DNA from: Collinsella provencensis
Lineage (GTDB): Bacteria > Actinomycetota > Coriobacteriia > Coriobacteriales > Coriobacteriaceae
Length of the DNA stretch: 64,000 nt
Direction: 5' to 3'
NCBI RefSeq assembly: GCF_900199705.1
Contig: NZ_LT904908.1
Span: 860,530-924,529 of the forward strand
The notes beneath the pieces are model-generated. The model saw nothing but the letters and a program-made list of their open reading frames with translations, did no database searches and was not told the origin of the DNA. Position numbers and translations under genes: made by a program. Shown one piece after another: positions 1-64,000 of this stretch (positions within the stretch are counted from its first letter, which is position 1; the number at the start of each line of letters is the position of its first letter).

Positions 1-1181
1 AAGTCCTCTCGATTCGCAATCGAGGCGTTCACGCTCGTGAGCGAAACTCCCAGGTAAGGATGGACCGGGACCTCGCCGTCGATAATCTGGTTAGCGATGT
101 TGATGGCGTAGTTGGAAGGAATGGCAAAACCCACGCTCGAGCTGGAGCCCGAATAGGATTCAAGCATCGAGCAGATGCCGATAAGCTTGCCTTCAGAGTT
201 AACCAGCGCACCACCGGAATTGCCAGGGTTAATGGCTGCGTCGGTCTGAATCATGTTGGCATAAATCGCAATGCCGTCGTCATTCATGAGCGCAGTGGAT
301 CGATAGAGCGCGGAGACGATACCAGCGGAAACAGACTGCTCATTGCCGAAGGGACTGCCCACGGTCATAGCCCACTCGCCCACCACAACATCGTTGGAGT
401 CGGCGACCTCGATAGGCACGAGCTGAACGTCATCGATTCCCTGGAGCTGAATAACGGCAAGGTCGCTCGATGCGTCGGTACCTACGACCTCCGCCTCATA
501 GCTCGCACCGTCGTCGGTTGAGACGACAAGCGTGGTCGCGCCCTCGATGACGTGGTAGTTCGTAAGAATATTACCGTCTTCGTCGAGAATCACACCCGAG
601 CCCACGCCGCCTTCGCCGCTTTCCTCGTCCATAGCGGTAATGGAAACCACCGAAGGCAGCGCCTTTGTGGCCACGGCCTCAGAGAGCGTTGTGTCTTCAG
701 GGTCGATCTTAATTGACGTGATAGCGGAGCCAACAGGGTCGTTCGTGCTTTCGATGTTCTGTTCGGTAATGCGGAAAACACCAGACATCACGAGCGCGAT
801 GACGAGCACCGCACCGGCGACCAAGCCGACAAAGGAAGCCAAAAACACCGGAAGCTTTTTTGTTTTCGTCTTTACGACCGTGCGTGTCTCGGTATGCGTG
901 TGGGACGCGACGTTGCCAGGCACAGGGGGAACCTGCTGCGAGGTGCCGCCACCAGATTGCTGATAGTGCCCGCCAGGAACGCCCTCAGACGCACCAGACG
1001 CAGTACCTGCCTGATCGTAAGACGTGCCAGCAGTCGTCGAATCAAAAGCAGAGGTTGCCCCCGCCGCATACTCCGTAGGCGGAACGGGCGTGGGTTCGAC
1101 CTCAAGGCGCGGCATCGAACCGGTACGCTGGGGTTCCTCGTTTAGGCCGTCGGGACGGCGGGGGATGTTGTCATCACTCAT
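1..1181 (-). CDS. HtrA/DegP-like serine protease, 3' end outside the window
   Basis: This is a membrane-anchored trypsin-like (S1C) protease for envelope protein quality control. The ATG at 1181-1179 has an AAAGGA ribosome site just upstream. A Pro/Ser/Thr-rich cytoplasmic region of about 110 residues is followed by one membrane helix (PVFLASFVGLVAGAVLVIAL) and an extracytoplasmic protease domain. The catalytic triad is visible: His in NYHV, Asp in SSDLAVIQL and Ser in the GNSGGAL motif. The reading frame runs off the window at SLTSVNASIANREDL, where a C-terminal PDZ domain would be expected, so about 393 codons are seen. It is divergent from the DUF389 gene. The family is clear; the natural substrate is not. 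Confidence 0.9.
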   Translation of the reverse strand, partial: MSDDNIPRRPDGLNEEPQRTGSMPRLEVEPTPVPPTEYAAGATSAFDSTTAGTSYDQAGTASGASEGVPGGHYQQSGGGTSQQVPPVPGNVASHTHTETRTVVKTKTKKLPVFLASFVGLVAGAVLVIALVMSGVFRITEQNIESTNDPVGSAITSIKIDPEDTTLSEAVATKALPSVVSITAMDEESGEGGVGSGVILDEDGNILTNYHVIEGATTLVVSTDDGASYEAEVVGTDASSDLAVIQLQGIDDVQLVPIEVADSNDVVVGEWAMTVGSPFGNEQSVSAGIVSALYRSTALMNDDGIAIYANMIQTDAAINPGNSGGALVNSEGKLIGICSMLESYSGSSSSVGFAIPSNYAINIANQIIDGEVPVHPYLGVSLTSVNASIANRED

Positions 1182-1421
1182 AGGGTTCCTTTCGAACGTA
1201 TGTGTCTCGCCAACTGCCTATACGGGCAAAGCGAGCCTCAAATTCACTCCGTTACGTTGTACCCCATACCGTCCCTGCAAAGACAGGGCAAGCCAAAACC
1301 TTAATCGAGTCCTAAGTTAAACGTATGAGAACTTAAGAGATTTGATCGTCATCTATTATAGATGCCACGATATCGGAATACCGCTTCGGTATGCTCCCGA
1401 ACAAACGAGCAGGTGAATCCA

Positions 1422-2561
1422 GTGGATCAGAAGAACGATATACGGAAATACATCGAACGTCACAAGCGTCGTCACGGCATTCGGCCCGCAGGCGATCGAG
1501 CGCTGTGGCAGGTGCAGCGTTTCCTGCGCCGCACCCTCAACATCCGCGAAGGCCGTGCATCCTACAACACGATTCGCAAGCGCTTTGTCAACGGCGCGCG
1601 CCTCACAGGCACCCACTTGTGCATTCTCGTCGCTGCGATGCTCGTGGCCTGCATCGGCCTCGACACGGACTCCGATATCGCCATCATCGGAGCCATGCTC
1701 ATCTGCCCGCTCATGGGATCCGTGCTCGCCATCGCGTACGGACTTGCCACGTTGGATCGCGCCGTTATGCGCGACGCCCTAAGCGGACTTGTGCTTCAAA
1801 TGGCGTTTTGCCTGGCAACTTCAGCGGTGTATTTCTCCCTCTCCCCCATCGCAGAGTTCACGAACGCGCTGATAGAGAACTCGAACCCCACCGCGTGGGA
1901 CCTGCTTGTCGCACTCATCGGCGGCTTTGCGGGCGCGCTAGGCAACTCGCGCGACCAGGAGCCCGCCACGCTCATCTCCGGCGTTGCCGTGGCAACCGCG
2001 CTCATGCCGCCGTTGTGCGCCGCAGGCTTTGGTATCTCCAGCAACGATGCGATGATCTTTTTCGGAGCGCTCTACGAGTTCGGCGTCAACGTGGTATTCA
2101 TCGCGCTCTCTGCCGACATGGTCCTGCTGCTCTTGCGCGCTCCGCTTAAACGCGACCTCAACGGCGACGGCATCGTAACCGAGGAAGAAGAAAAGGAAGC
2201 GCAGATGATGTCCCGCACCATCCGTCACCGCCTTTTGCTGGGTACCGTCATTTTCGCCATCCCCTGCCTGTTCTTCACCGCCGATATGGTGAAGGAGGCA
2301 TCCGAAGATACCATCGTTGCGGCAGATCAATACAACGCCGCCCAAACTGCTCAGGAACTCGAGATCGTCTGCCCTGAGTTCGTTGAGTACTCGGTGGGCG
2401 CGGAGACCTCCGCAACAGGCAACGACAGTGATGTGGAGCGCGAGCTCGTCGCCCGTGTGACTACCACCACCGATCTCGATGCAAGCGACCGGTACATGAT
2501 CGAGAACCTCATTCGCCTTGACGTTCCCGAACTCGACCGCGTGGAGTTTGAAGTCGCGTAA
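1422..2561 (+). CDS. DUF389 family multipass membrane protein
   Basis: Hydrophobic protein with the conserved core of the DUF389 (TIGR00341-like) family: GAMLICPLMGSVLAIAYGL, then AGALGNSRDQEPATLISGVAVATALMPPLCAAG. About six to seven membrane segments lie in residues 75-310, with a soluble C-terminal domain of about 80 residues. The function of the family is not established. An ATG at 1362 is in frame but has no ribosome site and sits on a TATTAT sequence that looks like a -10 box, so I prefer GTG 1422, which has AGGTGA five bases upstream. An EF-hand-like string (DLNGDGIVTEEEE) lies in a cytoplasmic loop near residue 265, which is unusual and might bind calcium. Confidence 0.75.
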   Translation: MDQKNDIRKYIERHKRRHGIRPAGDRALWQVQRFLRRTLNIREGRASYNTIRKRFVNGARLTGTHLCILVAAMLVACIGLDTDSDIAIIGAMLICPLMGSVLAIAYGLATLDRAVMRDALSGLVLQMAFCLATSAVYFSLSPIAEFTNALIENSNPTAWDLLVALIGGFAGALGNSRDQEPATLISGVAVATALMPPLCAAGFGISSNDAMIFFGALYEFGVNVVFIALSADMVLLLLRAPLKRDLNGDGIVTEEEEKEAQMMSRTIRHRLLLGTVIFAIPCLFFTADMVKEASEDTIVAADQYNAAQTAQELEIVCPEFVEYSVGAETSATGNDSDVERELVARVTTTTDLDASDRYMIENLIRLDVPELDRVEFEVA

Positions 2562-2579
2562 CGTGCGGACTGCAGCAAA

Positions 2580-2679
2580 GATTTATGCGTACGCATAAAT
2601 CTTACGCTTCCCACCACTATTTTATGCGAACGCAGATATAATTCAGTAACAACAACAAATTTATGCGCACGCATAAGGA
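2580..2679 (+). promoter_or_regulatory. hipBA control region: three operator palindromes, -10 box and ribosome site
   Basis: Three copies of TTATGCGnnCGCATAA-type dyads lie upstream of hipB. O1 (2580-2601) is a perfect 22-bp palindrome around TTATGCGTACGCATAA. O2 (2622-2638) is degenerate on its right arm and overlaps a perfect TATAAT at 2637-2642. O3 (2661-2676, TTATGCGCACGCATAA) directly abuts the AAGGAGG ribosome site of hipB. The layout fits autorepression by HipB or HipBA, as known for E. coli hipBA. Confidence 0.8.
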
Positions 2680-2687
2680 GGGGTAGC

Positions 2688-2900
2688 ATGGAGAAAATAG
2701 CCTCCGCGCGCGACCTCGGACAGGCAATTCGGCACGAGCGCAAGCTACAGGGTTATACACAGGAGGAAGTCGCCGCGTTCTCAGGAGTTGGTATCACCTT
2801 CATCTCAAACCTAGAGCGCGGAAAAGGCACCTCTGAATTTGACAAAGCGCTTGCCGTCGCACAAATCCTGGGCATCGACCTTTTTGCAAAACGGAGGTAA
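2688..2900 (+). CDS. hipB: HipB-like antitoxin, XRE helix-turn-helix
   Basis: A 70-residue Cro/C1-type DNA-binding protein. The helix-turn-helix spans about residues 12-55, with the typical GYTQEEVAAFSGVGITFISNLERGK arrangement (residues 24-48), followed by a short tail (GIDLFAKRR). The start has a strong AAGGAGG site at 2675-2681. It lies 6 nt upstream of hipA and should form a complex with it, both neutralising the kinase and binding the three upstream palindromes. The pairing with hipA supports an antitoxin role rather than a general regulator. Confidence 0.88.
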   Translation: MEKIASARDLGQAIRHERKLQGYTQEEVAAFSGVGITFISNLERGKGTSEFDKALAVAQILGIDLFAKRR

Positions 2901-2906
2901 GAGCCT

Positions 2907-4163
2907 ATGAATCTCCAGGTATTCCGTTTTGACGGCACCATGCTCCAACTTGTGGGAGAGCTCAATGGCGAACTTGGCACATTTACATACGACTCAACAT
3001 ACCTTGCCTCGGGCATCGCCTTCCCGCTCTCGCAATCTCTCCCTCTGCAAACTGAGCCGTTTGAACAGGCACAATACCTCGCATACTTTGACGGACTATT
3101 GCCCGAGGAGCAAGCGCGGCGCGAACTAGCCGCCCGTATCCGGGTTCGAGAAGACGATTACTTCGCTCTTTTGTCCGCGGTCGGCAGGGAATGCATCGGA
3201 GATGTCGTAATCTGCGAAAAGCCGCCCAAGATCGAAATGGGATATGCCGCTGTTTCGAAAAAGAAACTCATCGAGCAGTTCCGCGGGGCGGAATCTGTGG
3301 CACAAGCCCTCAATGCCACGAGGCTTTCGCTCGCGGGATCACAAAGCAAACTAGGATTGTCCCACATGCCAGAAAAACCGCTGGATACGGCATGGTTCAA
3401 ACCGCATGACATGGCAGCCTCAACCCATGTTCTTAAAATCGGGAGCCTTGAGGCCATCCCCTATTTTGAATACCTCTGTATGAACGCTGCGAAGGCTTGC
3501 GGTCTTGCGGTCGCCAAAACAGAACTGCTCGATTTCGGGCGACCCGTTATTGCAAGCGAGAGATTTGATCGCGTTGTATCGGTCGAGCACGAAGAGCTGC
3601 AGGTCGAGCGACTTCATCAGGAGGATTTGGCACAGGCCTTCAATATCTCATCGGGTTCAAAATATGCCGAGCTCTCCGAGGACAGCTTCAAGGCGATTGC
3701 CGACTTCCTAAGAGCAAGCTCCGCAACGCCCCTGCGTGATATCCAACAGCTGTCCCTGCTCACCTGTATCAACTATTTGATGGGCAACTGCGACGCACAC
3801 CTCAAGAACCTATCTCTGCTCTACCATGAGGACGGGTCATTCTCCCTGGCACCTTGTTACGACATCATCTGCACCACATGGTTTGATCGCTTTAGCAGAG
3901 AGTTGGGCATGAGGATTGGAGGAGCCTCGGACATCGATGCGGTCGACTCAAAAGCGCTCGAAAACTTCTGCGGCAGCCTCGGCATGCGCCCAGCCGCCCT
4001 CAAAAAACAGTGCGCAAGCGTTATAGAACACGTTGCACCCGCAATTGAGACGGCAGCAGATCGCCTGAATAAGGCCTTCCCCCAGCTTCCGTATTACGCC
4101 GACGACCTGCTTGAGGACATGCAACCCAGGCTTGCCGTCCTCAAGCATTTCGCAAACAGCTAG
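2907..4163 (+). CDS. hipA: HipA-family serine/threonine kinase toxin
   Basis: A 418-residue HipA protein, close to the family's usual length of about 440. It has the N-terminal subdomain (residues 1-100, including FDGLLPEEQARRELA), the nucleotide loop SLAGSQSKLGL near residue 145, the catalytic loop NCDAHLKNLSLL (Asp near residue 298) and the metal-binding APCYDII motif near 320. All kinase residues look intact. E. coli HipA phosphorylates glutamyl-tRNA synthetase and induces growth arrest; whether this relative has the same target cannot be told from sequence. The ribosome site is GGAGG six bases from the hipB stop, so the two genes are co-expressed. The downstream gene is convergent with a 9-bp gap. 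Confidence 0.88.
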   Translation: MNLQVFRFDGTMLQLVGELNGELGTFTYDSTYLASGIAFPLSQSLPLQTEPFEQAQYLAYFDGLLPEEQARRELAARIRVREDDYFALLSAVGRECIGDVVICEKPPKIEMGYAAVSKKKLIEQFRGAESVAQALNATRLSLAGSQSKLGLSHMPEKPLDTAWFKPHDMAASTHVLKIGSLEAIPYFEYLCMNAAKACGLAVAKTELLDFGRPVIASERFDRVVSVEHEELQVERLHQEDLAQAFNISSGSKYAELSEDSFKAIADFLRASSATPLRDIQQLSLLTCINYLMGNCDAHLKNLSLLYHEDGSFSLAPCYDIICTTWFDRFSRELGMRIGGASDIDAVDSKALENFCGSLGMRPAALKKQCASVIEHVAPAIETAADRLNKAFPQLPYYADDLLEDMQPRLAVLKHFANS

Positions 4164-4172
4164 CCTTCACGC

Positions 4173-7100
4173 CTACGCGCGATGGTGCGGCTTCAGCCGG
4201 CTTGTCACCGAATCGCGACGCTCGAGTGCAATCGGCTCCATCATAAAGCCCTTGCCCGCGCGCATGTTCTCCTTCGCCACGCTAATCATGAGCTTGATAC
4301 GATTGAGCTGGTTGACCTCGCTCGCACCCGGATCGTAGTCCACGGCAACGATGTTGCTCTCGGGATGCTGACGACGCAGCTCCTTGATCACGGCCTTGCC
4401 CACCACGTGGTTGGGCAGGCACGCAAACGGCTGTGTGCAGATGATATTCGGTGCGCCATGGTCGATCAGGTCGAGCATCTCGGCCGTAAGCAACCAGCCC
4501 TCGCCCATGTTGTTGCAAAGGCTCAGCACCTGCGACGCCTTATCGGCCATCGCCGAGATGGGCTCCGGCTTTTCAAAACGCTTCGACTTCTCAAGCAAAT
4601 CCTCAACCGGCTTGCGCATCCAATCCACCACGCCGATCGCAGCCTCCATTGCCGCGCTATCCTTGGTGGAGCTGCCCAGCTCATCGCGCTGGACTTGCGA
4701 ATTGCTCATGGAATACAGGAAGAAGTCGAGCAGACCCGGCACCACGGCCTCGCAGCCTTCGGCCTCGATCACGTCGACCACGTGGTTGTTCGCCGTGGGG
4801 TGGAACTTGACCAGAATCTCGCCCACCACGCCCACGCGCGGCTTGGTGCCCTCGTTTACCAGCGGAAGCGTGTCAAACGCCTGAATCGCCTCACGCGAGA
4901 GACGCGTGAACGAACGACGCGTGAACCCGGGCGCCATGTGACGCGCGCGGTCCATGAAACGCTCGAACAGCTCGTTGGCGGCACCCGGCGTTGCCTCATA
5001 CGGACGGCAGCGGTAGAGCATCTGCATCATGAGGTCGCCAAACAGCACGCTGTACACGCAGGCCTTGAGCATGGGAACGCTCAGCTTGAAACCGGGGTTG
5101 TTCTCGTCGAGCTTCACGGCGGAAAGCGAGATCACGGGGATCTGCGGGTTGCCGCTCTCGCGCAGTGCCTTGCGGATGAGCGCGATGTAGTTGGTGGCGC
5201 GGCATCCGCCGCCCGTCTGCGAGATCACCACGGCGGTGCGCGACAGGTCGTACTTGCCGCTTTCGATGGCCTCCATAATCTGACCCGTCACCAGGATGGA
5301 CGGATAGCAGATGTCGTTGTTCACGTAGCGCAAGCCCGCCTCAACGGCCCCGCGGTCGGTGGAGGGAAGCAGCTCCAGGTTGTAGCCGGCGGCGTGGAAC
5401 ACCTCTTTGATGAGGTCGAAGTGAATGGGCGCCATCTGCGGGCACAAAATGGTATAGCCCGCTTCCTTCATCTCCTCGGTGAAGGGCACCTTTTCCCATG
5501 CGGTGCTCTGCGCCTTGCGCTGAGCCGAAAGCGCGTACTTGCGCGTGGCGAACACGGGAGCATCCTCGCTGGGGCCAACTGGCGCGGCATCGCCCTGAAC
5601 AAGCTCGGTACCAGCAGCCTTTGCCTCCGCCGCACGCTCGGCTTCCTGGTCCTTGAGCGCCGCCATCAGCGAACGGATGCGGATGCGCGCCGCGCCCAAA
5701 TTGCTGACCTCGTCGATCTTGAGCACCGTGTAAATCTTGCCGGACGCCTCGAGAATCTCCTGCACCTGGTCGGTGGTAAGCGCGTCCAAACCGCAGCCAA
5801 ACGAGTTGAGCTGCACAAGATCGAGGTCGTTGCGCATGGTCACAAAGCGCGCCGCCGCGTACAGGCGGCTATGGAACATCCACTGGTCAACGACGCGAAT
5901 GGGACGCTCGGGTTTGATGAGGTGCGCCACGGAATCCTCGGTGAGCACCGCAAAGCCAAAGCTCGCGATGAGCTCGGGCAGGGCATGGTTGATCTCGGGG
6001 TCGTTGTGATACGGACGACCCGCCAGCACGATGCCATGGCCGCCGTGCTCCTCGATCCAACGCATGGTCTCCTCGCCCATGGTCTGGATGTCCTCGTGGA
6101 AACGCGCGTCGGCCTCATACGCTGCGTTTACGGCAGCGTCGATCTCGGTGCGCGTGATCTTGGGGCCCCGCACGCGCCCGCGACCCGCCTCAGCATCCGC
6201 CACGCGCTCGACTGCGAGCAGCTCATACAGGCGACGCTTGAGTTCGATTTTGTCGTGATACGGCACGAAGGGGTACATGAACTCGACGTGCTTCTCCCCC
6301 AGCTCGTCGATATTCAGACCGAGCGCCGTGGGATAGCTCATCACGATGGGGCAGTTGTAGCAGTTGCCCGCGGTGGGATCCTCCTTGCGCTCCCAACGCA
6401 CGCACGGCATCCAGATAAAATCGGGGTCCTTGGCGATGAGATTCATGATGTGCCCGTGGCTGAGCTTGGCGGGATAGCACACGCTCTCGCTCGGCATGGA
6501 CTCGATGCCCGCCTCGTACGTGGCCTTGCTCGAGTTGTCCGAAAGCACCACGCTAAAACCCAGACGTGTGAAGAACGCGTGCCAGAACGGGTAGTTCTCG
6601 TACATGTTGAGCGCGCGCGGGATACCCACCGTGCCGCGCGGTGCCTCTTCGGGAGCGAGCACATCGCGGTTGAAGAGCAGATCGTTTTTGCGGGCGAACA
6701 GGTTTGGCACCTCGGTCTTTGCCTTGCGATGACCCGCACCCTTCTCGCAGCGGTTTCCGGTGATGAAGCGACGTCCACCGCCGAAGTCGTTGATGGTCAG
6801 ACGGCAGTTGTTAGAGCAACGACCGCAACGCACGTGTTTTTGCGTCACGGTGAGACCGATGATCTCGTCAGTCGAGAGAATAGTTGAAGTGCCCCCCGCG
6901 CCGGCGCGGTCGCGCGCGAGCAGAGCCGCGCCGTACGCACCCATGCAGCCGGCGATGTCCGGACGGATGGCATCCACGCCGGTGAGCAGCTCGAACGCGC
7001 GAAGCGTGGCATCAGACATAAAGGTACCGCCCTGGACGATCACCTGGGTGCCGATCTCCTTGGGATCACGCAATTTGATGACCTTGAACAGGGCGTTCTT

Positions 7101-8726
7101 GATGACAGAATACGAAAGGCCGGCAGCGATGTCACCCACCGTGGCGCCTTCCTTTTGCGCCTGCTTCACGCGGGAGTTCATGAACACGGTGCAACGGCTA
7201 CCCAGGTCAACGGGGCTCTTCGCCTTGATGGCCTCGGCCGCGAACGCGCGGACATCCATATCCATAGACACGGCGAAGCTCTCGATAAAGCTGCCGCATC
7301 CACTCGAGCATGCCTCGTTGAGCATGATGTGCTCGATCACGCCGTCACGCACGCGCAGGCATTTCATGTCCTGGCCGCCGATGTCGAGGATGAACTCGAC
7401 GCCCGGCAAAAACGCACGCGCTCCGCGCAGATGCGCCACTGTCTCGATCTCGCCCGAATCGGCCTTGAGAGCCTCGATGAGCAGCGCCTCGCCGTAACCC
7501 GTCGTGGTCACATGCCCAATGCTGCAACCTGCGGGGATATGCGCGTAGAAGTCGGCCATGATGGTCTTGGCCGTACCCAGGATGTCGCCGTTGTTGTTGC
7601 CGTACCACGTGTGCAGCAGCTGGCCGTCCTCGCCCACCATCGCGGCTTTCATGGTAGTGGAACCCGCATCGATACCGATGAACACACGACCCTGGTACCC
7701 CTCGAGTTCACCGCGCGGCACCACCTCGCGGTCATGGCGCTCTTTGAACGCTGCAAAGTCCTCCTCGGTGGCAAAGAGCGCATCGAGGCGCGCTACCTCA
7801 TCGCCCTGCGTGTCACCCAAATTGTCGATGGCCGCGATAAGCTCGGGGAACGTGGCGAGCTTGTCCGACTCGTGCGCCATGGCGGCACCGGATGCCACAA
7901 ACAGGTGGGCGTTCTCAGGCACGATGATATGCTCGTCGTCGAGGTTAAGTGTGATATAGAAACGACGACGCAATTCAGAGAGATACTGCAGCGGGCCGCC
8001 GAGGAAGGCGACATGCCCGCGAATGGGACGACCGCATGCAAGGCCGGAGATGGTCTGTGTCACCACGGCCTGGAAGATGGACGCCGCAACGTCCTCGGGG
8101 CGAGCGCCCTCGTTGAGCAGGGGCTGCACGTCCGTTTTGGCGAACACACCGCAACGGCTCGCGATGGGGTAGATGATGGTTGCGCCCTTGGCGAGCTCAT
8201 TCAAGCCCGCGGCGTCGGTATGCAGCAGTGTCGCCATCTGGTCGATAAACGCGCCGGTGCCGCCCGCACACGTTCCGTTCATGCGCTGTTCGATACCGCT
8301 ATCGAAATAGATGATCTTGGCATCCTCGCCGCCGAGCTCGATTGCCACGTCCGTCTGCGGAATGAGCGTCTCAACGGCGCGCTTGCTCGCAATGACTTCC
8401 TGCACGAACTCGAGCCCGAGCCACTGCGAGAGCAGCAAGCCACCCGAACCCGTAATGGCGCAGGTCATCTGCTCGGTGGGCATCAGGTTTACCACGCCGG
8501 CAAAGAGGTCGCGCGCGCAGGCACGCACATCGGTGTGGTGACGCTGATACTTGGCGTACACGATCTCGTTGGCATCATTGAGCACGGCGAGCTTAACGGT
8601 GGTGGAGCCCACGTCGATACCCAAGTGAAGCTGGCCGTTCGAATTCTGCGGATTCCAAATCGCGCCCTCGGGCACCTGCGGCGCCTGCTCGTTCACATCG
8701 TTCATATCAGCAATATTCTCTGCCAT
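4173..8726 (-). CDS. Giant 2-hydroxyacyl-CoA dehydratase activase-type protein (BadF/BadG/BcrA/BcrD fused to dehydratase-like domains)
   Basis: A 1517-residue fusion. Residues about 33-300 and 345-620 are two ASKHA-fold BcrAD_BadFG ATPase domains (GIDVGSTTVKLAV and GIDAGSTTMKAAM), each followed by the Gly- and Cys-rich cluster loop (NGTCAGGTGAF; NEACSSGCGSF) that in HgdC-type activators supplies ligands for the bridging [4Fe-4S]. Next is a Cys motif (RCGRCSNNC, near 660), a DUF2229-like domain, and a C-terminal dehydratase-like part with CYPSILVTGQI and QTGGGCRATNY. Activators of this type use ATP to inject an electron into a dehydratase. No separate dehydratase subunits or CoA genes are adjacent, so the substrate is unknown. 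The ribosome site GAGGAG overlaps the stop of the TetR gene 2 nt upstream, so the two are one operon. Confidence 0.88.
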   Translation of the reverse strand: MAENIADMNDVNEQAPQVPEGAIWNPQNSNGQLHLGIDVGSTTVKLAVLNDANEIVYAKYQRHHTDVRACARDLFAGVVNLMPTEQMTCAITGSGGLLLSQWLGLEFVQEVIASKRAVETLIPQTDVAIELGGEDAKIIYFDSGIEQRMNGTCAGGTGAFIDQMATLLHTDAAGLNELAKGATIIYPIASRCGVFAKTDVQPLLNEGARPEDVAASIFQAVVTQTISGLACGRPIRGHVAFLGGPLQYLSELRRRFYITLNLDDEHIIVPENAHLFVASGAAMAHESDKLATFPELIAAIDNLGDTQGDEVARLDALFATEEDFAAFKERHDREVVPRGELEGYQGRVFIGIDAGSTTMKAAMVGEDGQLLHTWYGNNNGDILGTAKTIMADFYAHIPAGCSIGHVTTTGYGEALLIEALKADSGEIETVAHLRGARAFLPGVEFILDIGGQDMKCLRVRDGVIEHIMLNEACSSGCGSFIESFAVSMDMDVRAFAAEAIKAKSPVDLGSRCTVFMNSRVKQAQKEGATVGDIAAGLSYSVIKNALFKVIKLRDPKEIGTQVIVQGGTFMSDATLRAFELLTGVDAIRPDIAGCMGAYGAALLARDRAGAGGTSTILSTDEIIGLTVTQKHVRCGRCSNNCRLTINDFGGGRRFITGNRCEKGAGHRKAKTEVPNLFARKNDLLFNRDVLAPEEAPRGTVGIPRALNMYENYPFWHAFFTRLGFSVVLSDNSSKATYEAGIESMPSESVCYPAKLSHGHIMNLIAKDPDFIWMPCVRWERKEDPTAGNCYNCPIVMSYPTALGLNIDELGEKHVEFMYPFVPYHDKIELKRRLYELLAVERVADAEAGRGRVRGPKITRTEIDAAVNAAYEADARFHEDIQTMGEETMRWIEEHGGHGIVLAGRPYHNDPEINHALPELIASFGFAVLTEDSVAHLIKPERPIRVVDQWMFHSRLYAAARFVTMRNDLDLVQLNSFGCGLDALTTDQVQEILEASGKIYTVLKIDEVSNLGAARIRIRSLMAALKDQEAERAAEAKAAGTELVQGDAAPVGPSEDAPVFATRKYALSAQRKAQSTAWEKVPFTEEMKEAGYTILCPQMAPIHFDLIKEVFHAAGYNLELLPSTDRGAVEAGLRYVNNDICYPSILVTGQIMEAIESGKYDLSRTAVVISQTGGGCRATNYIALIRKALRESGNPQIPVISLSAVKLDENNPGFKLSVPMLKACVYSVLFGDLMMQMLYRCRPYEATPGAANELFERFMDRARHMAPGFTRRSFTRLSREAIQAFDTLPLVNEGTKPRVGVVGEILVKFHPTANNHVVDVIEAEGCEAVVPGLLDFFLYSMSNSQVQRDELGSSTKDSAAMEAAIGVVDWMRKPVEDLLEKSKRFEKPEPISAMADKASQVLSLCNNMGEGWLLTAEMLDLIDHGAPNIICTQPFACLPNHVVGKAVIKELRRQHPESNIVAVDYDPGASEVNQLNRIKLMISVAKENMRAGKGFMMEPIALERRDSVTSRLKPHHRA

Positions 8727-8728
8727 AG

Positions 8729-9571
8729 CTACTCCTCTTCCGTCTGGTTGGAAGCGCCACTCAGTGCGTTCACGTTTGCAAAGTCACGCGAGGCAACAGT
8801 CCCGCCAAAGTCGAAGTTGTCCACGTTCAACTCGAACAGCTTCAAGCCGTATTTCGGCACGTTGATGTCGATGGGCATGCCATAGAGATCACCGGGACGG
8901 ACAAACGCGATGACGGTCATGATGCACGCCATCGTTTTGGGCGACTCGTGACAGCCCGTGGCAAACCACCGCTGTACCACACCCACCTCGGATGCCACCA
9001 CCGAAGTGAGGTAATAATCGAAGAATGTTTTTAGTACGCCGGGAAAGATACCCGTTTGCATACGCTGAGATACCTCGCCGCGCACCATTTCGATGATTTT
9101 CTCGATAAACGCCGGGTCTCCGCCGGTACCCAACAGCGATCCGATGAGCTCGCGGTTATCCGCCAGATATTGCAGCAGCTCAACGGCGCCGGGAGCAGGC
9201 TCGACTTCATCGATGCTCCTGTAGAGGTCGGGCAGCGTGAGCTCGCTGAAATTGTGCACGCGTTCGCGTATCTCCTCGAGCAAAACGCGCTCCACCTGCT
9301 CGATGAAGTCCGGGATGTCCCTGTAATGAGAGTAAAACGTGCGCCGCGTCAAACCCGCGCGCTCGGTGAGCGTGGCAACACTCAGATGGGCGATATCCTC
9401 GCCCATCGCAAGCTCTTGGGCAAGTGCACGCTGCAGCGCGCGCTGGGAGCGTAGGCTACGGCGATCCGACTTACAGGGCGAGGTCGTAGCGCGTCCTCGG
9501 TCGGTCCCGTCCGCCCGCGTTGCGGCATGTGCCTGTACGTGGTGCAGCGAAGGTTCCGCAATGGAAGGCAT
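8729..9571 (-). CDS. TetR family transcriptional regulator
   Basis: A 280-residue regulator whose helix-turn-helix (residues about 55-85) contains LSVATLTERAGLTRRTFYSHY, typical of TetR proteins with a C-terminal ligand domain. The first 40 residues are basic and low in complexity, longer than usual. The start ATG follows AAGGGG. It is the first gene of a two-gene unit with the giant activase, so it probably controls that gene together with itself. Two inverted repeats at 9594-9627 immediately upstream are good operator candidates. The inducer is unknown; an acyl-CoA or related acid would fit the partner gene but is only a guess. Confidence 0.85.
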   Translation of the reverse strand: MPSIAEPSLHHVQAHAATRADGTDRGRATTSPCKSDRRSLRSQRALQRALAQELAMGEDIAHLSVATLTERAGLTRRTFYSHYRDIPDFIEQVERVLLEEIRERVHNFSELTLPDLYRSIDEVEPAPGAVELLQYLADNRELIGSLLGTGGDPAFIEKIIEMVRGEVSQRMQTGIFPGVLKTFFDYYLTSVVASEVGVVQRWFATGCHESPKTMACIMTVIAFVRPGDLYGMPIDINVPKYGLKLFELNVDNFDFGGTVASRDFANVNALSGASNQTEEE

Positions 9572-9593
9572 GGCGCCCCTTTCATGTTGCTAT

Positions 9594-9627
9594 TACACGA
9601 ATTGTGTATTATTGCACATGGTGTGCA
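9594..9627 (-). promoter_or_regulatory. Two dyads upstream of the TetR gene, candidate operators
   Basis: TACAC-GAATT-GTGTA (9594-9608) and TGCACA-TGG-TGTGCA (9613-9627) are perfect inverted repeats centred 19 bp apart, both built on a CAC/GTG half site. They fill the short interval upstream of the TetR start at 9571, where a TetR protein would be expected to bind its own promoter. Confidence 0.55.
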
Positions 9628-9709
9628 TCAACATGAAATCGGCACGCCGAAGAGGCTCGCTCGTATTCAAGCGAGTTCAAAACAACCGCATATAATCCAG
9701 GCTTTTATC

Positions 9710-10567
9710 CTAGGGAATGATCACGCTGCCGCTTTGCTTGCGCAGGGTTTTGAGCATGTGCTTCGGCACGGCATGGAACGCACAATGTCCAATGGTCTCG
9801 CTTGCTGCAGCTTTTGCCGCATCCATTCCATTCGCCGTCGCATACGAATGACGGAAACGACGCAACATTTCAATATCATTCCCGCCATCGCCATAAACCG
9901 CAATCTCGTCCTCATCGATACCGTAATAGCTACCGAGCCACGCCACGGACGCGCCCTTGTTACACGCGCGATCGGTAATCTCAAACAGGGCAGGATTGAA
10001 CGGCGCGTTCACCACGGTATCAGCATGATCGGCAAGGTACGCCTTGAGCTCGCGCTCGAGGGCCGGATCGAGGACACGGCAATTCACCTTGCAAACCTCG
10101 TGTTCCAAAATGTCGCCCAACGACTGCTCAAAGTAATGCCGCTTGAACTCGCGACCCTTCGCGCGCATACCGCGCATGATGATTTGACGAAAGATACTAT
10201 CGCGCTTGAACCCTGCTTCGTGCTCTTCCAAAGTGCCTGTGGAATAAATGCCGTCGGGCGCATAGCAATCAAAGCAAACCTGGGGAAACGTCTTGAGAAT
10301 ATCTTCGACAAAAGCAGGGTCAACGGGGAAGGACTTGAGCAGTTCCCCGTTGCTATCCCAAATAATAGAGCCGTTCGCACCGATCTGATCGACGGCAAGG
10401 CCGGAAAAGCCCTGCTGTCCCTCGGGAGCCTTGATACGCCCCGTCGCCGGAACCACGCGAATGCCCTGCTCAAGTATCTCCTGGATGGACTCGCGAATCA
10501 CGCGATCGGTCTGATGCAGAAGGTTGAGCAACGTTCCGTCGAGGTCACTGGCGAACATTTTGATCAT
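9710..10567 (-). CDS. HAD-superfamily Cof-type sugar phosphatase
   Basis: A 285-residue HAD hydrolase of the Cof/IIB group. Motif I is DLDGTLLN at the N-terminus and motif IV is GDGGNDIEML near residue 205, with the large C2B cap between them. Relatives dephosphorylate sugar phosphates and related metabolites. An in-frame ATG lies further upstream at 10657, but the AAGGAG at 10575-10580 and the protein alignment fix the start at 10567 (MIKMFASDLDGTL). It follows the beta-glucoside operon on the same strand with a 135-bp gap that holds a duplicated leader, so it may be partly co-transcribed. The substrate cannot be predicted. Confidence 0.82.
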   Translation of the reverse strand: MIKMFASDLDGTLLNLLHQTDRVIRESIQEILEQGIRVVPATGRIKAPEGQQGFSGLAVDQIGANGSIIWDSNGELLKSFPVDPAFVEDILKTFPQVCFDCYAPDGIYSTGTLEEHEAGFKRDSIFRQIIMRGMRAKGREFKRHYFEQSLGDILEHEVCKVNCRVLDPALERELKAYLADHADTVVNAPFNPALFEITDRACNKGASVAWLGSYYGIDEDEIAVYGDGGNDIEMLRRFRHSYATANGMDAAKAAASETIGHCAFHAVPKHMLKTLRKQSGSVIIP

Positions 10568-10569
10568 GA

Positions 10570-10645
10570 GGCGGCTCCTTGTGGGTTTTAGCTTTTGCCA
10601 TCCATGGGGTGGCTCCTTATAGATTTCAGTTTTGCCACCCCATGA
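10570..10645 (-). repeat. Tandemly duplicated leader with two mini-ORFs before the HAD gene
   Basis: On the minus strand a unit of about 37 bp is present twice in imperfect form. Each copy has GG(G/A)TGGCAAAA near its start and ends in the ribosome-site sequence AAGGAGCC. Each copy also encodes a tiny ORF, ATG-GGG-TGG-CAA-AAC-TGA (MGWQN) and ATG-GAT-GGC-AAA-AGC-TAA (MDGKS). The second is preceded by AAGGAG, and the second AAGGAG then serves the HAD gene. Confidence 0.6.
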
Positions 10646-10702
10646 TACGGCATTCATCTTGCCGTGCAGCTCAACCCAAGAACAGGAAACGACCCGTAAA
10701 CG

Positions 10703-14878
<4,176 letters not shown>

Positions 14879-14916
14879 GCGTTACTCCCCTCTCGAGCAA
14901 AACCGACCAGAGGCCC

Positions 14917-14942
14917 TGTGCTGCACCCGAGGGTGCAGCACA
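14917..14942 (-). terminator. Perfect 12-bp hairpin in the bglF leader
   Basis: TGTGCTGCACCC and GGGTGCAGCACA form a perfect inverted repeat with a 2-bp centre, between the T-run of the attenuator and the bglF ribosome site. There is no U-tract, so it is more likely an mRNA-stabilising or processing structure than a terminator. Confidence 0.5.
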
Positions 14943-14944
14943 TA

Positions 14945-15030
14945 CTAAAAAACCTCCGAACGTGCACAAGGGATGCAGCATCCCCTGCGTACGAATCGGA
15001 GGTCAAGCCCACATAAGCGGTAACAATCCT
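14945..15030 (-). promoter_or_regulatory. RAT antiterminator and overlapping attenuator terminator before bglF
   Basis: On the minus strand, 15030-15001 reads as a BglG/LicT ribonucleic antiterminator: GGATTGTTACCGC, then a GTGGGCTTGACC half. Its 3' edge overlaps the left arm of a terminator, ACCTCCGA (14996-15003) pairing with TCGGAGGT (14952-14959), followed by six U residues. LicT bound to the RAT would block the terminator and allow bglF-bglA transcription. This matches the known bgl/lic mechanism and explains why licT lies immediately upstream. Confidence 0.9.
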
Positions 15031-15101
15031 CACAGATACTATGTAGCCCTTCTGGGCATCGCGCCAGCAAAACGCGTAGTTCCGGCGTTAGGCCCTTTCG
15101 G

Positions 15102-15923
15102 TCACCTTCCCTCCCCTGCCCGGAGCCGGTTGATATGCAATATGAGATACACGCATTCCTCATCCGTTAGCCTGAAACCAAGTGCGCGATCGAGGTACGT
15201 CCGAATATGCTCGCAGCACCGATGAACATCGGGATATGCAACAGCAAGTTGACCGAACAAATCGGCGTTCCCACTCGCCATGCTTTCACCATCGCGACAA
15301 CGACGGAATAGATAGCGCATATGCGACACAAAACGCGAATACCCAACGGAATCCTGATCGATCTTCGTATCGAAATCGCGTTCAACGATCTCGACGATGC
15401 GAGCAATGATTGCTTCGTCACCGTTATCGATGGTTCCGTGTTCAAGCTCGGCATTTGCGATATGCAGCGCAATATACACTTCCTCGCCTTTTGGCAACGT
15501 GACGCCAAAGCGTTTGTTAATCAGCTCGACCCCATACTGTCCAACCTTCAGCTCATGCTCGAGCATGAAACGGACATCCTGATCGATGGGAAGTAGAAAC
15601 TCAATCCCCTTGATGCAGCGCTCTACGGCAAAATTGATATGATCTGCCAGCGTAAAGGTGATGTGTGGATTAAAACCGTCGCCGATGAGATTGCGGGCGA
15701 AACGCACGATATCGTCCGCCGCCTCAACGAGCTCCATGGGAACATCCGTGATCATCGTGGCGTAGGCTTCTTTCACGCCATAAAACGTCTTGTCGATTTG
15801 AGAGACGTCGATTTCGTACGGAGGTGTACGGAAACCGATCCCCTTACCAAACGCTACGACCTCAGTTCCCGCGCTATCAAGGCAGAGCGACACGTTGTTG
15901 TTGATGTTCTTGATTACCTTCAT
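15102..15923 (-). CDS. licT: BglG/LicT family transcriptional antiterminator
   Basis: A 273-residue RNA-binding regulator. Residues 1-55 are the CAT RNA-binding domain (KVIKNINNNVSLCLD; FGKGIGF), followed by two PTS regulation domains, PRD1 about 65-170 and PRD2 about 175-273, each with conserved His residues for phosphorylation by HPr and EIIB. It would bind the RAT found 72 bp downstream and allow bglF-bglA expression when beta-glucosides are transported. The start follows GGAGGA. Its own leader has a promoter and a terminator (16150-16259) but I find no convincing second RAT there. Confidence 0.9.
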   Translation of the reverse strand: MKVIKNINNNVSLCLDSAGTEVVAFGKGIGFRTPPYEIDVSQIDKTFYGVKEAYATMITDVPMELVEAADDIVRFARNLIGDGFNPHITFTLADHINFAVERCIKGIEFLLPIDQDVRFMLEHELKVGQYGVELINKRFGVTLPKGEEVYIALHIANAELEHGTIDNGDEAIIARIVEIVERDFDTKIDQDSVGYSRFVSHMRYLFRRCRDGESMASGNADLFGQLAVAYPDVHRCCEHIRTYLDRALGFRLTDEECVYLILHINRLRAGEGR

Positions 15924-16149
15924 GCTCGTCCTCCAAAAGACGAGCCGAAGGAAACACCAGCAACAAATACACCAGAAGCCGTTGAAGTACGCGACGCCAT
16001 CATATGGGCCGGAATATCAACAATCGCACAACCACGGCTCACGCGGGTAAACAGGAAATTATTCGAAATCGATTGGAGGAAGCACGCAAACGCAAGGCGC
16101 AGCCCCTGATTAACTTGATTGGAAATTAGATTCAATGAGCTCACCTCGC

Positions 16150-16259
16150 AACAAAAAAAACTCCCAGGGCTGTCCGAAATCACTTTCGCGACGACAAGCC
16201 TCAAGGAGTCACAAACGTTGCGTGTAGCGCAGTATGGACCATCTCACGCAGCGCGTCAA
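16150..16259 (-). promoter_or_regulatory. Promoter and leader terminator of the licT operon
   Basis: On the minus strand, TTGACG (16259-16254) and CATACT (16236-16231) are spaced by 17 bp, a good sigma-70-type promoter directed at licT. About 15 bases after the predicted start, ACTCC...GGGAGT arms (to about 16160) enclose an imperfect stem and are followed by eight U residues (16159-16152), an intrinsic terminator about 230 bp before licT. Nothing else is recognisable in the 490-bp gap 15924-16413. Confidence 0.6.
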
Positions 16260-16413
16260 CCTTCATGCATGCCAGGATTTTCAGCGGCCGCGGTTGAACG
16301 GTTGTTTTTTATCGGTGAACGGAAGCATTAACTCATGACAATTAACCCATGGCAACGAAGATCTCTAAGATCTCCGCAGCCCATCTGGAATTGTTTTAGC
16401 AATACGACATCCG

Positions 16414-17223
16414 CTAGCCCAGCGCCACGTCAAGCACCATCATGACGACGAACCCCGCAATCACGCCGAGCGTGCCCACGTTGGAATGCGTACCCAGATG
16501 CGCCTCGGGAATGAGCTCTTCAACCACCACGTAGATCATGGCGCCTGCCGCAAACGACAAAAGCCACGGCATGAACGGCGTGATCTGCGCGCTGACCAGC
16601 ACGACCGCCACACCGAAAATCGGTTCGACGACACCAGAAAGGCTTCCGAGCACGAATGCCCTGCGTCCGCTCATGCCCTCGCGCATGAGCGGAAGCGAGA
16701 TGGCCGCGCCCTCGGGGAAGTTCTGCAAGCCGATGCCGATTGCCAGGGCAAATGCCATACCCAAATAAGACGTCGCCGCTGCGCCCGTGGCTTGGGACGC
16801 CATGGCGAACAGTAGGCCCACGCTCATACCTTCGGGGATGTTGTGCAGCGTCACGGCGGAAACGAGCAGCGTGGTCCGCTTCCAACTTGAGACAAGGCCC
16901 TCGGGTTCATCTTCCTCCATATGAAGGTGCGGTAAGAACGTGTCGAGCGCCATGAGAAACGCCACGCCGAGCAAGAAACCGCCCGCCGCAGGAATCCACC
17001 CAATCGTTCCCGCCTCTTCTGCCTGCTCAATAGCCGGAATGAGCAGCGACCATACGCTCGCCGCGATCATCACACCTGCTGCAAAGCCAAGAAAAATGCG
17101 ATGCGTCGATTCGTTGTCCTTCCTGAACAGAAACACCATCGCCGAGCCGGCCGTTGTCATGAGCCAGGTAGACCCGCAGCCGAGTGCCGCCCAGCCCAGA
17201 CCTTGAAGCATCGCTTCGCTCAT
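16414..17223 (-). CDS. ZIP family divalent metal transporter
   Basis: A 269-residue integral membrane protein with eight predicted helices and the ZIP signature in helices IV-V: HNIPEGMSVGLLFA near residue 130 and GIGLQNFPEGAAIS near 165, where His, Glu and Asn bind the transported metal (zinc or iron in known relatives). A short acidic, His-containing loop (LPHLHMEEDEPEG) lies between helices III and IV. The start chosen is the ATG at 17223, seven bases from GGAGG; the ATG at 17229 is too close to that site. No metal regulator is adjacent. Confidence 0.87.
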   Translation of the reverse strand: MSEAMLQGLGWAALGCGSTWLMTTAGSAMVFLFRKDNESTHRIFLGFAAGVMIAASVWSLLIPAIEQAEEAGTIGWIPAAGGFLLGVAFLMALDTFLPHLHMEEDEPEGLVSSWKRTTLLVSAVTLHNIPEGMSVGLLFAMASQATGAAATSYLGMAFALAIGIGLQNFPEGAAISLPLMREGMSGRRAFVLGSLSGVVEPIFGVAVVLVSAQITPFMPWLLSFAAGAMIYVVVEELIPEAHLGTHSNVGTLGVIAGFVVMMVLDVALG

Positions 17224-17304
17224 CGTCATTCCTCCTTGCAGCGGTTTTGAGGTTGAGAACCGCCCCACCGCATGTCTCTGTTTCAATCCTTCGCTGCGCT
17301 TAGC

Positions 17305-17382
17305 TCATCGGACTTCGAGGTGCCCGCAGCCAAACTCGCGCCATTTGTCCATCTGCTCGTAGATAATACCCATCAAATCCAT
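17305..17382 (-). CDS. Possible 25-residue small protein upstream of the ZIP gene
   Basis: ATG at 17382 opens a 25-codon frame ending in TGA (MDLMGIIYEQMDKWREF, then GCGHLEVR). GGAA lies about seven bases upstream. The peptide is amphipathic and not low-complexity, but there is no homology I recognise and it may be a chance ORF. It lies in the 238-bp gap between the ZIP and YbjQ genes, which otherwise shows nothing. Confidence 0.2.
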   Translation of the reverse strand: MDLMGIIYEQMDKWREFGCGHLEVR

Positions 17383-17461
17383 CGGTATTTCCACATTCCC
17401 AGCTCAAGATAACGCGCATTGGGTACAAGTAATCTAACACCAGCTCTTGAAAGGAGAGCGC

Positions 17462-17785
17462 ATGATTACCATTACCACCACCAACAATATCGACGGTTAC
17501 GAAATCACCGAGTATCTGGGTGTCGTGTCAGGCGAGGTAGTGAGCGGCATCAACATGTTCCGCGACATCGGCGCAGGCCTGCGCAACGTCTTCGGTGGGC
17601 GCTCAGCCGGCTACGAGGACGAGATGCAGACCGCTCGCGAGAGCGCACTGGCCGAGATGTCACAGCGCGCCGAAGCACTCGGGGCCGACGCCATCGTGGG
17701 CGCGTCCATTGGCTACGAAACCTTCACCGACATGATCATGACCGCCTGCAGCGGCACCGCCGTCAAACTGCGCCGCAAACAGTGA
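17462..17785 (+). CDS. YbjQ family protein (UPF0145/DUF74)
   Basis: A 107-residue protein with the family hallmarks: an N-terminal strand region ([20 protein letters not shown]), [20 protein letters not shown], and a C-terminal [15 protein letters not shown] segment. YbjQ proteins form pentameric rings; a heavy-metal-binding role has been suggested but function is unproven. The start is set by AGGAGA upstream of ATG 17462 rather than the in-frame ATG at 17447. A perfect 14-bp tandem repeat (TGACAGGTCTTGCC, 17801-17828) and a terminator follow it. Confidence 0.88.
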
Positions 17786-17868
17786 CAACGGATTCCACGT
17801 TGACAGGTCTTGCCTGACAGGTCTTGCCATCGCAAGTTATTCCAGCAAATAATCCAGCAGACAATGAA

Positions 17869-17900
17869 GAGGCCGGGACATCACATCCCGGCCTCTTTTT
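17869..17900. terminator. Bidirectional intrinsic terminator
   Basis: GAGGCCGGGA (17869-17878) pairs with TCCCGGCCTC (17886-17895) across a 7-base loop, followed by five T on the plus strand. It sits between the convergent ybjQ and deformylase-like genes and can serve both. Confidence 0.88.
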
Positions 17901-18320
17901 CTAAATCAGCTTGCCCTTGCAGTGATCGCACATATGCTGGATGAGCTCTGCCGGCCACTCGACAAAATCGCGCTTGCGAGGCTTGAGCTTGCCGTCGACC
18001 AGCTCCTCGTAGGAAACCTTGATCTTCATGAAACGCGTCACCTTGGTGATGCCGTCACGCGTAAGGCAGCTCTCCTCCGCCTTGAAGGCACCCATGCCAA
18101 ACAGCACCTTGGGATTGAACATCACAAGCGTGTTCCCCTCGTCGTCGGCAAGCGCGATGATGGCTTTGGTCACACCGATCTGATTGGCTGCCAGGCAGGC
18201 ACCGTCCTCAATAGAAAGCAGCGTGTCCACCAGATCCTGTGCAACAGCAACGTCTTCGATGGTGGCAGGCTCACAAGGTGTCGAGAGAATGGCCTCGTCA
18301 CGTACGAGCTCCTTGATCAT
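17901..18320 (-). CDS. Peptide deformylase-like protein with an altered active site
   Basis: A 139-residue protein with the polypeptide deformylase fold order: motif 1 GACLAANQIG (canonical GxGLAAPQxG), motif 2 EESCLT (canonical EGCLS, metal-binding Cys kept) and motif 3 QHMCDHCKG (canonical QHExDHLxG). Both metal-binding His residues are present, but the catalytic Glu is replaced by Met. True deformylases need that Glu to remove formyl groups from nascent proteins, so this member is likely inactive or has another activity. The ATG at 18320 follows AAAGGA. A canonical deformylase is presumably elsewhere in the genome. It stands alone between convergent and upstream neighbours. Confidence 0.8.
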   Translation of the reverse strand: MIKELVRDEAILSTPCEPATIEDVAVAQDLVDTLLSIEDGACLAANQIGVTKAIIALADDEGNTLVMFNPKVLFGMGAFKAEESCLTRDGITKVTRFMKIKVSYEELVDGKLKPRKRDFVEWPAELIQHMCDHCKGKLI

Positions 18321-18427
18321 GGGCAGTCCTTTCATCAATCCAAAAGAGCGTGAACCGTTCACCAGACGCACGGTCACGAGCGGTCCTTCTCGTTTACAGC
18401 AAGCAAAGAGTATAGCGCCTCCGTGCC

Positions 18428-19486
18428 TTATTCCTCGTCATCCATGGGGAATACGATGCCGCCCTGACGCCGCGCCTCATCCATGATTTCGAGCGATGTA
18501 AGCGAAATGCGTTCGAACTCTTCAAGATCGCATTCGCCGAACACGGCAGCAACAAAGTCCTCGAGCTCGTAAATCATAGTGTTGTCGCATGGAATGAACT
18601 CGATTTCCTCATCGGTATCGCCCAAGCTGCGCACAGTTGACGCGGCAGCATTGCGAACCGCTTTGCCGCGCACGCGAAGACTGCCTGTTCGAGGAGCCTC
18701 GATACCTTCGAACGTGATGGTACCGAGCTCGCCTTCAATCTGAGAGGGCAACAGGTCTTGCGTCACCTTGGAGTACGCGATATCTGCCATCGCCTCGCCA
18801 TACTGCGCCAAAATGTTTCCAGTCACATCGATAGCACCGCCGGTGAGCTCTTCACAATCCTTTGGAGCCAGCACCGACATGCACCTCACACTATCGGGCT
18901 TACCGAAGAGCGCCACCGTAACCTCGACTGGGTAGACACCGATATCCATAAGAGCGCCAGCTGCTGCACGGGCATCGAAAACATTGGTGTATGAACCCGA
19001 GAGCAAGTTGTCGAAACGCGAGGAATATTTGCCAAAACGCATATTCATACGACGCAGTCTGCCAACGCGAGGCAGCAGCTCGCGAATCTTCGCAATACCC
19101 GGATCGTGAACAGGGCGCATCGCCTCCAAGGCGACTACGCCATTGGCGAGCGCGGCATCAAAGAGTTTCTTGGCTTTGGCCGCATCGCTTGCAATGGGCT
19201 TTTCAACTAGCACATGTTTGCCCGCATCTACGAGTCGCATCGCCTGCTCAAAGTGAAGCGAGTTAGGCGTCGCGATATACACCGCATCGACCTCTTCGCA
19301 CGACGCAATTTCATCAAGGTTCGCAAATGCACGCTCACCACCATGCTTTTCAGTCGCAAGCTTTGACTTTTCCGGAGAGGATCCCATACTTCCCACGTAG
19401 CACGCACGCGAGCACATACCGATCGCATCGATAAAGTTGTCTGAAATCATGGCCGTACCAATAACGGCAAACCGCACCTGGTCCAT
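18428..19486 (-). CDS. Gfo/Idh/MocA family oxidoreductase
   Basis: A 352-residue NAD(P)-dependent dehydrogenase. The N-terminal Rossmann domain starts FAVIGTAMISDNFI, with IATPNSLHFEQA and the catalytic/cofactor EKPIA motif (Lys near residue 97). The C-terminal alpha/beta domain carries MDIGVYPVEV near residue 180. The glycine motif is modified (GTAMIS rather than GxGxxG), as in several subfamilies. Substrates in this family are sugars, polyols and inositols; none can be named. A GGGGAGG ribosome site precedes the ATG. No sugar transport genes are adjacent. Confidence 0.85.
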   Translation of the reverse strand: MDQVRFAVIGTAMISDNFIDAIGMCSRACYVGSMGSSPEKSKLATEKHGGERAFANLDEIASCEEVDAVYIATPNSLHFEQAMRLVDAGKHVLVEKPIASDAAKAKKLFDAALANGVVALEAMRPVHDPGIAKIRELLPRVGRLRRMNMRFGKYSSRFDNLLSGSYTNVFDARAAAGALMDIGVYPVEVTVALFGKPDSVRCMSVLAPKDCEELTGGAIDVTGNILAQYGEAMADIAYSKVTQDLLPSQIEGELGTITFEGIEAPRTGSLRVRGKAVRNAAASTVRSLGDTDEEIEFIPCDNTMIYELEDFVAAVFGECDLEEFERISLTSLEIMDEARRQGGIVFPMDDEE

Positions 19487-19573
19487 GATCGCCTCCCCTT
19501 CAAAAAGTTTTCGCTTTATAACAGTTTACCAGCGATTTTCATTCGGTTCGCTGCGGCTTCAAACGTTGTCGAT

Positions 19574-20320
19574 CTAGCAGGCGGCAACCGGGTGACGAAT
19601 GATCGTCTTGAGCTTTTCCGGTGCCGTCTTGCGCGGATCGCCAAGATAGATCTCATGATGAAGTCGAACCACAGGGACACCATCACTGGTGTTCAACGCT
19701 TTGAGCACCTCTTCACCGTCGAAGACATCCGTCGCACTATGCCCAACCGGAGATTCTCCACCTTCTGAGATATCCTCACGCAACCCCTCAGAGGAAATAA
19801 AATCGCTCAACTGGGCGATTGTCGCCGGCTCGTCATCATAAGGCCCCACGTGCGTAATTTGCGCGCACAGCCCTTCCACAAATCGAACCAAATGAGCCTT
19901 TCCCGCATTCAAACCGTCTACCAGCTGCGGCTTCTTCTTTGCGGCGACTTCACTTGCCCATTCGAACACGTCAGGAGTCACAAAGTCCGGCTGGCGGATG
20001 AGCGACACCCACGAAAGTGCATCCTTATCGGCAATCTGAGCACCGTTGAAAGCACCCTCACCTGCCCACCAAAGACCCTCGAGCGGTGGAACGGTGTAGT
20101 CGAAATACCCTTCCGGCTGCCACTCTCCCATTTTCGACATCTTGATGGTGTACGAAAGCCCATAGAGCAAACTCAGCGCCTCCGCATACGCACCGTTTTC
20201 CTCGTTGGGATTTCCCGTTCCCGCCACTGCCAGGTATGTCGCTGGAGGCACGTCAACAAGCGTCGGCTTCCGTTTCACGCCATACAGGCTCTTAAATTCT
20301 TTTTTGAAATCGAACGCCAT
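19574..20320 (-). CDS. GyrI-like small-molecule-binding domain protein
   Basis: A 248-residue protein of the GyrI-like (YdeE/SbmC-type) superfamily, beginning FDFKKEFKSLYGVKRKPTLVDV with a PPATYLAVAGTGNPNE strand-loop typical of the large YdhN/Lin2189-like group. Relatives bind or hydrolyse small molecules; E. coli SbmC/GyrI protects gyrase and is SOS-induced. The start follows GGAGG. A LexA-like box sits exactly on the predicted transcription start, which fits an SOS-linked or drug-protective role. It is divergent from the flavoprotein gene. Whether it acts on gyrase is unknown. Confidence 0.8.
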   Translation of the reverse strand: MAFDFKKEFKSLYGVKRKPTLVDVPPATYLAVAGTGNPNEENGAYAEALSLLYGLSYTIKMSKMGEWQPEGYFDYTVPPLEGLWWAGEGAFNGAQIADKDALSWVSLIRQPDFVTPDVFEWASEVAAKKKPQLVDGLNAGKAHLVRFVEGLCAQITHVGPYDDEPATIAQLSDFISSEGLREDISEGGESPVGHSATDVFDGEEVLKALNTSDGVPVVRLHHEIYLGDPRKTAPEKLKTIIRHPVAAC

Positions 20321-20333
20321 TTCTTCCTCCAAT

Positions 20334-20376
20334 CGAACATTTGTTCTAGTATACTCATAACCACTGGGAGGGCAAG
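20334..20376 (-). promoter_or_regulatory. Promoter with LexA-like SOS box for the GyrI-like gene
   Basis: CGAACATTTGTTCT (20334-20347) matches the Gram-positive/actinobacterial LexA consensus CGAAC-N4-GTTCG except at the last base. It lies directly downstream of a TATACT -10 box (20353-20348), with TTGCCC 16 bp further upstream. A repressor bound here would block transcription of the GyrI-like gene. Confidence 0.65.
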
Positions 20377-20475
20377 CGCAAACTTAGACGCGTTTGGCGC
20401 AGAACGTGATGCTGGGTGTAACGTAACTGGATGACGTACATGCGCAATCCTTTGAGCGAGAGATGGGAGCCATTC

Positions 20476-21111
20476 ATGAAGGTCTTACTGGTCAACGGAA
20501 GTCCGCACAAAAACGGTTGCACGAATCGAGCGCTCGAGGAAGTGGCACGCACGCTCGAAGCTGAAGGAATCGAAAGCGAGATCTATTGGCTCGGCGCCAA
20601 ACCCATCGGTGGATGCATTGCCTGCAAAGCCTGCGACAAGCTTGGAAAGTGCGTCTTTGACGACAAGGTTAACGAGTTCCGCGAGTTGGCATTCGATGCT
20701 GACGGCTTTGTGTTCGGAGGACCGGTGCACTATGCGCACGCGGGCGCTTCCCTCCTTGGTTTTATGGATCGCCTCTTTTACTCCAGCGGCCGCAATGGTA
20801 TAGAGAATCCCTTCCGCTTCAAACCTGCAGCCGCCGTCGCATCCGCCCGTCGCGCTGGAACCACCGTGGCCCTCGATGACATTCAGAAGTTCTTTACCAT
20901 CTCCCAGATGCCCATCGTGAGCTCGCGATACTGGAACAACGTGCACGGTGCCAAGGCCGACGAGGTCGAACAGGACGAAGAGGGCTTGTGGACCATGCGT
21001 CAACTGGGTCGAAACATGGCGTGGATGCTCAAATGCCTTGAAGCGGGGCGCGTCGCGGGAATCGAACTCCCCAGACAGGAGACGGCCGTTTGGACGAATT
21101 TCATCCACTAG
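20476..21111 (+). CDS. NADPH-dependent FMN reductase-type iron-sulfur flavoprotein
   Basis: A 211-residue flavodoxin-fold protein (KVLLVNGSPHKNGCTNRALEE at the N-terminus, the phosphate-binding loop for FMN). A compact Cys cluster, CIACKACDKLGKC, at residues about 47-59 resembles the [4Fe-4S]-binding site of Isf-type iron-sulfur flavoproteins of anaerobes. GGPVHYAHAGASLLGFMDR contributes to the flavin site. Such proteins transfer electrons or reduce small oxidants. The ATG at 20476 (after GGGAG) is preferred over an in-frame ATG at 20431. It is divergent from the GyrI-like gene, so the SOS-like box may influence it too. Confidence 0.82.
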   Translation: MKVLLVNGSPHKNGCTNRALEEVARTLEAEGIESEIYWLGAKPIGGCIACKACDKLGKCVFDDKVNEFRELAFDADGFVFGGPVHYAHAGASLLGFMDRLFYSSGRNGIENPFRFKPAAAVASARRAGTTVALDDIQKFFTISQMPIVSSRYWNNVHGAKADEVEQDEEGLWTMRQLGRNMAWMLKCLEAGRVAGIELPRQETAVWTNFIH

Positions 21112-21185
21112 GTCCATCTGGACATCTCCTACAAACTGCAAATTGAGCGAATCGCCGTTAACCTACGCGGGTGCTTTAAGGTGCG

Positions 21186-21219
21186 AGCAATCTGTTTTCG
21201 CCCAGAAAAACAGATTGCT
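21186..21219. terminator. Perfect 13-bp hairpin after the flavoprotein gene
   Basis: AGCAATCTGTTTT (21186-21198) pairs exactly with AAAACAGATTGCT (21207-21219) around an 8-base loop. It is in the convergent gap between the flavoprotein and aminopeptidase genes. U-tracts are weak on both strands. A second hairpin (AGGCGGGTC/GACCCGCCT, 21274-21313) follows. Confidence 0.6.
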
Positions 21220-21347
21220 TGTGCATGATCGGTATAGGAATCTCATCCGATGAATTGCGAATGCCCAGCAATAGGCGGGTCGCCCACGGTTGTGCAACCT
21301 GGATGACCCGCCTTCAACGAGCCTAGTGTACGTGCAGCGAGACGGCT

Positions 21348-23063
21348 CTATCCCAGCATAATCGCGTCGGCACCATCGATGCGAATATCCGCGTTGTAGA
21401 ACGCCGTGAAGGCCTCGATGGCATGCTCGACATCACGAGCGCCAGCTGTTTCATAGCTGGAATGCATGGCGAGCTGGGCGCAGCCAACATCCACGGCATG
21501 CACACTTACCTGCATGTTTGAGATGTTACCAAGCGTTGATCCACCCGCCATGTCACTGCGATTGGCAAACGACTGATACGGCACACCAGCATCATCGAGG
21601 ACGGACATCAGTGCCGCACGGCTCAATGCATCGGTGCAGTAATGCTGGTTGGCAGCCTCTTTAATCACAAGGCCCCCGTTCATGCGAGGACGGTTGAGCG
21701 AGTCGGCAAGGTCGGGATGAGCGGGGTGCACAGCATGGGCGTTGTCGCAGCTCACGAGCATCGAGGCGGCAAACGCGCGACGCAAATCCTCGTCCGTATA
21801 GCCAAGGCTGGCATTGACGCGGCTAAGCACGTCATACAGGAATGTCGACGCGGCGCCCTGCTTGGTCTCGGAACCGACCTCTTCGTTGTCGAAACACGCA
21901 TATACCGCAATGTCATTCGACGTTTGATTCGTCTTGGAAAACGCACGGCCAGGTTTCATGGGTGCCGTGGCATGCGCAAGAAATGCCTTGAGCGAGGTGA
22001 ACGCGCACATAAGGTCATCGAGTTTGGGAGAGCTCACGAACTCGTTCGTCGCACCCCACACGCAGGGGTTTTGACGATTAACCAAAACGAGCTCATGCGA
22101 GACGATCTGACTGGGATCGATATCGAGGGCATCGGCCAAGATGACATTCAGCGAACCCGCAGACAAGTCTCCGGCTGAAATAATCGGAAGCAAATCGCTC
22201 GCACGATTGGGTGAAAAGCCGTCGTTGACGCTGCGGTTCATATGGATGGCGAGACTTGGGATGAGGGCAACGTCGCGGTTGAGTGCCACCAACCTGCTCT
22301 CGATACGCGAACCATCGCGCACCAACACACGGCCCGCCAAAGACAAGGGGCGATCGAACCAGGTGTAATCGATCATGCCACCGTAAGCCTCGGTGTCGAG
22401 ACGCAGATAGCCATCCTGATTGTCGAGCTCACAAGCGCTTTTCAGCTTGAATGTGGGTGAATCGGAATGAGACGCCGTGAGTTTAAAGCTGTAGGGCACA
22501 CCCGTCGATTTTGCGCGAGCAAGCTGGAGCCCGCGCTTCGCACGCCCGACCTGATCGCCCACACTCCACGCGACGACACTCGATCCGTTGCGCTGTGTGT
22601 AGTACCGCCCACCAGGCTTTACATTCCATGCAGCATTCTCGGGCACATAAGCAAATCCCGCCGCATCAAGGCGCTTGCGAATCGCCGCAACCGCGTGGAA
22701 AGGACTCGGGCTTTCCTGGATAAACGCGATAAGTTCCTCGGCGGGGGCATCAAGCGCATCTTCTTCGGCGAAATCGTCGCTTTCTATCGAAACTGACTTG
22801 GGAACGGAACCAACGGCGTCAACGGATTTCGCAGGGGCAGGGGCGATATTATCGATGGAACCAAAATCGGTACCTTGAACGGTCCTTGGCGTTTGCGTTC
22901 GCGCCGGGCGCGAGTCGGCGCTGGAACCAAAATCAGCGCTCTGAGTAGATTCAAGCCCACCTGCCGAATCCCCCGCAGAAACAGCTCCAATTGCTTGTTT
23001 ATCCGCTTGCTCCTCGCCCATTTCGAGCTCTTCGCCGTCGGTCGCTTTCTTCCCAAACAGCAT
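21348..23063 (-). CDS. M18 family aminopeptidase with a long disordered N-terminal extension
   Basis: A zinc aminopeptidase of the M18 family (ApeA/PepC/DAP type), which removes N-terminal residues in the cytoplasm. The catalytic part starts near residue 105 (PAEELIAFIQESPSPFHA) and holds the metal motifs SHSDSP, FDNEEVGS and SCDNAHAVHPAHP, with a C-terminal MAGGSTLGNI. The first 100 residues are Ser/Ala/Asp-rich and contain two related ADFGSS/TDFGSI segments that are also related at DNA level; M18 enzymes do not normally have this. The ATG follows AAAGGCGGG. An internal start near residue 95 cannot be excluded but has no better ribosome site. Confidence 0.87.
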   Translation of the reverse strand: MLFGKKATDGEELEMGEEQADKQAIGAVSAGDSAGGLESTQSADFGSSADSRPARTQTPRTVQGTDFGSIDNIAPAPAKSVDAVGSVPKSVSIESDDFAEEDALDAPAEELIAFIQESPSPFHAVAAIRKRLDAAGFAYVPENAAWNVKPGGRYYTQRNGSSVVAWSVGDQVGRAKRGLQLARAKSTGVPYSFKLTASHSDSPTFKLKSACELDNQDGYLRLDTEAYGGMIDYTWFDRPLSLAGRVLVRDGSRIESRLVALNRDVALIPSLAIHMNRSVNDGFSPNRASDLLPIISAGDLSAGSLNVILADALDIDPSQIVSHELVLVNRQNPCVWGATNEFVSSPKLDDLMCAFTSLKAFLAHATAPMKPGRAFSKTNQTSNDIAVYACFDNEEVGSETKQGAASTFLYDVLSRVNASLGYTDEDLRRAFAASMLVSCDNAHAVHPAHPDLADSLNRPRMNGGLVIKEAANQHYCTDALSRAALMSVLDDAGVPYQSFANRSDMAGGSTLGNISNMQVSVHAVDVGCAQLAMHSSYETAGARDVEHAIEAFTAFYNADIRIDGADAIMLG

Positions 23064-23422
23064 GGGGACCCGCCTTTCTTAGATGACCATCGACGCACTC
23101 CGCCCCCCGCCTACCGCTGTCGTGCCCGGCAACTAAACTCACCGGACCATTTTGCTGGTAGAAGCGGGGGGCGAACTACGATTTGTCGTTTCGCTAGGTC
23201 CCTTATACCCTCTTGTGTTTTAGAATTCTCACGGAAATTTTCACGGGCGGCATCCTTGCAAACATAACTCCGCTCTGCCGGTCCCGCTATCAACGCAAGT
23301 CAAGACAGCAGCAACTCTTCGGGCGAAGCCCCGTCTCGCCGCTCCGCCATCGAAACGTTGAGACACCGGAGTTTTGACGAAGCGCCAGCCTGCAACCTTG
23401 TGTTCCCGTCCCATCTATTCCG
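23064..23422. other. 359-bp gap with a GC-rich stem and an echo of the AKR 3' end
   Basis: CGCCCCCCGC (23101-23110) and GCGGGGGGCG (23164-23173) are perfect inverted arms of an extended imperfect hairpin. A TATAAG -10-like box on the minus strand (about 23205) may drive the aminopeptidase. At 23351-23364 lies a near copy of the last codons of the aldo/keto reductase gene, 76 bp downstream of the original. No gene is seen. Confidence 0.55.
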
Positions 23423-24451
23423 TTATCGAAGCGTTGAGACAAGCTTGGGCGTAGTGGTGCCCGCCAGGGGCTTTTCGCCCGGACGCGCCTGCGGACCGAC
23501 TAGTTCATGGGCAACATACAGTTCCTCGAGATAGGCGAGCTCCTCATCGCTCAACGACACATCGAGTGCCGCCACGGCCTCATCCACACGCTCCGGTTTA
23601 GAACAGCCGACGATGGGTGCCTCGACACCACGCGCCCAATGCCATGCCAGGGCAATCTGCGCCATCGACACACCATGGCGCTCAGCCAGCTCGGCCACGC
23701 GCGCGATGATGGGCATGTCCATCGCCTCGGCAGCATCGTATTTATTGCGCATGGTTGAGTCCGTCGTGCTTCGCTTGCTGTCCGAATTCCACGTGGAACG
23801 GCACAGATGACCAGAAGCCATGGGACTGTAAGGCGTGAGCGCCATGTCAAACTGGCGGCACACGGGGATCAGCTCGCGCTCGTCCTCTCGATAGAGCAGG
23901 TTGTAGTGGTTCTGCATACTCGTGAACGTCGTCCAGCCGTTCTGCTGGGCAACATGCTGCATGTTGTGCAGCTGGTAAGCGTACATGGCACTTGCGCCGA
24001 GCGCACGCACCTTACCTGCGCGAACCAAAGCATCAAGCGCCTCCATGGTCTCCTCGATGGGCGTACCGTAGTCGAAGCGATGGATGATGTACAAATCGAG
24101 GTAATCCGTGCCCAGACGTTTGAGCGTACTCTCGATTTCCCGATTAATGGCCTCGCGCGACAGATGTCCCTCATTGAAGAACACCTTGCTTGCGAGCACG
24201 ACGTCCTCACGACGCACGCCCAAATTGCGCAGGGCGGCACCGATGTACTCCTCACTCGTGCCAAACGCGTAACAGTTCGCGGTATCGATGAAGTTGATGC
24301 CAAGCTCAAGCGCACGTTTGATAACGCCCTTCGTACCTGCGGCATCGAGCGTCCACTGATGGAAATCAGGGCTCGCCTCACCAAAGCTCATGCCACCGAT
24401 GCATATGGGAGAGATAGTGATTCCGGAATGACCCAAGGTCGTATAGCGCAT
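23423..24451 (-). CDS. Aldo/keto reductase
   Basis: A 342-residue NADPH-dependent oxidoreductase with a TIM-barrel fold. It has the Asp-Tyr pair in FIDTANCYAFGTSEE, the catalytic Lys in VLASKV and His in YIIHRFDYG, and is close to the YajO/IolS/Tas-like subgroup. It reduces aldehydes or ketones; the substrate is unknown. The ATG at 24451 follows AAAGGA. It lies 103 bp downstream of the flavodoxin gene on the same strand, so the MerR-type promoter at 25071-25101 may drive both. The end of the gene is echoed 76 bp downstream. Confidence 0.87.
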   Translation of the reverse strand: MRYTTLGHSGITISPICIGGMSFGEASPDFHQWTLDAAGTKGVIKRALELGINFIDTANCYAFGTSEEYIGAALRNLGVRREDVVLASKVFFNEGHLSREAINREIESTLKRLGTDYLDLYIIHRFDYGTPIEETMEALDALVRAGKVRALGASAMYAYQLHNMQHVAQQNGWTTFTSMQNHYNLLYREDERELIPVCRQFDMALTPYSPMASGHLCRSTWNSDSKRSTTDSTMRNKYDAAEAMDMPIIARVAELAERHGVSMAQIALAWHWARGVEAPIVGCSKPERVDEAVAALDVSLSDEELAYLEELYVAHELVGPQARPGEKPLAGTTTPKLVSTLR

Positions 24452-24554
24452 GTCAATCCTTTCACGCGGTCGTGATAGCTTGTCAATCGTCTTGCCTCGT
24501 TTTCCCCGCATTCGAAGGCGCGTTCAAGCCTCCAAACGAAGGTGCTCCAAGCAG

Positions 24555-25028
24555 TTAGAACAGGCTCTTTACCCACGTGGTAAGCTCTGCCTCCGACACA
24601 CGGGCATTCAAAAGCTTTGCCGCGACCCAATGGGCACCCGGCGCAGACGGCTCGAGGTCGCGCTGCGTTTTGCCCATGCCCGAGCCGCCCGACGTGGCAA
24701 ACAGCACGACGCGTTTACCGGAGAAGTCACCCTCCTCCAAAAACGTCTTGATAATGTGCGGAGCGGTGTACCACCAAATGGGGAATCCGATGTACACCGT
24801 GTCATACTCTGCCAGGTTATCTGGCATGCCCGCAATCTCTGGACGCGAAGCCGGGTCGTTTGACTCGATGGAACTGCGACTGCGCTTATTGGTCCAATCC
24901 AAGTCTGCATTCGTATAGGGAACCTGGGGTGCGATTTCGAACAGATCGGCCTGAGCCGCCTGAGCCAAACGCTCCGCCACGCCCCTCGTCACGCCACTTG
25001 CCGAGAAAAATGCCACGAGATTCTTCAT
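24555..25028 (-). CDS. Flavodoxin
   Basis: A 157-residue flavodoxin with the FMN phosphate loop FFSASGVTRGVAERLA near the N-terminus, GFPIWWYTAPHIIKTFLE in the middle and FATSGGSGMGKT near 110, which are typical of the flavodoxins found beside AKR and MerR genes. It carries low-potential electrons in the cytoplasm. The ATG at 25028 follows AGGAGG. Its promoter is of the MerR-controlled kind with a 19-bp spacer (25071-25101), and the merR gene is divergent. Confidence 0.87.
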   Translation of the reverse strand: MKNLVAFFSASGVTRGVAERLAQAAQADLFEIAPQVPYTNADLDWTNKRSRSSIESNDPASRPEIAGMPDNLAEYDTVYIGFPIWWYTAPHIIKTFLEEGDFSGKRVVLFATSGGSGMGKTQRDLEPSAPGAHWVAAKLLNARVSEAELTTWVKSLF

Positions 25029-25070
25029 GATGCTTCCTCCTGTTACTGCATCGACACGGTTGTCGCCCAT

Positions 25071-25101
25071 ATCGTATTCCCTGGAGTCAGCTCCAACTCA
25101 A
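25071..25101 (-). promoter_or_regulatory. MerR-type promoter of the flavodoxin gene
   Basis: Minus strand: -35 TTGAGT (25101-25096), 19-bp spacer with the dyad TGGAGCTGACTCCA, -10 TACGAT (25076-25071). An overlong 19-bp spacer carrying the operator dyad is the hallmark of promoters activated by DNA twisting by MerR proteins. Confidence 0.8.
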
Positions 25102-25123
25102 GAACTTTTTTCGCATGCATCTC

Positions 25124-25154
25124 TTGCCTTTGAGTCCGCTCAAAGGGTTACGAT
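25124..25154 (+). promoter_or_regulatory. MerR-type promoter of the merR gene itself
   Basis: Plus strand: -35 TTGCCT (25124-25129), 19-bp spacer with the dyad TTTGAGTCCGCTCAAA, -10 TACGAT (25149-25154). The half sites (GAG/CTC) and GGG tail match the two other MerR-type promoters nearby, so autoregulation is likely. Confidence 0.65.
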
Positions 25155-25207
25155 ACTCCTGTTTGCAGACCACGAAACCCCTGCACGCATCCCTCAAGGA
25201 GGCACCC

Positions 25208-25576
25208 ATGCGCATTGCGGAAGTTGTTGAACAGTACGACATCAGCGCGGACACCCTGCGCTACTACGAGCGCATTGGACTTTTGCGCCCGGTCAAACGC
25301 AACGCGAGCGGCGTTCGCGATTACGGCGAAGAAGACTGTGCCCGCATCTCGTTTGTGAAATGCATGCGCGGCGCCAACGTGTCCATCGAGGCACTTATCG
25401 AGTATATGCAGTTGTTTGACGAGGGCGACTCAACGCTTGAGGCACGCAAAGCCATCCTCATTGAGCAACGCGTCGAAGCGCAAAAGCGCCTTGATAAAAT
25501 CCAGGCGGGACTTGACCGCCTGGATTACAAAATCGCCCATTACGACGAGCTCATTGCCAAGCGGGAGCAAAAGTAG
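25208..25576 (+). CDS. MerR family transcriptional regulator, AdhR-like
   Basis: A 122-residue regulator: winged helix-turn-helix in residues 1-70 (MRIAEVVEQYDISADTLRYY, then ERIGLLRP) and a C-terminal antiparallel coiled coil (about 78-118) for dimerisation. It lacks the metal-binding Cys cluster of MerR/CueR, and resembles AdhR/YfmP-type regulators that respond to reactive aldehydes. The ATG follows AGGAGG. It probably activates three promoters with 19-bp spacers: its own, that of flavodoxin (and AKR), and that of the CMD-cupin gene. An aldehyde or electrophile signal is inferred from family and targets. Confidence 0.87.
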   Translation: MRIAEVVEQYDISADTLRYYERIGLLRPVKRNASGVRDYGEEDCARISFVKCMRGANVSIEALIEYMQLFDEGDSTLEARKAILIEQRVEAQKRLDKIQAGLDRLDYKIAHYDELIAKREQK

Positions 25577-25648
25577 GGCGCGACCTTTGCGCGATCGCGC
25601 CCTACCCTTGCGTTGTATCGTGATGTGCTGGCTCTGTGTAGAAGTGCG

Positions 25649-26395
25649 CTATTCCTGCGGATACGCATCGTCCTCCACCGGCTCGAGCCACTCGTTGGAG
25701 CAGCCCTCTCCCGGAACCTCAAACGCGATGTGCGCAAACCACGTATTGGCAGCAGCGCCGTGCCAGTGCTTCACGCCTGGGGCGATATACACCACGGAAC
25801 CCGGCGTGAGCTCCTGCGGTTCCTTACCCCACTCCTGATACCAACCACGACCGTCGGTACAGATGAGCATCTGACCGCCACCCTGCGTGGCATGGTGGAT
25901 GTGCCAGTTGTTGCGGCATCCCGGTTCGAATGTGACATTCGATATGCCAATGCCCTGCGTTTTGGGATCGGTGAGCGGATTGAGGTAGGAGTTGCCCTTG
26001 AAGTACTGGGCATATGCGCTGTTGAACGTACCGACGCCGAACATGGGGGCAAAGTCGACCTCGTCCTCGGGAGCCTCGGCGCCGTACACCTTCACCGCCA
26101 TACGGAACGCCGCCCATGCGTTGGGCCAACCCGCGTAAAACGCCACATGGGTCAGGATCTCTGCCATTTCGGTACGCGTCACGCCGTTTTCCTTGGCGGA
26201 GATGAGGTGGTACTCAAACGAGCTGTCTACCAGGCCCTTGGCCACGAGCGTCGTCACCGTGACAATCGAGCGCAGCTTGGGGCTGAGCTTGTCCTCGCGC
26301 GACCAAACTTCACCGAACAATACGTCGTCATTGAGCTCTGCGAACTTGGGCGCAAAACCGCCCAGCTGGGTACGACCCGCTGTCTGCTTCACCAT
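25649..26395 (-). CDS. Carboxymuconolactone decarboxylase-cupin fusion protein
   Basis: A 248-residue two-domain protein. Residues about 1-110 form an AhpD-like CMD domain (RSIVTVTTLVAKG, then THVAFYAGWPNAWAA), here without the Cys-x-x-Cys/His peroxidase pair. Residues about 125-240 form a cupin with the metal-binding motif GCRNNWHIHHATQGGGQ and a second motif ending PGVKHWHGA. Such fusions are common next to MerR and AKR genes in anaerobes and are thought to act in redox or electrophile stress, but no reaction is proven. Expression probably depends on the MerR-type promoter at 26477-26507. Confidence 0.85.
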   Translation of the reverse strand: MVKQTAGRTQLGGFAPKFAELNDDVLFGEVWSREDKLSPKLRSIVTVTTLVAKGLVDSSFEYHLISAKENGVTRTEMAEILTHVAFYAGWPNAWAAFRMAVKVYGAEAPEDEVDFAPMFGVGTFNSAYAQYFKGNSYLNPLTDPKTQGIGISNVTFEPGCRNNWHIHHATQGGGQMLICTDGRGWYQEWGKEPQELTPGSVVYIAPGVKHWHGAAANTWFAHIAFEVPGEGCSNEWLEPVEDDAYPQE

Positions 26396-26476
26396 AGATA
26401 CTCCCTTTCAACATGCACCGTTTACCGCCTTGTGAATGCGTGGGCAAACGTGGTGCCTTTTCTTGGATCGTGTTTC

Positions 26477-26507
26477 ACCTTAAACCCTGGAGTCAGCTCC
26501 AAGACAA
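26477..26507 (-). promoter_or_regulatory. MerR-type promoter of the CMD-cupin gene
   Basis: Minus strand: -35 TTGTCT (26507-26502), 19-bp spacer with the dyad TGGAGCTGACTCCA identical to that of the flavodoxin promoter, -10 TAAGGT (26482-26477). TAAGGT is the same -10 as in the classical mer promoter. Confidence 0.8.
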
Positions 26508-26561
26508 GCGTTTTGCTATACTTTTTTCAACCTCAACAAGGTTTTGGTTTGGGAGGAATCC

Positions 26562-27290
26562 ATGAAACGATTTGTCACCGAAGACTCTTTTTGGAATCTG
26601 TTCCCCGGCGCTTCTTTTGGCGTCGTTGTCGCGCAAAACATGAAGTCGCCTGACGAAGTTGATCAAGAAGCTGTCGCCGAGATTGGCCGCCTACTTGACC
26701 GCGCCAACACACAAGCCGAAAAACACTTCGAGAGCAACACCCTCTCCGAAAACGCACCTGTTCGCGTCTGGCGCCAGGCTTATCAGCAATTCAAAACGAA
26801 GCGTGGTGCTCGTTGCTCCATCGAAAACCTGCTCAAGCGCGTGCTCAAGGGCAATCCCGTGGGTTCCATCTCCCCTTCTGTGGATATCTACAACACCGTG
26901 TCGCTCCGCTATGCCCTGCCCCTCGGCGGCGAGGACATCGACACGTTCGAAGGCGACCTGCGTCTGACCATCACCGAGGGCGGCGATGCGTTTATTCCCT
27001 TGGGCGAAAATGCCGAGAACGATCCGACTCTGCCGGGTGAGCTTTGCTACGTGGACGATGCCGGTGCCGTGTGCCGCTGCTGGAACTGGCGCGATGGCGT
27101 CCGCACAGCGCTTACCGATGCCACGCGCAACGCGTTCCTCATCGTCGAGTGCGTTGACCCAGAGCGCGTTGAGGACTGCCGTGCCGCAACCGATGAGCTG
27201 GCCTCGATGGTCGAGAAGTACCTCGGCGCGACGATCGCCGTTAAGGAGCTCGTCACGAGCGAGAACCGTGTGGTCGTTATCGAGGGGTAA
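26562..27290 (+). CDS. B3/B4 tRNA-binding domain protein
   Basis: A 242-residue stand-alone B3/B4 domain (the editing-module fold of phenylalanyl-tRNA synthetase beta). Conserved stretches are APVRVWRQAYQQFKTK, RCSIENLLKRV, ISPSVDIYNTVSLRYALPLGGED and CRCWNWRDG. Free-standing members may deacylate mischarged tRNA or bind amino-acid-like ligands; this is not established. The ATG at 26562 follows GGGAGGAA. It is divergent from the CMD-cupin gene. An 89-bp inverted-repeat element follows its stop. Confidence 0.85.
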   Translation: MKRFVTEDSFWNLFPGASFGVVVAQNMKSPDEVDQEAVAEIGRLLDRANTQAEKHFESNTLSENAPVRVWRQAYQQFKTKRGARCSIENLLKRVLKGNPVGSISPSVDIYNTVSLRYALPLGGEDIDTFEGDLRLTITEGGDAFIPLGENAENDPTLPGELCYVDDAGAVCRCWNWRDGVRTALTDATRNAFLIVECVDPERVEDCRAATDELASMVEKYLGATIAVKELVTSENRVVVIEG

Positions 27291-27300
27291 AAGCACCTCG

Positions 27301-27389
27301 CGCAAAATCGAACCGAATACGTCACCCTCAGCGCTCATTTTCCCTGGATTTTGTCGAACGTAAGTCACGAATTCGGTTCAATTTTCGCG
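27301..27389. repeat. Inverted-repeat element, copy 1 (GAATTCGGTTCAATT arms)
   Basis: Left arm 27301-27325 (core ATCGAACCGAATACG) and right arm 27364-27389 (core CGAATTCGGTTCAATT) are near-perfect complements around a 38-bp loop. It lies in the convergent gap between the B3/B4 and C26 peptidase genes. A related element is at 35287-35408. Confidence 0.75.
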
Positions 27390-27418
27390 ACCCTACGAGT
27401 ACACCGCCGCAATCCGGG

Positions 27419-28189
27419 CTACTCTTCACACGCGTTTTTACACGCGTCCACAAAGCCCCTCCAGAGCTTGAAATCCGTCTCAAGCGTACGCCACGTGTAC
27501 TCCGGATGCCATTGAACGCCCAGGCAGAAGGGCTCGCCCTCGACTTCGATCGCCTCGGGTATGCCATCGGTGGCCGCGGCGACCAGGCGAACGCCCTCGC
27601 CCAGCTTGTCCACGCAGCAATGATGGCTCGAGTTGACCTGGATCTCACCGCGCCAATTCAGGATGCGCGAGAGCAGCGATCCGTCCTCGACCACCACGGG
27701 ATGCGCGGGATCGTGCAGAATGGGCGCATGGCGCCAGTGCACCATACCGTCGGGAACGGGGCGACTCGGAACGTCCATGCATAGCGAGCCTCCGAGCACC
27801 ACGTTCAAGATCTGCATACCGCGGCAAGATGCGAACAGCGGCTTGTGCGCGGCAAGCGTCGCGCGGATCAGCTTCACCTCGAACGCGTCGCGCTCGTGGC
27901 ACAGCAGCTCTTCCGGGTATGGATCCTCATCGCCCCAAAGCGCCGGACTGACATCATGGCCTCCGGGAATCGCAATGCCGTCTGCCATATCAACGTAACG
28001 TTGAATAACCGCGTCATCGTCGGTAAACGACATCATCAACGGAACACCGCCCGCCGCGAGAATCGCCTCGAGAAACACCGTGGCAGAGGCGACCGACGGC
28101 GCCAGCTGCTCGGGCATCTCCAAGCATGGCTCGATGTTCTCCATGCGAGGAGCAATGAGAATCAAAGGTCGTCTGGAATCTTCCGTCAT
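27419..28189 (-). CDS. Gamma-glutamyl-gamma-aminobutyrate hydrolase family protein (peptidase C26)
   Basis: A 256-residue class I glutamine amidotransferase-like hydrolase. The nucleophile Cys is in FASCRGMQILNVVLGG near residue 120 and the His/Glu pair in VQWHPEYTW near residue 227. The family hydrolyses gamma-glutamyl amide bonds (PuuD, folate and peptide gamma-glutamyl hydrolases). It follows the ABC ATPase by 2 nt, its ribosome site AAGGGA lying inside that gene, so it is part of the amino acid transport operon. Import of a gamma-glutamyl compound followed by its hydrolysis is a reasonable reading but not proven. Confidence 0.87.
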   Translation of the reverse strand: MTEDSRRPLILIAPRMENIEPCLEMPEQLAPSVASATVFLEAILAAGGVPLMMSFTDDDAVIQRYVDMADGIAIPGGHDVSPALWGDEDPYPEELLCHERDAFEVKLIRATLAAHKPLFASCRGMQILNVVLGGSLCMDVPSRPVPDGMVHWRHAPILHDPAHPVVVEDGSLLSRILNWRGEIQVNSSHHCCVDKLGEGVRLVAAATDGIPEAIEVEGEPFCLGVQWHPEYTWRTLETDFKLWRGFVDACKNACEE

Positions 28190-28191
28190 GG

Positions 28192-28932
28192 CTAGTGTCC
28201 CTTAATTGAATCCAAGAAGTCGCGGGCACGGGCGCTCTTGGGATGGTCGAAGAACTCGTCTGGCGTGCCCTCCTCCACAATAGCGCCGTCGGCCATAAAG
28301 ACCACGCGATTTGCAACACGACGCGCAAAGTTCATCTCATGCGTCACCACGATCATGGTCATGCCCTGGCTCGCCAGATCGACCATGACGTCGAGCACCT
28401 CGTTGATCATCTCGGGGTCGAGCGCCGAAGTCGGCTCGTCGAACAGCATCGCCTTGGGATGCATGGCAAGCGAACGCGCGATGGCGACGCGCTGCTGCTG
28501 GCCGCCCGAGAGCTGCGCCGGCACCTTGTGCGCCTGCTCGGCGACGCCAACGCGGCCGAGCAGGTCCATGGCGCGTTTCTCCGCCTCGGCCTTGGGAACG
28601 CCCAACACGTCAATGGGTCCAAGCGTCACGTTGTCCAAAATGCTCATATGCGCGAACAGGTTGAAGCTCTGAAACACCATACCCAGCTCGGCGCGCATCG
28701 CCGCAAGCTCCTTGCCCTCCTCGGGCAGTGGCTCGCCGTCAATGAGGATCTCGCCGGAGTCGATCGTCTCCAAACGGTTAATCGTGCGGCACAGCGTCGA
28801 CTTGCCCGAGCCGGACGGGCCGATCACCACAACGACCTCGCCTTTATCTACGGCAAGGTTGACGTCCTTGAGTACATGCAGGTCGCCGTAGTGCTTGTCG
28901 ACGTGCTTCAGCTCGATGATAGGCTGAGTCAT
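28192..28932 (-). CDS. Polar amino acid ABC transporter, ATPase
   Basis: A 246-residue ABC ATPase of the GlnQ/GltL type. Walker A is [11 protein letters not shown], the Q-loop FQSFNLF, the signature [15 protein letters not shown], Walker [13 protein letters not shown] and the H-loop VVTHEM. It energises the two permeases encoded upstream. The ATG follows GGAGAG. A 119-bp gap with no features separates it from the permease gene. Confidence 0.92.
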
Positions 28933-29051
28933 GGTTCTCTCCGATCGAATACAAACTCGTCATGTCCGTCCAACATACGCGCACTCCACGTCCGACACCC
29001 GACAGAACACATGTCCCGCAGGATCGCACGGCGTGGCAAACCGCTTCACGT

Positions 29052-29900
29052 CTACGACGGATTGGTGCTCAGGCGGTCCACCACACGCGCGCCGGTCTTA
29101 TGGCTCACGTAAATCGACAGCTGGTTGATGGCGTAGTTGAGCAGGATGTAGATGATTGCCACCACAAAATACGTGCTCACAAGCGCGTCGTAGTTGGTAA
29201 TCAACACGCGCGCATTCTGCAGCATGTCAGGATAGCTCACAACGTAGGCTACCGTGGTGTCCTTCACCACTACGACGAGCTGCGAAATGAGCGAGGGGAT
29301 CACGTAACGAATCGCCTGCGGCAGCACGATCTTGATCATGACGCGGAAGGGACGCATGCCCAGCGCAAGGGCAGCCTCGGTCTGACCGCGTGGCACGGCA
29401 TTGACGCCTGCGCGCAGCACCTCGGCCAGCACGCCTGAAGCCGCAAGAGCGACCGGCAGCGTGATCATCCAGAACGACGACATCTTGATGCCGTACTGCG
29501 GTACTACCAAAAAGAAGAAGTAGATGAGCAGCAGGCTCGGAACGCCGCGGAAGAAGTCCGTGATGATGCGGCAAACCGCCGCAAGCCAACGAATGCCGCT
29601 CGTACGTCCCAGCATCAAAAACATGCCGAGCGCCAGCGCGATGGCACCAGCGGTGAGGGCGACGGTCATCGTGCCGCGCAGGCCCGCCATCAGATATCGC
29701 CACGTGCTTCCCCACGTAAAGAACGACCAGTAGCGCGGATTGAGCTGACCGGTCTTCCAGAATTGGTAGATCACCAAACCCAGCAGGGCTGCTACCAGCA
29801 CCGATGTGATGGCCGTGCCGATGCGGATCTTCGCGCGCGTTTTGGGGCCAGGAGCCTCGTAGAGCGCATCGCGCATGCTCATGGTTGCGTGTGCACTCAT
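29052..29900 (-). CDS. Polar amino acid ABC transporter, permease 2
   Basis: A 282-residue His/Glu/Gln/Arg-type permease. After an N-terminal cytoplasmic stretch and a first helix, the permease core (about residues 65-260) carries the EAA loop LRAGVNAVPRGQTEAALALGMRPF that contacts the ATPase. Its ATG overlaps the stop of permease 1 by 4 bp, and the two should form a heterodimer. The family covers glutamate/glutamine, arginine and cystine systems; the substrate cannot be fixed. Confidence 0.9.
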   Translation of the reverse strand: MSAHATMSMRDALYEAPGPKTRAKIRIGTAITSVLVAALLGLVIYQFWKTGQLNPRYWSFFTWGSTWRYLMAGLRGTMTVALTAGAIALALGMFLMLGRTSGIRWLAAVCRIITDFFRGVPSLLLIYFFFLVVPQYGIKMSSFWMITLPVALAASGVLAEVLRAGVNAVPRGQTEAALALGMRPFRVMIKIVLPQAIRYVIPSLISQLVVVVKDTTVAYVVSYPDMLQNARVLITNYDALVSTYFVVAIIYILLNYAINQLSIYVSHKTGARVVDRLSTNPS

Positions 29901-30556
29901 CGCTTGATCCTCACCTTCCGGTCGAGACGATTACCGACGAACGCGATGGCGACCGCCGTAAGCGCATACCCCGCCGCGGCGATGCCGAATGCGAGGATAC
30001 CGCCGGTCGAACGCGTATTGATGTAGGACACCACGCCAGTAAGCTCAGGCGGCGTGAGCGGCACCTGCGAGCCGAGTGACGTGCTGAGCATCACAGCGAT
30101 CAGCAGGTTGGTCATGGGGAGCACGGTGGTGCGCAGTGCCTGCGGAATCACGATCTTGCGCAGAATCTGCCCAAAGGAAAGCCCCAGCGAACGCGCCGCT
30201 TCGATTTGCCCCACGCCGATCGTGTTGATACCGCTCATGAAGTTCTCGGATCCAAAGGCCGAAGCCACCAGGATCACGGTCACGATCACGCACGTGCGAT
30301 ACGGAAGCACGAGGTTCAGATTCGGCAGCGCGTAAACGATAATCACCAGCAGGGAAACGCCAGGTATGTTGCGGAATATCTGCACATACAGGTCGCCCAC
30401 CAAACGCAGCGGCTTGAAGGGCGACACGCGAAGCACCGTAATGGCCACGGCCATGAGCATGACAAACACAAAACACAGCGCCGTCATGCTCCAAGTGGCC
30501 AGCAAGGCATCAACGTAGTTTTGCCTGTATGTGGAGAGAAGCTCTGAAAGCCCCAC
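29897..30556 (-). CDS. Polar amino acid ABC transporter, permease 1
   Basis: About 219 residues with five helices and the EAA loop MSGINTIGVGQIEAARSLGLSFGQ. The reading frame is open from a GTG at 30598, inside the binding-protein gene, but the family usually begins near LLSTYRQNYVDALLATW, so I prefer GTG 30556, one base after the stop of the binding-protein gene. There is no clear ribosome site, so initiation probably relies on coupling to the upstream gene. It pairs with permease 2. Confidence 0.85.
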   Translation of the reverse strand: MGLSELLSTYRQNYVDALLATWSMTALCFVFVMLMAVAITVLRVSPFKPLRLVGDLYVQIFRNIPGVSLLVIIVYALPNLNLVLPYRTCVIVTVILVASAFGSENFMSGINTIGVGQIEAARSLGLSFGQILRKIVIPQALRTTVLPMTNLLIAVMLSTSLGSQVPLTPPELTGVVSYINTRSTGGILAFGIAAAGYALTAVAIAFVGNRLDRKVRIKR

Positions 30557-30557
30557 G

Positions 30558-31550
30558 TTATGCGCCGATCGCGGGCGGCTGCGGGACCTCGTCAACACCG
30601 GCGCGGTCGCCGATGCAGACCTTCCACAGGGCCTCCCACGTGCCGTCCTCCTCGATCTTGGCGAGGAAGTCGTTCACGAAGGCGACGCCGTCGGAATCGA
30701 GCGGCAGGCCGATGCCGTAGGGGTCCTCGGGGCCGAACGGTTCACCGGCGAGCTTATAGGTGCCAGGCTGCTTCATCATGGAGCTGAGCAGCATGTTCGT
30801 GTCGATCACATAGGCGTCGACGCGCTTCTGTGCGAGGGCGGAACGAGCCTCTTCGTCGGTCTTGAACTCCTGGAGCACCGCGTCGGGCTGCAGCTCCTCC
30901 ATGAGGCCGGGGCCGGTGGAACCGGACTGCACGGCGACGTTCTTGCCGGCGAGGTCGTCAACGCTCGTAATGTCGTCGTTGTCGGCGAGCACGAGGATGG
31001 ATTGCTGCGTGCTGTAATACGGGCCGGCGAAGGAGATGAGCTTCTTGCGCTCGTCAGTGATGGAATAGGTGGCGAACACGGCGTCAACCTGGTCGTTCTG
31101 CAGGACGGACTCGCGGGTGTCGGAGGTTACCTGCGTGATCTCGAACTTGGACTCATCGCCGAGGATGTAGCGGACCAGAAGCTGGGAAAGACCGGCGTCG
31201 AAGCCACGTAGCTTGTTGTCCTTCTCGTTGAGCAGGGAGAACAGTACGGAGGTCTGGACTACGCCGAGGCGCATCGTGCCAGCGTCCTTGATGCCCTGGG
31301 CCCACGTGCTCGCAGCGACGGTCGCATCGTCGGCGGTGACGCCGGAAGCGATGAGCGCATCATAAGCTTCGGCATCGAGAGCCGTGGGCTCCTGATCGCC
31401 GAGGTCGTCGCCGGTAGGTGCGGAGCCCTCGGGCGCCGGTGCGGGCTCCTCGCCGCCGCAAGCGGCAAGACCGAGCGCTGCAGCGCCGGCGGCAACCGTG
31501 CCGAGCACCTGACGACGATTGAGCATAAATTCCTTCGTGCTGTTACTCAT
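30558..31550 (-). CDS. Polar amino acid ABC transporter, substrate-binding lipoprotein
   Basis: A 330-residue extracellular binding protein. The N-terminus NRRQVLGTVAAGAAALGLAAC has a twin-arginine-like motif followed by a lipobox (LAAC, Cys near 31), then an acidic Pro-rich linker and an SBP family 3 domain (about residues 90-320) with FDAGLSQLLVRY and AVFATYSITDERKKLISFAGPYY. Residues 50-90 contain a helical insertion (EAYDALIASGVTADDATVAAST) not usual for the family. It is the first gene of the ABC operon. The ATG follows AAAGGA. Confidence 0.9.
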   Translation of the reverse strand: MSNSTKEFMLNRRQVLGTVAAGAAALGLAACGGEEPAPAPEGSAPTGDDLGDQEPTALDAEAYDALIASGVTADDATVAASTWAQGIKDAGTMRLGVVQTSVLFSLLNEKDNKLRGFDAGLSQLLVRYILGDESKFEITQVTSDTRESVLQNDQVDAVFATYSITDERKKLISFAGPYYSTQQSILVLADNDDITSVDDLAGKNVAVQSGSTGPGLMEELQPDAVLQEFKTDEEARSALAQKRVDAYVIDTNMLLSSMMKQPGTYKLAGEPFGPEDPYGIGLPLDSDGVAFVNDFLAKIEEDGTWEALWKVCIGDRAGVDEVPQPPAIGA

Positions 31551-31841
31551 GAGAGGTTCCTTTCCCCAGTGCAGTACGGATACTTTAGCATACTACAGCA
31601 TTAGCACGGTTTTTCGCCTCTTTTCGAAAAACTTCCTTACCTTATGCCCCAAGAACATAGGGAAATTACGCCCCTAAGCTGCAATATTTCCCTGTAACCA
31701 AATGGACACCTTAGAGAGGTTTGTATGCGCGATCCCCCAACGATCAGTATGGATGCCACCGCTCAAGGGCGCCGCGTTTTGTGCAGCAAATCGGCTACTT
31801 ATGCAACTCGTGCGGCGCGCCCCGCTAGCGGCACGGCGCCG

Positions 31842-33758
31842 TTACAGCTCTCCTATGCGATACGCATCGAGCAACATGTGCAGGTCGCGGATTTGCTCGC
31901 GAATCTGAACGCCCGTGTCGGTATCCCCCACCATGCGACGCGTTTCCGCAACGTCGAAACGGTCGGTCTCGCTCACGATGTCGGCGTTGTGCGCAAGTGC
32001 AGCCTCCACGCTCTCAAATGCGCGATGCGCCTTGAGGCGGCATCCGCGGGAACTCGAAATGAGCGTGTAGCCCGCAATACCCGTCTTGGGATGATATGCG
32101 CGGCAAAAGCCGCCGTCGATGACGAGCAGTCGCCCATCGGCACGGATGGGCTTCTCACCGTCCCCCGTATGCACGGGCGTGTGACCGTTGATGATATGAC
32201 CCGCACCGGAAACGCCACCGAACTCGCGCATAATCGAGTCGCACACGGCCGGATCGTTGGTGAGCGAGAAATACGGGTCCATGGGCTCAACCCAGCTCGA
32301 TTTGTCCTCGACATACGAACGCTCGAACGTCTTGACGTGGCGTCCACTGGCCGGCGACTTCATACCGATCCAAAGGTACCACATCCAGTCGAGGGCCTCC
32401 TCGTCGCCCGTGCGCCATGCACGGCGCGCAATGTCATCGCAGAAGTCCAGGTAATCGCGGCCGCTGCGCCACGTACCCAGGCAGTTGACGCTCGAGAACG
32501 TTCCGTCCTCGTTAAGCGGAACGCAGCCGTGGAACAGCAGATTGCGGTTGTACATCAGGTACATCGAACCGTGGCTGTACATAAAGTCGATGTGTCGATG
32601 CAGGTGATCGGTGTTCTTGAACTCCGCAACGAGCTTATCGACGATGCGCTGTTCCTCTTCGGTGAGCTCATACGGATGCTCGGGGTCGACCGTGGGAAAA
32701 TCGAGCGTCGCCATCTGGTACTCGTTACCATCGGAAACCGTAATGGTGCCATGCTCGTAATCGATCTTGTCCAGCAGCAGGCGATCTTGCATGTCAAAGC
32801 TCGCATGGCGCATGATGATCTGCCCCTCGAGCTTGAAGAGCAGCACGTTAACGGCCTTCACCAGAGGGGTGAGCTTAGCTTGGAACGGCGTGGCGTCAGC
32901 GGGCACCGGCGCGTATGTCCGATCCGCAAAGGCAACGAGTTCGCGCAGCGAGATGCCGTAATCGTTCTCCAAAATCTCGTAGTTGTCGTAGCGCAGGTTG
33001 TTGCGCAGCACGGTAGCGACACAGGCGGCGGAACCGGCCGTAGCGCCCATCCACAGGATGTCGTGGTTGCCCCATTGAATGTCCAGCGAATGGTAATTCA
33101 TAAGCTGGTCCATGATCTTCGAGGCACCGCCGCCACGGTCGAACACGTCGCCTACCAGGTGCATATGGTCGATGACAAGGCGCTTGATAACAGCCGCAAG
33201 GGCGCAGATGAAGTCGTCGGTGGCGCCCGTCTCGATAATCGACTCGATAATGCGCTCGTGGTAGCGCACGCGGTAGTTGTTCTCGTCCGGATGCGTGTGC
33301 AGCAGCTCATCGATGATGTAGGCAAAGTCGTGCGGAATCGCTTTGCGGACCTTGGAGCGGGTATAGCGGCTCGAAAGCGCGCGCGTCACCGTAAGAAGCT
33401 CGTCCAAGGATTCGCGATACCACTGGCTCGAATCCTGATGTGCCTCACGCACCAGCGCGATCTTCTCGCGCGGATAGTAAATGAGCGTGCACAGGTCGCC
33501 CTTTTCATCCTCGGTAAGCGTATCTTTGTAAATCTCATCCACGTGCTCGCGTACCACACCCGAGCAGTTGTTGAGAATGTGCATGAACGCCTCGTACTCA
33601 CCGTGGAGGTCGCTCATGAAATGCTCAGTGCCCTTGGGCAGGTTGAGAATTGCCTGCAGATTGATGATCTCGGTAAAAACAGCCTGCTCGCTCGGGAATT
33701 TTTGGGCAAGCAGACGCAGGTACTTCATGGTTTGTTCGGAATGCTCCGGGGTGGTCAC
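31842..33758 (-). CDS. fbp: Fructose-1,6-bisphosphatase, class III
   Basis: A 638-residue Firmicutes-type FBPase, the gluconeogenic enzyme that makes fructose 6-phosphate. It belongs to the metallophosphatase superfamily: MSDLHGEYEAF near residue 48, GDVFDRGGGA near 205 and WGNHDILWMG near 235, with NGHTPVHTGDG near 535. The length matches B. subtilis Fbp (about 670). The start is a GTG at 33758 with GAGGAG at the right distance. It stands alone; no terminator with a U-tract is visible in the 290-bp gap before the binding-protein gene downstream. Confidence 0.93.
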   Translation of the reverse strand: MTTPEHSEQTMKYLRLLAQKFPSEQAVFTEIINLQAILNLPKGTEHFMSDLHGEYEAFMHILNNCSGVVREHVDEIYKDTLTEDEKGDLCTLIYYPREKIALVREAHQDSSQWYRESLDELLTVTRALSSRYTRSKVRKAIPHDFAYIIDELLHTHPDENNYRVRYHERIIESIIETGATDDFICALAAVIKRLVIDHMHLVGDVFDRGGGASKIMDQLMNYHSLDIQWGNHDILWMGATAGSAACVATVLRNNLRYDNYEILENDYGISLRELVAFADRTYAPVPADATPFQAKLTPLVKAVNVLLFKLEGQIIMRHASFDMQDRLLLDKIDYEHGTITVSDGNEYQMATLDFPTVDPEHPYELTEEEQRIVDKLVAEFKNTDHLHRHIDFMYSHGSMYLMYNRNLLFHGCVPLNEDGTFSSVNCLGTWRSGRDYLDFCDDIARRAWRTGDEEALDWMWYLWIGMKSPASGRHVKTFERSYVEDKSSWVEPMDPYFSLTNDPAVCDSIMREFGGVSGAGHIINGHTPVHTGDGEKPIRADGRLLVIDGGFCRAYHPKTGIAGYTLISSSRGCRLKAHRAFESVEAALAHNADIVSETDRFDVAETRRMVGDTDTGVQIREQIRDLHMLLDAYRIGEL

Positions 33759-33890
33759 GGCGGCTCCTCTCCATGGCGAACACTCAATTCACCATAGCAT
33801 CCGCTTGTGGAGGGGGCATCTGTTCCCATGAGCGTATCCGGCTAGCGGTAGCTCTTCACCATTTTTCCAGCCCCACTACAAATTGACTCC

Positions 33891-34133
33891 TCATTTGTCC
33901 GAAGTATCGGTATTCGGGCCCGTGATGTCGGCGCTCAATCGCCTTTCGACCTCGTCTGCCCCAAGACATGCTGGACAAGAGGCACGGTGAGCGGCGCTGC
34001 ATGACGAACATGCCCCTCCGCAGCTGCCAGCATTTGAACACGATCCACATACGCCCTGCTTGCACATACGACGAATAGCAGCGGCGCATGCCAGGACAAT
34101 CACAGCAACGATAAGCACATCAATGAGGGACAT
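33891..34133 (-). CDS. FeoB-associated Cys-rich membrane protein
   Basis: An 80-residue protein with one N-terminal membrane helix (LIDVLIVAVIVLACAAAI) and a Cys-rich cytoplasmic segment (CKQGVCGSCSNAGSCGGAC...CSAAH...CPAC, ten Cys after the helix). It resembles small proteins that accompany ferrous-iron transporters (FeoB-associated Cys-rich family), although no feoA or feoB is in the window. GAGGAGG precedes the ATG. A DtxR-like palindrome lies at 34153-34170 on its promoter, which supports iron control. Confidence 0.75.
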   Translation of the reverse strand: MSLIDVLIVAVIVLACAAAIRRMCKQGVCGSCSNAGSCGGACSSCSAAHRASCPACLGADEVERRLSADITGPNTDTSDK

Positions 34134-34152
34134 AAGCTCCTCCTCATCAAAT

Positions 34153-34177
34153 AGTTTACTAAGGTGAACTTATCATA
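34153..34177 (-). promoter_or_regulatory. DtxR/IdeR-like operator and -10 box of the Cys-rich gene
   Basis: AGTTTACTAAGGTGAACT (34153-34170) is an 18-bp inverted repeat with one mismatch pair (arms AGTTTAC/GTGAACT), similar in architecture to iron-responsive DtxR-family boxes. A TATGAT -10 (34177-34172) lies directly upstream on the minus strand. The rest of the 338-bp gap 34134-34471 shows nothing. Confidence 0.5.
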
Positions 34178-34471
34178 CCCAACGGTGATTTGCGTGCGCG
34201 ATGAACGTGACCCTCCATCAAATGTAGACGAAGCGACCCCGCACCATGTACAGGGTCGCCAAATACCAAGCTATTGCATCGCGTTAGTTGCTCCATGGCT
34301 CCCGACGTAAAGGGAAAGCAAGCTTTGCCTTCGCTCATCGCACGTCTATTGCTGGAACGAAGGACACAGTACACTTCCCCAGCAGTAGGGCACTTCTCAA
34401 TCAAGGCGCGCACTGTTATCGCAGGATGTGCGCTCGAACCGCGGCGCGCCCTGGTGCGCAATGTGCTTCTC

Positions 34472-35224
34472 TTAGCCGAGCATCTCGAGCACCGCACGTT
34501 TGTGTGTGAGGAACTCGGGCGTGAGGTTAAACGTTGCGCGCTCGCTGTGTGGACAGGTGATGTGCTCCTCGCCCACAATGCGTGTCGGCATACCAGCCTG
34601 CGGAGCACCTCGCATTACGTAAATGACGTCCGCCAGCGTAAGCGCTTCGTCGATGTCATGCGTAACCACGCACGCAGTGGTATGACAACGCTCGATTACG
34701 TCAAGGAACCACGTGTGCATGTCGGCCTTGGTAAACGCATCGAGAGCCGAAAATGGCTCATCAAGCAGCATGAACTCCTGTGAGAAGAGATAACTGCGCA
34801 GCAGGGCAGCACGCTGGCGCATGCCGCCCGAAAGCTCGCTCGGCCAGCGTTCCTCCGTGCCCTCGAGGCCGAAGGCCTCGAACAGCGGGCGCGCCTGATC
34901 GCGCGCTGCCTCTTTTGACATACCTTGGAGCACAAGCGGGAGCGATACATTGTCAATGATGCGTTTATGCGGCAAGAGCAGGTCTTTTTGCAGCATGTAC
35001 GACAAGTGGCCCGATTCACCGGTGATGTCCTGCTCGTCGAGTTTAACGCTGCCCGCGACGGGGCGCTCGAGCCCAGCGATGATATGAAATAGGGTGGTTT
35101 TTCCGCAACCCGATGGACCGAGCAAACATGCTACCTGCCCGGATTCCACGGTAAGACACACATCATCGAGGACACGCAAGTCGCCGTACTCCTGTGAAAC
35201 GCCTTTTACCTCAAGACGCGCCAT
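34472..35224 (-). CDS. thiZ: Thiamine-precursor ABC transporter, ATPase
   Basis: A 250-residue ABC ATPase of the nitrate/sulfonate/taurine/thiamine-precursor group. Walker A is GPSGCGKTTLF, the signature LSGGMRQRAALLRS, Walker B LLDEPFSALD and the H-loop VTHDIDEAL. The second ATG (35224, MARLEVKGV) is chosen because GGGAG is nine bases upstream of it and only three from the first. It is the last gene of the operon under the TPP riboswitch and should drive import by ThiX with ThiY. Confidence 0.85.
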   Translation of the reverse strand: MARLEVKGVSQEYGDLRVLDDVCLTVESGQVACLLGPSGCGKTTLFHIIAGLERPVAGSVKLDEQDITGESGHLSYMLQKDLLLPHKRIIDNVSLPLVLQGMSKEAARDQARPLFEAFGLEGTEERWPSELSGGMRQRAALLRSYLFSQEFMLLDEPFSALDAFTKADMHTWFLDVIERCHTTACVVTHDIDEALTLADVIYVMRGAPQAGMPTRIVGEEHITCPHSERATFNLTPEFLTHKRAVLEMLG

Positions 35225-35286
35225 CGCCATCGTCTCCCAATCGCGTCGGTAACCCGCCGCATTCCGTCCATTTCGACCAAGTGACA

Positions 35287-35408
35287 CGAATTCGGTTCAA
35301 TTAATCGCGCATGTCGAGTAGAGCGGCTTTTTGTCCAACAAAAGGCCTGATAATTTGCGCCCATAACCCACGTCTATCTCGACAGTCCAGAAAATTGAAC
35401 CGAATTCG
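35287..35408. repeat. Inverted-repeat element, copy 2 (GAATTCGGTTCAATT arms)
   Basis: CGAATTCGGTTCAATT (35287-35302) and its exact 16-bp complement (35393-35408) bracket a 90-bp interior that also holds a hairpin, GGCTTTTTGT/ACAAAAGGCC. The element fills the thiY-thiZ gap. Its left arm and the next 20 bp resemble the right flank of the element at 27301-27389. Confidence 0.75.
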
Positions 35409-35417
35409 CGATATTTC

Positions 35418-36497
35418 TTAGATAAAGCGCGTATCAAGTCCCGCGCCGGGCTCAATTTGGGGTGCAAAACCCTGCTCGCTCACCCACTCATAGAACGCAT
35501 CCCAGCGCGCCGCGTCAATGGCACCCCAGTTCTCGGCATCCGCCTGGTACTGATCGGCGAGATATGCCTGGCTTGCGTGGACAAGCTCACTATCGAGCTC
35601 AGGGGCAGCTTTGAGCAGGATCTCCGCGGCGGCATCCGGATCGGAAATGCAGTCTTCGTAACCACGGCGCGTGGCGTCGATGAACGCCTGAACCAGCTTT
35701 TCGTCCTGCTCGATGACGTCATTGTTCGCAATGATAACCGGCGTGTAATAGTCGAACACAGGCTCGATATCCGAGAACGCAAAGTAGTTGGTGTCGAGGC
35801 CCGCCAGCTTGCACTTCTCGCCAGCCCATGCCCAGTAGATCCAGATGGTGTCGACCTGGTCGGCCTGCAGGGCGCTCACCTCGTCAGTCACGGTCGAGGG
35901 CACCATCTGCACCTCGTCGAAGGTGCCGCCGTCGTTCTCAACGCAACGTTCGATCATCCCCTGCTCAATAGGCATTTCCCATGTCGCATACGTGTGTCCC
36001 GCCATGTCTGCGGGGCTGTCGATGCCCTTTTCCTTCAAGCTGATGATGCCCGACGTGTTGTGCTGGATGATGGCTGCAACTGCCGTGACAGGCAGGACAT
36101 CCTCAGAGGAAACATAGGCGGCCATCGTGTCTTGGAAGCTCACGCCGAACTCGGCATCGCCCGCAGCCACCAGCGCATCCGCGCCGTTCTCGGGCGCTTG
36201 CACGATCTCGACTTCGAGACCCGCCTCTTTGTAATATCCGCGCTCGGCGGCCACGTACACGCCCGTGTGGTTCGTGTTGGGGGTCCAGTCCAGGGCAAAC
36301 GTCACCTTGCGCAGCTCCGGCTCATTCGATGCGCCTGCCGAGGAGCCTGCAGGGGAGTTATTGCCAGCACAGCCAGCAAGGGCAGATGCGCCAAGGGCGG
36401 CGGCACCCGCAAGACCCGTCCCCAGCAACGTGCGACGAGACATCATGCCGTAAGCGTCGCCCTTTGCCATTGCCTGCTTCATCGATTTTTTATCCAT
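35418..36497 (-). CDS. thiY: Thiamine pyrimidine precursor (HMP-type) binding lipoprotein
   Basis: A 359-residue NMT1/THI5-like periplasmic-type binding protein. The N-terminus has a twin-arginine-like SRRTLLGTGLAG and lipobox ALAGC. The mature domain starts VTFALDWTPNTNHTGVYVAAERG, diagnostic for ThiY-like proteins that bind formylaminopyrimidine or HMP, with GDAEFGVSFQDTM near residue 118. Position in a TPP-riboswitch operon with YkoF-like, permease and ATPase genes supports the assignment. Confidence 0.88.
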   Translation of the reverse strand: MDKKSMKQAMAKGDAYGMMSRRTLLGTGLAGAAALGASALAGCAGNNSPAGSSAGASNEPELRKVTFALDWTPNTNHTGVYVAAERGYYKEAGLEVEIVQAPENGADALVAAGDAEFGVSFQDTMAAYVSSEDVLPVTAVAAIIQHNTSGIISLKEKGIDSPADMAGHTYATWEMPIEQGMIERCVENDGGTFDEVQMVPSTVTDEVSALQADQVDTIWIYWAWAGEKCKLAGLDTNYFAFSDIEPVFDYYTPVIIANNDVIEQDEKLVQAFIDATRRGYEDCISDPDAAAEILLKAAPELDSELVHASQAYLADQYQADAENWGAIDAARWDAFYEWVSEQGFAPQIEPGAGLDTRFI

Positions 36498-36583
36498 GAT
36501 GGATTTCTCACTTTCCCTTGAAACACAGCTACTACCAGCTGCGATTGCTTTTCTCTAGATAGTCACGTTGTTGCGCGCAGCTA

Positions 36584-36690
36584 CCGTTACCGTGATTTCC
36601 CTTGGCAACCGCGCTTCCGCGCTGCGAACACCATTACCGTGGCTTCTCCAGACAACCACGCCTTCAGGCCACCACCTGCCATTACTGTGG
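36584..36690. repeat. Three imperfect 47-48 bp tandem copies starting at the thiX stop codon
   Basis: CCATTACTGTGG (36679), CCATTACCGTGG (36631) and CCGTTACCGTG (36584) mark three copies at 48- and 47-bp spacing. On the minus strand each encodes Lys-(Pro/Ser)-(Gln/Arg)-TAA, so the last codons and stop of thiX have been copied twice into the thiX-thiY gap. Confidence 0.65.
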
Positions 36691-37605
36691 TTTTCGCTCT
36701 CCGCGCTCCCAGGGCATCGAGATGCGGCGCACCGCCTCAACTGCCCACATGAGCAGCAAGCTCAGCGCAGAGATAAGGAAGATCACCGCGAACATCTTGT
36801 CGAACGAATACGCTTTGCGCACGCGCGTCATGTACACGCCCAAGCCAGAAAAACCGCCGAGCCATTCCGCGATCACTGCACCGACAATGGCATACGCTGC
36901 GGAAATCTTGAGGCCCGAGAAGAACTGCGGCAGTGCGGCGGGCAGCTTGACGTGGCGCATGATTTGCCCGCGAGTGGCGCCCATCGAGCGCAGCAAATCG
37001 ATCTCGTCGGGGTCAACGGAGCGCAAGCCCTCGAGTAGACCCACCGTAATGGGGAAAAACGTCGTCACCACGATGAGTACCACTTTGGGCAGCATGTCGT
37101 AGCCAAACCACAACACAAGCAGCGGCGCAATGGCCACACTCGGAATCGTTTGCGTGAGCACCACCAGCGGATACACCGCCCGGTACAACACCTCGAACCG
37201 ATCCATGAGCAGCGCGGAAATAAAACCGAGCGCCACGCCCGCAGCCAGACCGAGTCCGGCTTCGATGAGCGACGTCACGGCATGCTCGCACAAAAGCGGC
37301 CAGTCGCTTACCAGCGCTTGCACCACGGCCAGGGGACTCGGCAACATGTATCCCGGAACCAGCCCGGCCATGCATACCAGCTGCCATATGGCAATCAGTA
37401 CTGCAAGCGTTATCGGAGCTGCAAGACGCATGCCGAGCGAAGATGCCGAACCCTGGGCCTTATCGGCACCGACAGTCCCGCCAGCCGCGTTACTTGCGCC
37501 ATCGACACCAGGGCTACCGGTGCCATCGACACTGCGCCCCACTTCGTTATGCGCCACTTCCCCACTCATCGGCACTCCGCGCGCGTCGTTCGATTCGTTA
37601 TGCAT
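36682..37605 (-). CDS. thiX: Thiamine-precursor ABC transporter, permease
   Basis: A 307-residue BPD-type permease of the SsuC/TauC/ThiX group with six helices and the EAA loop LLEGLRSVDPDEIDLLRSMGATRG. The first 50 residues are a Gly/Ala/Ser-rich cytoplasmic tail, longer than usual. Its ATG at 37605 overlaps the 3' end of the YkoF-like gene by 8 bp. It should form the channel for pyrimidine precursors bound by ThiY. Confidence 0.87.
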   Translation of the reverse strand: MHNESNDARGVPMSGEVAHNEVGRSVDGTGSPGVDGASNAAGGTVGADKAQGSASSLGMRLAAPITLAVLIAIWQLVCMAGLVPGYMLPSPLAVVQALVSDWPLLCEHAVTSLIEAGLGLAAGVALGFISALLMDRFEVLYRAVYPLVVLTQTIPSVAIAPLLVLWFGYDMLPKVVLIVVTTFFPITVGLLEGLRSVDPDEIDLLRSMGATRGQIMRHVKLPAALPQFFSGLKISAAYAIVGAVIAEWLGGFSGLGVYMTRVRKAYSFDKMFAVIFLISALSLLLMWAVEAVRRISMPWERGERKPQ

Positions 37606-37909
37606 CGTTCTCGTGGTACTTGGCGGTCTTCTCCTCGGTAGTCAGCAGGTTATCGGCATCGTCGAAGAAGATCTTCGAGTACACCGCGACCTTGGCGGAA
37701 CCGGCGCGCACGGCAACGCGCGTGCACTCGGCGAGAACCTCCATGCAGTGGTCGTAATCGCCCTCGATCGCCGTCTCAAACGGCCCCACATATGCGTCAG
37801 GGAACTCGGACATGATGTACGCGATGACCTCGTCGACCACGCGCACGACCTCGTCGTTTCCCTGCACGCCCTGGGGCAGCAGCTGAATTGCAACGCTCGC
37901 TTTCATGAG
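37598..37909 (-). CDS. Thiamine-binding YkoF/MTH1187-like protein
   Basis: A 103-residue protein of the thiamine-binding (MTH1187/YkoF-like) fold: KASVAIQLLPQG at the N-terminus, YVGPFETAIEGDYDHCMEVLAEC in the middle and VAVYSKIFFDDA near the C-terminus. Members bind thiamine or its pyrimidine and often precede ThiXYZ genes. The start at 37909 is chosen as the ATG with GGGAG nearby (GAAGGGAGCGCTC). It is the first gene after the TPP riboswitch and its terminator. Confidence 0.85.
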   Translation of the reverse strand, partial: LMKASVAIQLLPQGVQGNDEVVRVVDEVIAYIMSEFPDAYVGPFETAIEGDYDHCMEVLAECTRVAVRAGSAKVAVYSKIFFDDADNLLTTEEKTAKYHENDA

Positions 37910-37952
37910 CGCTCCCTTCTGGGCCCGCGCGGCGCGAAGCCACCGCACAAAC

Positions 37953-37998
37953 AAGGCCCCTCGATGTTTCGTAGGGGCCTTCGCGCGCTTCGTTTGTG
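37953..37998 (-). terminator. Riboswitch-controlled terminator of the thiamine operon
   Basis: AAGGCCCCT/AGGGGCCTT (37953-37961 and 37973-37981) form the core stem, extended by GCACAAAC/GTTTGTGC outer arms. It lies between the TPP aptamer and the first gene, where TPP binding would favour termination. Confidence 0.75.
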
Positions 37999-38008
37999 CG
38001 AGAGGTTG

Positions 38009-38098
38009 TACGTCCCTACGCCGGCATTACCCGGATCAGGTTGCGGGTCGAGCGATGGGTCGCTCCTCTCAGCCGGTCCATTTCCCAGCTCCCCGTGT
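38009..38098 (-). ncRNA. TPP riboswitch (THI element)
   Basis: The minus strand carries the conserved TPP aptamer: GGGGAGC at the 5' arm, CTGAGAGG in the pyrimidine-sensing helix, ACCC, then ACCTGATCCGGGTAATGCC and GCGTAGGGA at the 3' arm. It would switch off the ykoF-like/thiX/thiY/thiZ operon when thiamine pyrophosphate is plentiful. A TACACT -10-like box lies just upstream at about 38110-38115. Confidence 0.95.
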
Positions 38099-38130
38099 TA
38101 CAGCGGACAGTGTAGCACGTTCATACAAAA

Positions 38131-38156
38131 GAGGCGTCGCGCAATTGCAACGCCTC
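38131..38156. terminator. Hairpin between the repeat block and the TPP operon
   Basis: GAGGCGT (38131-38137) and ACGCCTC (38150-38156) with an inner GC/GC step form a stem followed on the minus strand by TTTTGT. It can end transcription coming from the fic side before the TPP promoter. Confidence 0.65.
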
Positions 38157-38194
38157 GTTGTGCAAACGGCTGCGTTGCGTAGCGACAGCGCACT

Positions 38195-38343
38195 TGAGAC
38201 CAGACGGTTATTGCAGATTCGGATTTGAAACCAGGCCGTTGTGTCAAAAATCAGCCGTTTTATGCAACATTCGTCTGGTCTCAGTTGTGGGTATGTAACA
38301 TTGGTCTAGTTTCAACTTCGGGCATGCAACATTCGTCTAGTCA
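38195..38343. repeat. 31-bp-period repeat block A, includes an 89-bp inverted-repeat element
   Basis: Five copies of a 21-bp unit like GAGACCAGAC...TGCA: forward at 38195 and 38226, reverse at 38263, 38294 and 38325. Neighbouring units of the same orientation are exactly 31 bp apart. The segment 38195-38283 has inverted ends and is about 88 percent identical by eye to 39729-39817 on the other side of fic. The last reverse unit contains the stop codon of the remnant gene. Confidence 0.8.
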
Positions 38344-38501
38344 ACCTGATAGCTCCTCAGCTGAGCAGGGGCAACGCGCGGGAACATCTCGCGGCGATCA
38401 GACTCGTCAGCCGCAACCACATAGTATTCGACAGTGGCGCCAGCTGGCTGCGCCGGAACCTTGGCAACATAAACCTCGTGCGTACGTCCGGGAATAAGCT
38501 T
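38337..38501 (-). pseudogene. 3' remnant of an unrelated gene, in frame behind fic
   Basis: Immediately after the fic TGA (38504-38502) the same frame stays open for 54 codons to TAG at 38339-38337. The translation is clearly protein-like (GRTHEVYVAKVPAQPAGATV, then EYYVVAADESDRREMFPRV), resembling the last strands of an Ig/fibronectin-like beta-sandwich as found at the ends of secreted enzymes. It has no start codon or ribosome site of its own. I read it as the leftover 3' end of a gene replaced by the fic gene. Confidence 0.6.
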
Positions 38502-39563
38502 TCAGTGTGCGTCCGCCCTTACGTATCGAGTGTTTCGACCTGCTCCAATCTTAGTGAGCGCCCCCTCGTCGACCAGCCGCTTGAGGGCCGACTCCACTGA
38601 CGAGCTGCCCAACGCCGGACAGGCCTCCAACACATCACGCTTGGAAAACGGGCCTATAACATCTTGAACATGGTTCAAGACGATGTCATAAGACGTGCTT
38701 CTAGCTCCAGCAACCTCTACCATAGAAACGCGCCGCTCGAGATCGCGATAGCAAGAGAGGATAACGCTCAGCATGTACTCGATAAACGGCTTCGGATCAT
38801 TTGTTCCCTCGTGCCAACCAACGTCCGATGCCGCCAACGCGTCATAGTAGGCATCCTTGGTCTTTTCGATCGCTTTCTCCACGCTGATGTATCGACCGAC
38901 CATGTAGCCGGCGCGATAAAGCAACAACAGCGTGAGCAATCTGCTCATGCGTCCGTTACCATCCTCAAAGGGATGGATGCATAGGAAGTCCAAGACGAAA
39001 CATGGAATCAAAATCAACGGATCGACCCTGCCTTCCGCCAACGCTCGGTCATATGCGCCGCAGAGTCGCTCAATGACCTCGGGCACCTCATGCGGCGGCA
39101 CTGGGACAAACAACGTTGCCGTCTCCCCGCTTGGAAGAATCATGTCGATCTCGTTCGGCGCAGACTTATAACGTCCACCGAAGGAGTAGCTCGTAAAATG
39201 CATAAGATCCCGGTGGAGCTGCAGGATGTAGTTCGATTTTATCGGGATATACTCGTAACTCTCGTGCACCAGATCCAATACGTTCCTATATCCTAAGATC
39301 TCCTCCTCGTCGCGATTGCGCGGAGTGGTCTTGCTGGCAATCAACTGACGAAGACGCGGATTGGTAGTCCGAATCCCCTCGATGCTGTTGGAACCCTCGG
39401 TACTTTGAATCCTGGCTATCTCCATCAGGCGGTCGAGAGCAACCGGTTTCTGATACAAAAGCAACTTCTGCTTTCCCTTGTACTCATGTATCTGCGCGAC
39501 ATAGGAGACGATCTCGTTGCTCCATGTCTGCTCTTTTAGCGCTGCATAGTTAAATTCCCTCAT
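38502..39563 (-). CDS. Fic domain protein with C-terminal winged helix
   Basis: A 353-residue Fic protein, predicted to transfer AMP or another nucleotide onto a target protein. The N-terminal part carries the auto-inhibitory motif SNSIEG (residues about 59-64, consensus S/TxxxE/G-N), which makes this class II. The active-site loop HPFEDGNGRMSR is complete (His near residue 196). The last 60 residues (FSKRDVLEACPALGSSSVESALKRLVDEGALT) form a winged helix-turn-helix, so the protein may bind DNA. The ATG follows GGGAGA. Repeated TCCCAAT motifs upstream are possible self-binding sites. Repeat elements bracket the gene. Confidence 0.88.
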   Translation of the reverse strand: MREFNYAALKEQTWSNEIVSYVAQIHEYKGKQKLLLYQKPVALDRLMEIARIQSTEGSNSIEGIRTTNPRLRQLIASKTTPRNRDEEEILGYRNVLDLVHESYEYIPIKSNYILQLHRDLMHFTSYSFGGRYKSAPNEIDMILPSGETATLFVPVPPHEVPEVIERLCGAYDRALAEGRVDPLILIPCFVLDFLCIHPFEDGNGRMSRLLTLLLLYRAGYMVGRYISVEKAIEKTKDAYYDALAASDVGWHEGTNDPKPFIEYMLSVILSCYRDLERRVSMVEVAGARSTSYDIVLNHVQDVIGPFSKRDVLEACPALGSSSVESALKRLVDEGALTKIGAGRNTRYVRADAH

Positions 39564-39570
39564 ACGTTTC

Positions 39571-39640
39571 TCCCAATCTGACTATCTATGTCCCAATATT
39601 ACTATCATTTTGGGAGATTAACTGATGAATTTGGGAGAAA
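39571..39640. promoter_or_regulatory. Four CCCAAT half sites upstream of fic
   Basis: Two direct copies of TCCCAATnTnACTATC start at 39571 and 39591 (period 20). Two inverted ones, TTTGGGAGA, lie at about 39609 and 39630 (period 21). The first overlaps the fic ribosome site. This looks like an operator array, possibly for the winged helix of the Fic protein itself. Confidence 0.5.
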
Positions 39641-39665
39641 AGGAGTCGGGATCTTAATACAGACT

Positions 39666-39817
39666 TGAGACCGGACCGTTGTTGCAGGTCGCCCTGTGCT
39701 TGCGGTACCTACGCAGGTGGCAGCACACTGAGACCAGACCATTGCTGCAAGTTCGGATTTGAAACCAGACCGTTGTGTCAAAAACCAGCCGTTTTATGCA
39801 ACATCGGTCTGGTCTCA
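39666..39817. repeat. 31-bp-period repeat block B, second copy of the 89-bp element
   Basis: Units like GAGACCAGAC...TGCA start at 39666, 39729 and 39760 (forward) and 39797 (reverse). The 89-bp segment 39729-39817 has inverted ends (GAGACCAGAC/GTCTGGTCTC) and repeats the arrangement and sequence of 38195-38283. It lies between the fic promoter and the aspS terminator. Confidence 0.8.
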
Positions 39818-39837
39818 ACGGCGGTATGCGAAACAAA

Positions 39838-39865
39838 AGGGGCGCCATGAAGTCATGACGCCCCT
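39838..39865 (-). terminator. aspS terminator
   Basis: AGGGGCG/CGCCCCT arms with an ATGA/TCAT inner stem, followed on the minus strand by TTTTGTTT. It lies 37 bp after the aspS stop. Confidence 0.85.
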
Positions 39866-39901
39866 CAACGAGAGTTCGTTTACAGCTGGACCGCTTGTCC
39901 C

Positions 39902-41698
39902 TTACTCCAAGCGCAGACCAACCTCTTTGAGCTGTGCCAGAGAAACCTCGGACGGCGCGGCCGACATGAGGTCGGAGCCGGAGCTCGTCTTGGGGAACGC
40001 CATGACGTCGCGGATGGAATCCGTACCGGCCAGCAACATGCACACGCGGTCGAGACCGAGCGCAAAACCACCCATGGGCGGCGCACCGAACTCGAGCGCC
40101 TCCATGAGGAAGCCAAACTGCGAACGCGCGCGCTCCTCGGTGAATCCCATGAACTCGAGCATCTTGAGCTGCAGCTCGGAGTCGTGGATACGCATACCGC
40201 CACCGCCGGCCTCAAAGCCGTCCATCACGAAGTCATACGTGCAGGAGCCCATGGCGAGCGGGTTCGTCTCGAGCAGGTCGAGCTCGTCGATGTGCGGAAG
40301 CGTGAAGGGCTGGTGCTCAGCCTCGTAGCGCTGGCCTTCCTCGTCCCAGTGGAACAACGGGAAGTCGACGACCCACAGGAAGTCGTGGCCCTCGCGGGGA
40401 ATTTCAAGCGCATCGGCCATGTGGGAGCGCATGCCGCCGAGGATCTCGTCGGCCTCAAGACGCGGGCCCGCGGCGAACATCACGAGGTCGCCCGGCTCGA
40501 CGTCCATGCGCTCGCGCAGCGCAGCCATCTCCTCATCGGTGAAGAACTTGACGATGGGGCTGTTCATAGAGCCGTCCTCGCGGAAGGCGATCCAGGCAAG
40601 GCCCTTGGCGCCAAACGTGGAGGCAACCTTGGCGAGCTTGTCAATCTGCGCGCGCGGCCACGTGCCGGCACCCTTGGCGTTGATCGCCTTGACGACCTGG
40701 CCCTCAGTAGTGGCGGCGCTGGCGAACACCTTGAACGCGGACGTGGCGAACACGTCGGTGAGGTCCACGAGCTTCATGCCGTAACGGGTGTCGGGCTTGT
40801 CGGAGCCGTAAGTGTCCATGGCGTCCCAATAGGACATGCGACGCAGCGGCGTGGGCATCTCGACACCCATCTGCGCGAAGGCGCTGGAAAGCACGTCCTC
40901 GAGCGCGCCCATCACGTCGTCCTGCTCAACAAAGCTCATCTCGATATCAACCTGCGTGAACTCGGGCTGGCGGTCGGCGCGCAGGTCCTCGTCACGGAAG
41001 CACTTGGCAACCTGGTAGTAGCGCTCCACACCGCCGATCATGAGCAGCTGCTTGAGAAGCTGCGGGGACTGCGGCAGCGCGTAGAAGCTGCCGGGCTGCA
41101 GGCGGCTCGGCACGATGAAGTCGCGCGCGCCCTCGGGCGTAGACTTGAAAAGCGCAGGGGTCTCGACCTCGGTAAAGGCGCGGTCATGCAGAGCCTGGCG
41201 AATGGCGAAGGTGAAGTCGGAGCGCAGGCGCAGACGAGCATTCATCTCGGGACGGCGCAGATCGAGGTAGCGATAACGCAGACGCGTATCCTCGGCCGTC
41301 TCGATGCCATCCTCAATCTGGAACGGCGGGGTCTTGGAGCGGTTGAGCACCGTTGCCTCGTCCACCAGAACCTCAACCTCACCCGTGGCGAGCTTGGGGT
41401 TCACGGCGTCCTCACCGCGGCCGCGCACCACGCCGTGCACGCGGATGGGCCACTCGGGACGCATGGTCTCGGCGATCTTGAACGCCTCGCCCAGCGAGTG
41501 CTCGGGGTCGAACGTGAGCTGCGTAATGCCTTCGCGGTCGCGCAGGTCGCAGAAAATCAGGCCGCCGTGATCGCGGCGACGACTCACCCAACCGGTAAGC
41601 GTGACTTCCTCGCCCACGTTCTCGGAACGAAGCTCACCGCAGGTGCGCGTATGCATGGAGTGAATGTTTGCGGGGTTGGTGGCATGGCAATCCGCCAT
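39902..41698 (-). CDS. aspS: Aspartyl-tRNA synthetase
   Basis: A 598-residue class II synthetase that charges tRNA-Asp (or Asp and Asn if non-discriminating). It has an N-terminal OB-fold anticodon-binding domain (residues 1-110), motif 2 region FRDEDLRADRQPEFTQVDIEMSF near residue 225, a bacterial GAD insertion domain (about 300-430) and motif 3 GGFALGLDRVCMLLAG near residue 555. Length and order are those of bacterial AspRS. The ATG follows AGGAGG. No T-box leader is visible. The 424-bp gap upstream (41699-42122) holds only the ppc terminator. Confidence 0.96.
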   Translation of the reverse strand: MADCHATNPANIHSMHTRTCGELRSENVGEEVTLTGWVSRRRDHGGLIFCDLRDREGITQLTFDPEHSLGEAFKIAETMRPEWPIRVHGVVRGRGEDAVNPKLATGEVEVLVDEATVLNRSKTPPFQIEDGIETAEDTRLRYRYLDLRRPEMNARLRLRSDFTFAIRQALHDRAFTEVETPALFKSTPEGARDFIVPSRLQPGSFYALPQSPQLLKQLLMIGGVERYYQVAKCFRDEDLRADRQPEFTQVDIEMSFVEQDDVMGALEDVLSSAFAQMGVEMPTPLRRMSYWDAMDTYGSDKPDTRYGMKLVDLTDVFATSAFKVFASAATTEGQVVKAINAKGAGTWPRAQIDKLAKVASTFGAKGLAWIAFREDGSMNSPIVKFFTDEEMAALRERMDVEPGDLVMFAAGPRLEADEILGGMRSHMADALEIPREGHDFLWVVDFPLFHWDEEGQRYEAEHQPFTLPHIDELDLLETNPLAMGSCTYDFVMDGFEAGGGGMRIHDSELQLKMLEFMGFTEERARSQFGFLMEALEFGAPPMGGFALGLDRVCMLLAGTDSIRDVMAFPKTSSGSDLMSAAPSEVSLAQLKEVGLRLE

Positions 41699-42122
41699 GG
41701 CGTCCTCCTTTTCATCTGTGCCGCCCCGTGCCGGTACGGGCGACTGGTGTACAGACTGCCCGGGCGCGTAGACAGCGCGTTCGGGCCAAAAACGGCGCAG
41801 GACAACAAGGCGTCACCGCGCGCGACAGCTCATAAGGATAGCGGCTTATAGCACACTGCACCACACAAAAGTGCCGCCCATGGGGGTTCTTAACATTTTC
41901 GACTCAATAAGACCGAGGATAACGTGCTATGAGCAGGCCTTCTTCTCCATTTGAACTCCGGCACCTGCAGTAATTCTCGACACAATCGCCCGCACAAAGG
42001 GCCCAGCGAAAAAGAGTTGCCAAAGCAGCACCTAAGCCACCATGCCTACGCGTTCGAACGAAAAAACGGCCGACCCGCAAATCTCTCTGCAAACCGGCCG
42101 TCATCATGCTATCTGGCAGCTA
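41699..42122. other. 424-bp gap between aspS and ppc
   Basis: Apart from the ppc terminator near 42061-42101 I see no gene or clear repeat. A TATAAG or TATCCT sequence on the minus strand (about 41840-41850) may be the -10 of aspS, but no matching -35 is evident. Confidence 0.4.
42061..42101 (-). terminator. ppc terminator
   Basis: ACGGCCG (42066-42072) pairs with CGGCCGT (42095-42101), with a further GCGGGT/GTTTGC-like inner stretch, followed by six U residues on the minus strand. Confidence 0.85.
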
Positions 42123-44858
42123 TTACCCCGTGTTCTGCAAGCCCGCGGAGACGGCGGTCACGGTCTCCAAAATCAGGCTCAGGTACTCGGCCTTCGCCTC
42201 ATCCGCAAGCTCGTCTTGATGCGCGCGAATCTCACGCAGTGCGCGGACCTGCGCAATCGACAGCGCGTCGACATAGGGGTTGCGCACGCGCACGGCCTGA
42301 CCGAGCACGCGACGATGCTGGAGCGGCCACTCGCTATCGGTAATCGCCAGCACCCACTTGCGCGTGAGGTGCATCTCGTGAAGGACCTTCTCGGACAAAT
42401 CCGCGCGATCGCCCAACGCAAGGTACATCTTGGCGATACGCCCGTCCGTCTTTGCAATGGACATCTCGATGTTGTCGATGAAGGTCGCGAACAGCGGCCA
42501 CTCTTCGTACGTGCGGCGCAACAGGTCAAGATCGCCCAGCTCGTCGCAGGCGGTGCCTAGGCCATACCATGCAGCGAGGTTGATACGCGCCTGGCTCCAG
42601 CTGAACACCCAGGGAATGGCGCGCAGGTCGTCAAGGGACTTCGCGCCCAAGCCGCGCTTGGCGGGGCGGCTGCCGATGGGCAGCAGGCCGACCTCGGTAA
42701 GCGGGGTCACCGTCGAGAACCACGGGGCAAAGTCGTCGGTGGCAAGCAGGTCAAGATAGCGATCCGTGCTCGTCTTGCACAGACGGTCGGACAGCGCGGC
42801 ATACTTTTGCGTCATGTCGGTGTTGGTTCGCTCCACCGAGGGCGCGGAGTTGAGCAGCGTAGCAGCGGCAACGCTCTCGATGTGACGCTGTGCCAACACG
42901 CGGTTACCGTAGCGCGCAAAAATAATCTCACCCTGCTCAGTTACCTTAAAGCAGCAGTTCACTGAGCCCGCAGGCTGAGCCAGCACCGCACGGTTGGCCG
43001 GACCGCCACCGCGGCCCACGGCACCGCCGCGGCCGTGCATGAGCACAAGGTTGATATCGTTTTCCTTCGCCCAAGCAGCCAGGCACTCCTCAGCGCTGTG
43101 AAGCGCGAGCATAGCCGTGGTAGGACCGGCGTCCTTAGACGAATCGGAATAGCCGAGCATAATCTCGAACGTGCGACCGTTCTCGCCCAGGCGACGCTGA
43201 ACATCGGGGAGCGTAAGCATCTCGTTGACCACATCGACGCAGCCCTCGAGGTCCTCAAGCTGCTCGAACAGCGGAATCACGTCGATCGTGGGAACGTCTT
43301 CGGGATGCGCGAACGCCAAGCGCGCCAGCTCGTACACGTCGGCCACATGCTGCGCCGACTTGGTGAACGAGATGATGTAGCGGCGCGCGGCCTTCTGGCC
43401 GTAGCGCTTCTGAATCGCGCCGAGTGCGCGGAACGTATCGAGCACCTCGCGCGTCATGGGCTGCAGATCGCCATGGATACCGTGCTCGGCAATGTCCTCG
43501 AGCGCACGGGCGTGCACTTCAGAGTGCTGACGGAACTCGGTTTCCACCATATGGAAACCGAAGGACTCCACCTGCCAGATGAGTGTTTGAACCGGTCCGT
43601 ATGCCGTGCGCACAGCACCGGCCTGTGCCAGCGAGCGCTGCACCACACGTAGATCGTCCAGGAATTCCTCGGGCGAGTGATACATCGTGTCTGCATTGCG
43701 GCGCACCGTCGCATTCAAGCGGTCTGCCATAACGAGCATGACGGCGCGATGCGGCTCCGAGGTGGAAATATCTGCGGCACGCGACGAAAGAACCTCGCTC
43801 ATCTCAACCTGATGACTCCACAGGTTGAGCAGCTCCTCGCTCGGCTTGGTGTAGGCGGCCTCAAGCGTGAGGTTGCGACCCACGCTGCGGCATTTCTCTT
43901 CAAGCTTACTCACCATATGCAGGGAATATTTGGCTGCGACCTCGCGGCTCACCTTAGCGGTGACGTTGGGATTGCCGTCGCGGTCGGTACCAATCCAGCT
44001 GCCCGGATGGAAGAACGCAGGGCACACGGGCGGCACCGTGCCGGCTAAATCGCCCAAAACCCAGTCGTCAAAACGGCGGTACACCGTAGGGACCACATCG
44101 AAAAGCGTGCTATCAAAGATGTCGATGATGGTGTCTGCCTCTTCGACGGGCGTGGGCTTCTTGAGCGCGATAGGGCTCGTGCGCACAAGGGCATCGATCT
44201 CCTGCAGCATATGGCGCTCGTTTTCCGCCAAGTCGGAACCGCCCAGATGCGGACGCTCATTGAGCAGGTTCGCGATGCGACGGATCTTGCCCTCAACCGC
44301 GCGGCGGCGCGCCTCGGTGGGGTGCGCGGTAAACACGGGATGGAACTCGAGACGACAGAGCAGCTCGTTCGCCTTTTCTGCGCCCGCTTCCTCAATGAGC
44401 TGGCGATATGCCACAGTCAACGCATTGGATGGATCGATCAAGCCACCCATCTCCACGCCGCGCTCGCGCTCGTGCAGCGTGCGAACACGGTAGTTCTCCT
44501 CTGAGAGGTTCGCCAAATGGAAGAAGCTCTCCACCGCGCGCACCAGCACGCTCGCCTTGTCGAACGACAGCTCGTCAATGAGCGCAACGGCATCGCGAAA
44601 CGCCTTCGTACCTGCGGTATCACCCATCGGGATACCCTGGTCGTCCACGTCCTCGCGCACCGCCACGGAACCAGGGTTGCCCTCATTGGCGGTAATCATG
44701 CTTTCGAGCAACGTGTCAAATGCCTTGCACACGCCCTCGTCGTACTCGTTGAGTACGCGATGTTCAAGGCGCAGGAACAGCGCCAGGTTCTCGCTCAGGC
44801 TCTCCGGAATCTCAATCTCAGTGAGCGGAGCATTCACATATGCTTCGACCTCAGCCAC
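42123..44858 (-). CDS. ppc: Phosphoenolpyruvate carboxylase
   Basis: A PEP carboxylase of about 911 residues that makes oxaloacetate from PEP and bicarbonate to refill the C4 pool, important in fermenters that produce succinate. Catalytic motifs: VFTAHPTEARRR (His near residue 185), GSWIGTDRDGNP near 290, GYSDSSKDAGP near 570 and the LMHGRGGAVGRGGGP loop near 615. The frame is open from ATG 44885, but a perfect TATAAT at 44900-44895 would start the mRNA at about that ATG. GTG 44858 has AGAGGG six bases upstream and is the likelier start. HisS is upstream on the same strand. Confidence 0.93.
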   Translation of the reverse strand: MAEVEAYVNAPLTEIEIPESLSENLALFLRLEHRVLNEYDEGVCKAFDTLLESMITANEGNPGSVAVREDVDDQGIPMGDTAGTKAFRDAVALIDELSFDKASVLVRAVESFFHLANLSEENYRVRTLHERERGVEMGGLIDPSNALTVAYRQLIEEAGAEKANELLCRLEFHPVFTAHPTEARRRAVEGKIRRIANLLNERPHLGGSDLAENERHMLQEIDALVRTSPIALKKPTPVEEADTIIDIFDSTLFDVVPTVYRRFDDWVLGDLAGTVPPVCPAFFHPGSWIGTDRDGNPNVTAKVSREVAAKYSLHMVSKLEEKCRSVGRNLTLEAAYTKPSEELLNLWSHQVEMSEVLSSRAADISTSEPHRAVMLVMADRLNATVRRNADTMYHSPEEFLDDLRVVQRSLAQAGAVRTAYGPVQTLIWQVESFGFHMVETEFRQHSEVHARALEDIAEHGIHGDLQPMTREVLDTFRALGAIQKRYGQKAARRYIISFTKSAQHVADVYELARLAFAHPEDVPTIDVIPLFEQLEDLEGCVDVVNEMLTLPDVQRRLGENGRTFEIMLGYSDSSKDAGPTTAMLALHSAEECLAAWAKENDINLVLMHGRGGAVGRGGGPANRAVLAQPAGSVNCCFKVTEQGEIIFARYGNRVLAQRHIESVAAATLLNSAPSVERTNTDMTQKYAALSDRLCKTSTDRYLDLLATDDFAPWFSTVTPLTEVGLLPIGSRPAKRGLGAKSLDDLRAIPWVFSWSQARINLAAWYGLGTACDELGDLDLLRRTYEEWPLFATFIDNIEMSIAKTDGRIAKMYLALGDRADLSEKVLHEMHLTRKWVLAITDSEWPLQHRRVLGQAVRVRNPYVDALSIAQVRALREIRAHQDELADEAKAEYLSLILETVTAVSAGLQNTG

Positions 44859-44894
44859 AGTAAGCCCTCTCGTTCGAATGTTCATGCGGGGACC

Positions 44895-44900
44895 ATTATA
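44895..44900 (-). promoter_or_regulatory. -10 box of ppc
   Basis: Perfect TATAAT on the minus strand; no convincing -35 at 17 bp. It places transcription start about at 44888 and therefore decides between the ATG 44885 and GTG 44858 starts of ppc. Confidence 0.5.
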
Positions 44901-44968
44901 CGCGCGGGGTCGACGCGTCCGTCGTTTTACAAATGAGCGACACCGCGCCGATACCTACACGCAACAAT

Positions 44969-44996
44969 CGGGCGAAACCGCATTGGATTTCGCCCG
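44969..44996 (-). terminator. Hairpin after hisS
   Basis: CGGGCGAAA/TTTCGCCCG, a 9-bp perfect stem with a 10-base loop, 54 bp downstream of hisS. It lacks a U-run but is flanked by GATTGTTGCG. A direct repeat CGCAACAATCG occurs on both sides of the stem. Confidence 0.5.
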
Positions 44997-45050
44997 CAAC
45001 AATCGAAATAGTTTTTTGAACAAAGTGGGTCGGCAAGCAGAGCCAAAACA

Positions 45051-46361
45051 CTACAGCGCGGCGATAACCTCAGCCGCGGTAGCTCGATCGATCAGCTGCT
45101 CCTCGTGCGTCGCCATGTTGCGCAGCTTCACCTTGCCGCCAGCGAGTTCGTCGCCGCCGATGATCACAATGTACGCCGCGCCCAGCTTGTCCGCCTGCTT
45201 GAACTGACCCTTGAGCGATTTGCCCTGATAGTCGCACTCGGTACGCACTCCCTGAGCGCGCAACTCGTGCGAGAGCGCAAACACCTCTTCGCGCAGCTCA
45301 GCGCCCGCGTTGGCTACGAACACGCACGGCTCGGCATCGGCACCCAGGTCAACACCCTGCGCCTCGAGCGCCAGCACGATGCGCTCGAAGCCCACGGCAA
45401 AGCCCACACCCGGCGTCGGCTTTCCACCCTCGAGCTCCACCAGGCCATCGTAACGACCGCCGCCGCCAATCGAGCCCACACCTGCATCGGGAACCTCGAC
45501 CTCGAACACCGTACGCGTGTAGTAATCCAGACCGCGCACCAGCGTGGGGTCCTCGACATACGCAATGCCCGCGGCATCAAGATAGCGCTTGACCTGCGCA
45601 TAGTGCTCGGCGCACTCGTCGCACAGGTTGTCGCCCATAAGCGGAGCGCCCTTCATGATCTCGCGGCAATGATCGTTCTTGCAGTCGAATGCGCGCAGCG
45701 GGTTGAGCTCGGCACGCTCGCGACACTCGTCGCACATCTCGTCGGCATGGTCGAGGATAAACGCCTTCACGCGATCGCGATATGCGGGGCGGCACGCCGG
45801 GTCGCCCATCGAGTTGATGAGCAGGCGCAGACGGGACAAGTCGAAGCCTAGTTGCTTGAAAAACTCCATGAGCATGATGATGCACTCGGCATCGGCAGCC
45901 GCATCGGGCGCACCCAACCACTCGAGACCCACCTGGTGGAACTGACGCAAACGACCCTTCTGCGGACGCTCGCCGCGGAACATCGCCTCGGCATACCAAC
46001 CCTTAAACGGCACGCCACCCTGCGGAACCAGGTTATTTTCCACCACGGCGCGGACAACGCCGGCAGTACCCTCGGGCCTCAATGCCAGGCGCTGCTTAGC
46101 CTTGAGCTTGGCATCGGTGCCCTCTTCCAAAACGCGCGCGAAGTTGGCGCCGGAAAACACGCGGAACATCTCTTTGCGCACCACGTCGGTAGATTGTCCG
46201 ATGCCGTGCACGAACACATCAAGCTGCTCGATAGCAGGCGTCTCAATGGGATCGAAGCCATATGGACCAAACACGTTGGCGGCGATCTCCTGCATCTTTT
46301 GCCAAGCGCGCATCTCGCGACCCATCAAATCCTTCGTACCCTCTGCTCGCTGTGCCTGCAT
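45051..46361 (-). CDS. hisS: Histidyl-tRNA synthetase
   Basis: A 436-residue class II synthetase that charges tRNA-His. It shows motif 2 (MFRGERPQKGRLRQFHQVGLEWLG near residue 108), the His-specific motif LVRGLDYYTRTVFE near 260 and motif 3 (GVGFAVGFERIVLAL near 308), then the anticodon domain ending ERATAAEVI-like. A four-Cys zinc-like knuckle (CDECRERAELNPLRAFDC...C) lies at 195-225, a feature of some bacterial HisRS. The third ATG (46361) is used because AGGAGG lies six bases before it and covers the earlier ATGs. A TATAAT -10 at 46423-46418 fits. Confidence 0.95.
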   Translation of the reverse strand: MQAQRAEGTKDLMGREMRAWQKMQEIAANVFGPYGFDPIETPAIEQLDVFVHGIGQSTDVVRKEMFRVFSGANFARVLEEGTDAKLKAKQRLALRPEGTAGVVRAVVENNLVPQGGVPFKGWYAEAMFRGERPQKGRLRQFHQVGLEWLGAPDAAADAECIIMLMEFFKQLGFDLSRLRLLINSMGDPACRPAYRDRVKAFILDHADEMCDECRERAELNPLRAFDCKNDHCREIMKGAPLMGDNLCDECAEHYAQVKRYLDAAGIAYVEDPTLVRGLDYYTRTVFEVEVPDAGVGSIGGGGRYDGLVELEGGKPTPGVGFAVGFERIVLALEAQGVDLGADAEPCVFVANAGAELREEVFALSHELRAQGVRTECDYQGKSLKGQFKQADKLGAAYIVIIGGDELAGGKVKLRNMATHEEQLIDRATAAEVIAAL

Positions 46362-46802
46362 AATCATCCTCCTCAAACGCCGTTCTCAATAAACGGCGGG
46401 CAATTTTCGTTCACCATATTATAGGAACCCACATAAGCAGCTGCGAGCAAGTTCTATTCATCACCAGAACTGTCAATCATTGGATAGAAATGACGGAAAT
46501 GCATAAATTGTTTCCGTCTTCCCGAGTAGACGACGATTTAAAAAAACAAAACCTCAGGTAGGATAGGTGCCAGATTTTCCTATACTCGGCATGCCCGAAT
46601 AGATTTGCGCATTTCCGTCATTTTTGAAACTCGATTCGAGGCGCAGCGCGTCCCGAATTGGAAACGCCAAATAAAACTGCCTCATCTTGCAGGGCCCACA
46701 CGCGTCGGCCCGCGCAGTGACGAAAGCATCTGCACGAACCAAAGCACGCGGTATCATAGGGCTGCCAATCCCATTCAATCACCCTCTTACAGGAGGTTTA
46801 CC
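46362..46802. other. 441-bp gap between hisS and the threonine aldolase gene
   Basis: Contains the hisS -10 (TATAAT, 46423-46418, minus strand), the 136-bp inverted-repeat element at 46488-46623 and, before the aldolase, a TATCAT -10-like box near 46751. No gene is seen. Confidence 0.5.
46488..46623. repeat. 136-bp element with perfect 15-bp terminal inverted repeats
   Basis: AAATGACGGAAATGC (46488-46502) and its exact complement (46609-46623) bound the element. A third TTTCCGTC (46511-46518) and inner arms CCCGAGTA/TACTCGG allow alternative hairpins. It has MITE-like architecture, but I see no transposase and no second copy in the window. Confidence 0.7.
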
Positions 46803-47885
46803 ATGCATCAGTTCCGTAACGACTACTCCGAGGGTGCCTGCCCCGAGGTCCTCAACGCTTTGATCCGCACTAATAATGAGCAGACGCCCGGATACGGCAC
46901 CGACGACCACTGCGCCCACGCTGCCGAGCTCATTCGCACCGCATGCGGACAGCCCGATGCCTATGTGCGCTTCATTCCAGGCGGAACCGCTGCAAATGCG
47001 GTGTGCATCTCTGCGTTCACCGATGATTTCGAAGGTCCCATTCTCGCTGCCGATGCGCACCCCACCGCGCATGAGACCGGTGCAATCGAGGCATGCGGGC
47101 GCCGAATCCTTGCCACAAACGACCCCCTAGGTATTCTCACGCCCGTCGAAGTCGAGCGTGTGTGGCGCGTGAACACCGCGGGTGGCTGCCATTCCACACG
47201 TCCGGCGATGCTCTATTTCTCCAACACCTCTGAGCTGGGACACGTGTATAACCGTGTGGAGTTCGACGCCCTGTGCGACATCGCCGAGGAGCTCGGACTC
47301 TCCGTATACGTCGACGGTGCCCGCATGGCAAGCGCGCTTACGGCTGAGGAAACCGACCTCACGCTCAAGCACCTTGCCGCGCGTGCCGATGCCTTCACGC
47401 TGGGCGGCACCAAGGCGGGCATGCTCTTCGGGGAAGCCCTTGTGGTGAGCCCGCGCACGGCACGTGGCGCCCGCGCCATCGAGCGCATCCCCTACCTCAC
47501 CAAACGCAGCGGCCACATGACCGCCAAGGGCCGTCTCATGGGCGTGCAATACGAGGCGGCTTTCGATTCCGACCTGAGCAACGACCAGGGGCTCGTCCCC
47601 TACTTCGCACATGCGGCACAGGCAAACGCCCATGCCATCACTTTGGCACGCGGCCTCGAGGAACTCGGATTCGAAGCGCTCATTCGCACCACGGGCAATC
47701 AGCAGTTCTTCTGGTTTGACGCGCACCTTGCACAACAACTCGCCAGCGTATGCGGCGCCGAATCCATGCCGGCCGCTGACCCCACGGGCATGAACCGCGT
47801 TGTCCTGCGTTTCGTCACGAGTTGGGCAACGCGTGCCGAGCACGTGGAAGAATTGCTCGATTTCATCCGCGATTCTGTTCAGTAA
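46803..47885 (+). CDS. Threonine aldolase / beta-eliminating lyase family PLP enzyme
   Basis: A 360-residue PLP-dependent fold-type I enzyme that splits L-threonine (or allo-threonine and related beta-hydroxy amino acids) to glycine and an aldehyde. It has FIPGGTAANAVCISA near residue 62, HETGAIEACGRRIL near 95, DGARMASAL near 180 and the PLP Lys in TLGGTKAGMLFGEALV near 205. The strong ribosome site ACAGGAGG is eight bases before ATG 46803. The last eight codons plus stop are imperfectly duplicated in frame 45 bp downstream. Confidence 0.9.
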   Translation: MHQFRNDYSEGACPEVLNALIRTNNEQTPGYGTDDHCAHAAELIRTACGQPDAYVRFIPGGTAANAVCISAFTDDFEGPILAADAHPTAHETGAIEACGRRILATNDPLGILTPVEVERVWRVNTAGGCHSTRPAMLYFSNTSELGHVYNRVEFDALCDIAEELGLSVYVDGARMASALTAEETDLTLKHLAARADAFTLGGTKAGMLFGEALVVSPRTARGARAIERIPYLTKRSGHMTAKGRLMGVQYEAAFDSDLSNDQGLVPYFAHAAQANAHAITLARGLEELGFEALIRTTGNQQFFWFDAHLAQQLASVCGAESMPAADPTGMNRVVLRFVTSWATRAEHVEELLDFIRDSVQ

Positions 47886-47948
47886 GGCGAACCCTTGCGT
47901 ACGCAGATTGTCCGCGAGCTTGTTCGATAAGACGCGCCCTTGCATGCG
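47859..47948 (+). repeat. 45-bp tandem duplication across the aldolase stop codon
   Basis: Two 45-bp copies (47859-47903 and 47904-47948). Copy 1 ends the gene as DFIRDSVQ-TAA; copy 2, in the same frame after the stop, reads QIVRELVR-TAA. Shared bases include CCGCGA and CCCTTGC stretches. Confidence 0.7.
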
Positions 47949-47950
47949 TT

Positions 47951-48032
47951 AACCTGCCGAGTCGTCTCCGCTCACATAAACCTGCCGAGTCGTCTCCGCT
48001 CGCATAAACCTGCCGAGTTGTCTCCGCTCGCG
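47951..48032 (+). repeat. Three tandem 28-bp repeats
   Basis: The core CCTGCCGAGTCGTCTCCGCT occurs at 47953, 47981 and 48009 (the last with one change), exactly 28 bp apart. The block lies directly after the 45-bp duplication and before the GNAT gene. It is GC-rich and likely prone to slippage. Confidence 0.85.
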
Positions 48033-48114
48033 TTAACCGCGCTGACAACGACGGGCCCAAATCGGAATCGCCATCCGCTTCGATAAACCGGGCAAAGCGA
48101 CAACTCATGCAAAG

Positions 48115-48138
48115 CCGATAGACAATAGTCTACCGGCG
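48115..48138 (-). terminator. Hairpin over the GNAT stop codon
   Basis: GCCGATAGAC/GTCTACCGGC arms with a 4-base loop; the stop codon of the acetyltransferase gene lies inside the stem. No U-run follows, so termination is uncertain. Confidence 0.4.
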
Positions 48139-48747
48139 CGTTCCCTCATGAACGACTTCCATAAAGGGGCGCGGTGGCACCTGATTGCCATCGTGCTCCC
48201 CCAGCATCTTCTCCATCCAAACCATGTTGTACCAACGGCCGCCCTTGAAACCACAGCGATAGAACTCACCCACCAAGCGGTACCCCAGATGCGCATGGAA
48301 TTGCTCACTATTGCGTGTGAGCGTCTCGTCATCCGCCCCATCCGGAACGGCGATGCAGGCATACATGTTGAGGATTCCCTGAGCGGCAAGGGCCCGCTCA
48401 AGGGCATCATGAAGGGCACGGCCGATTCCCTTGCCCGCATAACCTTTGGCGACGTAGATAGACGTCTCAACAGCCCAGTCGTAGGCCGGACGGCCCTTGA
48501 AGGTGCCTGCATACGCATACCCAACCGGCTCGCCTTCGAGCTCGGCCACGAAATAGGGGTAAAACGCCAGCGTATCCCGCATGCGGGTGGCAAACTCCTC
48601 CGCTGTGGGAGGCTCGTACTCAAACGTGATTGCCGTCTCGAGCACATAAGGGGCGTAAATCTCCGCAAGTGCGGGCGCGTCCGCCTCGGTGGCAACGCGA
48701 AGCACAAGGGAATTATGCTCGAAGGATTTGGAACCGATCTGACTCAT
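48130..48747 (-). CDS. GNAT family N-acetyltransferase, phosphinothricin acetyltransferase-like
   Basis: A 205-residue acetyl-CoA-dependent acetyltransferase. It follows the Pat/Bar/YwnH pattern: VATEADAPALAEIYAPYVLETAITFEYE at the N-terminus, EGEPVGYAYAG, the acetyl-CoA loop VAKGYAGKGIGRALHDAL near residue 95, and FHAHLGYRLVGEFYRCGFKGGRWYNMVWMEK at the end. Related enzymes acetylate methionine sulfone/sulfoximine or phosphinothricin; the real substrate here is unknown. It lies alone between the repeat block and the EamA gene. Confidence 0.87.
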   Translation of the reverse strand: MSQIGSKSFEHNSLVLRVATEADAPALAEIYAPYVLETAITFEYEPPTAEEFATRMRDTLAFYPYFVAELEGEPVGYAYAGTFKGRPAYDWAVETSIYVAKGYAGKGIGRALHDALERALAAQGILNMYACIAVPDGADDETLTRNSEQFHAHLGYRLVGEFYRCGFKGGRWYNMVWMEKMLGEHDGNQVPPRPFMEVVHEGTRR

Positions 48748-48840
48748 ATATCTCGCACCCTTTCAGTGCTCTTTGAAATGACGCGAATCGATCAGGGACA
48801 ACGCGGACCGATCAAAATAGAAATCAATCCGCGTGCACGG

Positions 48841-49812
48841 TCACTTCCGCCTCAGAAAGCTGAAATGCGTTTCAGACAAGATGATCGACGTGAAAATCAG
48901 CGCAAAACCGATGAGCAGCCGACCGGTAAGAACTTCGCCGGCAAACAACACGGAGAAAAACACGCCCGAAGGCGATTCGAGCGAAAGCAGCAGAGAGCCC
49001 GTCGCGGGCGGCACATGCGCCAACGCCACATTCTGAATGAGCAGACAAATACAGGTGCAGATGATTGACAAAAATGCCAGCACGGCGAATACGCGGTACG
49101 TCCAAACATCCATCGGCGGCCACACCTCAAGGGAAAGCGAGGTAATGGCACTCAAAATGCCCACCGTCAAAAACATCCAGAACGTGATGACATTCACATC
49201 GAGATCGCGGCCGTATTTGGCAACAATCGACATCTGCAGCGCATAAAAACACGCTCCCGCAAGGGTCAACGCGTCGCCCACGCCCATCGTAAAGTTATCG
49301 AGCGCCACAAGGGCGATACCGCTCAAACAGAGCAACGCCGCTCCGACGTTGTACTTGGTAAGGGGCTCGCGGGCAAGCGCGTAGCTGATAAACGGCACCA
49401 AAATGCAGTAGGTTCCCGTGAGGAACGCGCTCTTGCCCGCCGTCGTCTGGCCCAGACCCATCGTCTGCACTCCGTAGGCAAGCCACATGATGATGCCCAT
49501 CGCAACGCCCACCACGATGCTCCGTTTATTCAAATGAACCCTGATGCGCCTGGAAAACAGCGTGAACATGATGAGCGCCGAAGGAAGAAAACGACAGGTG
49601 AGCAACACGAACGTGGGCAGGACATTGAGCGTGTCCTTCATCACGAACGTGGAAAGGCCCCATATAACCGCAGCACCCGCGAGCAACAGCTTCCAAAACA
49701 GCGGAGAGCGCGCACCGGCACCGCGCAGAGCGCCCGACGGAATACGATCTTCTGCCGGAACCGGGGCATCCGGACCGAGCAGCTCGTCGAGTTCATTGGG
49801 ATTGGACGTCAT
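48841..49812 (-). CDS. EamA/DMT-superfamily transporter
   Basis: A 323-residue protein with ten predicted membrane segments arranged as two EamA repeats (about residues 30-165 and 175-310). The N-terminal 30 residues are cytoplasmic and acidic. DMT exporters move amino acids, metabolites or drugs; the substrate is unknown. The ATG at 49812 follows GAGGGGG. A terminator for the upstream AKR gene separates it from that operon. Confidence 0.85.
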   Translation of the reverse strand: MTSNPNELDELLGPDAPVPAEDRIPSGALRGAGARSPLFWKLLLAGAAVIWGLSTFVMKDTLNVLPTFVLLTCRFLPSALIMFTLFSRRIRVHLNKRSIVVGVAMGIIMWLAYGVQTMGLGQTTAGKSAFLTGTYCILVPFISYALAREPLTKYNVGAALLCLSGIALVALDNFTMGVGDALTLAGACFYALQMSIVAKYGRDLDVNVITFWMFLTVGILSAITSLSLEVWPPMDVWTYRVFAVLAFLSIICTCICLLIQNVALAHVPPATGSLLLSLESPSGVFFSVLFAGEVLTGRLLIGFALIFTSIILSETHFSFLRRK

Positions 49813-49844
49813 GGTGCACCCCCTCATGCCTCACGTAACAAAAA

Positions 49845-49872
49845 ACGCGTGCACCTGATTCGGGGCACGCGT
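49845..49872 (-). terminator. Terminator of the PTS/aldolase operon
   Basis: ACGCGTGC (49845-49852) pairs with GCACGCGT (49865-49872) over a 12-base loop, followed by a run of T on the minus strand. It lies 77 bp after the AKR stop. Confidence 0.85.
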
Positions 49873-49949
49873 TCAAATGTAGCATCCTACCAGCGGTTTC
49901 TCAATCCATCGAGCTAAAGCGCCGCAAGATTGCACCCCGTATCCTCAGC

Positions 49950-50831
49950 CTACTTGCAACCGCGGGCAGCCATGTCCTTGGGCGTCTGGGGCAGATCGAA
50001 CGTGTTGGGGTCACCGCTCATCCGATTCGCCGGATCGTCGAGCTCGTCGATCGCGGCCATCTCGTCCGCGCTCAGCTCAAATCCATCCAAGTCGAGATTC
50101 TCGCGCATGCGCTCGATATGCGCCGACTTGGGAATAAGCACGCGACCGCTCTGCAGATGCCAGCGCAGCACCGCCTGGGCCGGTGTGACACCATGTGCCT
50201 TCGCGGCAGCCAAAATGGGCTCAGAAGCCATGTCGCTTCCTCGTCCAAGCGGCGAAAACGCCTCGACGACAATCCCCTTTTCCGCACAGTACGCGCACAG
50301 TCCAGGCTGGGAGTAGCTCGGATGGCTCTCAATCTGGTCGACGACGGGGACGACTCCGGTCTCATTCACGATACGATCGATATGGTCGGGCAGGAAATTG
50401 CTGACGCCGATGGCTCGTATGGCGCCTTCCTCGTACAGGCGCACCAAAGCGCGCCACGAATCGAGATAACGATCCCAACGGGGAACGGGCCAGTGGATCA
50501 GGTACAAATCGAGCACATCGACGCCGAGCTTGGCACGGGACTCCTCAAAGGCACGCAAAGCGGAGTCATAACCTTGGTCGGCGTTTCTCAGCTTCGTCGT
50601 CACGAAGACACGGTCCGACATACCCGTCGCACGCAATGCGGCGCCCACGCCTTCTTCGTTGTTATACGCCGCCGCGTTGTCGATCAGGCGATATCCGACT
50701 TCAAGCGCCTCCTCGACCGCACGCTGCGTGTCTGCGACGGGAAGCTTGTAGGTTCCAAACCCAATCTGCGGCATCACGATGCCGTTTGCAAGCTCAACCG
50801 TCCTGATACCGTCGTCAAACTGTTTATCCAT
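49950..50831 (-). CDS. Aldo/keto reductase, 2,5-diketogluconate reductase type
   Basis: A 293-residue NADPH-dependent reductase. It has GFGTYKLPVADTQRAVEEALEVGYRLIDNAAAYNNEEGVG (Asp and Tyr of the catalytic tetrad), VTTKL (Lys), DLYLIHWPVP (His) and the cofactor-binding LIPKSAHIERM near residue 240. As the last gene of an operon with PTS and class II aldolases, it may reduce the aldehyde released by sugar cleavage (for example lactaldehyde to propanediol); this is inference. The ATG follows AAGGAG. Confidence 0.88.
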   Translation of the reverse strand: MDKQFDDGIRTVELANGIVMPQIGFGTYKLPVADTQRAVEEALEVGYRLIDNAAAYNNEEGVGAALRATGMSDRVFVTTKLRNADQGYDSALRAFEESRAKLGVDVLDLYLIHWPVPRWDRYLDSWRALVRLYEEGAIRAIGVSNFLPDHIDRIVNETGVVPVVDQIESHPSYSQPGLCAYCAEKGIVVEAFSPLGRGSDMASEPILAAAKAHGVTPAQAVLRWHLQSGRVLIPKSAHIERMRENLDLDGFELSADEMAAIDELDDPANRMSGDPNTFDLPQTPKDMAARGCK

Positions 50832-50921
50832 CGTCTGCTCCTTAGATATCCGAGTATCTCGCCATTAGATTCGTCGCGCTACGCGACCCTCCGTTCAAAA
50901 CGAGATGTCGTTTGCGAGTGA

Positions 50922-51740
50922 CTAAATCAGACCCAACATTTCCAGTCCACGGGCCACGCCGGCCTCGTCACAGGGCGCCGTGACGTACGTCGCGCGCGCC
51001 TTACAGGACTCCACGGCATTGCCCATGGCCACCGACGTTCCCGCCACCTCGAACATCGAGATATCGTTGACGCTATCGCCAAAGACGATCACCTGCGACG
51101 TCTCCATTCCTAGACGCTCGCGTATCGCCTCGACTGCAGATCCCTTCGAAGCGCCCTTCGAGGTGATCTCCACCGCATTGGGAAGAACGCGCACCGCGCT
51201 GACATCGTGCATCTCAGCCAGGTGGGGCATGATCTTGTCCATCTCCTCGGCCGTCAGGGCAAGCAGGCTCGCGCGGTTGATGACGTCGAGCGAATCGACG
51301 AGCGCCTCGAAGGCCCCATCGAACGGCACGCGAATGGACGAAAGGTACTCTTTGACCGAGGGTTTGAGCTCCGCGTTGTCGGTGATCCACATCTGGTCGG
51401 CAATGGTGTGGACGCTTCCGTCTGCATACAGGTCGACTTCGATACCCAGCTCTTTTGCCACGGCAAAGACGTCAAGCGCCTGCTGCTTCTCGATGGGGCG
51501 GCTCCAAATCAACGTCCCGGCAGCGTCGTAAACCGACGCGCCGCTGTCGCACACGTAATAATCGGATCTGCCCGCCTCCCTCAACTGCACGGGAATGCCG
51601 CCCAGATGCCTGCCGGTGCAGGGAGCAAATAAATTGCCCGCACGTTTGAGGGCGTCGACTGCCGCGATGTTATCGGCAGGCGGCATCTTGTTGGATGTGA
51701 GGAACGTGTCATCCATATCGCTCAAAATCAAATGTTTCAT
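50922..51740 (-). CDS. HAD-superfamily Cof-type phosphatase
   Basis: A 272-residue HAD hydrolase with motif I SDMDDTFLT (the second Asp is followed by Asp-Thr rather than Gly-Thr), motif II region CTGRHLG, motif III Lys in ITSKGASKG and motif IV FGDSVNDISMFE. The C2B cap lies between about residues 85 and 190. The ATG at 51740 is used; the frame is open further upstream but unsupported. Within the PTS/aldolase operon it could dephosphorylate a sugar phosphate and relieve its build-up. Confidence 0.85.
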   Translation of the reverse strand: MKHLILSDMDDTFLTSNKMPPADNIAAVDALKRAGNLFAPCTGRHLGGIPVQLREAGRSDYYVCDSGASVYDAAGTLIWSRPIEKQQALDVFAVAKELGIEVDLYADGSVHTIADQMWITDNAELKPSVKEYLSSIRVPFDGAFEALVDSLDVINRASLLALTAEEMDKIMPHLAEMHDVSAVRVLPNAVEITSKGASKGSAVEAIRERLGMETSQVIVFGDSVNDISMFEVAGTSVAMGNAVESCKARATYVTAPCDEAGVARGLEMLGLI

Positions 51741-51847
51741 CGGTTTTGCATCCCAACTGACATCATGGCCATCGAACAAGGCGCCGTAATGGAAAAGAGG
51801 GAGCAGCGCCCAGCGCCACTCCCTCACATGCAAGCAAAGCTCAGATA

Positions 51848-52510
51848 CTACTTGCCGCGCTTGGAGTCATGCATACGCATGAGAACCTCGAGCTCCTCTT
51901 TGGGAAGATCGCAGGAGATCTCCGGGAACAGCATCTTGCGGATGAAGTAGGTCTGGAGCAGCATCTCGACGGACATGATCTTCGAGAAGGCCTCGAGGAC
52001 CGTGGAACCCACGCCAAGAACACCGTGGTTCTGCAGGAACACGACGTCATAGTCGTTGATGTACTTCGGGAGCTCCTCGATGATCTCGGGGCTGCCGGGA
52101 GTGCCATACTTCAGGCAGGGAACCTTGCCGAAGAGGATCTGGAACTCGGGGGAAGCAGGGTCATCGTAGGCCATGTTCGCCTGAGCGAAAGCAGTGCAGT
52201 ACGGAGCGTGGCAGTGCACGACGGCGTGGACGTCGTCACGCAGGGTGTAGCACTTTGTGTGCATCGGCGTCTCGGACGTCGGGGTGAGCTCGCCCTCGAT
52301 CAGGTTGCCGTCCATGTCAACGGTGATGATACGGCCCTCGGTCAGCAGCTCCTTGCTGTTGCCAGACGGGGTCTCATAAACCTTGTCACCCTTGCGGACG
52401 GAGATGTTGCCCTCATAGGTACCAACAAGGCCCTTGCGGTTCATCATGTGAGCGATCTCAACGATTTCACGCTTGATCTCGTAATCGGGTACGTTGTCGT
52501 AACCGGCCAT
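51848..52510 (-). CDS. Class II aldolase/adducin family protein (FucA/AraD-like)
   Basis: A 220-residue zinc-dependent aldolase or epimerase fold. It has GTYEGNISVR near residue 28, the substrate loop TPSGNSKELL, zinc ligands in VVHCHAPYC near residue 92 and FLQNHGVLGVG near 155, and the catalytic Glu in TSETPMH. Relatives are L-fuculose-1-phosphate aldolase and L-ribulose-5-phosphate 4-epimerase. The ATG at 52510 follows AGGAGG. It is the second class II aldolase in this operon (the other is RhaD-like), suggesting two related substrates or a heteromeric use. Confidence 0.85.
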   Translation of the reverse strand: MAGYDNVPDYEIKREIVEIAHMMNRKGLVGTYEGNISVRKGDKVYETPSGNSKELLTEGRIITVDMDGNLIEGELTPTSETPMHTKCYTLRDDVHAVVHCHAPYCTAFAQANMAYDDPASPEFQILFGKVPCLKYGTPGSPEIIEELPKYINDYDVVFLQNHGVLGVGSTVLEAFSKIMSVEMLLQTYFIRKMLFPEISCDLPKEELEVLMRMHDSKRGK

Positions 52511-52605
52511 GTAATGCCTCCTGCACAAAATGTTTGACAAAATAGCCGCAAGGGGTGAACGAGCAGCCCCTTGCGGCGAAGGAAATTAAGGGACTAATTG
52601 TTTGC

Positions 52606-54000
52606 CTAGTGACCGAGCTCTTCCTTGATCTTCACGTTGCGCGTCTTGAACTCCTTGTAGAGCCACACGAAGAGAGCGAACCAGGCGACCAGAGCGACAA
52701 TGCCGATGATGTTACCAGAGAAGGCCTGAGCGATGGCGTAACGGAAGTCCGGGCACTCGAGGGTGGACCAGGAGATCAGAGCGCCGTCGGCGATGCCCTC
52801 AAGAGCGGAGGGAGCATACTTGGCAGCAAGGTCGGTGACGTACGGGGCGATAGCGGTGGAAACGAAGAGGTAGATCGGGGTCAGGATGATGCCGATGAGG
52901 ACCATCTTCAGGAGGTTGCCGCCCGTGACCAGCAGCAGCGGCACGGCGAGGCAGAGGTTGACGATACCGGCGAAGGGCAACACGGTGTTGCCAGCCGGAA
53001 CCAGGGCGATGGCGAGCAGGAGCTCGAACGGGATCAGCAGAATGGTGGTAACCCAGAGCTCGTTGGAGCCGGCGAGGATCGGCCAGTCAAGACCGACGTA
53101 GAGCTCACGGCCATGGAAGCGCTTGCGCATGTACTCGCCCATAGCGTCGGAGATCGGGGAAAGGGCCTGCATGAAGAGCTTGGAAACCATCGGGAAGAGC
53201 TGCATAGCAGTAGCGGCCTGGATACCGAGGGTCAGAGACTGCTGGAGCTCACCGTAAGCGGCGAAGCCGAGGCAAACGCCGATGATGAAGCCCATGACGG
53301 CGTTCTCACCGAAGACACCGATCTTGCTGCGGAGCCACTTGGCGTCGAAGGACGCGTCGCGGACGGCGGGGATCATGTCGAGAAGCTTGTCGAAGGGAAG
53401 CACGAGGACGGCGGTGAAGGCCATGGCATGCGGGACGGTAACGCCGGGGATGCCGGTGATCTTCTCGATGGACGGCTGCCACATATCGCCGAACTTCAGC
53501 TCGAGCACGCACTCGATGGCGGCGGCGGTGAAGCCAAGAGCAACAGCGGTGCCCTCAGACATGCCAGCGGTCAGAGCAAAGTAGTACACGAGGACCGTGG
53601 TGAGCAGCTTGTTCCAGCAGTTCCACAGGTCGACGTTCAGGGTGTTGGTCTTGTTGATGGCGAGCATGATCATGTTGACCACGAGGTGCAGCGGGAAGCA
53701 CAGAACGCCGAGAGGCCAAGCCCAAGCGATAGCGGAAAGCGCAGGCCAACCGATATCGGTGGTGGTCAGGGTAATGCCGGTGTTGGCGGCGAGACCCTGA
53801 GCAGCGGGGGTGACAGCGCCCGTCATGAAGCTGACGAGCATGTTCATGCCGGTAAAGGCAACGCCGAGCGTAAGAGCCGCGACGAAAGCATCGCTGAGCT
53901 TCATCTTAACGAGAAGACCAACGATGAGCATAATCAACGGAACGAAAACCGCTGCGCCAAAACCGAGAATGTAGTTAACGACACCTAACAAAACATCCAT
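52606..54000 (-). CDS. PTS EIIC component, GatC-like (galactitol family)
   Basis: A 464-residue integral membrane permease of the PTS Gat family, with about 11-12 helices and the N-terminal GVVNYILGFGAAVFVPLIMLIVGLLVK typical of GatC. It should translocate and, with the IIB subunit encoded at 55434-55715, phosphorylate a polyol or ketose. No IIA gene is present in the operon. The ATG follows AAGGAG. The sugar is not identifiable; aldolase partners suggest a product cleaved at the C3-C4 bond. Confidence 0.87.
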   Translation of the reverse strand: MDVLLGVVNYILGFGAAVFVPLIMLIVGLLVKMKLSDAFVAALTLGVAFTGMNMLVSFMTGAVTPAAQGLAANTGITLTTTDIGWPALSAIAWAWPLGVLCFPLHLVVNMIMLAINKTNTLNVDLWNCWNKLLTTVLVYYFALTAGMSEGTAVALGFTAAAIECVLELKFGDMWQPSIEKITGIPGVTVPHAMAFTAVLVLPFDKLLDMIPAVRDASFDAKWLRSKIGVFGENAVMGFIIGVCLGFAAYGELQQSLTLGIQAATAMQLFPMVSKLFMQALSPISDAMGEYMRKRFHGRELYVGLDWPILAGSNELWVTTILLIPFELLLAIALVPAGNTVLPFAGIVNLCLAVPLLLVTGGNLLKMVLIGIILTPIYLFVSTAIAPYVTDLAAKYAPSALEGIADGALISWSTLECPDFRYAIAQAFSGNIIGIVALVAWFALFVWLYKEFKTRNVKIKEELGH

Positions 54001-54116
54001 TAGGTCTCACTCCTTCTTTCTCATCTGGTTAATACTTGATCGCTATCTTTGACGCCGTCCCTTAAAGCGTCGAAAACGACCTATTGTTCAAAGCGGAAAA
54101 CCGCCTTAGAACCGAA

Positions 54117-54929
54117 TTAGCACGTGAGATAACCCTCACGCGGGGTAAGGCCGAACGTGTCGCAAATCTCACGCAGGCCCTTGTCGTCGATACCGGGGTT
54201 GCGGTGGCCGCAAGCCTCAGCGGTCAGCCAAACCTCACAGCACTTGTTGACGGTCTCGAGCAGACCGAAAGCGTCATGCAGGGACTTGCCGGTCGTGAAC
54301 ACGCCGTGGTAGCCCCAAATGACGATGCGGCGATCGCGCATCTTCTCGAGCGTCTTATCGGCAATCTCCTTGCCGCCGCACACGCACCAAGGCACATAGC
54401 CGATGCCGTCGGGGAAGAGCACCATAGCCTCGGTGATCACGCGCCACAGAGCGAGCGTGAACTCCTTTTCGTCGATGGGAGCGACGTGGGTCATGGCAAG
54501 CACGCTCGTGGCGTGGTTGTGCATAACGACGCGCTGCTCGGGATCGGCGGCGAGGCGAACGGCCATAGCGGCCAGGTGGGTATCAAACTCAGAAGTCGGA
54601 CGGCTGTTCTCGAGGCCGTAAGCGATCTCGTAGCAATCGCCCTCCTCGGGGATGTAGCAAATGCCAGTCAGCTCGTCGAGGTTATCCTTGAGCTCGCGGA
54701 AGTGAGAACCGGTGGCAGTCACGAACACGTACTTGCCGCGCACGCCGTCGGGAACACCCGGAAGCTCGATGGTACGGCCCGTGCCCGGAACATAACCCAG
54801 GGACTCGGCCTCCTCGTCAGTCAGCAGGTAGGAGATGTTGCCGCCGTTGGCCTCATCCCAGCCGCGCTCCCACATCAGGTAGGAAAGCTCGGCAGCCTCC
54901 TTGACGGTCGGAATCGATTTCCAGTCCAT
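54117..54929 (-). CDS. Rhamnulose-1-phosphate aldolase-like class II aldolase
   Basis: A 270-residue protein, the length of E. coli RhaD (274). It shares GWDEANGGNISYLL, the PTSEFDTHLAAMAVR stretch, zinc ligands in VVMHNHATSVLAMTHV, FPDGIGYVPW and the C-terminal zinc His in IWGYHGVFTTGKS. RhaD cleaves L-rhamnulose 1-phosphate into DHAP and L-lactaldehyde. No rhamnose isomerase or rhamnulokinase is nearby, so a PTS-phosphorylated ketose is the likelier substrate. The ATG at 54929 follows GAGGGG. Confidence 0.85.
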   Translation of the reverse strand: MDWKSIPTVKEAAELSYLMWERGWDEANGGNISYLLTDEEAESLGYVPGTGRTIELPGVPDGVRGKYVFVTATGSHFRELKDNLDELTGICYIPEEGDCYEIAYGLENSRPTSEFDTHLAAMAVRLAADPEQRVVMHNHATSVLAMTHVAPIDEKEFTLALWRVITEAMVLFPDGIGYVPWCVCGGKEIADKTLEKMRDRRIVIWGYHGVFTTGKSLHDAFGLLETVNKCCEVWLTAEACGHRNPGIDDKGLREICDTFGLTPREGYLTC

Positions 54930-55007
54930 ACGTTCCCCTCTCATTTCAAACGTACATGGATACATATAAACAGCTGTGAGTGTATGTTCGTCGAATGCTC
55001 CGAAACG

Positions 55008-55352
55008 CTACTTGCTTTTACGAGCGGCCTTGCGCTCTTCGCGCTTTTGCTTTTGCGAACGGCGCATTTCCTCAATCGCCGCACGCCGCTGTTCCGGAGT
55101 CAAGTCAACCTGGATGTTGTACTGACCGCGAATCCTATCAACGCGATCGTTGTACTTTTCCAGCAAAACGGGCGCACCGCGTTTTTCGATAAAAAACGCT
55201 AGGAAAAACGCGGTGACAATCGCAATCAAATCACCGGTGAAAATACCGTAGATGAACATGAGAACGTTGAGGAACAGAAGGAAGGACCAGCCGAGCTTCG
55301 ACGAAGAATACTCCGCGCTGCTCTTGGCAATAAACTGCTTCCACTTCTGCAT
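55008..55352 (-). CDS. Small membrane protein of unknown function in the PTS operon
   Basis: A 114-residue protein with two predicted membrane helices (SFLLFLNVLMFIYGIF and LIAIVTAFFLAFFI, residues about 20-60) and a highly charged C-terminal half ending in Lys/Arg-rich EERKAARKSK. I do not recognise a family. It lies between the IIB and aldolase genes on the same strand, so it may be an accessory of the transporter. The ATG at 55352 follows GGGGCG; the upstream in-frame ATG at 55421 is unsupported. Confidence 0.65.
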   Translation of the reverse strand: MQKWKQFIAKSSAEYSSSKLGWSFLLFLNVLMFIYGIFTGDLIAIVTAFFLAFFIEKRGAPVLLEKYNDRVDRIRGQYNIQVDLTPEQRRAAIEEMRRSQKQKREERKAARKSK

Positions 55353-55433
55353 AACGCCCCAATGCCTCAGTCCGTCACAACACGCTTGCCCACCTATGAA
55401 CGGGGCAAGCAGACCCATCAAAGGGATTTGCTC

Positions 55434-55715
55434 TTAGCTCTCGATGAGCTTGATGATCTTCTCGAGCTCGGCGTCCTGGCCCACGCCGGTCAGGAAGGCA
55501 ACGCCGTTGAACTGAGGGATGCCCCAGTCGGTATCGTCCCTGACGATGGAGATGTAAGCGCTGGAACCGTGAATCTCATGCTGGAGGCGCTTGATGTCGA
55601 CAGCCTCGATGTCCGCATCGATACCGCGCTCTTTGAGCAGGCGACCGACCTTGCTTGCCACGGCCTGAGAAGTCGCAACGCCGGAACCGCAGGCAACGAT
55701 AATACGCTTGGACAT
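55434..55715 (-). CDS. PTS EIIB component, GatB-like
   Basis: A 93-residue phosphocarrier with the P-loop-like phosphocysteine motif IVACGSGVATSQAVASKV (Cys near residue 9), the hallmark of the galactitol/lactose-type IIB. It passes phosphate from IIA to the sugar bound by the GatC-like permease. The ATG at 55715 follows AAAGGA. It is the first gene of a seven-gene operon running to 49950 (IIB, small membrane protein, RhaD-like, IIC, class II aldolase, HAD, AKR). Confidence 0.88.
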   Translation of the reverse strand: MSKRIIVACGSGVATSQAVASKVGRLLKERGIDADIEAVDIKRLQHEIHGSSAYISIVRDDTDWGIPQFNGVAFLTGVGQDAELEKIIKLIES

Positions 55716-56064
55716 GTTTGCATCCTTTCTATAAGCACCGTCCACCGGTGCTGTCCGCAGCCCGCCACTCGCCCAAGTGCCAAGCCAAACTTGCTCAAAA
55801 CGGAACAAACTCGCTCGAAAGGGCTTGTATAAGACCCTTCGAAGTTGTTCGATTCACTGCAAGCACGCTCGATTGCGGTGAGCGAATGACATCAACGTTT
55901 ATAGGTATAACATACTTTCGACGCATTTTCCACACATTTTTTTGCGATTTTGAGCCTTTCTGTTCGTTTTCTTTCGAATTGAGGCTCTCAATGTTCGTTT
56001 TATTCTGTACTATAATGTCCATAGTTCTGTAGTGGGACATTTCCCATCTGAGACAGGAGGACAT
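55716..56064. promoter_or_regulatory. Divergent control region of the PTS operon and dhaKL
   Basis: A perfect TATAAT at 56011-56016 probably serves dhaK. TGTTCGTTTT occurs twice (55961-55970 and 55992-56001, 31 bp apart); the second, AATGTTCGTTTTATTCTG, resembles a GlpR/DeoR-type site. On the minus strand TTATACCTATAAA (about 55900-55915) can be the -10 region of the PTS operon. A DeoR regulator is encoded 1.75 kb away. Confidence 0.5.
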
Positions 56065-57072
56065 ATGAAGAAGATCATCAACGATCCCGAGAACTTCGAA
56101 AGGGAGATGCTTGAGGGTATCTGCGCCGCCTATGGCGACAAGGTTGGCCTTCTTGAGGACGATCCCAAGGTGCTTGTGAGCAAGTACCCCGTTCGCGACG
56201 GAAAGGTCGGCATCGTGACCCTCGGCGGTTCCGGTCACCTTCCTGTGTTCCTCGGTTACGTTGGTCAGGGCATGCTCGATGCCTGCGCAGTCGGTAACGT
56301 CTTCGCCAGCCCTTCCGCCAAGGTTATGACCGACGCCATCCGCTATGCCGACCACGGCAACGGCGTTCTGTGCCTGTACGGTAACTATGGTGGCGACAAG
56401 CTCAACACCGCCATGGCCCGCGAAGAGGCCGATTTCGACGACATCGAGACCGCTGAGGTCATCGTTGCTGACGACATCTGCTCCTCCCCTGTCGAGACCA
56501 AGGAAAACCGCCGCGGTGTCGCCGGTATGGTGTACGCCTTCAAGATCGCCGGTGCTTCCGCTGACAACGGTGACGACCTCCAGACCGTTGCCGCCAACGC
56601 TGAGAAGGCCCTGGCGAACATCCGCACCATGGGTGCTGCTCTTACCCCCTGCATCGTTCCGCGCGCAGGCGAGCCTGGCTTCACCATCGGCGACGACGAG
56701 ATCGAGATCGGCATGGGCATCCACGGCGAGCCCGGCATCGAGGTCCGCAAGATGATCACCGCTGACGAGCTGGCCGAGACGCTGTTCGCTCCCATCAACG
56801 CCGAGCTCCAGCTTGGCGAGGGCGATGAGTGCTCCGTTATGATCAACGGCCTGGGCGCCACCCCGCTCGAGGAGCAGTTCATCCTGTACCGCAAGATCGC
56901 TCAGCTCATCGAGGGCTGCGGTGCATCCATCGTGATGCCGCATGTGGGCGAGTTCGCCACCTCCATGGAGATGGCCGGCGTATCCCTCACGATCTTCAAG
57001 CTCGACGCTCAGCTTAAGGAGCTCCTGCTCCAGGACGCCAACACGCCGTTCTACACCACCGCTAACAAATAG
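56065..57072 (+). CDS. dhaK: Dihydroxyacetone kinase subunit DhaK-like
   Basis: A 335-residue DAK1-domain protein, the substrate-binding part of a DHA or related ketose kinase. The covalent substrate-binding His is in EIGMGIHGEPG (residue near 218), with GGSGHLPVFLGYVG and GNVFASPSA near the N-terminus, and GNYGGDKLNTAMA in place of the usual NYTGDxMNF. The ATG at 56065 follows AGGAGG. DhaL lies 57 bp downstream; no DhaM gene is seen, so the phosphate donor (ATP or a PTS protein elsewhere) is open. The variant loop may signal a substrate other than DHA, such as a tetrulose. Confidence 0.85.
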   Translation: MKKIINDPENFEREMLEGICAAYGDKVGLLEDDPKVLVSKYPVRDGKVGIVTLGGSGHLPVFLGYVGQGMLDACAVGNVFASPSAKVMTDAIRYADHGNGVLCLYGNYGGDKLNTAMAREEADFDDIETAEVIVADDICSSPVETKENRRGVAGMVYAFKIAGASADNGDDLQTVAANAEKALANIRTMGAALTPCIVPRAGEPGFTIGDDEIEIGMGIHGEPGIEVRKMITADELAETLFAPINAELQLGEGDECSVMINGLGATPLEEQFILYRKIAQLIEGCGASIVMPHVGEFATSMEMAGVSLTIFKLDAQLKELLLQDANTPFYTTANK

Positions 57073-57129
57073 GTAATAGTGTGGGGTCACATGGTGGCCC
57101 CACATTTGTCTCTCGAGAGGGGAAACATT

Positions 57130-57720
57130 ATGCTCGATTCCGCCACCCTGAAAGCTAAATTCAACGCCATCGCCCAGATCATGGCCGACAACTGCGATTA
57201 CCTCGTTGAGCTCGACCGCCAGAACGGCGACGGCGACCTGGGCTTCTCCATGAAGAGCGGCTTTGGCGACACCGCCGCCGCCCTTGAGGCCTCCGACGAG
57301 ACCGACCTGGGCAGGCTTTTCCTGCTCGCTTCTCGCACGTTCAACGAGTCTGCTCCCTCCAGCCTCGGCACCATCCTCTCCATCGGCATGATGGGTACCG
57401 CCAAGGCGCTCAAGGGTTCCCAGACCGCCACTGCCGAAGAGGCTTCCGCCGGTCTTAAGGCCGGTCTCCAGGCCATCATGGACCGCACCGGTTCCTCCCT
57501 TGGCGAGAAGACGATTCTCGACTCCCTCGCCCCTGGCATCGAGGCCCTTGCTTCCGGCGACCTGGCCGCCGCTGCCGAGGCTGCCGCCAACGGCTCCGAG
57601 GCAACCAAGCAGATGCTCGCCAAGCACGGCCGCGCCGCATATTACGGTGAGAAGAGCCTGGGCATCCTCGACGGCGGTTCTGTCGTCGGTCGCCTGATCT
57701 TTGAGGCCATCGCCAAGTAA
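57130..57720 (+). CDS. dhaL: Dihydroxyacetone kinase subunit DhaL-like
   Basis: A 196-residue DAK2 domain, the nucleotide-binding subunit. The metal/ADP loop is VELDRQNGDGDLGFSM (canonical LDxxxGDGDHG, with Leu in place of His), followed by PSSLGTILSIGMMG, EKTILDSLAPG and GILDGGSVVG where most DhaL proteins have LDPGA. These substitutions and the partner's variant loop suggest a divergent branch. The ATG at 57130 follows GAGGGG. A bidirectional terminator follows. Confidence 0.83.
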   Translation: MLDSATLKAKFNAIAQIMADNCDYLVELDRQNGDGDLGFSMKSGFGDTAAALEASDETDLGRLFLLASRTFNESAPSSLGTILSIGMMGTAKALKGSQTATAEEASAGLKAGLQAIMDRTGSSLGEKTILDSLAPGIEALASGDLAAAAEAAANGSEATKQMLAKHGRAAYYGEKSLGILDGGSVVGRLIFEAIAK

Positions 57721-57755
57721 CACCACGTCGAAACATACCGACACGGCTTAAAACC

Positions 57756-57789
57756 AAGGCCCGCCGCAATTCTCGTTGCGACGGGCCTT
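57756..57789. terminator. Bidirectional terminator between dhaL and the DeoR gene
   Basis: AAGGCCCG(CC)GCAA-type arm (57756-57769) pairs with TTGCGACGGGCCTT (57776-57789) around a 6-base loop, between convergent genes. Confidence 0.85.
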
Positions 57790-57813
57790 ATTCATGTTCA
57801 CTCTAATGTACGT

Positions 57814-58590
57814 CTAAAGCGGGAGCTTCAAAAGCTTCGACGCATAGTCGCCAAGCTTTTCGATGCGCTCCTGCGGTGCGTCCGGTTCGACAACGATGGC
57901 GTCGAGGTCCGAGAGATTGAAAAACGTAAAGAACTCACGCTCGCCGATTTTGCTTGAATCTGCAAGGAGGATGCGCTTTTTTGCCACGCTGAGAGCACAC
58001 CGCTGGAACTCTGCCTCCTCCATATATGCAGATGAGATGCCACTTCCATCAACACCGTCGCTGCTCACAAACGCGATATCGGTACCAAGACGAGAGATGA
58101 ACTCTTCGGCAAATGAACCAGTGAACGCTCCGATGTGTCGGTCGTAAGAGCCGCCGATCAAAAAGAGGTCGTAATTCTCTTCTTCGCTCAATTCGTTAAA
58201 CACGGGTAGTGAATTGGTAACGATGCGTAAACGGCACTTTGGCAGAAACGGCACCATGGACTCGACTGTTGTACCCGCAGCGAGATAAACCGCCTGGCCT
58301 TCCTCGATCAAGGATGCCGCGATTTGGCCAATCGCGCGCTTTTCTTCGGCGTGGCGCGTTTGCTTGATGCTGCGGGAATAATCTCGAAACATGACGGGGG
58401 CATCATACTGGTCAATTGCCGCCGCGCCACCATGAACGCGTCTAAGCAGACCGCGTGCGCCGAGCTCCTCGAAGTCCCTTCGAATCGTCACTTCGGACAC
58501 GTTCAGTTTTTGTGCGACTGCTTTAACGGAAACAGTTCCGTTTTTTTCCAACAAACGGCAGATTTCATTTTGGCGATCTATTCGGATCAT
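57814..58590 (-). CDS. DeoR family transcriptional regulator
   Basis: A 258-residue sugar-phosphate-responsive repressor. The helix-turn-helix is in residues 1-57 (QNEICRLLEKNGTVSVKAVA, then SEVTIRRDFEELGARGLLRRVHGGA) and the DeoRC ligand domain follows (AAGTTVESM, ITNSLPVF-like VTNSLPVFNEL, GGSYD, FVSSDGVD). The ATG follows GAGAGG. It lies next to dhaKL and the ketose-bisphosphate aldolase, and is a candidate regulator of either; TGTTCG-type sites in 55961-56001 are possible targets. Confidence 0.87.
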   Translation of the reverse strand: MIRIDRQNEICRLLEKNGTVSVKAVAQKLNVSEVTIRRDFEELGARGLLRRVHGGAAAIDQYDAPVMFRDYSRSIKQTRHAEEKRAIGQIAASLIEEGQAVYLAAGTTVESMVPFLPKCRLRIVTNSLPVFNELSEEENYDLFLIGGSYDRHIGAFTGSFAEEFISRLGTDIAFVSSDGVDGSGISSAYMEEAEFQRCALSVAKKRILLADSSKIGEREFFTFFNLSDLDAIVVEPDAPQERIEKLGDYASKLLKLPL

Positions 58591-58746
58591 CTTTTATGCC
58601 TCTCAAATTATGGCTATGGGCTACCCCATGACAATAATTTACATCATATACCTGCGTTTTTTATTCACGTCTATCACAATGAACGGAAAATGCGGAATCG
58701 CGCTTCGAGAAGCCCATGCCTTATTCGCACAAAAACGATCAAAAAA

Positions 58747-58773
58747 ATGCCCAAGGGAATATCCCTTGGGCAT
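58747..58773 (-). terminator. Terminator of the class II aldolase gene
   Basis: ATGCCCAAGGGA (58747-58758) pairs perfectly with TCCCTTGGGCAT (58762-58773) over a 3-base loop, followed by seven U on the minus strand. Confidence 0.93.
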
Positions 58774-58795
58774 CTCGTTCGCAATCGACTTGCTT

Positions 58796-59647
58796 TTATG
58801 CGCGACCGACGGAGCCGAGGTTCTCCATGCGGATCTTTACGATCTTGGTGATCTCGGCCATGCCCGCCTTGCCCGGCTTCTTGGGGTCGAAGCAAGCAGG
58901 GTTCTCGGCCATATAGGCCATGTAACCCTTCGTGTAAGCCTGACGCAGCTCGGTTGCGTAGTTCACCTTGCAGATGCCGCTCTTCACGGCCTCGGCAACC
59001 TGCTCATCGGGCACGCCGGACGTGCCATGCAGAACGAGCGGCACATCCACAGCAGCGGCGATGGCTTTGACGACGTCCTGCTCGATGTGCGGGGTCTCGG
59101 TGTACACGCCGTGGGCAGTACCGACACCAATGGCAAGCGAGGTGCAGCCCGTGCGCTCGACGAACTCCTTGGCCTCAGCGGGATCGGTATACGGAGACTC
59201 GCCCTCAACTGCAGGGCCGTCGTCCTCCTTACCGCCCACCTTGCCAAGCTCGGCCTCAACCGGCACACCCATTGCGGCGCCGGCATCGGCAACGCTCTTG
59301 GTGAGGGCAATGTTGTCCTCAAAGGTCTCGTGCGAGCCGTCAATCATAACGGAGGTGTAACCCGTGCGCAGCGCCTTCATGCAACGATCGTAGCCGTCGC
59401 CGTGATCGAGGTGCAACGCCACCGGCACGGTCGCACGCTCGGCGGCGGCCTTCACCATGCCATAGAAGTAATCGAGGCCGGCGGTCTTGATGGTGCCCGG
59501 CGTGGTCTGCATGATCACGGGAGACTTGGTCTCCTCCGCGGCGGCGAGAACCGCCATGACGAACTCGAGGTTTTCGACGTTGAATGCGCCCACGGCGTAG
59601 TGGTTCTTCTGCGCATCGAGCAGCATTTCCTTGGTGGTAACGAGCAT
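58796..59647 (-). CDS. Class II ketose-bisphosphate aldolase (tagatose- or fructose-bisphosphate)
   Basis: A 283-residue zinc aldolase of the GatY/KbaY/FbaA type. Zinc ligands are in VALHLDHGDGYD (near residue 83), VEAELGKVGG and GTAHGVY (near 180) and LVLHGTSGVPD (near 207); substrate residues are in KVNYATELRQAY. It splits a ketose 1,6-bisphosphate to DHAP and glyceraldehyde 3-phosphate. The nearby PfkB kinase suggests tagatose 6-phosphate or fructose 1-phosphate as the pathway intermediate, but the two aldolase specificities are not separable by eye. The ATG follows AGGAG. Confidence 0.9.
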   Translation of the reverse strand: MLVTTKEMLLDAQKNHYAVGAFNVENLEFVMAVLAAAEETKSPVIMQTTPGTIKTAGLDYFYGMVKAAAERATVPVALHLDHGDGYDRCMKALRTGYTSVMIDGSHETFEDNIALTKSVADAGAAMGVPVEAELGKVGGKEDDGPAVEGESPYTDPAEAKEFVERTGCTSLAIGVGTAHGVYTETPHIEQDVVKAIAAAVDVPLVLHGTSGVPDEQVAEAVKSGICKVNYATELRQAYTKGYMAYMAENPACFDPKKPGKAGMAEITKIVKIRMENLGSVGRA

Positions 59648-60021
59648 GTGAGATCGCTCCTTTCGAGCCGGCGTGCACCGGATCTCTCAATTTGTCGCCT
59701 CCAGCAGGCGGTCTGTTGTTTGCATTGTACGAAATCGCCGGCCCGGGCGTTTTGAACAACTCACATGAAACCCCACGTCAAAGGCAAGAAAAAGAAAGAT
59801 GGAGCGCCTGAGTTTTCAACGCGTTCAATTAAGAACGAGCATCTTTCTTGAGCGTAAATGACGCCACGGAAGACGTGGGGGATATTCCCGACACCATGTT
59901 CAATCCCGTTTTCTCCTTCGCATATGTAAAAAGAAAAGAAAAGGCAACTTGTTTGCTTTGCGAAAAAGAAAGTATAAGAAAATAGAATCTGCACATTTCA
60001 TACATACATGGAGAACAGCTC
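59648..60021. promoter_or_regulatory. Divergent control region with nested inverted repeats
   Basis: CCCCACGTC (59771-59779) pairs with GACGTGGGG (59873-59881), and inside it AAGAAAGATG (59792-59801) pairs with CATCTTTCTT (59840-59849). Purine-rich runs (GAAAAGAAAAG and CGAAAAAGAAAG, 59930-59975) close to the DeoR gene may include its operator. No gene is seen. Confidence 0.55.
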
Positions 60022-60825
60022 ATGAGTTCTGCGATTAAAGCTTTTGCCGAGGAACGCCGTTCTGCAATCATGGATATGCTGGAACGCAACACCTCCATCC
60101 AAGTTGCCGATATCGTGCAGGCATTTGGCGTATCTTCGGTCACGGCCCGCGCCGACCTCGACGCGCTCGCATCCGCGGGAAAACTCCGCCGTACCCACGG
60201 AGGTGCCGTTTCACTGCACAAAACGCTTACCGTTTCCGTTCAAGATCAGCGCGTTAACGTCAACGTCGCCGCTAAACAGGCAATTGCCCGCGCAGCGCTG
60301 AACCTCGTACATGACGGTGACACTCTGTTTGTCGATTCGGGCACTACAGCGCTTGAATTCGTACGCATGCTAAGCTCTCGCAGTAATATCACGGTCATCA
60401 CCGCTGACATCACTATTGCCGACTTTATCGACGACAGCCTTCCCTCAGTCGATGTCGTCATGCTCGGCGGCACGCTGCGCAAAGGTCACCGCTATCTCTA
60501 CGGGCCACTCGCCACTTCCGCACTGGATACGTTGCACACCGATCTTGCCATCATATGCCCTGGGGCCTATGTGCATGAACGTGGATTCATGACCGATTTC
60601 GCACAGATGGCCGAGGTTAAAGCGGCCGCCATGGCAAGCGCGAGCACATCCGCCGTCCTCATGGACGCCAGCAAGTTCGGCGCTCGCGGAACCTACCGTT
60701 TTGCAGAGCTCAACGCTGTTGACTACATCGTTGTCGACCAGGACCCGGAACAACGGCTCGCCCAGACATTCGATGCGCTCGGCCCCACAGAGGTAAAGCC
60801 GAATCTGCTTATTGCTACGGAATAA
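60022..60825 (+). CDS. DeoR family transcriptional regulator
   Basis: A 267-residue DeoR-type repressor with its helix-turn-helix in residues 8-60 (ERRSAIMDMLERNTSIQVADI, then VSSVTARADLDALASAGKLRRTHGGAV) and a ligand domain with VDSGTTALEFV, GGTLRKGHRYLYG and LMDASKFG. It is divergent from the class II aldolase gene and convergent with the PfkB kinase gene, so it probably controls one or both in response to a ketose phosphate. The ATG follows GGAGA. Confidence 0.87.
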   Translation: MSSAIKAFAEERRSAIMDMLERNTSIQVADIVQAFGVSSVTARADLDALASAGKLRRTHGGAVSLHKTLTVSVQDQRVNVNVAAKQAIARAALNLVHDGDTLFVDSGTTALEFVRMLSSRSNITVITADITIADFIDDSLPSVDVVMLGGTLRKGHRYLYGPLATSALDTLHTDLAIICPGAYVHERGFMTDFAQMAEVKAAAMASASTSAVLMDASKFGARGTYRFAELNAVDYIVVDQDPEQRLAQTFDALGPTEVKPNLLIATE

Positions 60826-60830
60826 CGTTA

Positions 60831-60871
60831 CGCGTTTGCCCCGTGCACCCAAACGGTTCGAGGCAAACGCG
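60831..60871. terminator. Inverted repeat between convergent deoR and pfkB genes
   Basis: CGCGTTTGCC (60831-60840) is the exact complement of GGCAAACGCG (60862-60871), with a 21-base loop. U-runs are absent, so it is a weak terminator candidate. Confidence 0.55.
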
Positions 60872-60888
60872 ACTCTCCGTTTGTATCT

Positions 60889-61824
60889 CTACAGCTCAAT
60901 GACGGCGACGGAGTTGTATACCTCATCCCAACGCTCAATCAGCAAATGACCTGTCCGCGAATCCATAGCGTTGAGCTTGCCACAGGTGTTGCCCGTCTTG
61001 AGCAGCGTGACGTCGCTTGCGCCCGCCGCAATGGCATGCGCGAAGCCCGCGATCGTGGAATCGCCGGAGCCAGTGGCATTTACTGCTTCGATGGGCGGCG
61101 TTGCCACGCGATACGTCTTACCGTTATGGAATGCAAAGGAACCCGCAGCGCCCATCGACACAACAACCCATTCGATACCGGCAAAACGTGCATCGGCCTT
61201 CAGCGCGTCAGCAAGCTCGCCTACCTGTTCAGGTGTATACGCAGTTCCTAGCAGCGTATTAATCTCAGAAAGGTTGGGCTTGACGAGCGTGGGCTTGACT
61301 TCCGCTCCAAGAACGGCGTCAAGCGCGGAACCCGAGGTGTCGAGCAGCAAGGGCACCTGATGCTCCGCCGCAATGGAAACCAAACGCACATAGAAGTCGG
61401 CAGGAACGCCCGCAGGAAGTGAGCCAGAAACGGTGACGCAGTTGACTTGCTCCACGAGCTCGGAGAACTTCGCCACAAATGCCTCGAGCTCGTCTTCCAT
61501 AACCGTCGGACCACTCTCGAGGAATTCAGTTTGGTTGCCCTCATGCAGCACACTGATGCACACGCGCGTCTCCCCGGCAATGGGTGTGAAGTCATGTGCG
61601 ATACCATCGGCATCCATAAGTGAGCGCATGTAGGCGCCCATATGTCCGCCGAGCAGACCAGTTGCGAGCACATCGTTGCCCAACTGCGTGAGCACACGGC
61701 TCACGTTAAGGCCCTTGCCGCCTGCGGTCTTTTTCGGAACAACGCGGTTGACGTCGTCAATCACCAGATGGTCGATGGGATAGGACGTATCAATCGCCGG
61801 ATTCATAGTGACGGTGAGAATCAT
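60889..61824 (-). CDS. PfkB family sugar kinase (1-phosphofructokinase / tagatose-6-phosphate kinase type)
   Basis: A 311-residue kinase that uses ATP to make a ketose 1,6-bisphosphate. It starts ILTVTMNPAIDTSYPID, has the substrate motif TAGGKGLNVSRVLTQLG near residue 35 and the catalytic anion-hole motif NATGSGDSTIAGF near 248 (canonical GAGDS). These match the FruK/LacC subgroup. It supplies substrate for the class II aldolase encoded 1.2 kb away. The ATG follows AAGGG. A 21-bp gap separates it from the TPR-like gene upstream, so they may be co-transcribed. Confidence 0.88.
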   Translation of the reverse strand: MILTVTMNPAIDTSYPIDHLVIDDVNRVVPKKTAGGKGLNVSRVLTQLGNDVLATGLLGGHMGAYMRSLMDADGIAHDFTPIAGETRVCISVLHEGNQTEFLESGPTVMEDELEAFVAKFSELVEQVNCVTVSGSLPAGVPADFYVRLVSIAAEHQVPLLLDTSGSALDAVLGAEVKPTLVKPNLSEINTLLGTAYTPEQVGELADALKADARFAGIEWVVVSMGAAGSFAFHNGKTYRVATPPIEAVNATGSGDSTIAGFAHAIAAGASDVTLLKTGNTCGKLNAMDSRTGHLLIERWDEVYNSVAVIEL

Positions 61825-61845
61825 GTAAACAACCCTTCTGACGGG

Positions 61846-62454
61846 CTACTTACCCGTCGCTTTCTCGATAATGCGTTGCACGCGTGTGCGATACGAACGA
61901 GCACGCTCTTTGTCGCCGCGGTTCTCGTACTGCAAGGCAAGCATCTGGCACATGGCGGCCTCCTCGGCACCGGAAACATGCTCGAGCGCCTTTTCCATCT
62001 CTTCGATATACGCCGAAGAGCCCTTGAAGAACACCTCATAGGTCCTACGGCATGCCTCGACCGTAATCTTGTCCCCGCTCTCCTCGATAACCTCGAGCTC
62101 CTTGGTTGCGTTGGCCCTGTCTCTTGCTTCAGCGTACAAGTTGAACGCCCTGACGGCGAGCGCAAGACGCTGCTCCTTGTTCATCTTAAGGTCACGCATC
62201 TCATCAATGATCTGCTTGGCCTGTTTGACATCACCCATGCCAAGCATCGCATTGAGGCGCATGAACAGCAGGTTGTAACGCGGATACAGCGTCTGCGTCG
62301 ACCGTTTGTCCAGCAGGTCCAATACGTGCTCAAAGTCGCCCGCGCGCATATATTCTTCCAGTTTGGCAAACGTCTTGCGCTTGCTTATCTCGACATACGC
62401 AGTAATGGCGAGCGTGATGACAATGATTGCAATTCCGATAACCTGCATAGACAT
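61846..62454 (-). CDS. Membrane-anchored TPR-like protein of unknown function
   Basis: A 202-residue protein with one N-terminal membrane helix (VIGIAIIVITLAITAYVEI, residues 5-23) and a wholly helical cytoplasmic remainder with degenerate tetratricopeptide-like pairs (AGDFEHVLDLLDKR; MGDVKQAKQIIDEMRD; ENRGDKERARSYRTR). I do not recognise a named family. It lies between nagA and the PfkB kinase on the same strand, with 76 and 21 bp spacing. The ATG follows AAGGGCG. Confidence 0.7.
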   Translation of the reverse strand: MSMQVIGIAIIVITLAITAYVEISKRKTFAKLEEYMRAGDFEHVLDLLDKRSTQTLYPRYNLLFMRLNAMLGMGDVKQAKQIIDEMRDLKMNKEQRLALAVRAFNLYAEARDRANATKELEVIEESGDKITVEACRRTYEVFFKGSSAYIEEMEKALEHVSGAEEAAMCQMLALQYENRGDKERARSYRTRVQRIIEKATGK

Positions 62455-62530
62455 GCTTTGGCGCCCTTCTTCGCGTCCGAAGGCGCACCCCGCGGCAAAT
62501 CAAATCGGCCGCAGGGCACGCACCCATGGT

Positions 62531-63691
62531 CTATGCAGTATAAACCTCCTCGCCGCCCAAATAGGTGGCCTTGAGGCTCAGGTCGGAATCGAGCACCACG
62601 AAATCGGCATCGCGGCCGGGACGGATGGAACCGCAAACATCTGCGATGTCGTTGGCCTCTGCAGGCGCCTGAGTTGCCATGTAAATCGCCTCCTGCTTGG
62701 TGGCGATGCCCCAAGCAAAGACGTTCTTCACGGCGTCGCACATGTTGAGGATGGAACCTGCGAGCGAGCCGCCGTCCTTGAGGCGGGCGGTACCCTCCGC
62801 GACCACGACCGGAAGCTCTCCCAGGAAGTAATCACCGTCGGGCATTCCACCGGCGCACATGCAGTCAGTGATGAGCACGGTATACTCATGGCTCTTGGCG
62901 TTCATCACGATACCTGCGGAAACCGGGTTCACATGATGGCCGTCGCAGATGAGCTCCGAATAGGATTTGTCGGCAGAGGAAAGCGCGGCGCCCACCATGC
63001 CGGGCTCGCGATGATGCAAACCGCTCATGCCGTTGTAGGTGTGAACGAACACCTGGGCACCGGCGTCCAGGCATGCGCGAGCCTGGTCGCACGTTGCCGC
63101 GGAGTGTCCAAGCGCCACCACAACGCCCGATGCCACTGCCTCGGCAGTGAACGCAGGCGCATCCTCATACTCAGGAGCAACGGCAATCTTCTTCACGAGG
63201 CCCTTAGCGGCCGCCTGCCAGCGATTGAGCTTTTCCATGGATGGGGCACTCAGATACGCAGGATTCTGCGCGCCCTTGTACTTCTCGGTGAAGAAGGGGC
63301 CCTCTAGGAAGATGCCCTGGATGCGAGCGTGCGGCACGTCGTCGCCCATCTCGACATACTCGGCAACACTGGCGCAAGCCTCTTCGAGCTGCTCAGTACT
63401 CGCCGTGAGCGTGGTGGGCAGATACGACGTCACGCCGTTGCGCAGGATACCGCGCGATACGGCAGCAACGCTCTCGACCTTGCGGTCCATGATGTCGCAG
63501 TTATCGAAACCGTGAATATGCGTATCCACGTAACCGGGTGCGATCTCGAAGCCGGTGTAATCGACGATGTCGCACGCAGGCTCACTCGTCAGATACGCGC
63601 CGAACACGCCGTCCTCAACCATGAGATAACCACCACGGGCAACACGCGTGGGGAAATAAAACGCATCGGCTTTAATGGCATAGGTGCTCAT
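62531..63691 (-). CDS. nagA: N-acetylglucosamine-6-phosphate deacetylase
   Basis: A 386-residue amidohydrolase that removes acetate from GlcNAc 6-phosphate, the first committed step of amino-sugar use. It has YVDTHIHGFDNCDIMD near residue 60, the metal ligand Glu in GIFLEGPFF near 130, LGHSAATCDQA near 190, VHTYNGMSGLHHREPGM near 215 and the catalytic Asp in VLITDCMCAGG near 275. The ATG at 63691 follows AGGAGA; the 68 in-frame codons before it have no support. The gene downstream is a TPR-like protein; nagB is not seen in the window. Confidence 0.92.
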   Translation of the reverse strand: MSTYAIKADAFYFPTRVARGGYLMVEDGVFGAYLTSEPACDIVDYTGFEIAPGYVDTHIHGFDNCDIMDRKVESVAAVSRGILRNGVTSYLPTTLTASTEQLEEACASVAEYVEMGDDVPHARIQGIFLEGPFFTEKYKGAQNPAYLSAPSMEKLNRWQAAAKGLVKKIAVAPEYEDAPAFTAEAVASGVVVALGHSAATCDQARACLDAGAQVFVHTYNGMSGLHHREPGMVGAALSSADKSYSELICDGHHVNPVSAGIVMNAKSHEYTVLITDCMCAGGMPDGDYFLGELPVVVAEGTARLKDGGSLAGSILNMCDAVKNVFAWGIATKQEAIYMATQAPAEANDIADVCGSIRPGRDADFVVLDSDLSLKATYLGGEEVYTA

Positions 63692-63903
63692 GTGTTCTCC
63701 TAACATGAACGGCCGAACCGCCGCAACGCGGCGCCGGCATCTGTGTGTTATCTCGCGTGTACCCAAAAACCGCATACGGCAATTGGCAAACGAGATATAC
63801 ATGGCCTCAATGTATGGAATCCCCCGAAAGGTCCGTCTGGTGTAAAACGCAACGTGCCCGGTCTTCTTCATCCCAAGAACGCGCGCAAGGCCATACATGC
63901 AAA

Positions 63904-63936
63904 AGGGACGCGCACCGCCAGGCGGTACACGTCCCT
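63904..63936 (-). terminator. Terminator of the gene entering from the right edge
   Basis: AGGGACG (63904-63910) and CGTCCCT (63930-63936), with an inner ACCGCC/GGCGGT stem, followed by TTTT on the minus strand, 14 bp after the stop of the partial gene. Confidence 0.88.
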
Positions 63937-63950
63937 ACAGTAGAAAAGGC

Positions 63951-64000
63951 TTATGCCTCGAACGGATGAATGGTCACGCCCTTAACCACGCGGTTGACGG
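63951..64000 (-). CDS. C-terminal end of an unidentified gene
   Basis: The last 16 codons of a minus-strand gene (VNRVVKGVTIHPFEA then TAA). A clear terminator follows, which supports a real gene end. The fragment is too short to assign. Its position upstream of nagA on the same strand would suit an amino-sugar gene, but this is only a guess. Confidence 0.55.
   Translation of the reverse strand, partial: VNRVVKGVTIHPFEA

Follow-up and report, generated by a model that had tools for sequence, protein, structure and literature searches.

A fic gene in the window, by which we mean the whole 64,000-nucleotide stretch of Collinsella provencensis DNA analysed here, is bracketed by two arrays built from a bipartite unit of 21 bp. 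From anatomy alone, we put at about one half the probability that these arrays, and those at other loci of the same genome, are clusters of bipartite duplex sites for a putative sequence-specific DNA-binding protein. The fic gene between them is most likely a separate cassette that reached the locus late and brings a putative operator of its own. Among the proposals made in the original prediction (a composite mobile unit, a recombination substrate or a cooperative phased protein-binding array), the last is the best supported: units are conserved while linkers are random, spacing and dyad are fixed, the arms do not covary, and the arrays are intergenic and restricted to one species among the genomes searched. 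Helical phasing is drawn here from few independent spacings, and restriction to one species is also expected of a mobile or selfish repeat. From these observations we infer the binding of a protein to the units, its cooperativity and its effect on transcription or local chromosome structure.

Arrays on either side of fic

The near-identical 89-bp segments described in the original prediction lie where it placed them (38195-38283 and 39729-39817), in direct orientation, with 89% identity and 1534 bp from start to start; the inverted ends that it noted are borne out by 21-bp end arms that are 86% complementary, and fic is indeed the sole gene between the two copies (Table 1). Each copy consists of two plus-strand units 31 bp apart followed by a minus-strand unit 37 bp further on, and the longest exact run common to both, read from the alignment, is 19 bp. 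In full, the left array runs + + - - - from 38195 to 38345, and the right array has one + unit at 39666 ahead of the + + - of its 89-bp copy. A degenerate unit pattern matched the window seven times against 0.02 expected, and none of 100 shuffles reached seven. The strict 31-bp period claimed for the additional units holds on the left, where those at 38294 and 38325 (both minus) keep to 31 bp, but is slightly overstated on the right, because the plus unit at 39666 lies 63 bp from its neighbour rather than 31 or 62.

The left array is situated between fic and a terminator-like hairpin, and the right array beside the terminator-like hairpin of aspS. An Rfam aspS RNA (RF02930) was also found upstream of aspS, at window positions 41706-41786. 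The two fic-flanking arrays are alike in their linkers (8/10), in their centres (15/16) and in a unit variant ending in TGTGTCA, which is true of no other pair of loci, and these common linkers indicate that one array is a copy of the other.

Table 1. Features of the window and related loci of the host genome (window coordinates, except where contig C3 is named)
Feature	Coordinates	Strand	Remark
TPP riboswitch of thiamine-binding-protein/ABC transporter genes	37996..38105	-	
Terminator-like hairpin	38131..38156	-	downstream of fic and left array
Left array unit 1	38195..38215	+	start of 89-bp copy 1
Left array unit 2	38226..38246	+	variant end TGTGTCA
Left array unit 3	38263..38283	-	inverted, 37 bp from unit 2
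Left array unit 4	38294..38314	-	
Left array unit 5	38325..38345	-	degenerate, weak score
fic	38502..39563	-	353 aa, Fic domain (PF02661, 2.1e-16)
Putative fic operator	39569..39638	.	four TCTCCCAA/TTGGGAGA-type half-sites adjoining fic start; conserved upstream of fic homologues
Right array unit 1	39666..39686	+	63 bp before unit 2
Right array unit 2	39729..39749	+	start of 89-bp copy 2
Right array unit 3	39760..39780	+	variant end TGTGTCA
Right array unit 4	39797..39817	-	inverted, 37 bp from unit 3
Terminator-like hairpin	39837..39866	-	downstream of aspS, adjoining right array
Array locus	C3 140756-140875		
Array locus	C3 611211-611330		
Array locus	C3 756826-756876		
Array locus	C3 898724-898874		in window (left array)
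Array locus	C3 900195-900346		in window (right array)
Array locus	C3 1030371-1030490		
Array locus	C3 1231387-1231527		
GGGCTGTTTTTNNGYATTTGA dyad loci, first six	C3 156177-156234, 729093-729150, 741510-741618, 1017576-1017633, 1037773-1037830, 1286123-1286180		
GGGCTGTTTTTNNGYATTTGA dyad loci, last six	C3 1341022-1341079, 1372762-1372819, 1374493-1374550, 1545902-1545959, 1625244-1625301, 1656116-1656173		
ACAGACATATCCCCTCGGGC hairpin loci	C3 512955-513012, 563511-563568, 659112-659169, 666298-666355, 1605434-1605490		

A phased unit at seven chromosomal loci

The host genome is nearly complete (1.74 Mb), with the window inside contig C3, and contains about 27 units at seven loci, all judged to be intergenic from the adjacent reading frames; some short longest-ORF frames that cross arrays are in our view spurious. 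Five of the seven loci lack fic, and the genome-wide search thus places the repeats at unrelated loci, contrary to the link with fic that the original prediction had entertained. The unit reads TGARACC(A/G)GAC-NNN-TGTTGCA, with positions 12-14 free between two conserved blocks. Identity between loci is 0.78 for the units, against 0.31 for the 10 nt after them and 0.33 for the 10 nt before (n = 290 pairs), which is near chance for the linkers; the 16-bp centres of the dyads are weakly similar between loci (0.50 against 0.31 for random sequence, best of two strands).

Every locus with both orientations keeps the order [+]n[-]m, and inverted pairs are spaced 37 bp from start to start in six of six cases. 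Between direct neighbours the spacing is 31 bp in ten cases and 30, 41, 42 and 63 bp in one case each, with 41-42 and 63 bp departing from the 31-bp phasing. Conserved sites, fixed phased spacing and unconserved linkers, the marks of a binding array, are therefore found together. A protein bound to such an array would occupy neighbouring units along roughly one helical face (three turns being 31 bp), and would meet its counterpart head to head across the fixed 37-bp dyad, an arrangement in which occupancy would probably be cooperative.

The dyads could also be read as RNA hairpins serving as bidirectional terminators or mRNA 3′-end elements, as their palindromic cores have 21-bp arms around a 16-base loop and two of the loci sit between convergent genes. 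This is very unlikely given how the arms vary: mismatches average 4.33 between the arms of one element and 3.53 between arms from different loci, with no compensatory change, so that the arms of an element pair no better with each other than with arms elsewhere and the hairpin is not what is kept. There is no conserved T tract, the tandem 31-bp units have no role in a hairpin, and separate, ordinary terminator-like hairpins adjoin both window arrays; an RNA hairpin or intrinsic terminator was rejected for want of arm covariation. Single units also fold less than their shuffles (mean folding energy -0.47 and -1.83 kcal/mol, respectively). As read from sequence, the conservation pattern marks a predicted duplex recognition site, not an RNA or single-strand hairpin.

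The genes adjoining the arrays have no evident common function, the array positions show no clear promoter bias, and no 31-bp array was seen upstream of pgi in the 26 congeners where the scan located this gene (its start was missed in three others); no conserved regulon is therefore visible. A replication landmark was likewise rejected, as the arrays lie dispersed with respect to the extremes of GC skew (near 1.22 and 0.32 Mb).

Distribution of the unit and the case for a selfish repeat

Of 43 genomes of the genus searched with as many as three mismatches allowed, the host alone has the unit in multiple copies, the other members having at most one scattered match. An order-wide scan allowing two mismatches gave a match in 24 of 395 genomes including the host, and outside the host these were single matches only: seven inspected by eye showed no array, and when those fetched were checked automatically, none had another unit 31 or 37 bp away. 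A phage or plasmid origin was rejected, as phage and plasmid records held no match; viral contigs gave one exact unit match, with no second unit in the surrounding sequence read. Literature searches turned up no title or abstract that deals with these repeats. In four congeners, a covariance model built on the 58-bp core found dyads of equal size (21-16-21) whose arms differ in sequence. Homology of these dyads to the 21-bp unit is unproven, because any strong hairpin of that size scores well under the model by which they were selected. It is conceivable, though we think it unlikely, that the genus carries species-specific systems that evolve fast, a DNA-binding protein changing together with its dispersed phased arrays within a constant geometry (21-bp arms, 16-bp centre, 37-bp inverted spacing), and that these structure the chromosome or insulate genes and also offer exchange sites that can capture incoming genes such as fic.

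The main rival to a binding array is a decayed species-specific repeat family, in which the arrays would be functionless relics of a dispersed or selfish repeat (REPIN- or MITE-like) whose transposase has since been lost. We regard this as a possibility to be taken seriously, if less than an even one. It accords with the confinement of the units to one species, with the 21-16-21 dyads of related species and with the RAYT-like Y1 proteins of most congeners, many of which have their own flanking repeats. It also accords with a second species-restricted dyad family in the host genome, GGGCTGTTTTTNNGYATTTGA, which occupies at least a dozen loci and likewise has an inverted spacing of 37 bp. This family has 20 matches in the host genome, and of 42 congeners two have a single match. 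The 16-bp centre was part of the search for it as well, and counting across all lengths of the centre gave no excess at 16. Copying of a repeat would, however, bring its linkers along, yet these are near random between loci, and whole-element copies at different sites are seen only in the fic-flanking pair. Copy number is low, the unit contains no hairpin, inspection of the array flanks by eye showed no target-site duplication, and the host genome has no Y1 transposase (no match to PF01797). An origin by RAYT/REPIN was rejected on this last ground and because different repeats flank the RAYT genes of congeners. The features that define REP/REPIN elements, namely a hairpin-forming unit, a RAYT/Y1 gene or RAYT-flanking repeats, and high copy number (often >100 units, against about 27 here), are thus lacking.

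Several other repeats were noted in passing. The GGGCTGTTTTTNNGYATTTGA arms enclose a 16-bp centre, and their outer flanks often reach AACTTTGGGCT. A third set of hairpins in the host genome, ACAGACATATCCCCTCGGGC..., has the conserved centre CAGCTCTTCGAGAAAT. RAYT-like Y1 proteins were located in congeners G022, G023, G034, G016, G008, G020, G030, G033, G025, G015 and G058 (loci L286-L305), many with inverted repeats of their own, for example CGACAAGATGGTGCCAGGTACAAACTTGTCG (31 nt) and GTTGGGGACGTGTTCC. One of these congeners, G022, has two pairs of CGACAAGATGGTGCCGGGT-type units with a 31-bp period (L268 2515-2569 and 10393-10457), which look like tandem copies of a RAYT-associated repeat.

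The fic gene and its putative operator

The translation of fic contains HPFEDGNGR and an N-terminal S-x-x-x-E-G inhibitory-type motif (SNSIEG), and its HPFEDGNGRMSR conforms to the HPFx(D/E)GNGRxxR pattern of Fic adenylyltransferases. Its closest relatives lie outside the genus (79% identity in Adlercreutzia), and within the genus no orthologue exceeds 48% identity. In five relatives with both genes in the fetched stretch, the interval from aspS to the thiamine-binding gene is either empty or occupied by a different gene, and it measures only about 290 bp in one of them; the GC content of fic is 0.529, against 0.582 for the genome. The relatives outside the genus, the locus without fic in five relatives and the low GC content together make fic most likely a recent arrival, and an ancestral fic at this locus, which would have undone the original prediction, finds no support in those five relatives.

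Half-sites of the TCTCCCAA/TTGGGAGA type, at least two within 140 bp upstream, were found at 52 of 78 fic homologue loci. The total is 204 half-sites, the expectation over whole loci being 0.13 per 140 bp. They occur mainly at closer homologues and are absent from distant ones, including the checked fic genes of the genus; the subfamily with half-sites upstream spans Coriobacteriales, Lachnospiraceae and others (e.g. L044-L062, L116). By position and conservation these half-sites are likely to be the operator of the fic subfamily, and the motif is a directly testable candidate for that role.

It had been suggested that the winged helix of the Fic protein binds the array, which would make the arrays the operator of the protein's own DNA-binding domain. 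The right array does lie upstream of fic, at about 100 bp from its start. The separate TCTCCCAA/TTGGGAGA motif is nearer to that start and conserved among homologues, which makes Fic binding to the 31-bp array improbable; moreover, no array unit was seen near the fic homologues scanned, and arrays exist where fic is absent. We consider this reading extremely unlikely.

How fic came to lie between two arrays

Homologous exchange, in which DNA bearing fic integrated by a single crossover within an array, would yield flanking duplicates; alternatively, a local duplication would yield the same pair. We infer a duplication step by one or other of these routes. The proposal of a recombination substrate therefore survives in part: the flanking arrays are mutual copies in linkers and odd unit variant, and fic came late to the locus.

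A composite mobile unit carrying fic fared less well. If arrays and fic formed one mobile or excisable cassette moving by exchange between the 89-bp copies, the direct 89% repeats around fic and the relatives without fic at the locus would be accounted for. Against this stand the five array loci without fic, the fic homologues scanned elsewhere that have no units nearby, the lack of any target-site duplication seen by eye at the array ends, the absence of a recombinase between the copies and the 19-bp longest exact run, which is short for RecA-dependent exchange. Such a cassette is very unlikely, and the locus shows how a recently arrived gene of the defence type can be enclosed by duplicated arrays to which it does not belong.

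Comparison with known systems

Comparison with SoFic-type systems (PADLOC SoFic; PDB 8uqu, 3eqx) bears on fic itself rather than on the arrays around it. The window fic resembles SoFic-type Fic adenylyltransferases (PADLOC SoFic, 6e-40; PDB 8uqu, 7e-82) and keeps HPFEDGNGR, but its score against the NCBIfam SoFic equivalog, 53.7 of 550 bits, is far under the cut-off. REP, BIME and REPIN repeats are mobilised by RAYT (TnpA-REP) transposases (PMC3116915, PMC2817692). The arrays resemble these in their short intergenic units, alternating orientation, regular spacing and species-specific sequence families; unlike them, the unit here is non-palindromic and does not fold, has no GTAG/CGTC tag that we could see, occurs as about 27 units between random linkers and is accompanied by no Y1/RAYT gene.

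In cooperative operator and iteron-type arrays, DNA-binding proteins with two domains occupy phased sites of 17-22 bp. The present units differ from such arrays in being spread over seven chromosomal loci by unrelated genes, with no plasmid origin and no recognised regulon, and are like them in their bipartite build of ~21 bp, near-whole-turn spacing and direct plus inverted layout. If a protein does bind them, the units would constitute an undescribed family of sites with an unusually strict geometry, and the seven loci would be the places at which to test its role.
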